This document shows positions 1-21,365 of a stretch of DNA of 21,365 nt, piece after piece (position 1 is the first letter of the stretch; each line of letters starts with the position of its first letter). The translations under genes and the position numbers were made by a program. Origin of the DNA: a virus; the IMG/VR virus record IMGVR_UViG_3300042356_001159, positions 1 through 21,365 of that record. One strand, 5' to 3'. Under the pieces are notes generated by a model, which worked only from the letters and a program-made list of their open reading frames with translations, searched no databases and had not been told where the DNA came from.

Positions 1-105
1 CTTGGTGATGGTATCAAAGTAGGAGAGCACCTAACAGATACACATCTTGATGATGCCAGTGAAATGGGCGCAAAGATCAAACATATCAAACCAAAATCTG
101 AATAA
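1..105 (+). CDS. C-terminal end of an unidentified phage protein (partial)
   Basis: Frame 1 is open from the first base and ends in TAA at 103-105, giving the last 34 residues of a protein that begins outside the window. The tail is polar and ends in a lysine-rich stretch (KIKHIKPKSE). I see no recognisable motif. It lies 8 bases before the next gene, and its stop overlaps an AAGGA ribosome binding site for that gene, so the two are probably co-transcribed. Its position just before virion genes suggests a late or structural gene, but that is inference only. Confidence 0.6.
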   Translation, partial: LGDGIKVGEHLTDTHLDDASEMGAKIKHIKPKSE

Positions 106-113
106 GGATTACC

Positions 114-329
114 ATGGCGATTATCGTTACAGATGCATCACGTTTGATTGTAAAAAATCAACGCAATTCGGAAGATGAGTTGCGTAAAGAGAATCAGCGG
201 CTAAGAGATCATGCCAATCAACAATATGCTGGCCGCGATGGTGAAACTCGTCTATATGTCAACGGTAAAGAACGCAGAATTGGTAAAAAGTCACAGTATC
301 TCCTTGATATGCTGACTTTAGAAGACTAA
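114..329 (+). CDS. Small protein of unknown function (71 aa)
   Basis: The ATG at 114 has an AAGGA ribosome binding site at 104-108. I do not recognise the product. It is charged and soluble-looking. A short helical, coiled-coil-prone stretch (roughly residues 15-36, rich in E, R, N and Q) is followed by a basic segment with RLYVNGKERRIGKK. There is no signal peptide or membrane segment. It sits between the tail of an unidentified gene and a virion structural gene, and its stop codon overlaps a late-promoter-like box, so it ends the upstream transcription segment. A small virion or assembly protein is possible but not shown. Confidence 0.65.
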   Translation: MAIIVTDASRLIVKNQRNSEDELRKENQRLRDHANQQYAGRDGETRLYVNGKERRIGKKSQYLLDMLTLED

Positions 330-335
330 TAAATA
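328..335 (+). promoter_or_regulatory. Candidate T4-type late promoter box (AATAAATA)
   Basis: The octamer AATAAATA fits NATAAATA, the late promoter consensus I recall for T4-like cyanophages (TATAAATA in T4). It lies 32 bases before the ATG of the structural gene at 367, with an AAGGAGAG ribosome binding site in between, which is a sensible layout for a strongly expressed late gene. It overlaps the stop codon of the preceding gene. Two other matches in the window lie inside coding sequence, so chance matches do occur. Confidence here comes from position. Confidence 0.45.
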
Positions 336-366
336 ACTAAAACAATAATCTCAAGGAGAGAGAAAA

Positions 367-870
367 ATGCCACTATGGGGAAAAACCGATCAAGTAGCTC
401 TTACAGGAACTGCTATTTTAACAAATGGAAGTGCAGTTGTTACTGCTAACACTTCGACAACATTCAATACACAAATTAGAGTTGGTGACACTATTTTCTT
501 ATCGACAGCAAATACAGCTGCTGGTGCAAATACACGTTACCGTGTCAATGCAATTGCTAATGGTACATCTTTAACTGTTGACCGTACATATGCAGGTACA
601 ACTAATGCTATTGCAGGAGTTTGGATCCAAACGGCTCCAAAATCTACGACAGGTACGCACGTTGGTATGCGTACAATTGATGTAGTTGGTGTTGACGTAA
701 CAGAAGCACGCCTTGCTGCTAACCGTGCAAACGGAATTAAGACACCAGGTTGGGTTCGTATCAATAACACTGCAGGTCGTAAGCGTGTAGAGACTCTTGT
801 AGCAATGCGCAGCATGACTCAAGCAGTTGCTAGCGATGCAAACGATGACGTAACAGTCGCAGATACTTGA
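367..870 (+). CDS. Virion structural protein (167 aa)
   Basis: It starts with MPLWGKTD behind a strong ribosome binding site (AAGGAGAG at about 353-360). From memory it resembles a conserved small structural protein of T4-like marine phages that begins MPLWGK/MALWGK. That family has Ala/Thr/Val-rich beta-strand stretches, a phrase like VGDTIFL and a later phrase like IKTPGWVRI, both present here. The composition (Thr, Ala, Asn, Val; no Cys) suits a beta-rich virion protein. The late-promoter-like box just upstream supports abundant late expression. Its exact place in the particle (neck, head decoration or tail) cannot be told from sequence. Confidence 0.7.
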   Translation: MPLWGKTDQVALTGTAILTNGSAVVTANTSTTFNTQIRVGDTIFLSTANTAAGANTRYRVNAIANGTSLTVDRTYAGTTNAIAGVWIQTAPKSTTGTHVGMRTIDVVGVDVTEARLAANRANGIKTPGWVRINNTAGRKRVETLVAMRSMTQAVASDANDDVTVADT

Positions 871-873
871 TAA

Positions 874-1899
874 ATGGTTGATCGCGCTAAAAAAATATCA
901 GAGGTGCCGGCAGTTACGTCTGTCGTCTCCACTGACCTGTTTGTTGTTGTTGCCAATGCAACTGGTAATGCTGTTACGAGTCGGATAACATTGGGTAGTC
1001 TTGCTAATACATTAGGTATAAGCAACACATCAAGTGCAAATCTTACATATACAATAAACAAAATAACGACATCGACATTATCTGTAGGCAATTCAACGAT
1101 CAATACAGCTATTGGTGCGGCTGTTATTACTTCTAATGCTACATTGGCGATTGGTAATACCACGGTAACTGGGTTTATTAATGCAACATCATTAAACATT
1201 TCTGGTTTAACAAGTACTGGTAATACCACGGTAACTGGGTTTATCAATGCAACATCATTAAACATTTCTGGTTTAACAAGTACTGGTAATACTACTGTAA
1301 CCGGGTTTATCAATGTAAGCACATATGGTACATTTGGTGGTACGGTCAATGCAACATCATTGAATATTTCTGGTTTAACAAGTACTGGTAATACCACGGT
1401 AACTGGGTTTATGAATGTAAGCACATATGGTACATTTGGTGGTACGGTCAATGCAGCTTCATTAAACATTTCTGGTTTAACAACTATTAGTAACACAGGA
1501 TTAATTACTGCTCCAGAAGTAGGCAACATTATTCCATTCTATTTTGCTAACCAAGCAGCGTTCCCAAGTGCTACCTCATCTCATGGTGCTATAGCACATA
1601 GCCACTCCGATGGCAAAATGTATTTTGCTCATGCTGGATCATGGAGTGCAATTGTTAGTGATGGTACTACAGCTAATGTATCAGGGTTAAACGTTTCAAG
1701 CAATACAATTAATTTGAATGGTGTAACAATCATCAGAGGTGATGCAAGTACAAGGCTTGGTGTAAATACACAAATAGGATCCACTGGTTCGAATGGCTCA
1801 ATTTATTTGAGTACTGCAGGTAAAATATATTTAAAAGTTGCTAACACAGGTGTAGCAACAGATGACTGGCAAAGGGTGACTACAACAGCAGTTGATTAA
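874..1899 (+). CDS. Tail-fibre-like structural protein with tandem repeats (341 aa)
   Basis: The N-terminus (about residues 5-50, KKISEVPAVTSV...DLFVVVANAT) resembles the attachment region of many phage tail-fibre or appendage proteins that start with a KISxLPxxT-type segment. Residues about 94-205 are a tandem repeat with the core GNTTVTGF...ATSLNISGLTST. The C-terminal part (about 210-341) has an HSDGKMYFAHAG segment and a GSIYLSTAGKIYLKVANTG segment seen in repetitive phage fibre proteins. The protein is very rich in Asn, Ser and Thr, has no Cys, and is probably a beta-structured trimeric fibre. It begins 3 bases after the previous stop with no clear ribosome binding site, so translational coupling is likely. 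Receptor binding is plausible but unproven. Confidence 0.7.
   Translation: MVDRAKKISEVPAVTSVVSTDLFVVVANATGNAVTSRITLGSLANTLGISNTSSANLTYTINKITTSTLSVGNSTINTAIGAAVITSNATLAIGNTTVTGFINATSLNISGLTSTGNTTVTGFINATSLNISGLTSTGNTTVTGFINVSTYGTFGGTVNATSLNISGLTSTGNTTVTGFMNVSTYGTFGGTVNAASLNISGLTTISNTGLITAPEVGNIIPFYFANQAAFPSATSSHGAIAHSHSDGKMYFAHAGSWSAIVSDGTTANVSGLNVSSNTINLNGVTIIRGDASTRLGVNTQIGSTGSNGSIYLSTAGKIYLKVANTGVATDDWQRVTTTAVD
1153..1488 (+). repeat. In-frame tandem repeat array in the fibre gene (66/66/102/102 bp)
   Basis: Four direct repeats each begin GGTAATAC at 1153, 1219, 1285 and 1387. Copies 1 and 2 are 66 bp (22 aa). Copies 3 and 4 are 102 bp (34 aa) because they carry an extra 36 bp encoding NVSTYGTFGGTV. 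All lengths are multiples of 3, so recombination between copies keeps the frame. Copies are nearly identical at the DNA level, which suggests recent duplication or ongoing homogenisation. Confidence 0.9.
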
Positions 1900-1905
1900 A
1901 ATATT

Positions 1906-2298
1906 ATGCGCGAAAAACTTGATGAGAGTAATTTTTTGTTATATGCAGCAAAATATTATGATAACCCACACTGCTATGATACTGTTGAGTTTTACGATGA
2001 TTTGAATCGTTTCAAATATATAAAACGTTTATTTAATAGGTATGAGGAGACAGGAGAGTTAAAGGAAAGATTGATAGTCAATCATTTGACTGTTCTGTAT
2101 AACATCTTCGGAGCTGAGCCAGCAACACGGATGTTGTTCTTAAAGTTGAAAGGTCATTATCATTTTATAAAACCTTTCCTCGTCTTGATGGGATATATGC
2201 CTGATATTGTTTACAATATCGGAATAGAGAATAAGAATGTTATTAGCTCAGATATCCATATGGATAACAACATTGTAGAAGTATTGAGACACATATGA
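1906..2298 (+). CDS. Conserved T4-like phage protein of unknown function (130 aa)
   Basis: From memory it matches a small family conserved in T4-like marine phages (I believe DUF7207). Recognisable elements are FLLYAAKYYDNP near residues 10-21, FYDDLNRFKYIKRLFNRY at about 29-46, and LYNIFGAEPATRMLFLKLK at about 64-82. It looks all-helical and soluble, with no known catalytic motif. There is no obvious ribosome binding site before the ATG at 1906, which lies 6 bases after the fibre stop. The stop overlaps the next start (ATGA at 2295). In this family the gene usually sits among virion or lysis genes, as here. Function is unknown. Confidence 0.7.
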   Translation: MREKLDESNFLLYAAKYYDNPHCYDTVEFYDDLNRFKYIKRLFNRYEETGELKERLIVNHLTVLYNIFGAEPATRMLFLKLKGHYHFIKPFLVLMGYMPDIVYNIGIENKNVISSDIHMDNNIVEVLRHI

Positions 2299-2471
2299 AA
2301 ACATTTAAACAATTTGTTGAAGAAGCGGGTGTTGCAATAAATGCTGTTGGAGCTGGAAATATACAGGGTATTGGTTTTGGACCGAAAGGTGAGCCTGGAG
2401 GTCGTAAAGCAATTATGAATAAAATGTTAAAAAGAAAGCCTGTAAATGTGGGTTCTAAAGTTTCTACCTGA
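2295..2471 (+). CDS. Small basic protein with T4 capsid-targeting-like N-terminus (58 aa)
   Basis: The ATG at 2295 overlaps the upstream stop (ATGA), and the frame runs to TGA at 2469-2471. The protein begins MKTFKQFVEEAG. This closely resembles the capsid-targeting peptide of T4 internal head proteins, which from memory is MKTYQEFIAEA and is cut by the prohead protease gp21 after the Glu. The rest is Gly-rich (GIGFGPKGEPGGRK) and ends in a basic segment (MLKRKPVNVGSK). Similar short proteins are common in T4-like marine phages. The last 26 bases overlap the next gene. I infer a possible head-packaged internal protein; an alternative is a scaffold-associated protein of other function. Confidence 0.7.
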   Translation: MKTFKQFVEEAGVAINAVGAGNIQGIGFGPKGEPGGRKAIMNKMLKRKPVNVGSKVST

Positions 2472-2877
2472 TTGGATTTTTTACGCAATCCTTTTAACTG
2501 GTTTTATTGGGCTACTTATAGGTAAATTAATACCTGGCCCGTATAAGACTGCTGTCCAAGCCGCTAGTGCGGCTTTTTTCGTTGCTGGACTGTTTATGTC
2601 TGGTGCCATTTATAATAATGGTGCGTGGGAAGCGCGTGTGAAAGAAATGGAAGCAAAAGTTGAGGCTGCAGCTGTTGAATCAGCTCAAGAAAACGTAAAG
2701 ATAGTTGAGAAGGTTGTAAAGAAAACTGAATATATTAAGACACGTGGTGAGGATATTGTTAAATATATTGATCGTGAGATAGTCAAGTATGATACAAAGT
2801 TTGCTCCTGGCGGACAATGTGAGTTGCCAAAGGAATTTATACAAGCTCATAATTTAGCAGCAGAGGCTCCCAAATGA
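2446..2877 (+). CDS. Inner-membrane spanin-like protein (i-spanin, 143 aa)
   Basis: Two hydrophobic segments (about residues 9-29 and 37-57) are followed by a long charged coiled-coil-prone region (about 60-120) and a C-terminal end with a single Cys in FAPGGQCELPKEFI. This layout and the last motif match i-spanin-like proteins that I recall from marine T4-like phages. With the outer-membrane lipoprotein encoded at 3171, it would bridge the envelope and disrupt the outer membrane at lysis. The start overlaps the preceding gene by 26 bases. An intrinsic-terminator-like hairpin lies within the second hydrophobic segment. Two N-terminal membrane segments is one more than a classical i-spanin, so the assignment is by context and partial family resemblance. 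Confidence 0.65.
   Translation: MWVLKFLPDWIFYAILLTGFIGLLIGKLIPGPYKTAVQAASAAFFVAGLFMSGAIYNNGAWEARVKEMEAKVEAAAVESAQENVKIVEKVVKKTEYIKTRGEDIVKYIDREIVKYDTKFAPGGQCELPKEFIQAHNLAAEAPK
2558..2579 (+). terminator. Intragenic intrinsic-terminator-like hairpin
   Basis: AAGCCGC (2558-2564), a TAGT loop and GCGGCTT (2569-2575) form a perfect 7-bp stem that runs directly into a six-T tract (2574-2579) on the + strand. This is the standard form of a rho-independent terminator. It lies inside the i-spanin-like gene, where it encodes AASAAFF. Ribosomes translating the gene would prevent folding, so it would act mainly on untranslated or uncoupled transcripts. Function is not shown. Confidence 0.5.
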
Positions 2878-3170
2878 TAACATTTAAACAGTTTATACTA
2901 AATGAAACACCAGCATGGACAAGAAGCGCTGGTAAAAATCCTGAAGGTGGTTTAAACCGTAAAGGTATTGCTTCGTACCGTGCTGCTAATCCAGGCTCAA
3001 AGCTATCAATGGCTGTAACAACAAAACCGTCTAAACTTGATCCCGACTCCAAACCAGCAAAACGTAGACTATCATTCTGTGCTCGTATGAGTGGCGTTGA
3101 TGGCCCTATGAAGAAACCTAATGGTGAGCCATCAAGAAAAGCATTGGCTCTAAGAAAGTGGAATTGCTAA
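2874..3170 (+). CDS. DUF6321-like basic protein with capsid-targeting-like N-terminus (98 aa)
   Basis: The body matches, from memory, the DUF6321 family of T4-like phages. Recognisable parts are GGLNRKGIASYRAANPGSKL, the TTKPSKL stretch, KRRLSFCARMSG and KALALRKWNC at the C-terminus. The protein is strongly basic, with two Cys (in SFCARM and at the end). Its N-terminus MITFKQFILNE resembles the T4 capsid-targeting peptide, and the LNE fits the L/I-x-E preference of gp21 protease. The ATG overlaps the i-spanin stop (ATGA). A basic, head-packaged DNA-associated protein is a reasonable inference, but no function is established that I know of. Confidence 0.75.
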   Translation: MITFKQFILNETPAWTRSAGKNPEGGLNRKGIASYRAANPGSKLSMAVTTKPSKLDPDSKPAKRRLSFCARMSGVDGPMKKPNGEPSRKALALRKWNC

Positions 3171-3479
3171 ATGAAAGATGTAGAAAAACAACAGAAGATC
3201 AGTACTTTATTGTTTGTTATAATAACAGCAATCTTTTTCTTTGCAATGCTTTCCGGATGCTCAACAACAGTACCTGTTACAGCTAAGTTTCCTGTTGCAC
3301 CTGTGACATTATTGGAGAAGTGTCCTACATTGCAAAAAGTAAACGAAGATGCAAAGCTAAGTGATGTATCTAAGACGATTACGGTAAACTATACAACTTA
3401 TTATGAATGTGCCGTGAAACATGATGCTTTTATTGATTGGTATCAAGTTCAAAAGAATATTTTCGAAAGTATAAAATAA
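3171..3479 (+). CDS. Outer-membrane spanin-like lipoprotein (o-spanin, 102 aa)
   Basis: A cytoplasmic N-terminus with lysines is followed by a hydrophobic segment (about residues 12-28) and a classical lipobox LSGC with the lipidated Cys at 30. Cleavage would leave a mature lipoprotein of about 73 residues with further Cys at CPTL and YECAV. Position between the i-spanin-like gene and the endolysin fits an o-spanin, which fuses inner and outer membranes with its partner as the last lysis step. The ATG follows directly after the upstream stop, and its own stop overlaps the endolysin ATG (TAATG). At about 73 residues the mature part is within the range of o-spanins. Any other phage lipoprotein remains possible. 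Confidence 0.7.
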   Translation: MKDVEKQQKISTLLFVIITAIFFFAMLSGCSTTVPVTAKFPVAPVTLLEKCPTLQKVNEDAKLSDVSKTITVNYTTYYECAVKHDAFIDWYQVQKNIFESIK

Positions 3480-4102
3480 TGGAATTATCAAAAGAACAAC
3501 TAAAACAACTACTTCCAAAGAACCCGTATTTGGATCACTGGCACCATGCTCTTGAGCAATTATTGCCAGAATATGAAATTAACACACCACAGCGTATGGC
3601 TGCTTTTATTGCTCAGTGCTCACACGAGTCAGGTGGCTTTACAGCGTTACAAGAAAATTTAAACTACAAGCCGCCAACACTGCGTAAATTGTTTAGTAAG
3701 TACTTCCCGACTGATGAACTAGCAGCCCAGTACTGTGCTAAACCAAACAAACAAGAAGCAATTGCCAATAGAGTGTATGCGTCACGTATGGGTAATGGTG
3801 ATGAATCTTCTGGTGATGGTTATAGGTACCGTGGTCGTGGATTGATTCAATTGACTGGTAAAGATAACTATACATTCTTTGCTGGTTCACTACAAATTTC
3901 TGTTGAAGAAGCTGCAGAGTATATGGGTACTTTTGAAGGTGCGGCACAATCAGCATGTTGGTTCTGGGAAACAAACAATCTTAACCAGTGGGCAGACAAA
4001 GGTGATATTCTCACTCTGACAAAGCGTATCAATGGTGGTACAATTGGATTGGAAGATCGTATCAAACATTACGAACATGCATTGCATGTTTTTGGAGCGT
4101 AA
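3479..4102 (+). CDS. GH19 chitinase-type endolysin (207 aa)
   Basis: This is a glycoside hydrolase family 19 fold protein that cleaves peptidoglycan glycan strands for host lysis. Visible motifs are IAQCSHESGGFTALQENLNY, with the two expected catalytic Glu at about 50 and 59, then YRYRGRGLIQLTGKDNY at about 115-131 and a later RINGG. It has no signal peptide, so it needs a holin to reach the wall. I place the start at ATG 3479, overlapping the o-spanin stop. An in-frame TTG at 3437 would add 14 residues from inside the upstream gene and is less likely. About 207 residues is typical for single-domain phage GH19 endolysins. Confidence 0.9.
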   Translation: MELSKEQLKQLLPKNPYLDHWHHALEQLLPEYEINTPQRMAAFIAQCSHESGGFTALQENLNYKPPTLRKLFSKYFPTDELAAQYCAKPNKQEAIANRVYASRMGNGDESSGDGYRYRGRGLIQLTGKDNYTFFAGSLQISVEEAAEYMGTFEGAAQSACWFWETNNLNQWADKGDILTLTKRINGGTIGLEDRIKHYEHALHVFGA

Positions 4103-4103
4103 T

Positions 4104-4541
4104 ATGAAAAAGTTTCTAGTATTACTAATGTTGCTACCTTGTTTAGGACTGGCACAAAAACAAAAAGAAGGTGTCGTATATGATATCGTTCTTACAAGGG
4201 TTATCGATGGCGATACAGTAGCGTTTCAAGCTAACTGGTTACCAGATCCCCTCAAGAAAGAATTATCAGTTCGAGTTTTTGGTGTTGATACGCCAGAAAA
4301 AAGCTTTAGAGCTAAATGCCCCTCTGAAGCTCAGCGAGGAGAAGCAGCAACAGCTTTTACAAAGCAACTTATCAACCAAAGTCAAAAGAGACAAATGATT
4401 CTTATGGACTGGGACAAGTATGGCGGCCGTGTCTTAGGAGATGTAATCCTTGACGGCAAAAGTCTGCGTCAGCAATTGATTGCCAATGGTTACGCAAGAG
4501 AATATTACGGTGAAGCAAAAACAAGTTGGTGTCCACAATGA
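4104..4541 (+). CDS. Exported staphylococcal-nuclease-like protein (145 aa)
   Basis: The protein starts with a Sec signal peptide (KK, hydrophobic core, likely cut near LGLA|QK at about 17). The SNase domain follows: VIDGDTVAF at about 33-41, then VRVFGVDTPEK with Arg57 and Glu65, and DKYGGRVLGD with Arg109. These are the equivalents of the S. aureus nuclease catalytic Arg35, Glu43 and Arg87. Two Cys (72 and 143) could form a disulfide outside the cytoplasm. I use the ATG at 4104, just after the endolysin stop; an upstream in-frame start at 4032 would lie inside the endolysin and bury the signal peptide. The likely role is Ca-dependent DNA/RNA cleavage in the periplasm or outside the cell. 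Confidence 0.85.
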   Translation: MKKFLVLLMLLPCLGLAQKQKEGVVYDIVLTRVIDGDTVAFQANWLPDPLKKELSVRVFGVDTPEKSFRAKCPSEAQRGEAATAFTKQLINQSQKRQMILMDWDKYGGRVLGDVILDGKSLRQQLIANGYAREYYGEAKTSWCPQ

Positions 4542-4837
4542 ATGATAGAAAATTATTCTATGCTGCTGTTGCACTACTCACACTACCCCTTGCATTAGCA
4601 TTTTGTGGTGGTGATAGATTCCGTTATCCATGTCAAGACCCAGACAACTGGGAAAAGGATATTTGTAAACTACCAAGGTGTGATGTGACAAGAACTTGTC
4701 CTGAACACATTTTTAAAGGTCAGCGTGACCCTAGAATAGGACCGCCAAAAGATGGACAAACTCAAACACCTACGCCAGTGGCTCCAGCAATGGCATGCCA
4801 AGCACCAACAGCACAAGGAGCAAATTGTGGAAAATAA
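4538..4837 (+). CDS. Cys-rich exported protein of unknown function (99 aa)
   Basis: The ATG at 4538 overlaps the nuclease stop region (ATGA). A hydrophobic N-terminal signal (about residues 6-21) is followed by FCGGDRFRYPCQDPDNWEK, a stretch I recall from small proteins of marine T4-like phages. Seven Cys occur (23, 32, 43, 48, 54, 87, 97), and several are spaced as in disulfide-stabilised exported domains. Cys23 lies near the cleavage site, but LAFC is a poor lipobox because Phe precedes the Cys, so lipidation is doubtful. The C-terminal third is Pro/Thr/Gln-rich and disordered. Its position in the lysis cassette suggests an envelope role, but none is known to me. Confidence 0.7.
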   Translation: MNDRKLFYAAVALLTLPLALAFCGGDRFRYPCQDPDNWEKDICKLPRCDVTRTCPEHIFKGQRDPRIGPPKDGQTQTPTPVAPAMACQAPTAQGANCGK

Positions 4838-5321
4838 CGCAATGTACACAGAAGAACAACTGATGGCAAGACTGAAATTCTTTATTGGAATTTGCTTAGC
4901 TCTTACATTAACAGGTATTGTATTTGTAGTTCTTTATTCAATCATATTTGTAACACAACCATTGAACGCAATCAGTCCTATTGACCAAAAGTTCTTTGAG
5001 TTAATTATTCCTATTGCTACGTTCTTAACTGGTACACTATCAGGTATCATGCTTGCTGGCAACGATAAAGACGCTCAGAAAGCTGCACTGCAGGCTGCTA
5101 ACAAAGGCTGGGACAAACCACCAACACCAATACAAAAAAATGAAACAACCAGCACATCTTCCTTCTCTCCAGCACCTGGCCTTTCTCCAACAGTCACGAA
5201 TTCGTGGGGAGCACAACCAATGGGCGGCGGAAGTAGCTTTGGAAGCGTATCTCAACCCCAAGTCGTCACAGGCTTCGGAGGTAAGCCCGCCCCTGCCCCA
5301 GCCTTTCAACCAGAGCTGTAA
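4827..5321 (+). CDS. Two-helix membrane protein with disordered tail, holin candidate (164 aa)
   Basis: I place the start at GTG 4827 (MENNAMYTEEQLMARLKFF) because AAGGAG at 4815-4820 sits 6 bases upstream; the ATG at 4842 lacks such a site. Two membrane segments (about residues 19-42 and 57-77) are followed by a Pro/Ser/Gly/Gln-rich tail from about 95 to the end. The phrase FELIIPIATFLTGTLSGIMLAGNDK is familiar from marine phage membrane proteins of unknown function. Location next to endolysin and spanins makes it a holin or holin-modulator candidate, together with the next gene. The long disordered tail is unusual for a classical holin. Confidence 0.7.
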   Translation: MENNAMYTEEQLMARLKFFIGICLALTLTGIVFVVLYSIIFVTQPLNAISPIDQKFFELIIPIATFLTGTLSGIMLAGNDKDAQKAALQAANKGWDKPPTPIQKNETTSTSSFSPAPGLSPTVTNSWGAQPMGGGSSFGSVSQPQVVTGFGGKPAPAPAFQPEL

Positions 5322-5537
5322 ATGAGCTTTGTAACAAGTATGTTATCCGAGAGTGGTGTTATCTCTAGTAAAAGAGTAGTCACCTTTCTCGCATTCTTGT
5401 TATGCGGTGGCGGATATATTGCTATGGTTTGTGGTTATTCAATTGACTCAAAGATTTTTGATTCAATGATGTATATCGTGATAGCAGGTTTAGGGTTTAC
5501 AGCATCAGAAAAATTTACTAAGAAGGAAGACAAATGA
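5322..5537 (+). CDS. Small two-helix membrane protein, holin candidate (71 aa)
   Basis: The ATG lies directly after the upstream stop (TAAATG). Two hydrophobic segments (about residues 19-37 and 46-61) are separated by a short polar loop (GYSIDSKIFDS), and a charged C-terminus (EKFTKKEDK) follows. The size, the two transmembrane helices and the charged tail match class II holins, which make the membrane lesion that releases the endolysin. From memory it resembles proteins annotated as holin in T4-like marine phages. With the adjacent two-helix protein at 4827, which is the holin and which an accessory or antiholin cannot be settled from sequence. Confidence 0.65.
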   Translation: MSFVTSMLSESGVISSKRVVTFLAFLLCGGGYIAMVCGYSIDSKIFDSMMYIVIAGLGFTASEKFTKKEDK

Positions 5538-5740
5538 AATCAGTAGTATTATCCATTGCTTTATTGTTCGGTATGTCTACAACAGTCTATGCAGAAGCAG
5601 AAAAGACAAAAGTTTGTGTTGATGTAAAAGACAAAGAAGGTAAACCTGTTAAGGATGCCAAGGGCAACGTTAAACAGAATTGCAAAGAAATGAAAGTACA
5701 TAAGAAACTTGAAGGCACAGAAGTTCCTGTGAAAAAGTAA
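5534..5740 (+). CDS. Small secreted protein of unknown function (68 aa)
   Basis: The ATG overlaps the upstream stop (ATGA), with an AAGGA ribosome binding site. A signal peptide (about residues 1-20, likely cut after TTVYA) leads to a mature protein of about 48 residues that is very lysine-rich and has two Cys (KVCVDV and QNCKEM) which could pair in the periplasm. It contains a short internal near-repeat, DKEGKPVKDAKGNVK. I do not recognise the family. It is the last gene before the iron-sulfur operon, and its stop overlaps the iscU start codon, so they share a transcript. Confidence 0.6.
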   Translation: MKSVVLSIALLFGMSTTVYAEAEKTKVCVDVKDKEGKPVKDAKGNVKQNCKEMKVHKKLEGTEVPVKK

Positions 5741-6141
5741 TGGCATATTCTGCCAAAGTTTTAGATCATTATGAAAATCCCAGGAACGTCGGATCTTTTG
5801 ATAAGACTGATGCTAGTATTGGTACTGGCATGGTTGGCGCACCTGCCTGTGGAGATGTAATGAAACTTCAAATTAAAGTAGAGAATGACATTATTACAGA
5901 TGCGCGATTTAAAACGTATGGATGTGGCTCAGCAATTGCAAGTAGTTCGTTAGTTACAGAGTGGATCAAAGGTAAGACATTGGACGAAGCGTCAACTATT
6001 ACGAACTCGACTATTGCGGAAGAATTAGCTCTTCCGCCAGTTAAAATACATTGCTCAATACTCGCAGAAGACGCTATAAAGGCTGCAGTAGCAGACTTCA
6101 AAAGAAAGAAGTGGTTAGAGAGTCATGATCTCACTAACTGA
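5740..6141 (+). CDS. iscU: IscU iron-sulfur cluster assembly scaffold (133 aa)
   Basis: IscU is the scaffold on which sulfur from IscS and iron are assembled into [2Fe-2S]/[4Fe-4S] clusters. The phage protein is very close to bacterial IscU, with about four residues in five matching E. coli IscU as I remember it. The cluster ligands Cys37, Cys62 and Cys105, with Asp39 and His104, are all present. The LPPVK motif (98-102) that binds the HscA chaperone is intact, so it should plug into host IscS and HscA/HscB. Only the last 15 residues diverge. The ATG overlaps the upstream stop, and the gene overlaps iscA by 17 bases. No iscS, hscA, hscB or fdx is seen in the window. Confidence 0.95.
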   Translation: MAYSAKVLDHYENPRNVGSFDKTDASIGTGMVGAPACGDVMKLQIKVENDIITDARFKTYGCGSAIASSSLVTEWIKGKTLDEASTITNSTIAEELALPPVKIHCSILAEDAIKAAVADFKRKKWLESHDLTN

Positions 6142-6451
6142 AAAAGCATACGACAAGGTCAAATCTCAACTTCTGAAACGTGGTAAGGGAGTTGGGATAC
6201 GGTTAGGTGTGAAGACAACTGGCTGTAGTGGTTTAGCATATACGATGGAATATGTTGATAAATATGAATACGAACCTGGTGTAATAAATTATGCACAACA
6301 AGATTTTGCAGTTCTTGTAGATAAAAAAAATGATGTGTATATAAAAGGTCTGACAATGGACTGGATTCGTAATGGACTCAACGAAGGCTTTGATTTCAAA
6401 AACCCAAATGAACGTGATCGTTGCGGTTGCGGAGAAAGTTTTCGAGTATGA
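6125..6451 (+). CDS. iscA: IscA-type A-type Fe-S carrier (108 aa)
   Basis: A-type carrier proteins receive clusters from IscU and deliver them, especially [4Fe-4S], to target enzymes. Visible hallmarks are [13 protein letters not shown] with Cys34, and a C-terminal CGCGESF with Cys100 and Cys102, the three conserved ligands. [20 protein letters not shown] matches the IscA subgroup rather than ErpA. Length is normal for the family. There is a slightly longer loop after [10 protein letters not shown] compared with E. coli IscA. It overlaps the end of iscU by 17 bases and its stop overlaps the erpA start (ATGA), so the three genes are translationally coupled. Confidence 0.92.
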
Positions 6452-6771
6452 TAACAGTAACAGAATCAGCAAAGACTAAAATATTAGACCTTCTTGTAGA
6501 AGAAGGTAATCCCAATCTATTCTTAAGAACTTTTGTACAAGGTGGTGGATGCAGTGGGATGAGTTATGGGTTTACGTTTGATGAAGTTATGAATGAAGAT
6601 GATTTTGAAATGCCTTTATCACAATCAAAAATATTAATAGATGCTATGAGCATGCAATATTTAACAGGGGCAACTGTGGACTACAAGGAAGATATTCAAG
6701 GTTCACAGTTTGTCATTACCAATCCAAACGCTCAGTCAACATGCGGTTGTGGTAGCAGTTTTAGCGTTTAA
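6448..6771 (+). CDS. erpA: ErpA-type A-type Fe-S carrier (107 aa)
   Basis: This is a second A-type carrier, distinct from the one before it. [18 protein letters not shown] with Cys35, [16 protein letters not shown] with Cys99 and Cys101, and the phrase [10 protein letters not shown] near residues 18-27 are typical of ErpA, which passes clusters to essential [4Fe-4S] enzymes. I use ATG 6448, which overlaps the iscA stop; the in-frame start further upstream at 6421 would lie inside iscA. It ends the Fe-S set. Having both IscA and ErpA types beside IscU indicates a complete delivery branch rather than a stray gene. Confidence 0.92.
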
Positions 6772-6779
6772 GGGAACGT

Positions 6780-7013
6780 ATGGAATTATTCGACTCAACA
6801 GCGAGGATAGCAGTCTTGGAAAATCAACTAAACAACATTGGATCCGAATTAAAAGAATTCAGACAAGATTCAAAAGAGCAACATAAAGACATGATGCGGA
6901 AAATTGACGACATTGATAGTCGTCTAACAGCTATTGAGAAATGGCGTTGGATGATTATTGGTGGCTCTGCCGTTATTGGATTCTTGGCATCACACCTTCT
7001 TAAGTTGACTTAA
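6780..7013 (+). CDS. Coiled-coil protein with C-terminal membrane anchor (77 aa)
   Basis: AAGGGA at about 6770-6775 precedes the ATG. Residues about 8-54 form a charged coiled-coil-prone helix (IAVLENQLNNIGSELKEF... DDIDSRLTAIEKW), followed by one membrane segment (about 56-74) and a very short end. This layout is like XhlA-type hemolysin/holin-associated proteins and other small phage membrane proteins, but I see no diagnostic motif. It is the last gene before a new promoter, so it closes the lysis/Fe-S transcription unit. A lysis accessory or membrane-tether role is possible. Confidence 0.65.
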   Translation: MELFDSTARIAVLENQLNNIGSELKEFRQDSKEQHKDMMRKIDDIDSRLTAIEKWRWMIIGGSAVIGFLASHLLKLT

Positions 7014-7033
7014 CCAATCTTTTCTTGTATAGT
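7005..7033 (+). promoter_or_regulatory. Sigma70-like promoter for the replication/nucleotide genes
   Basis: TTGACT (7005-7010), a 17-base spacer and TATAGT (7028-7033) give ten of twelve consensus positions with ideal spacing. It lies at the end of the preceding gene, in the short gap before primase, where a switch from late/lysis genes to replication genes is expected. The start of transcription would be near 7040, within a small inverted repeat. Confidence 0.7.
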
Positions 7034-7049
7034 CCACTATCGTTAGTGG
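7034..7049 (+). promoter_or_regulatory. Inverted repeat at the predicted transcription start
   Basis: CCACTA (7034-7039), a TCGT loop and TAGTGG (7044-7049) form a perfect 6-bp palindrome directly after the -10 box. It could be a repressor operator overlapping the start site, or a 5' hairpin in the primase mRNA just ahead of the GGGGGA ribosome binding site region. Which one, if either, is not determined. Confidence 0.4.
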
Positions 7050-7062
7050 GGGATACTATATT

Positions 7063-8097
7063 ATGAATTGGATTGATCTGAAATATATCGGCGCTTTGGC
7101 GCCGAGACTGTCTATGTTTGCGAAGAAAGATAACGATGTGTGGAACATGCGTTGTCCTATTTGCGGCGACTCCCGTAAAAGCAAAACAAAAGCACGTGGC
7201 TACATCCTTGGTAGCTCTGGTGGGTATGTCTATACTTGCCACAATTGTAATGTTAGTATGCCATTTGGTAGGTTTCTTGAGACTATCGATCCTTCTGCAT
7301 ACCAAGACTACCTTCGCGAAAGGTATGTTGAAAAGGCAAAGACATATGATACAGACCGTATTGTTCAGCCACCTGCTGATATATCAAAGTTTATCACACC
7401 AAAGTTTATCAAATACACTGCTCTTAGTGATCTGAAGAAGATCTCACAACTTGAGATAGGTCATCCGGCGCGCAGATACATCGTCAAACGACAAATACCA
7501 AACAAGTATCATGCCAAGCTATTCTTTGCACCAAAGTTTAAGGCTTGGACCAACACTCTAAAGCCTGATAAGTTTGATCCGACTAAAAAAGATGAACCAA
7601 GACTCGTAATACCGTTTGTTGATCAGAAAGGTAATTTGTTTGGTTATCAAGGACGTGCTTTCTTTGATGTGGAGCCAAGATACATCACGATCATATTAGA
7701 CGATGAGAAACCGCGTGTATACGGCCTAGACGCGGTTAATTTAAACGAGCGAGTGTATGTAACGGAAGGCCCAATAGATTCGATGTTCCTACACAACTGT
7801 CTTGCAATGGGTGGTGCTCATTTGGATAAGACAGCTGTACAGATTGGTCTTAAACCTGATAACACCACGATTGTCTATGATAATGAGCCGCGAAACAGAG
7901 ATATTGTTAACGCTATTGAAAAAGTAATAGATTTGGGGTATAGTGTTTGTATATGGCCTGCGAGCCTGCAGTACAAAGATGTCAATGATATGGTTCTTGC
8001 TGGAATGACCCCACATCACATTCAACAGTTAATAGATCAGCATACATATAGGGACCTTTTGGCAAAAATGATGTTAACGCAATGGAAGAAAATATGA
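7063..8097 (+). CDS. T4 gp61-type DNA primase (344 aa)
   Basis: The primase makes RNA primers for lagging-strand synthesis with the replicative helicase. An N-terminal zinc-binding domain has CPIC (Cys31, Cys34) and CHNC (Cys59, Cys62). A TOPRIM-like catalytic core follows, with VTEGPIDS at about 233-240 (Glu235), VYDNEPRNRD at about 271-280 and KDVNDM at about 305-310, the expected acidic metal-binding positions. The length is close to the 342 residues I recall for T4 gp61. The ATG at 7063 follows a promoter and a G-rich ribosome binding site. Its stop overlaps the start of the next small gene. No helicase gene is in the window. Confidence 0.9.
   Translation: MNWIDLKYIGALAPRLSMFAKKDNDVWNMRCPICGDSRKSKTKARGYILGSSGGYVYTCHNCNVSMPFGRFLETIDPSAYQDYLRERYVEKAKTYDTDRIVQPPADISKFITPKFIKYTALSDLKKISQLEIGHPARRYIVKRQIPNKYHAKLFFAPKFKAWTNTLKPDKFDPTKKDEPRLVIPFVDQKGNLFGYQGRAFFDVEPRYITIILDDEKPRVYGLDAVNLNERVYVTEGPIDSMFLHNCLAMGGAHLDKTAVQIGLKPDNTTIVYDNEPRNRDIVNAIEKVIDLGYSVCIWPASLQYKDVNDMVLAGMTPHHIQQLIDQHTYRDLLAKMMLTQWKKI
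7089..7104 (+). other. GC-rich hairpin just inside the primase coding sequence
   Basis: CGGCGC (7089-7094), a TTTG loop and GCGCCG (7099-7104) form a perfect 6-bp GC stem starting 26 bases after the primase ATG. It is conspicuous in an AT-rich window. Together with the inverted repeat before the start codon it could tune primase translation. Coding coincidence (IGALAPR) cannot be excluded. Confidence 0.35.
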
Positions 8098-8285
8098 GAA
8101 CATTTTTAAGTGAATTTTATGGTAAAGATAATGGTCGTAAAGCTCGTGTGGTATCGACACAGTCTGGGTTTGAAATTGAGTTCTACCAAGGTGAAGACAA
8201 GCGCGAAACACGTATGTTGTCGGAACACAATCTACAATACGCCGAAGATGCATGTGAAAATTGGGTTGAGGAAATTATCAAATGA
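8094..8285 (+). CDS. Small conserved T4-like phage protein of unknown function (63 aa)
   Basis: The ATG at 8094 overlaps the primase stop (ATGA), with GGAAG 5 bases before it, so I prefer it to the in-frame ATG at 8082. From memory it matches a short family in marine T4-like phages beginning MRTFLSEFYGKDNGRKARV and ending with a YAEDACENWV-type motif. The middle has alternating polar and aromatic residues consistent with a small beta sheet followed by a helix. Function is unknown. Its stop overlaps the thyX start (ATGA), placing it in the nucleotide-metabolism operon. Confidence 0.7.
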   Translation: MRTFLSEFYGKDNGRKARVVSTQSGFEIEFYQGEDKRETRMLSEHNLQYAEDACENWVEEIIK

Positions 8286-8950
8286 AGGTCAAGTTAATTA
8301 GTTTTTCGAAACCAAGCAGGGAAGTATATGAACAAGGTCTCTATGACGTCCAGGAACTTATCGCGTTCTGTGCAAGAGTATCAAATCCAGCAAACCAACT
8401 TAATGCTGGCACGTCGGAAAAACTTATTAAGTATCTCGTTAAAAACCAGCACTGGAGCCCGCTTGAGATGGTCTCAGCATGTCTTGAAATTGAAACAACA
8501 AGAGATATTGCAAGACAAATACTTAGACACCGTAGCTTCTCATTCCAGGAATTTAGCCAACGATACGCTGATCCAACGAAGGATTTCGAGTTTGTATACA
8601 GAGACGCTCGCTTACAGGACCCGTCTAATCGACAAAACAGTATAGCCACTGACAATCTTGCTGTTCAAGCGTGGTGGCAAGAGCGACAAAAACGTGTGAT
8701 TCAGGAAGCAAAAGAAGCTTATGAGTGGGCTATTTCTTACGGAATTGCCAAGGAACAAGCACGTGCTGTATTACCAGAAGGATTGACAGTTTCACGCCTC
8801 TATATGAACGGAACCTTGCGTTCATGGATTCACTATATACAACTCCGATCGGCAAATGGCACACAACAAGAACATATCGACATCGCTAAATTATGCGCCA
8901 CGGTAATCACTGAAATATTTCCCCTTACAGCAACATTCGTCTCAGAATAA
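8282..8950 (+). CDS. thyX: Flavin-dependent thymidylate synthase ThyX (222 aa)
   Basis: ThyX methylates dUMP to dTMP using FAD, NADPH and methylene-tetrahydrofolate. The signature RHRxxxxxxxS is present as RHRSFSFQEFS at 82-92. Other hallmarks are HWSPLEM at 57-63, VLPEGLTV at about 163-170 and TLRSWIHYIQLRS near 178-190. The length is normal for the family. The ATG overlaps the stop of the upstream gene. It works with the NrdA/NrdB pair downstream to provide deoxynucleotides for phage DNA. A 24-base gap with a good ribosome binding site separates it from nrdA. Confidence 0.95.
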   Translation: MKVKLISFSKPSREVYEQGLYDVQELIAFCARVSNPANQLNAGTSEKLIKYLVKNQHWSPLEMVSACLEIETTRDIARQILRHRSFSFQEFSQRYADPTKDFEFVYRDARLQDPSNRQNSIATDNLAVQAWWQERQKRVIQEAKEAYEWAISYGIAKEQARAVLPEGLTVSRLYMNGTLRSWIHYIQLRSANGTQQEHIDIAKLCATVITEIFPLTATFVSE

Positions 8951-8974
8951 AAAAATAATAGTTGGAGTTAACTA

Positions 8975-10783
8975 ATGTCAGACACATATCTTGACATCGA
9001 GGTAGATTATTCACGTGATAATTTATTCGATATCCTAGGAATCAAGCGACTGCAAGAGTCGTACATGAAGGAAGAAGAGACGAGCCCTCAACAACGATTC
9101 GCTTTCGTATCAAAACAATTCGGGAGTAACCAGAAACATGCGCAGAGGCTTTACGAATACTCTAGTAAACATTGGTTGTCTTATTCTACCCCAATTCTTT
9201 CTTTTGGTCGCAGCGCCCGTGGTCTTCCTATTTCTTGTTTTCTTCCATATCTACATGACAGTAGCGCAGGGTTGGTCGACACTTTATCGGAAGTTAATTG
9301 GCTGAGTATGCTCGGCGGAGGAGTTGGCCTTGGTATTGGGATCCGTTCTGCTGATGATAAATCTGTTGGCGTTATGCCTCATTTGCGCACTTATGATGCA
9401 TCCTCACTCGCTTACCGCCAAGGGCGGACTCGCCGCGGTAGTTATGCTGCTTACTTGGATATCTCTCATCCCGATATTCACATTTTTCTTGAAATGAGAA
9501 AGCCCACTGGTGATCCCAACATGAGAGCGATGAATCTCCATCACGGAATTAATATTCCTGATTCGTTCATGCAAATTATTGAAAACTGTATGAGGGATCC
9601 TAGTGCTAATGATGATTGGGAATTGAAAGATCCTCATAACGGCGAGGTACGCGAAGTTGTATCAGCCAGGTTATTGTGGCAACAGATCCTCGATCTTAGA
9701 ATGCATACAGGTGAGCCGTATCTACATTTCATTGATACAAGCAACCGCATGATGCCTCAGTTCCAAAAGGACTTGGGACTAAGCATCAAGCAAAGTAATT
9801 TGTGTAGTGAAATTATTCTTCCTACAAATAAAGACCGTACAGCTGTTTGCTGTCTTTCTTCATTGAACTTGGAGTACTATGATGAGTGGAAAGAAGATCC
9901 TATTTTCCTTCGTGATGTTGCTGAAATGCTTGACAACGTTCTTCAGTATTTTATTGATAATGCACCTTCCGCCATTGAACGTGCAAGGTTTTCTGCCGAG
10001 CGTGAGCGCAGCATTGGTGTTGGTGCTTTGGGTTTCCATGCTTATCTACAGCAGCAGAATGTTCCGTTCGAAGGAGTGATTGCAAAGTCACTTAACAATC
10101 AGATTTTCTCACACATAAAGGAAAAGCTCGATGAAGCTAACCTCGCCCTTGGCGCTGCTCGAGGAGAAGCTCTTGATGCACGTGGAACTGGTAGAAGGTT
10201 CAGCCACGTTATGGCTATTGCTCCTAATGCCTCTTCTTCAATTATTATGGGTAACACTAGTCCTAGTATTGAGCCTTACCGCGCTAATGCCTATCGTCAA
10301 GACACTCTTTCCGGTGCTCATTTAAATAAAAATAAGTGGTTGGATAGAGTCATTGAAAAACACCTAGCAGGTGATGGTGAAACAATATCAACAAATGATT
10401 ACAATGACATTTGGTCAAGTATTATTTCAAATGATGGATCCGTACAACACTTAGATTGGATGGATGATTGGACAAAGGATGTATTTAAAACATCTATGGA
10501 AATTGATCAGCGTTGGATTATTGAGCATGCAGCTGATCGTCAAAAGTATATCGATCAAGCACAGTCGTTAAATGTGTTCTTCCGTCCTGATAGCAATGTA
10601 AAGTATATCCATGCTGTGCATTTCCTTGCATGGAAGTTGGGATTGAAAACTCTCTACTATTGCCGTTCAGAGAAACTTGCAAAAGCAGACAAGGTGTCAA
10701 GAAAGATTGAACGAATTGTCATGCAAGAGATTGATCTTAAAGCGGTTGCTGATGGCGATGTATGTTTAGCTTGCGAGGGATAA
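8975..10783 (+). CDS. nrdA: Class I ribonucleotide reductase large subunit NrdA (602 aa)
   Basis: NrdA reduces ribonucleotides to deoxyribonucleotides. Key sites are visible: Cys88 in PISCFLP and Cys292/293 in VCCLSSLNL form the redox pair; NLCSEI at 275-280 carries the Asn, thiyl-radical Cys277 and Glu; Tyr561-Tyr562 in LKTLYYCRS lie on the radical transfer path; and PNASSSIIMGNTSPSIEP is at 417-434. The protein ends CLACEG, keeping the C-terminal Cys pair that thioredoxin-type donors reduce. It lacks the N-terminal ATP-cone, so dATP shut-off through that domain is absent, as in many phage enzymes. GGAG at 8964-8967 sets the start. A thioredoxin gene follows directly. Confidence 0.95.
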   Translation: MSDTYLDIEVDYSRDNLFDILGIKRLQESYMKEEETSPQQRFAFVSKQFGSNQKHAQRLYEYSSKHWLSYSTPILSFGRSARGLPISCFLPYLHDSSAGLVDTLSEVNWLSMLGGGVGLGIGIRSADDKSVGVMPHLRTYDASSLAYRQGRTRRGSYAAYLDISHPDIHIFLEMRKPTGDPNMRAMNLHHGINIPDSFMQIIENCMRDPSANDDWELKDPHNGEVREVVSARLLWQQILDLRMHTGEPYLHFIDTSNRMMPQFQKDLGLSIKQSNLCSEIILPTNKDRTAVCCLSSLNLEYYDEWKEDPIFLRDVAEMLDNVLQYFIDNAPSAIERARFSAERERSIGVGALGFHAYLQQQNVPFEGVIAKSLNNQIFSHIKEKLDEANLALGAARGEALDARGTGRRFSHVMAIAPNASSSIIMGNTSPSIEPYRANAYRQDTLSGAHLNKNKWLDRVIEKHLAGDGETISTNDYNDIWSSIISNDGSVQHLDWMDDWTKDVFKTSMEIDQRWIIEHAADRQKYIDQAQSLNVFFRPDSNVKYIHAVHFLAWKLGLKTLYYCRSEKLAKADKVSRKIERIVMQEIDLKAVADGDVCLACEG

Positions 10784-11038
10784 ATGAGACTATTAAAATT
10801 TGAAGCACCGTGGTGTACCAAGTGCCACCAGGTAACAAAGATAATGAGTGAGATGCAGCTACCGTTCCCTGTTGAGGTAATCGACATTGATAAAGCTGAA
10901 AAAGGAATTCTTCTTGAATACGGAATCAGAGGAATCCCACACATGATACTACTAGATGAGAATAACAACATCATTAACCGTATCGGTGGTGTATTAACAA
11001 AGAGCCAACTGACAGAAGCTTTCAATATGAAGGATTAA
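10784..11038 (+). CDS. Thioredoxin-like protein (84 aa, CTKC active site)
   Basis: A short thioredoxin-fold protein with active site WCTKC (Cys11 and Cys14) and the cis-Pro motif GIPHMI (Pro52). At 84 residues it is nearer glutaredoxin/NrdH size than full thioredoxin, but the APWC motif is thioredoxin-like. The ATG follows directly after the nrdA stop, so the two are tightly coupled. The obvious role is to reduce the C-terminal Cys pair of the phage NrdA. CTKC instead of CGPC suggests a tuned redox potential. There is no signal peptide, so it is cytoplasmic. Confidence 0.9.
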   Translation: MRLLKFEAPWCTKCHQVTKIMSEMQLPFPVEVIDIDKAEKGILLEYGIRGIPHMILLDENNNIINRIGGVLTKSQLTEAFNMKD

Positions 11039-11042
11039 GCTT

Positions 11043-11690
11043 TTGTCGAAAACAATAGCTCTTTTCATACACCAGCCAAAGTGTTCTATACAGTCTGGTA
11101 ACGGGATCATGAACGCTCTAAAGGAGCATTACAATTTTAAGGTATTTACTAAACATGAACTTGAGGATGATTTTTTTAACGGTGTTGGTGGTGTCTGCTT
11201 CCCTGGCGGTATTGGCGACGCTGACTCTTTCGATTATCTTCTCCAAAGCAACAGCAGAGTTATCAGGGATTTCGTACAACGAGGCGGTAAGTACCTGGGC
11301 GTTTGCATGGGAGCTTATTGGGCAGGTAAAGAATACTTTGACCTTTTAGAAAGTGTTGAGCCTCAGCAATATATTAAACGACCAAACAGTGATACTCATC
11401 GCCCCCATGCAAAAAATATAAAAGTAACATGGAGAGAAGAACAACAGAAAATGTTCTTTTATGATGGTTGTGCTTTAGTCGGTGATGAGCAAAAATTTAA
11501 AACAATTGCAAGATATTCAAACGGTGACCCAATGGCTATTATTCAGAATAATGTAGGGTTGATTGGATGTCATCCTGAAAGCGAACCTCATTGGTACAGG
11601 AGTTATAGCTGGATGAAAGGTCTTTGGCACGATGGTAGACACCACAAGCTATTATTAGAATTTGTAGACGAATTAATGGAATATAAATGA
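11043..11690 (+). CDS. Class I glutamine-amidotransferase-like (BPL_N-type) protein (215 aa)
   Basis: I place the start at TTG 11043 because AAGGA at 11030-11034 lies 8 bases upstream and the residues fit an N-terminal beta strand (TIALFIHQP). The fold reads as the BPL_N/class I amidotransferase family: VCFPGGIGD at about 51-59, the nucleophile elbow GKYLGVCMGAYWAG with Cys88, and GLIGCHPESEP with His177 and Glu179. These make a plausible Cys-His-Glu triad. Classical GATases use glutamine and pass ammonia to a partner, but BPL_N proteins have no settled substrate that I know of. It lies between thioredoxin and nrdB, and a PP-loop protein follows nrdB, so a nucleotide-linked partnership is possible. 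Confidence 0.75.
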   Translation: MSKTIALFIHQPKCSIQSGNGIMNALKEHYNFKVFTKHELEDDFFNGVGGVCFPGGIGDADSFDYLLQSNSRVIRDFVQRGGKYLGVCMGAYWAGKEYFDLLESVEPQQYIKRPNSDTHRPHAKNIKVTWREEQQKMFFYDGCALVGDEQKFKTIARYSNGDPMAIIQNNVGLIGCHPESEPHWYRSYSWMKGLWHDGRHHKLLLEFVDELMEYK

Positions 11691-12676
11691 ACGCAACAAG
11701 AAAAAAATTAAAATTAACGGATGAACGTAGTTCGTTTAAACCTTTCAACTATCCTTGGGCATACGATACTTGGTTGAAGCACGAGCAGAGTCACTGGCTT
11801 CATACAGAAGTCCCTATGCTTGAAGATGTAAAGGATTGGAAGAACAAATTAAATGAACAAGAAAAGCATTTCCTGACAAACATCTTTCGCTTCTTTACAC
11901 AGGGTGATGTAGACGTTGCTGGTGGGTATGTAAAGAACTACTTACCATACTTCCCTCAACCGGAAATAAGAATGATGTTGACTGGGTTTGCCGCAAGAGA
12001 AGCATTGCACGTTGCTGCTTACAGTCACTTAATTGAAACATTGGGAATGCCGGAGTCAACATATAATGACTTTCTCGAATATGAAGAGATGAGAGATAAG
12101 CACGATTACTTCCTCTCTATAGCCGGACAAGATGCGACAACAATTGCACAACAGATTGCTGCATTCAGTGCATTTACAGAAGGAATGCAATTGTTCTCAA
12201 GCTTCATAATGCTGCTCAACTTTCCACGGCACGGTAAGATGAAAGGAATGGGGCAAATTGTTACTTGGTCTGTCGTTGATGAGACTATGCATGCAGAGGG
12301 AATGATTAAGCTATTCCGCACGTTTATCGAAGAGAATCGTGATATCTGGAACGATCAACTCAAGGGTGAGATCTATAGCATTGCTGAAAAGATGGTCAAA
12401 CTCGAAGATCGATTCATTGACCTTGCATTTTCTTTAGGTGAGATGGAAGACTTAACAAGTGATGATGTAAAAAAATATATTCGCTATATTTGTGATCGTC
12501 GTCTGATTTCGCTAGGCCTCAAAGGAATTTTTAAAGTAAAAAAGAATCCTTTGCTGTGGGTTGAAGAAATGATTAATGCTCCTACACATACAAACTTCTT
12601 TGAGAACAGAGCAACAGATTATGCGAAAGGTGCGACGACTGGTTCATGGGAGGATGTATGGGCAAAGGCAGCTTGA
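11687..12676 (+). CDS. nrdB: Class I ribonucleotide reductase small subunit NrdB (329 aa)
   Basis: NrdB holds the di-iron centre and tyrosyl radical that activates NrdA. The metal ligands are recognisable: Asp74 (QGDVDV), Glu105 and His108 (REALHVAAY), Glu165 (AFTEGMQLF), and Glu199 and His202 (VVDETMHAEG). Tyr112, seven residues after Glu105, fits the radical tyrosine of class Ia enzymes. The C-terminal peptide that docks to NrdA is present (TGSWEDVWAKAA). The start overlaps the amidotransferase-like gene (ATGA), and the last 19 bases overlap the next gene. nrdA and nrdB are split by the thioredoxin and amidotransferase-like genes. Confidence 0.95.
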   Translation: MNATRKKLKLTDERSSFKPFNYPWAYDTWLKHEQSHWLHTEVPMLEDVKDWKNKLNEQEKHFLTNIFRFFTQGDVDVAGGYVKNYLPYFPQPEIRMMLTGFAAREALHVAAYSHLIETLGMPESTYNDFLEYEEMRDKHDYFLSIAGQDATTIAQQIAAFSAFTEGMQLFSSFIMLLNFPRHGKMKGMGQIVTWSVVDETMHAEGMIKLFRTFIEENRDIWNDQLKGEIYSIAEKMVKLEDRFIDLAFSLGEMEDLTSDDVKKYIRYICDRRLISLGLKGIFKVKKNPLLWVEEMINAPTHTNFFENRATDYAKGATTGSWEDVWAKAA

Positions 12677-13338
12677 CATTTAGTGATGGTACGGTATTAG
12701 ATCTTGATTATCATTTTCCTGACATAAAAACTGTTGCCCTCTCAATGTCCGGTGGTGTTGAATCAGCAGCACTTGTACTGCTTCTACAAAAATTCTATGG
12801 TTATGATAATGTGTTTGTTTTCTCTGGTCACATAGAGGGTCGTAGAGCGTGGGAAGCAGAAAATGCTGCCAAACTATCAAAGCATATTGGTGTAAAATAT
12901 TTTCAAGTTATTAAAGATAATTTCCAATTCATGACACCACCAGAAAATAAGCGAATGAGAATACTAGCAAATCAGTATACTCAGTTTGATGGATGGTTTA
13001 ACGGTGCCAATAAGTTATTGTTTGCACCAACATCAATTCTTAAACAAGAAGTCAAAGATTATGTAAGAAACGAAAAGGTTTACATGCCATTCATGGGCCT
13101 GCTCAAACAGCATACAATAGAAATTTTTTATATGCTAGGACGTGAGGATGTCCTGGCAAAGACATTTTCTTGCACCGTAAAGGGCGATACACATTGTGGG
13201 AATTGCTATTGTTGTCTGGAGCGTGCAAGAGGTTTTGCTGTACTTGGAGAAAAGGATCAAGCTACATACGATATAGAATGGGAAGACATTTTAAAACAAT
13301 GTTTTTTCAGCGACCATCGTTTTAATAAAAATTGGTAG
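12658..13338 (+). CDS. QueC-like PP-loop ATPase with zinc site (226 aa)
   Basis: I choose ATG 12658 because GGGAGG lies 4 bases upstream; an in-frame ATG at 12646 would add four residues. The PP-loop ATP-binding motif is SGGVES at 31-36. A C-terminal zinc site, SCTVKGDTHCGNCYCCLERA, has Cys172, Cys180, Cys183 and Cys186, as in QueC, which turns carboxy-deazaguanine into preQ0. The segment LLKQHTIEIFYMLG before it also fits QueC. In phages QueC can serve deazaguanine DNA modification, but no QueD, QueE, FolE or DNA transglycosylase is in this window. It could be a divergent amidating or thiolating PP-loop enzyme instead. Confidence 0.75.
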   Translation: MGKGSLTFSDGTVLDLDYHFPDIKTVALSMSGGVESAALVLLLQKFYGYDNVFVFSGHIEGRRAWEAENAAKLSKHIGVKYFQVIKDNFQFMTPPENKRMRILANQYTQFDGWFNGANKLLFAPTSILKQEVKDYVRNEKVYMPFMGLLKQHTIEIFYMLGREDVLAKTFSCTVKGDTHCGNCYCCLERARGFAVLGEKDQATYDIEWEDILKQCFFSDHRFNKNW

Positions 13339-13347
13339 GAGATAACC

Positions 13348-13530
13348 ATGCTTGAACAAGAAAGAGAACCCGTAATTTGTTACGAATGCGATACTGAATT
13401 CGTTGTACATACACCGTATGAAGATGATCAGGATATATCTTTTTGTCCTTTTTGTGGAACCGAAACAGAAGGTGATAATACAGAATCATTCGATGATTTA
13501 GATGACGAAGAGAGTACGGATAAATTTTAA
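13348..13530 (+). CDS. Small zinc-ribbon protein (60 aa)
   Basis: Two knuckles, CYEC (Cys11 and Cys14) and CPFC (Cys33 and Cys36), form a zinc ribbon. An acidic tail follows (residues about 40-60, rich in D and E). AGGAG lies before the ATG at 13348. Similar short zinc-ribbon proteins beginning EREPVICYECD are common in T4-like marine phages. The acidic tail argues against simple DNA binding; a protein-protein role with polymerase or nuclease complexes is possible. The stop overlaps the ATG of the next gene. Confidence 0.75.
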   Translation: MLEQEREPVICYECDTEFVVHTPYEDDQDISFCPFCGTETEGDNTESFDDLDDEESTDKF

Positions 13531-13925
13531 TGCAATGGATTTACCGCGGGTTACCGTTTGAGGAACCGAGCGATGAATTCTATGGATTTGTCTACAAAAT
13601 AACTAACCAAACTAATCAAAGATCATACATTGGTAAGAAACTTTTCTGGTTTAAGAAAACAAAAATCTTAAAAGGAAAGAAAAAAAGATACCTTGCCCCG
13701 TCAGATTGGAAAACATACTACGGTAGTTCTGTATCTGTTCAAAAGGATTTAGAGCTATTGGGTGCCGAATCGTTTACAAGAGAAATTCTTATACTTTGTA
13801 AAAATAAAGGGGAATGCTCCTACTACGAAGCAAAGATGCAATTTGATCATAGCGTTTTATTAAATCCAGAAATGTATTACAATGACTGGATAATTTGTAG
13901 GGTTCATCGAAAACATATACTATGA
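13530..13925 (+). CDS. SegE-like GIY-YIG nuclease domain protein (131 aa)
   Basis: The GIY-YIG core is visible as GFVYKITN (19-26) and YIGKK (33-37), followed by a basic stretch, YYGSS at 63-67, and a candidate catalytic Glu100 in SYYEA. The Arg expected in the family may be Arg84 (FTREILI). YYNDW near the end is also typical. From memory it belongs to the SegE-like phage GIY-YIG family found widely in T4-like phages, often as single-domain proteins without a DNA-binding module. It may be a homing-type nuclease or a resident DNA-processing enzyme. It overlaps its neighbours by 1 and 4 bases, which argues for a settled operon member. Confidence 0.8.
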   Translation: MQWIYRGLPFEEPSDEFYGFVYKITNQTNQRSYIGKKLFWFKKTKILKGKKKRYLAPSDWKTYYGSSVSVQKDLELLGAESFTREILILCKNKGECSYYEAKMQFDHSVLLNPEMYYNDWIICRVHRKHIL

Positions 13926-15433
13926 CAGAACACGTCGACTTCCTCATTGTTGAGGCTGCATGGTCGTATATGAATCAAGAGGTAATGAATCCCACGTTAA
14001 ATGAAAAGACAAGTGGGATATCATTCAATGGTGATAGGACATCGTTTGCATCAAGATTTATTGGCCCATCCAAGATAGCACAAAGAATTCGTGAGGCTGG
14101 CTACACGTGTCAGGTAATATCGTTCGTTCACTTACTTGATCGCACGCAAATTGATAATGTATTACGTAAGTTTATTGGACCAAAGACAACAATAGGAATT
14201 AGCTCTACGTTTACTAATGGTCGTGGCTGTAAGATTATTGCAATGTTCATGAAGGATCTTGTAAGACCGTATACCACAAATAAAAACAAAACTATCATAG
14301 GTGGCCCGTCCGCTCATATCTGGTCCAAATTGATAGAGAAGCAGGGTTATAAGTTTGATTTTGTTGTTACGAGTTTTGCAGAGAACAAGATAATAGATAT
14401 TGCTAATGCAATTCACAACTACGGAATTGCCAAGAAGACCACCGCACAATGGGATATTGGATCTTGTCAGCATAGATGGCACCCATCATCAATGATACTA
14501 CCCGGTGAATCACTACCACTCGAAGCAGCGAGAGGATGTATATTCGAATGCAAGTTCTGTCGTTTCACAATGCTTGGAAAGAAAAAGGGTACATACGTTC
14601 GTGATATACAGCTACTTCGTGATGAGTTAATGTATAACTATGAAAATTTTGGTACGACCAACTATATGCTTACCGATGATACCTTTAATGACACACCAGA
14701 GAAGGTAGAGATGTGGGCAGAGATGGTCAATCAGTTACCATTCAAAATACAGTATGTCACCTATCTACGTGTTGATTTGATACATCGCTATCCACATACT
14801 GCTGCATTATTACAAGACTCTGGTCTGATTGCAACACACTTTGGTATAGAGTCGTTGACACCGAAAGCATCTAACCTTATTGGTAAGGCATGGTCGGGTA
14901 AGCATGCACGTGATTATGTTCCGGAGTTAACAAAACATATTTGGAAAGATAAGATAAACGTCTTTATCTCCTTGATAGCCGGTTTACCACACGAAACAGA
15001 AGAGGACTGGCACGATGCGGGTAAGTGGGCCGTTGAGAACAATCTTAGTGCATATTATGCGACACTCGGTATTGAGAAGTATAGAACAAAGTTTGAAGGA
15101 TTGTGGGATAACGGAGAGCGTGAGGGGATAAGTTACTTTGATATACATGCAGAAGAATATGGATACACATTTGAGAATGTGAATGGTAACTCAATGTGGA
15201 CACTGAACGGTGTAACGGAGAAGCAAGTTGCACAGATTGTTGCCCCACTCAATAAATACTTTGATCACCATTGTCGTGTTAGTGCCTGGACAGTTACAGA
15301 GTTACTCACACTCGGCCTACCACTCGACTATATCCTTAACAACACACGAAACGTTCTATACAATGACGAGAATAACTTTGATAAAAGACATGACTTTGTA
15401 CAAAAATATTACAGGAAGTTGATCGGTGTCTAA
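13922..15433 (+). CDS. B12-binding-like radical SAM protein A (503 aa)
   Basis: Residues about 1-170 look like a Rossmann-type B12-binding-like domain: a strand DFLIVEA, a helix SKIAQRIREAGYTCQVISF, IGISSTF and TIIGGPSA. I see no DxHxxG histidine loop, so any cobalamin would bind without the lower axial His. The radical SAM domain has RGCIFECKFC (Cys206, Cys210, Cys213) for a [4Fe-4S] cluster, then LTDDTFND and HFGIESL. A linker WDIGSCQHRWH precedes the cluster motif and is shared with the next gene. The ATG overlaps the GIY-YIG stop. Substrate is unknown; methylation or carbon-skeleton chemistry on a glycan, lipid, nucleotide or peptide are options. Confidence 0.85.
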   Translation: MTEHVDFLIVEAAWSYMNQEVMNPTLNEKTSGISFNGDRTSFASRFIGPSKIAQRIREAGYTCQVISFVHLLDRTQIDNVLRKFIGPKTTIGISSTFTNGRGCKIIAMFMKDLVRPYTTNKNKTIIGGPSAHIWSKLIEKQGYKFDFVVTSFAENKIIDIANAIHNYGIAKKTTAQWDIGSCQHRWHPSSMILPGESLPLEAARGCIFECKFCRFTMLGKKKGTYVRDIQLLRDELMYNYENFGTTNYMLTDDTFNDTPEKVEMWAEMVNQLPFKIQYVTYLRVDLIHRYPHTAALLQDSGLIATHFGIESLTPKASNLIGKAWSGKHARDYVPELTKHIWKDKINVFISLIAGLPHETEEDWHDAGKWAVENNLSAYYATLGIEKYRTKFEGLWDNGEREGISYFDIHAEEYGYTFENVNGNSMWTLNGVTEKQVAQIVAPLNKYFDHHCRVSAWTVTELLTLGLPLDYILNNTRNVLYNDENNFDKRHDFVQKYYRKLIGV

Positions 15434-16928
15434 CGTCGTAGATGTATTAATTCTAACAGCTGATGCAGGATCAGATATTGAAGGTATTGTTCATACAAGG
15501 ACAGAACATTCCCAACTAGGAATGCGCACACATGGTGCACATAAAGCTGCTTGGGCAGCAAGACAACATGGCTACACCGTTCAAGTTGTGTCAAAAATTC
15601 ATATGGCTTCTGAAGAGGATATTATAAATGCGTGTAAACAATATATTGGTCCCTTCACCTTAATAGCTATCGGAACAACGCTTATTGCACCACCTTCCTT
15701 TGCATTACCCAAAGGCCATAAAGAAGGCGTTTATAGAATAGGACACACAACAGGAAAGATACACAGAATAATTCAGGGTTTACAGAACCCCTACAACAAC
15801 AAAGTTCTTGTTGGAGGATCACAAGCTAAAGCATTCAAAACGCTTTTTCAAGCTGATTATGTGATACAGGGTGAAGCGGAGAATGAGTTTCCTCAGTTAC
15901 TTGATCGAATATTTCGTAATGGCATACAACGAAAAAGATATGATTGGGATATAAAAGATTGTCGTTTTCGCTGGCACGAGACAGATTACATTCAACCCAA
16001 TGAGCCGCTACCTCTTGAAGCTTCGCGTGGATGTATATTTAAATGTAAATTTTGTGCTTTTCAAGACTTAGGTAAAAGACCAGGTACCTTTGAGCGTCCG
16101 ATACAAAACATCAAAGAAGAGCTTGAATATAATTATGAAAGATGGGGATCAACTTGCTATTGGTTAACTGATGATACGATAAACGATGATAACGATCGCA
16201 TGAACGAGTTCTGTGATATGTTAGAGACACTAAACTTTAAGATTCGATTCAGTGGTTTTTTTAGAATGGATCTTTTTCATCGTTTTCAAAAAACAACCCG
16301 ACGGCTTTATGAGAACGGAATGACAGGTGTTCAAATTGGTGTAGAAACATTTCATCCCCAAGCTGCAAAGACAATAGGTAAAGCGTTTAACGGAAAACAT
16401 GGTAAGGAGTTCCTTCGCCATTTGTATTATGATATATGTGATCAAGATCTTGTCGTTGGTACGTGTAATATAATTGGTCTTCCCTATGAGCGATTTGAGC
16501 ATATAACAGAAACTGTTGAGTGGTACAAGGAGGTCGGGTTTATACAACCATCGTTTAGTCCTCTTTTTGTTAGAGATCCAAAAAGACCGGATCCTAGTTT
16601 AGAGATGGTAAGCGAATTCTCTTCAAATGCAAAAAAGTATGGCTATAGGTTTCCTAGAGAACACCAACCAGCGTGGTGGGTAAATGATCTTTGTAGAATG
16701 GATTCTGATTTTGCTCATGGTAGGGTCTGGTCGATCAAAAGTAAATTACAAGAAACAATGGAGCAAACGATGGATCCGTGGATATCACTGCATTACTTGA
16801 ATATTCTAAAAATTACACCTAAAGAAGCTATGCAAATAGGTTGGAAGAAAATACGAGAGACTGTGGATCCCAGAGTCGTACCACAAGGATACTTTAAGCA
16901 ACTAGGTGTTGACGTTTCGTTTAAATAG
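15426..16928 (+). CDS. B12-binding-like radical SAM protein B, paralogue of A (500 aa)
   Basis: It starts at GTG 15426, overlapping the end of protein A by 8 bases. The N-terminal domain is B12-binding-like (VDVLILTADAG, HGYTVQVVSKI, KVLVGGSQA). The radical SAM motif is RGCIFKCKFC (Cys203, Cys207, Cys210), followed by LTDDTIND and VQIGVETF. The WDIKDCRFRWH linker and the LPLEASRGCIF approach match protein A almost position for position, so the pair arose by duplication or both came from one family. The C-terminal 120 residues differ from A, suggesting different substrates or a hetero-complex. Both need a [4Fe-4S] cluster, which may relate to the phage Fe-S genes upstream. Confidence 0.85.
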   Translation: MSNVVDVLILTADAGSDIEGIVHTRTEHSQLGMRTHGAHKAAWAARQHGYTVQVVSKIHMASEEDIINACKQYIGPFTLIAIGTTLIAPPSFALPKGHKEGVYRIGHTTGKIHRIIQGLQNPYNNKVLVGGSQAKAFKTLFQADYVIQGEAENEFPQLLDRIFRNGIQRKRYDWDIKDCRFRWHETDYIQPNEPLPLEASRGCIFKCKFCAFQDLGKRPGTFERPIQNIKEELEYNYERWGSTCYWLTDDTINDDNDRMNEFCDMLETLNFKIRFSGFFRMDLFHRFQKTTRRLYENGMTGVQIGVETFHPQAAKTIGKAFNGKHGKEFLRHLYYDICDQDLVVGTCNIIGLPYERFEHITETVEWYKEVGFIQPSFSPLFVRDPKRPDPSLEMVSEFSSNAKKYGYRFPREHQPAWWVNDLCRMDSDFAHGRVWSIKSKLQETMEQTMDPWISLHYLNILKITPKEAMQIGWKKIRETVDPRVVPQGYFKQLGVDVSFK

Positions 16929-16937
16929 TAATACAAT
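16909..16937 (+). promoter_or_regulatory. Sigma70-like promoter before the small gene at 16958
   Basis: TTGACG (16909-16914), a 17-base spacer and TACAAT (16932-16937) match ten of twelve consensus positions with ideal spacing. It straddles the end of radical SAM gene B. Transcription would start near 16944, just ahead of the AAAGGA ribosome binding site, giving a very short leader. Confidence 0.65.
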
Positions 16938-16957
16938 CGTTGATGAAAGGATTTACT

Positions 16958-17149
16958 ATGCAACGTCAAAGAATGCAACCAACACCTATTACACTGTACA
17001 ATCGTTTGAACAACGAGAAGATTACTGGTGAGCTTATCAACAACGATGAAATTGAAGGAAAGCAGTTTTATGTTGTTAAAGTAAATAGTCGCGTTCTTCG
17101 TTTTGCGAAGGATGCGTACTCACCTAAGAGAATGTTTTTAACCCGTTGA
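16958..17149 (+). CDS. Small basic protein of unknown function (63 aa)
   Basis: I use ATG 16958 because AAAGGA (16946-16951) lies 6 bases upstream; an earlier in-frame TTG would include the ribosome binding site. The protein is basic and reads as a small beta barrel: PITLYNRLNNEKITGELINN, then GKQFYVVKVNSRVLRFAKD. I do not recognise it, though this form is common in small T4-like phage proteins. It has its own sigma70-like promoter and is followed at once by another promoter, so it is probably an early gene transcribed at high level. Confidence 0.65.
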   Translation: MQRQRMQPTPITLYNRLNNEKITGELINNDEIEGKQFYVVKVNSRVLRFAKDAYSPKRMFLTR

Positions 17150-17174
17150 CATTACATTGTTAATAGGTTATGAT
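17146..17174 (+). promoter_or_regulatory. Strong sigma70-like promoter for the HTH-like gene
   Basis: TTGACA (17146-17151), a 17-base spacer and TATGAT (17169-17174) match eleven of twelve consensus positions. The start of transcription would be near 17181, leaving a leader of about 45 bases before the ATG at 17227 with its AAAGGA site. With the terminator at 17503 it defines a short single-gene transcript. Confidence 0.8.
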
Positions 17175-17226
17175 CGGCCTATTCGTTCAACGAATATTTT
17201 GTTATTATTTTATAAAGGAAACTGAG

Positions 17227-17481
17227 ATGACTCAAAAATCTAAACTACGTCAAGCGTTTTTCAATGGTGCTGAGCTGACCAGCAAACAAATCCGTGCGCA
17301 ATTCAAAATTGCTTCACCTACCAAAGTTGTTAGCATGTTGCGTTTGGAAGACGGCTTGCCAATTTACGCTAACAAGCGTGTTGACACCAAAGGTCGTGAG
17401 ACAATTAAGTTCCGTTTAGGAACACCTAGCCGCAAAGTTATTGCTGCTGGTTACCGTGCCATGGCATTGGGTATTGTCTGA
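17227..17481 (+). CDS. Small helix-turn-helix-like protein (84 aa)
   Basis: The start is ATG 17227 with AAAGGA at 17215-17220; the frame upstream of it covers the promoter and is not coding. Residues about 15-42 (AELTSKQIRAQFKIASPTKV... MLRLEDG) read as a winged-helix or HTH segment with a short wing (PIYANKRVDTKGRETIKFRLG). From memory, proteins with this HTH and the ending RLGTPSRKVIAAGYRA are conserved in T4-like marine phages. It is a candidate DNA-binding regulator. It is the only gene in the window enclosed by its own strong promoter and an intrinsic terminator. Confidence 0.75.
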   Translation: MTQKSKLRQAFFNGAELTSKQIRAQFKIASPTKVVSMLRLEDGLPIYANKRVDTKGRETIKFRLGTPSRKVIAAGYRAMALGIV

Positions 17482-17502
17482 TCATTAATAATGTGAGACA
17501 AT

Positions 17503-17525
17503 AAAGGGGCTTCGTGCCCCTTTTT
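17503..17525 (+). terminator. Rho-independent terminator
   Basis: AAAGGGGC (17503-17510), a TTCGT loop and GCCCCTTT (17516-17523) form a perfect 8-bp stem leading into a run of five T (17521-17525). It lies 21 bases after the stop of the HTH-like gene and before the ribosome binding site of the next gene. It is the clearest terminator in the window. Confidence 0.9.
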
Positions 17526-17543
17526 CAATTGGAGAATCAAAAT

Positions 17544-17873
17544 ATGAATCATACAGAGTATAAACAAAAAGCTACATACTATAATACATGGACAGAAACC
17601 GAACAACATGCTTTTCGGATATGGTTGTCAAATATGTTACGGATGGGTCCTACTACTGTAACGTTTTTAAAAGTCGATGGTGATGAAGAGCGAGTAATCA
17701 GATGTACTCTTCAAGAAGGAGTTGCAATTCCTCATCAAAAGACTACAGACCGTGTGAAGAAACTTAGTGATGAAGTTTGTCCTGTGTGGGATCTGGAAAA
17801 GAATCAATGGCGTTCGTTCCGCTATGATTCTATTACAAAAATTGAATTTGATTTTGGAGTAAATGATGATTAA
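17544..17873 (+). CDS. DUF2693-like SH3-fold phage protein (109 aa)
   Basis: I use ATG 17544, with GGAG at 17531-17534; an earlier in-frame GTG lies in the terminator. The segment LRMGPTTVTFLKVDGDEERVIRCTLQEG followed by VWDLEKNQWRSFRYDSI fits, from memory, the DUF2693 family of SH3-barrel proteins seen in T4-like phages, some described as WYL-like. An N-terminal helix with Tyr/Trp/Phe precedes the barrel. It is a candidate nucleic-acid- or protein-binding accessory factor; function is unknown. It follows a terminator with no good sigma70 promoter seen between, so it may be expressed by read-through. The end overlaps the next gene by 11 bases. Confidence 0.75.
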   Translation: MNHTEYKQKATYYNTWTETEQHAFRIWLSNMLRMGPTTVTFLKVDGDEERVIRCTLQEGVAIPHQKTTDRVKKLSDEVCPVWDLEKNQWRSFRYDSITKIEFDFGVNDD

Positions 17874-18399
17874 AGAACAAGGTAACATGACCGGTCATGG
17901 ATACAGTATTCTAGGTAAGCTTAAGATGGGGTTCACCTGTTCTGCGTTTGACTTACTACATGCTGGTCATATCCTAATGCTAGAAGAAGCTAGGTCTCAG
18001 TGTGATTACTTGATTGTTGGCTTACAAAATGATCCGTCGGTAGATCGTATCGAGAAGAACAAACCAATTCAATCACTTGTCGAGCGTTACTTGCAACTGA
18101 AAGCTCTAAAGAATGTTAATGAGATCATTGTTTACAACACAGAAAAAGATCTCGAAGACTTATTGTTGATTCTTCCAATCAAAATACGTTTTGTTGGTGA
18201 AGAGTATAAAGACAAAGACTTGACTGGTCGTGAGACTTGCAACGAACGAGGTATCGAGATCTATTATAACAAACGTGAGCATACGTTTAGTACAACAGAG
18301 CTTCGTGCCAGGATTGCTCGTATGGAATCACAAAAGACTTCATACACTCTTAATGTAGAGCCAAGTCGTGTCGGTACCATCAAGTGGACTGAGCCATGA
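17863..18399 (+). CDS. HxGH-motif nucleotidyltransferase (TagD/HldE-C-like, 178 aa)
   Basis: This is a cytidylyltransferase-like Rossmann protein. Key motifs are FTCSAFDLLHAGHILML with HAGH at about 33-36, then DYLIVGLQND, and the C-terminal FSTTELRARI that matches the (R/T)xSTT loop. Such enzymes add CMP or AMP to a phosphosugar or alcohol phosphate: TagD uses glycerol-3-phosphate, and the HldE C-terminal domain uses heptose-1-phosphate. The heptose-type kinase downstream favours a heptose substrate, but the nucleotide cannot be told. Adjacent ATGs at 17863 and 17866 compete; the second has better spacing from GGAG, and ATG 17887 is also possible. The 30 residues at the end are outside the usual fold. 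Confidence 0.8.
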   Translation: MMIKEQGNMTGHGYSILGKLKMGFTCSAFDLLHAGHILMLEEARSQCDYLIVGLQNDPSVDRIEKNKPIQSLVERYLQLKALKNVNEIIVYNTEKDLEDLLLILPIKIRFVGEEYKDKDLTGRETCNERGIEIYYNKREHTFSTTELRARIARMESQKTSYTLNVEPSRVGTIKWTEP

Positions 18400-19343
18400 A
18401 TGTAGCGGTAACAGGTTCTCATGGATATATTGGCTCTATCCTACGTAAGATGTTAACGGAGCAGGGATATAAAACGTTTTGTTGTGATAATAAACTCTCT
18501 AACGATCTAAAATATACCAACTCGTTTACCAACTCATCATTTGATGATCCTTTATTTGTTAACACTGTTATAGACAATGACTGTCAGGTAATATTCCACC
18601 TTGCTGCCAGTAGCTTGCTTGGTCCAAGTGCCAAGGATCCATTACTGTATTACTATAACAATACAGCGCGAACAACACGATTCCTTCAACGACTTGATAG
18701 CCTAGGATGGACTGGTCATGTTATTTTCTCAAGCACCGCAGCTGTGTATGGTGCACAGGATAAACCGGTTGAAGAAATATCTCTTAAGCAACCATGTAAC
18801 CACTATGGTCAGAGCAAATTAAACTGCGAACAGGTGTTGGATAACATGCACCTATACGGAACAAGAGTTACCATGTTCCGTTACTTCAATGTAGTAGGAG
18901 CATATGGTGATGTTGGCCAAAATTATGGCGAGCCTCATCTTCTGACTCGTGTATGTAATGCTGCAATAGGAAGACTTCCATTGACTGTTTATGGTAATGA
19001 CTACGATACGCGTGATGGAACGTGTATCAGAGATTACGTCCATGTTAGAGATATTTGTCAAGCACAGATCCATGCAATGAATATTGATACAATAAATCAA
19101 AATGGAGCAGACGTATTTAACTTAGGAACGCATGAAGGAACAAGTGTTCTTGAAATGGTACATCAGTTCCAAGAAGTAACTGGTGTCAAGTTTGACTACA
19201 CGGTAGGACATAAAAGAGAAGGCGATCCAGCTTTCCTTGTTGCCAACCCACAGAAATTCATTGACACTGGATTCAAATACCAGTATAGTGATAAGGAAGA
19301 AATTATTACGTCAGCATGGAATTATTTTAACAGGAGTGATTGA
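18396..19343 (+). CDS. GalE-like NAD-dependent sugar epimerase (315 aa)
   Basis: This is an extended SDR enzyme acting on nucleotide sugars. The NAD-binding motif GSHGYIG is at 7-13; the catalytic set is Ser/Thr in FSSTAAVYG (111-119) and Tyr137 with Lys141 (YGQSK). FRYFNVVGA at about 161-169 and RDYVHVRDI at about 212-220 match UDP-glucose 4-epimerases. VFNLGTHEGTSVLEMV also fits GalE. UDP-sugar 4-epimerisation is the best guess, though related enzymes include 4,6-dehydratases and heptose epimerases. The ATG overlaps the upstream stop (ATGA), and the stop overlaps the next ATG. It is in the sugar cassette. Confidence 0.88.
   Translation: MNVAVTGSHGYIGSILRKMLTEQGYKTFCCDNKLSNDLKYTNSFTNSSFDDPLFVNTVIDNDCQVIFHLAASSLLGPSAKDPLLYYYNNTARTTRFLQRLDSLGWTGHVIFSSTAAVYGAQDKPVEEISLKQPCNHYGQSKLNCEQVLDNMHLYGTRVTMFRYFNVVGAYGDVGQNYGEPHLLTRVCNAAIGRLPLTVYGNDYDTRDGTCIRDYVHVRDICQAQIHAMNIDTINQNGADVFNLGTHEGTSVLEMVHQFQEVTGVKFDYTVGHKREGDPAFLVANPQKFIDTGFKYQYSDKEEIITSAWNYFNRSD
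19261..19289 (+). promoter_or_regulatory. Candidate internal sigma70-like promoter
   Basis: TTGACA (19261-19266), a 17-base spacer and TATAGT (19284-19289) match eleven of twelve consensus positions, inside the last 85 bases of the epimerase gene and about 54 bases before the glycosyltransferase start. The quality of the match makes chance unlikely, but its position in coding sequence leaves doubt. It would give the glycosyltransferase and kinase genes their own transcript. Confidence 0.5.
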
Positions 19344-20335
19344 TGGGATTTGAAGTTAATGAAATATCAAAGAATTCAAAAGGTGGTACAGAGTTGATGA
19401 GGATGGGGTTGGAAGAAAGACTTCCGGCCGAGTTACTTGAGGACTTCCAGATTATTTGTTCAAGAGTTCGTACTATTGAAGATGATAAGATTCGTGTTTA
19501 CTGGTTACATGACCTACCAGAAGATCCTGAGACGAATCACTTGAAAGACTCTGATAGTCGTGACCGATTCCACAAAATGGTATTCTGTGGTAACTGGCAA
19601 TATACACGGTATCGTGATTATCTTGGTGTTCCTCATGACGACTCAGCAATTGTACTAGAGACAGCAATTGATCCAATTACATTTGAGTCCAAGCCAAAGG
19701 ATGAGGTGCGTCTGGTATACACATCAACACCACAGCGTGGATTAGAATTACTTGTACCGATATTCATTGAGCTGTGTAAGAAGCATGACAATATTGTTCT
19801 CGATGTATTTTCTAGTTTTAATATCTACGGCTGGGCCGAGTCTGATAAACCATATGAGAAGCTTTTTGAGATATGTCGCGATCATCCAAAGATTAACTAT
19901 CACGGAGCACAGCCAAATGAAGTTGTGCGTGAAGCTCTAAAGAAAGCCCACATTTTAGCATACCCATCTATTTGGATGGAATGCAATAGCCGTAGTGTTA
20001 TTGAAGGCATGAGTGCTGGTATGCTGTGTGTGCACCCCAACTTAGCTGGCTTACCTGATACGTCTGGTGGAATGAACTTCATGTATCAGTGGGATCCAGA
20101 TAAACAAAAACATGCACGGAAGTTCTACACAGCTCTGAGTAACGCTATTGATATCGTTCATACAGAAGATATTGGTAATTATTTACGGCTTGTCAAGATG
20201 TATACCGATTCACGTTACAATTGGACTAAAGTTGCTTCACAGTGGCAAGATTTATTGATGGAATTGAAACACAAGTATCCTTCCGTTAATTCGCGCCGTG
20301 ATCAAGGGCCAATGTTTAACTATACAGTGAATTAA
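19343..20335 (+). CDS. GT4-like glycosyltransferase (330 aa)
   Basis: I use ATG 19343, with AGGAG at 19332-19336, rather than the TTG one codon before. The N-terminal part has the acceptor-side KGGTELM motif (13-19), and the C-terminal half has VRLVYTSTPQRGLELL at about 122-137 and the retaining GT4/GT-B signature YPSIWMECNSRSVIEGMSAG, with the E-x7-E pair Glu213 and Glu221. It would transfer a sugar from a nucleotide donor made by the neighbouring genes to a glycan, lipid, protein or modified DNA. No signal or membrane segment is seen, so it acts in the cytoplasm. The first stop overlaps the start codon of this gene by one base. Confidence 0.85.
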   Translation: MGFEVNEISKNSKGGTELMRMGLEERLPAELLEDFQIICSRVRTIEDDKIRVYWLHDLPEDPETNHLKDSDSRDRFHKMVFCGNWQYTRYRDYLGVPHDDSAIVLETAIDPITFESKPKDEVRLVYTSTPQRGLELLVPIFIELCKKHDNIVLDVFSSFNIYGWAESDKPYEKLFEICRDHPKINYHGAQPNEVVREALKKAHILAYPSIWMECNSRSVIEGMSAGMLCVHPNLAGLPDTSGGMNFMYQWDPDKQKHARKFYTALSNAIDIVHTEDIGNYLRLVKMYTDSRYNWTKVASQWQDLLMELKHKYPSVNSRRDQGPMFNYTVN

Positions 20336-20336
20336 T

Positions 20337-21326
20337 ATGATCGTTACAAGAACACCATTGCGCATTAGTTTCTTTGGCGGTGGTAGTGATGTTGAAGCTT
20401 TTTATAGTCAACACCAAGGTGCTGTTCTGTCAACTACAATTGACAAATACATTCACCTCGCTGTCCAGGAAGTTGCTCGTCCACACTATAAAATAATGTA
20501 TAGCGAGATTGAGCAAGTAGAATCTGGAAACGATATAAAGCACGATAGAGTGAAGGAAGCATTTCGTTACTTCAATATTCCTGCAGGAATTGAGATTGCT
20601 TCGTTTGCTGATATTCCTACAAAAGGTACTGGCCTAGGTTCCAGTTCCGCGTTTACCTCTGGGTTAGTTCAAGCACTTTCTGCATATACGAGTAGACCAA
20701 TGAGTAGATACGACGTTGCTGACTTAGCATGTAAGATTGAAATTGAGATGTGTGGTGAGAAGATTGGTAAGCAGGATCAGTATGCATCAACGTTTGGTGG
20801 TTTCAACTTTATTACGTTTGATAAAGAAACAGTTGAAGTGGCACCTCTCAATATTCCATCACAAACACTAGAGATGTTTAGCGAGCACTTATTGTGTTTC
20901 TATACAGGCCAGACAAGAAGTGCATCAACGATTCTTTCTGAACAAGTAGAAAAATTAACACGCAAGGACAGCGATATTACGTTCTATACCAAAGAACTTG
21001 TTGATATGGCACACACTGCTAAGGCTGAGTTACGTTCTGGTAGACTACATAATGTAGGTGCATTGCTTGATGACGGCTGGCGTATAAAGAAGAAGCTTTC
21101 TTCTGGTATATCAAATCCATTGATTGATCAGATGTACGAGGATGCGTTGAAAGCTGGTGCGTTAGGTGGTAAACTACTAGGTGCTGGTGGTGGCGGGTAC
21201 TTACTACTATATGTACCTACACGACATCAGGTGTGTGTTCTGGAAAAGCTAAAGCATTATCAGAATTTTATTTTCAACTTCACCGATAAGGGAAGTTCAA
21301 TCGTGTATAGTGATCATGTATACTGA
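20337..21326 (+). CDS. HddA-like heptose 7-phosphate kinase (GHMP family, 329 aa)
   Basis: GHMP-fold sugar kinase. Motif 1 is RTPLRISFFGGGSD (about 5-18), the ATP-binding motif 2 is GTGLGSSSA (97-105), and motif 3 is GGKLLGAGGGG (277-287). GKQDQYAS (144-151) and the overall pattern match D-glycero-alpha-D-manno-heptose 7-phosphate kinase (HddA), which makes the 1,7-bisphosphate in nucleotide-heptose synthesis. Length is normal for HddA. It starts one base after the glycosyltransferase stop. It fits with the nucleotidyltransferase at 17863; a fucose or other sugar kinase of the same family is the alternative. GmhA/GmhB partners may lie beyond the window. Confidence 0.85.
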   Translation: MIVTRTPLRISFFGGGSDVEAFYSQHQGAVLSTTIDKYIHLAVQEVARPHYKIMYSEIEQVESGNDIKHDRVKEAFRYFNIPAGIEIASFADIPTKGTGLGSSSAFTSGLVQALSAYTSRPMSRYDVADLACKIEIEMCGEKIGKQDQYASTFGGFNFITFDKETVEVAPLNIPSQTLEMFSEHLLCFYTGQTRSASTILSEQVEKLTRKDSDITFYTKELVDMAHTAKAELRSGRLHNVGALLDDGWRIKKKLSSGISNPLIDQMYEDALKAGALGGKLLGAGGGGYLLLYVPTRHQVCVLEKLKHYQNFIFNFTDKGSSIVYSDHVY

Positions 21327-21365
21327 CCCATTTGAATATTTTGAAGTCTATCGTGAGCAAATAAA
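21316..21365 (+). CDS. Start of a further gene in the sugar cassette (partial)
   Basis: An ATG at 21316 opens a frame (MYTDPFEYFEVYREQI...) that continues to the window end without a stop. It overlaps the kinase gene by 11 bases, like other coupled pairs here. Sixteen residues are too few to identify it. In heptose operons a sedoheptulose-phosphate isomerase (GmhA) often accompanies HddA, but this is only a guess from context. Confidence 0.5.
   Translation, partial: MYTDPFEYFEVYREQI

Follow-up and report, generated by a model that had tools for sequence, protein, structure and literature searches.

The window, by which we mean the whole stretch of DNA analysed, is 21,365 bases long and represents positions 1 to 21,365 of the virus record IMGVR_UViG_3300042356_001159. 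The pair, the cassette around it, the sugar genes and the Fe-S genes described below all lie on the plus strand. Two open reading frames, both encoding B12-type radical SAM proteins, are arranged head to tail: protein A (13922..15433, 503 aa), the conserved partner, and protein B (15426..16928, 500 aa, with a GTG start), the faster-evolving one. The stop of A and the start of B share an 8-nt overlap, GTGTCTAA (15426..15433), and the coordinates, the sizes and the overlap were exact in the original prediction. The window comes from a T4-like phage, as indicated by its gp61-type primase, RNR and SegE; the closest relatives of the primase are found in cyanophages and in one pelagiphage. The overlapping record L003 is 99.84% identical to the window and additionally carries GmhA and an ORF of 284 aa, which we take to be a T4-type RNase H.

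Both proteins exceed the Pfam Radical_SAM cut-off of 29.5 bits (49.4 bits for A and 48.7 bits for B). The CxxxCxxC motif noted earlier is present in A (C206, C210 and C213; 14537..14560), where it supplies the ligands of the SAM-binding [4Fe-4S] cluster, as well as in B (C203, C207 and C210; 16032..16055), and its cysteines are invariant in 45/45 family members. A and B are homologous, with 34% identity across 408 aa (E 3e-68), which bears out their description as paralogues. The identity is highest in the radical SAM core (41%), lower in the N-terminal domain (29%) and lowest in the C-terminal domain (16%), so the two do differ in the last third, as had been proposed.

Structure prediction, suggested as a check in the original prediction, gave confident AlphaFold models for A (pLDDT 86.5, pTM 0.89) and B (pLDDT 88.7, pTM 0.90). 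Both models consist of an N-terminal five-stranded Rossmann domain, a radical SAM barrel and a C-terminal helical domain. The closest structures by VIA-align Z were AprD4 (21.9), MgmA (20.9), OxsB (20.5) and TsrM (20.3) for A, and AprD4 (21.7), MgmA (20.5) and OxsB (19.8) for B; the top matches of both models, at Z of about 19-22, also include CysS and MiaB/RimO, and a structure missing from these lists is not counted as lacking similarity. Based on these neighbours, of which OxsB, TsrM and CysS align along their whole length, the models place A and B in the B12-type radical SAM fold.

The N-terminal domain of A (13922..14416), delimited from predicted secondary structure and column conservation, carries a GG pair at 127-128 and the motif S94xT96 at the SxL position. 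In the 45-member alignment the GG is conserved in 45/45 sequences, S94 in 39/45 and T96 in 38/45, and position 151 is Ser in A and Gly in 42/45 members. The axial histidine of the DxHxxG motif is missing from the family in this alignment, and the Ser/Thr motif occupies the loop after strand 3; the placement of GG and the Ser/Thr motif in a pocket follows the alignment, the model itself being free of cobalamin. Class-1 enzymes likewise lack the axial histidine motif DxHxxG (PMC13331322). The Pfam B12-binding domain gave no match in A and a sub-threshold match in B (E 0.009), while PF02310 was matched at E<=1e-3 by 6/45 family members (best 4e-8). The earlier description of the N-terminal domain as B12-binding-like thus agrees with the Rossmann domain of both models and with the matches in these relatives, and we infer that A and B bind cobalamin. 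To our knowledge, AprD4 does not use cobalamin; its rank as top structural match, together with the unrecognised Pfam domain in A, counts against cobalamin binding, whereas the pocket motifs of the A/B family suggest B12 use.

No curated reaction family fits A or B, the best score reaching 18% of any cut-off. The profiles of the PhpK-family P-methyltransferases (TIGR04479; 59.8 and 57.7 bits for A and B, cut-off 600) and of the ladderane-type, lipid biosynthesis B12/radical SAM proteins (TIGR04072; 56.0 and 66.2 bits, cut-off 360) are the best curated ones and are matched by 45/45 members, at a level which indicates the same superfamily only. The AprD4 profile gave 27.9 bits for B against a cut-off of 500, with A unlisted, and the MiaB/RimO methylthiotransferases, whose overall fold is similar (Z 18.6-20.1), gave 15.4 and 25.3 bits against 251 (TIGR00089). 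The profile search of B12 radical SAM subfamilies, also suggested beforehand, therefore yielded no close match to a characterised family, and the statement that no reaction is assigned to this pair holds.

The nearest well-studied systems are the class-1 cobalamin-dependent radical SAM enzymes OxsB, TsrM, TokK and CysS, and also MgmA, which resemble A and B in domain order, fold and cluster motif. Judged from aligned sequences, the likeness appears to extend to the GG, the loop-3 pocket positions and the lack of an axial histidine. By structural alignment, however, A and B are only 11-15% identical to OxsB, TsrM, TokK and CysS and 15-18% identical to MgmA; they are shorter than OxsB, TokK and CysS, and their cobalamin binding and reaction are predicted ones. 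AprD4, a radical SAM diol-dehydratase, has the best Z for both proteins and is the best PDB sequence match of the family profile, but its identity in structural alignments is 12-16% and its score lies far under the NCBIfam cut-off. Among phage proteins, A0A6J5LFT0 and A0A6J5LDK6 from uncultured Caudovirales (COG1032 / Radical SAM) have the same fold over the whole length, with a TM-score of 0.7-0.8 and 18-23% identity. A defence role was considered and rejected, as PADLOC returned only PDC-M51A (42 and 34.5 bits), which reflects B12/radical SAM resemblance.

Upstream of the pair lie genes for primase, ThyX, RNR and a thioredoxin-like ORF. Downstream, a sugar cassette (17863..21326) encodes an HldE-C-like nucleotidyltransferase, GalE, a GT4 glycosyltransferase and an HddA-like GHMP kinase, with GmhA next in L003. 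The SDR gene nearest to the pair scores as a plain GalE epimerase (270.8 bits, cut-off 262.3), which gives no sign of an AprD3-type partner, the NADPH-dependent reductase that works with AprD4. The position, with nucleotide genes on one side and a sugar cassette on the other, from which a sugar, nucleotide or surface target had been proposed, is correct; the tie to sugars is one of synteny only, because the L010-L012 records lack the HddA kinase and the other family branches have no sugar genes as neighbours. The overall interpretation was thus supported in part, and it had missed both an exchangeable cassette and the Fe-S assembly genes of the phage (5740..6771; IscU/NifU-like, PF01592 at 180 bits, and two A-type carriers, PF01521 at 56.9 and 61.8 bits). 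The latter were rejected as a component of the system, since NifU is absent from L010-L012 and the two are not coupled. The GT4 gene carries, within 145 bases at its end (20149-20293), 10/11 of the differences between the window and L003, as expected for a local recombination tract.

The comparison with the record L170 concerns the exchangeable cassette. Its left boundary is the conserved NrdB (11687..12676; 97% identical to L170 and 89% to L010 and L012), which is followed by a PP-loop (QueC-like) ATPase (12646..13338; PF06508 43.3 bits, phrog_1550), a SegE-type GIY-YIG endonuclease (13530..13925; PF19835 E 4.6e-37), whose stop shares 4 nt with the start of A, and then A and B. A small ORF after B (16958..17149) forms the right boundary. 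The DNA of L170 is 91% identical to the window at 10127 to 12764 and 86% at 16991 to 17251; between these flanks it carries a single B-type gene (46% identical to B) and no A, followed on the 3' side by the same small ORF and the next window gene. The PP-loop protein of L170 is only 47% identical to that of the window, in comparison with 61-65% in the A-containing records L010 and L012 (65% in L012). Given such similar flanks and NrdB around a diverged PP-loop and B and a missing A, the PP-loop gene, SegE, A and B form a cassette that is exchanged on a conserved backbone. SegE may be what drives the exchange, which is a guess. The PP-loop protein was rejected as a general partner of the family, as it occurs only in the window lineage, with weak or unrelated matches elsewhere.

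Several further features of this region were observed. The PHROG family phrog_447 is described as NAD synthetase; Pfam assigns its window member (13530-13925) to the SegE-type GIY-YIG proteins, and the PHROG label looks wrong. At the left edge of the cassette an inserted ORF, presumably PstS-like judging from its sequence, separates NrdB from the PP-loop gene in L010 (2167-3225), L013 (5662-6720) and L168 (3662-4720). A second variable slot precedes NrdB (window 11043-11690) and holds a BPL_N/GATase-like gene in the window and L170; in L010 and L012 it is filled by a nuclease-like gene and a further small gene.

The IMG/VR scan gave 77 loci, many of them with overlapping pairs, and about 75 loci of uncultured viruses carry relatives. 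The overlap in the other tandem pairs is mostly 8 nt, and 1, 4 or 14 nt in the rest. By tblastn against cultured phages there was no match for A, B or the proteins of L022 and L043, and a single weak partial match (E 1e-3) for an L008 protein; no PHROGs family was matched by A or B, and we found no paper on the A/B pair in the literature. The family occurs as overlapping pairs in uncultured phages and is nearly absent from the cultured-phage records searched. As to whether the two always co-occur in related phages, which was to be checked, pairs recur widely and in several family branches, but the pairing is not constant: L170 has B alone and many phages have a single member.

In the first tree the two window proteins grouped together, and so did A and B of the freshwater type, where "freshwater-type" is our label for the clade with L008, L021, L034 and others rather than a statement on sample origin. 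A joint clade of the A proteins, expected if the window-type and freshwater-type pairs had a common origin, was rejected (AU p 1.7e-5). Both results indicate that, as far as the phylogeny of these sequences goes, the two types of pair arose separately. The sisterhood of window A and B is only tentative once L175 and L084 are included (AU p 0.29). In both well-sampled clades the core is 87% identical between A proteins and 60-62% between B proteins, and B changes 2-3 times faster than A at the protein level. The dN/dS is far below 1 among relatives of A and of B, with dS near saturation, which points to purifying selection on both proteins. The window and L003 differ at 11 positions over 7,020 bases, none of them in the shared parts of A and B; together with the low dN/dS, this argues against a chance pair. 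In L018 (3440-4142) an A-type gene lies in two frames near residue 97-128, due to a frameshift or an assembly error. The family member on L093, filed as a Parcubacteria MAG, groups with that of phage L078, and the contig is probably viral contamination of the MAG; by eye it has RNase H-like and PhoH-like ORFs, and we take it to resemble a piece of a T4-like phage.

The neighbourhoods of family members differ between phage groups. The freshwater-type members are accompanied by a tryptophan-halogenase-like gene and an HMPTM-type radical SAM gene, the marine-type ones have a flavin reductase on one side and a FabA/Z-like dehydratase on the other, and the cellular ones adjoin genes for NRPS, asparagine synthase, fatty-acid desaturase or a haem-oxygenase-like oxidase, or an ACP-like ORF. 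This favours general small-molecule tailoring, with sugar not singled out; the genes beside the cellular members, in particular, suggest a setting of tailoring enzymes. The B12-type radical SAM enzymes perform difficult chemistry on unreactive carbons, and the usual reactions of the class are methyl addition or the rearrangement of small molecules. Cobalamin-dependent radical SAM enzymes have been linked predominantly with methylation in a 2026 preprint (PMC13142503). The explanation we prefer, and to which we give about an even chance, is that A and B serve as tailoring enzymes of the B12-type radical SAM class within an accessory cassette and probably C-methylate or rearrange a small molecule or a surface precursor. 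Methylation, the class of substrate and the action of A and B in sequence are the parts of this explanation that we infer, and no biochemical relative is close enough for its reaction to be transferred. The Ser of A at position 151 and the differing neighbourhoods of the family also speak against it.

According to this explanation, A and B, with the class-1 architecture of OxsB, TsrM and TokK, would form the variable end of the cassette and would be co-translated via the overlapping start. The [4Fe-4S] cluster held by CxxxCxxC would cleave SAM to give a 5'-deoxyadenosyl radical, which would abstract hydrogen from the substrate, and cobalamin, bound in the N-terminal domain in a base-off and His-off state, would donate a methyl group or steer a C-C rearrangement. 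A may catalyse the conserved step; B, with its diverged C-terminal part, may catalyse a related step, either on that substrate or on a sibling of it, and may be able to act without A. A bolder version, which we consider quite unlikely, is a two-step B12 radical SAM pathway for a new substrate, in which A is fixed, B diversifies and a PP-loop activator is swapped together with A and B beside a homing-type endonuclease; if it were true, phages would gain exchangeable chemical decorations.

It is possible, though rather unlikely, that the pair instead modifies a heptose or another sugar of the adjacent cassette, by C-methylation as in GenK/GenD1 or by deoxygenation as in AprD4, and so alters the host surface or the phage DNA. 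The adjacency of nucleotidyltransferase, GalE and GT4 is kept in the window, L010 and L012, the best structure by Z is the sugar-acting AprD4, with a lead over the next match within about 1, and sugars are the substrates of class B radical SAM methylases in gentamicin synthesis (PMC5461906). Against a sugar substrate stand the kinase missing from L010-L012, the about 240 bases and small ORFs that separate B from the sugar cassette, the other neighbours of the wider family, the plain epimerase score of GalE and the low AprD4 family score. Modification of phage nucleotides or DNA seems very unlikely: the pair follows NrdB and the QueC-like PP-loop gene, with RNR and ThyX nearby, the PP-loop gene is exchanged along with the radical SAM genes, and the structural match OxsB acts on the nucleotide 2'-deoxyadenosine monophosphate (PMC13142503), but the QueC-like protein aligns only to the C-terminal part of QueC, and no other deazaguanine genes were recognised among the window ORFs searched, the window being part of a genome.

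It is doubtful that the pair remodels host membranes by acting on fatty-acyl or lipid chains, an activity suggested for ladderane-type B12 radical SAM proteins. The idea draws on the TIGR04072 match in every member, on the dehydratase beside the marine relatives and on the desaturases or ACP-like ORF beside the cellular ones; no acyl gene was recognised near the window pair, the TIGR04072 scores are 56-66 bits against the cut-off of 360, and a long distance separates the window-type branch from the marine one in the tree. An obligate A-B heterodimer of one catalytic and one accessory subunit would fit the overlapping genes, the recurrence of pairs and the conservation of A next to a diverging B in both well-sampled clades. 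We nevertheless consider it improbable, as the B-type gene of L170 stands by itself between the same flanks, single members occur in many phages and every cluster cysteine is kept by both partners.

For tests of the substrate chemistry, the contrast between A and B and the B-only relative L170 offer ready-made comparisons, and the substrate, if found, would reveal a type of chemistry introduced into cells by phages. Pelagimyophages carry radical SAM cassettes that are reported to set two phages apart in their hypervariable host-recognition region (PMC7029224). Uncultured phage records with many radical SAM genes were also observed: L060, L052, L056, L062, L021, L082 and L067 (G033, G031, G032, G034, G014, G042 and G036) have 9-16 such genes in 32-86 kb, and the large records L035, L070, L080 and L017 (270-383 kb) have 11-15 and also encode Gp23, the capsid protein of T4. 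By comparison, 0-2 radical SAM genes are present in three cultured T4-like genomes of 141-198 kb.
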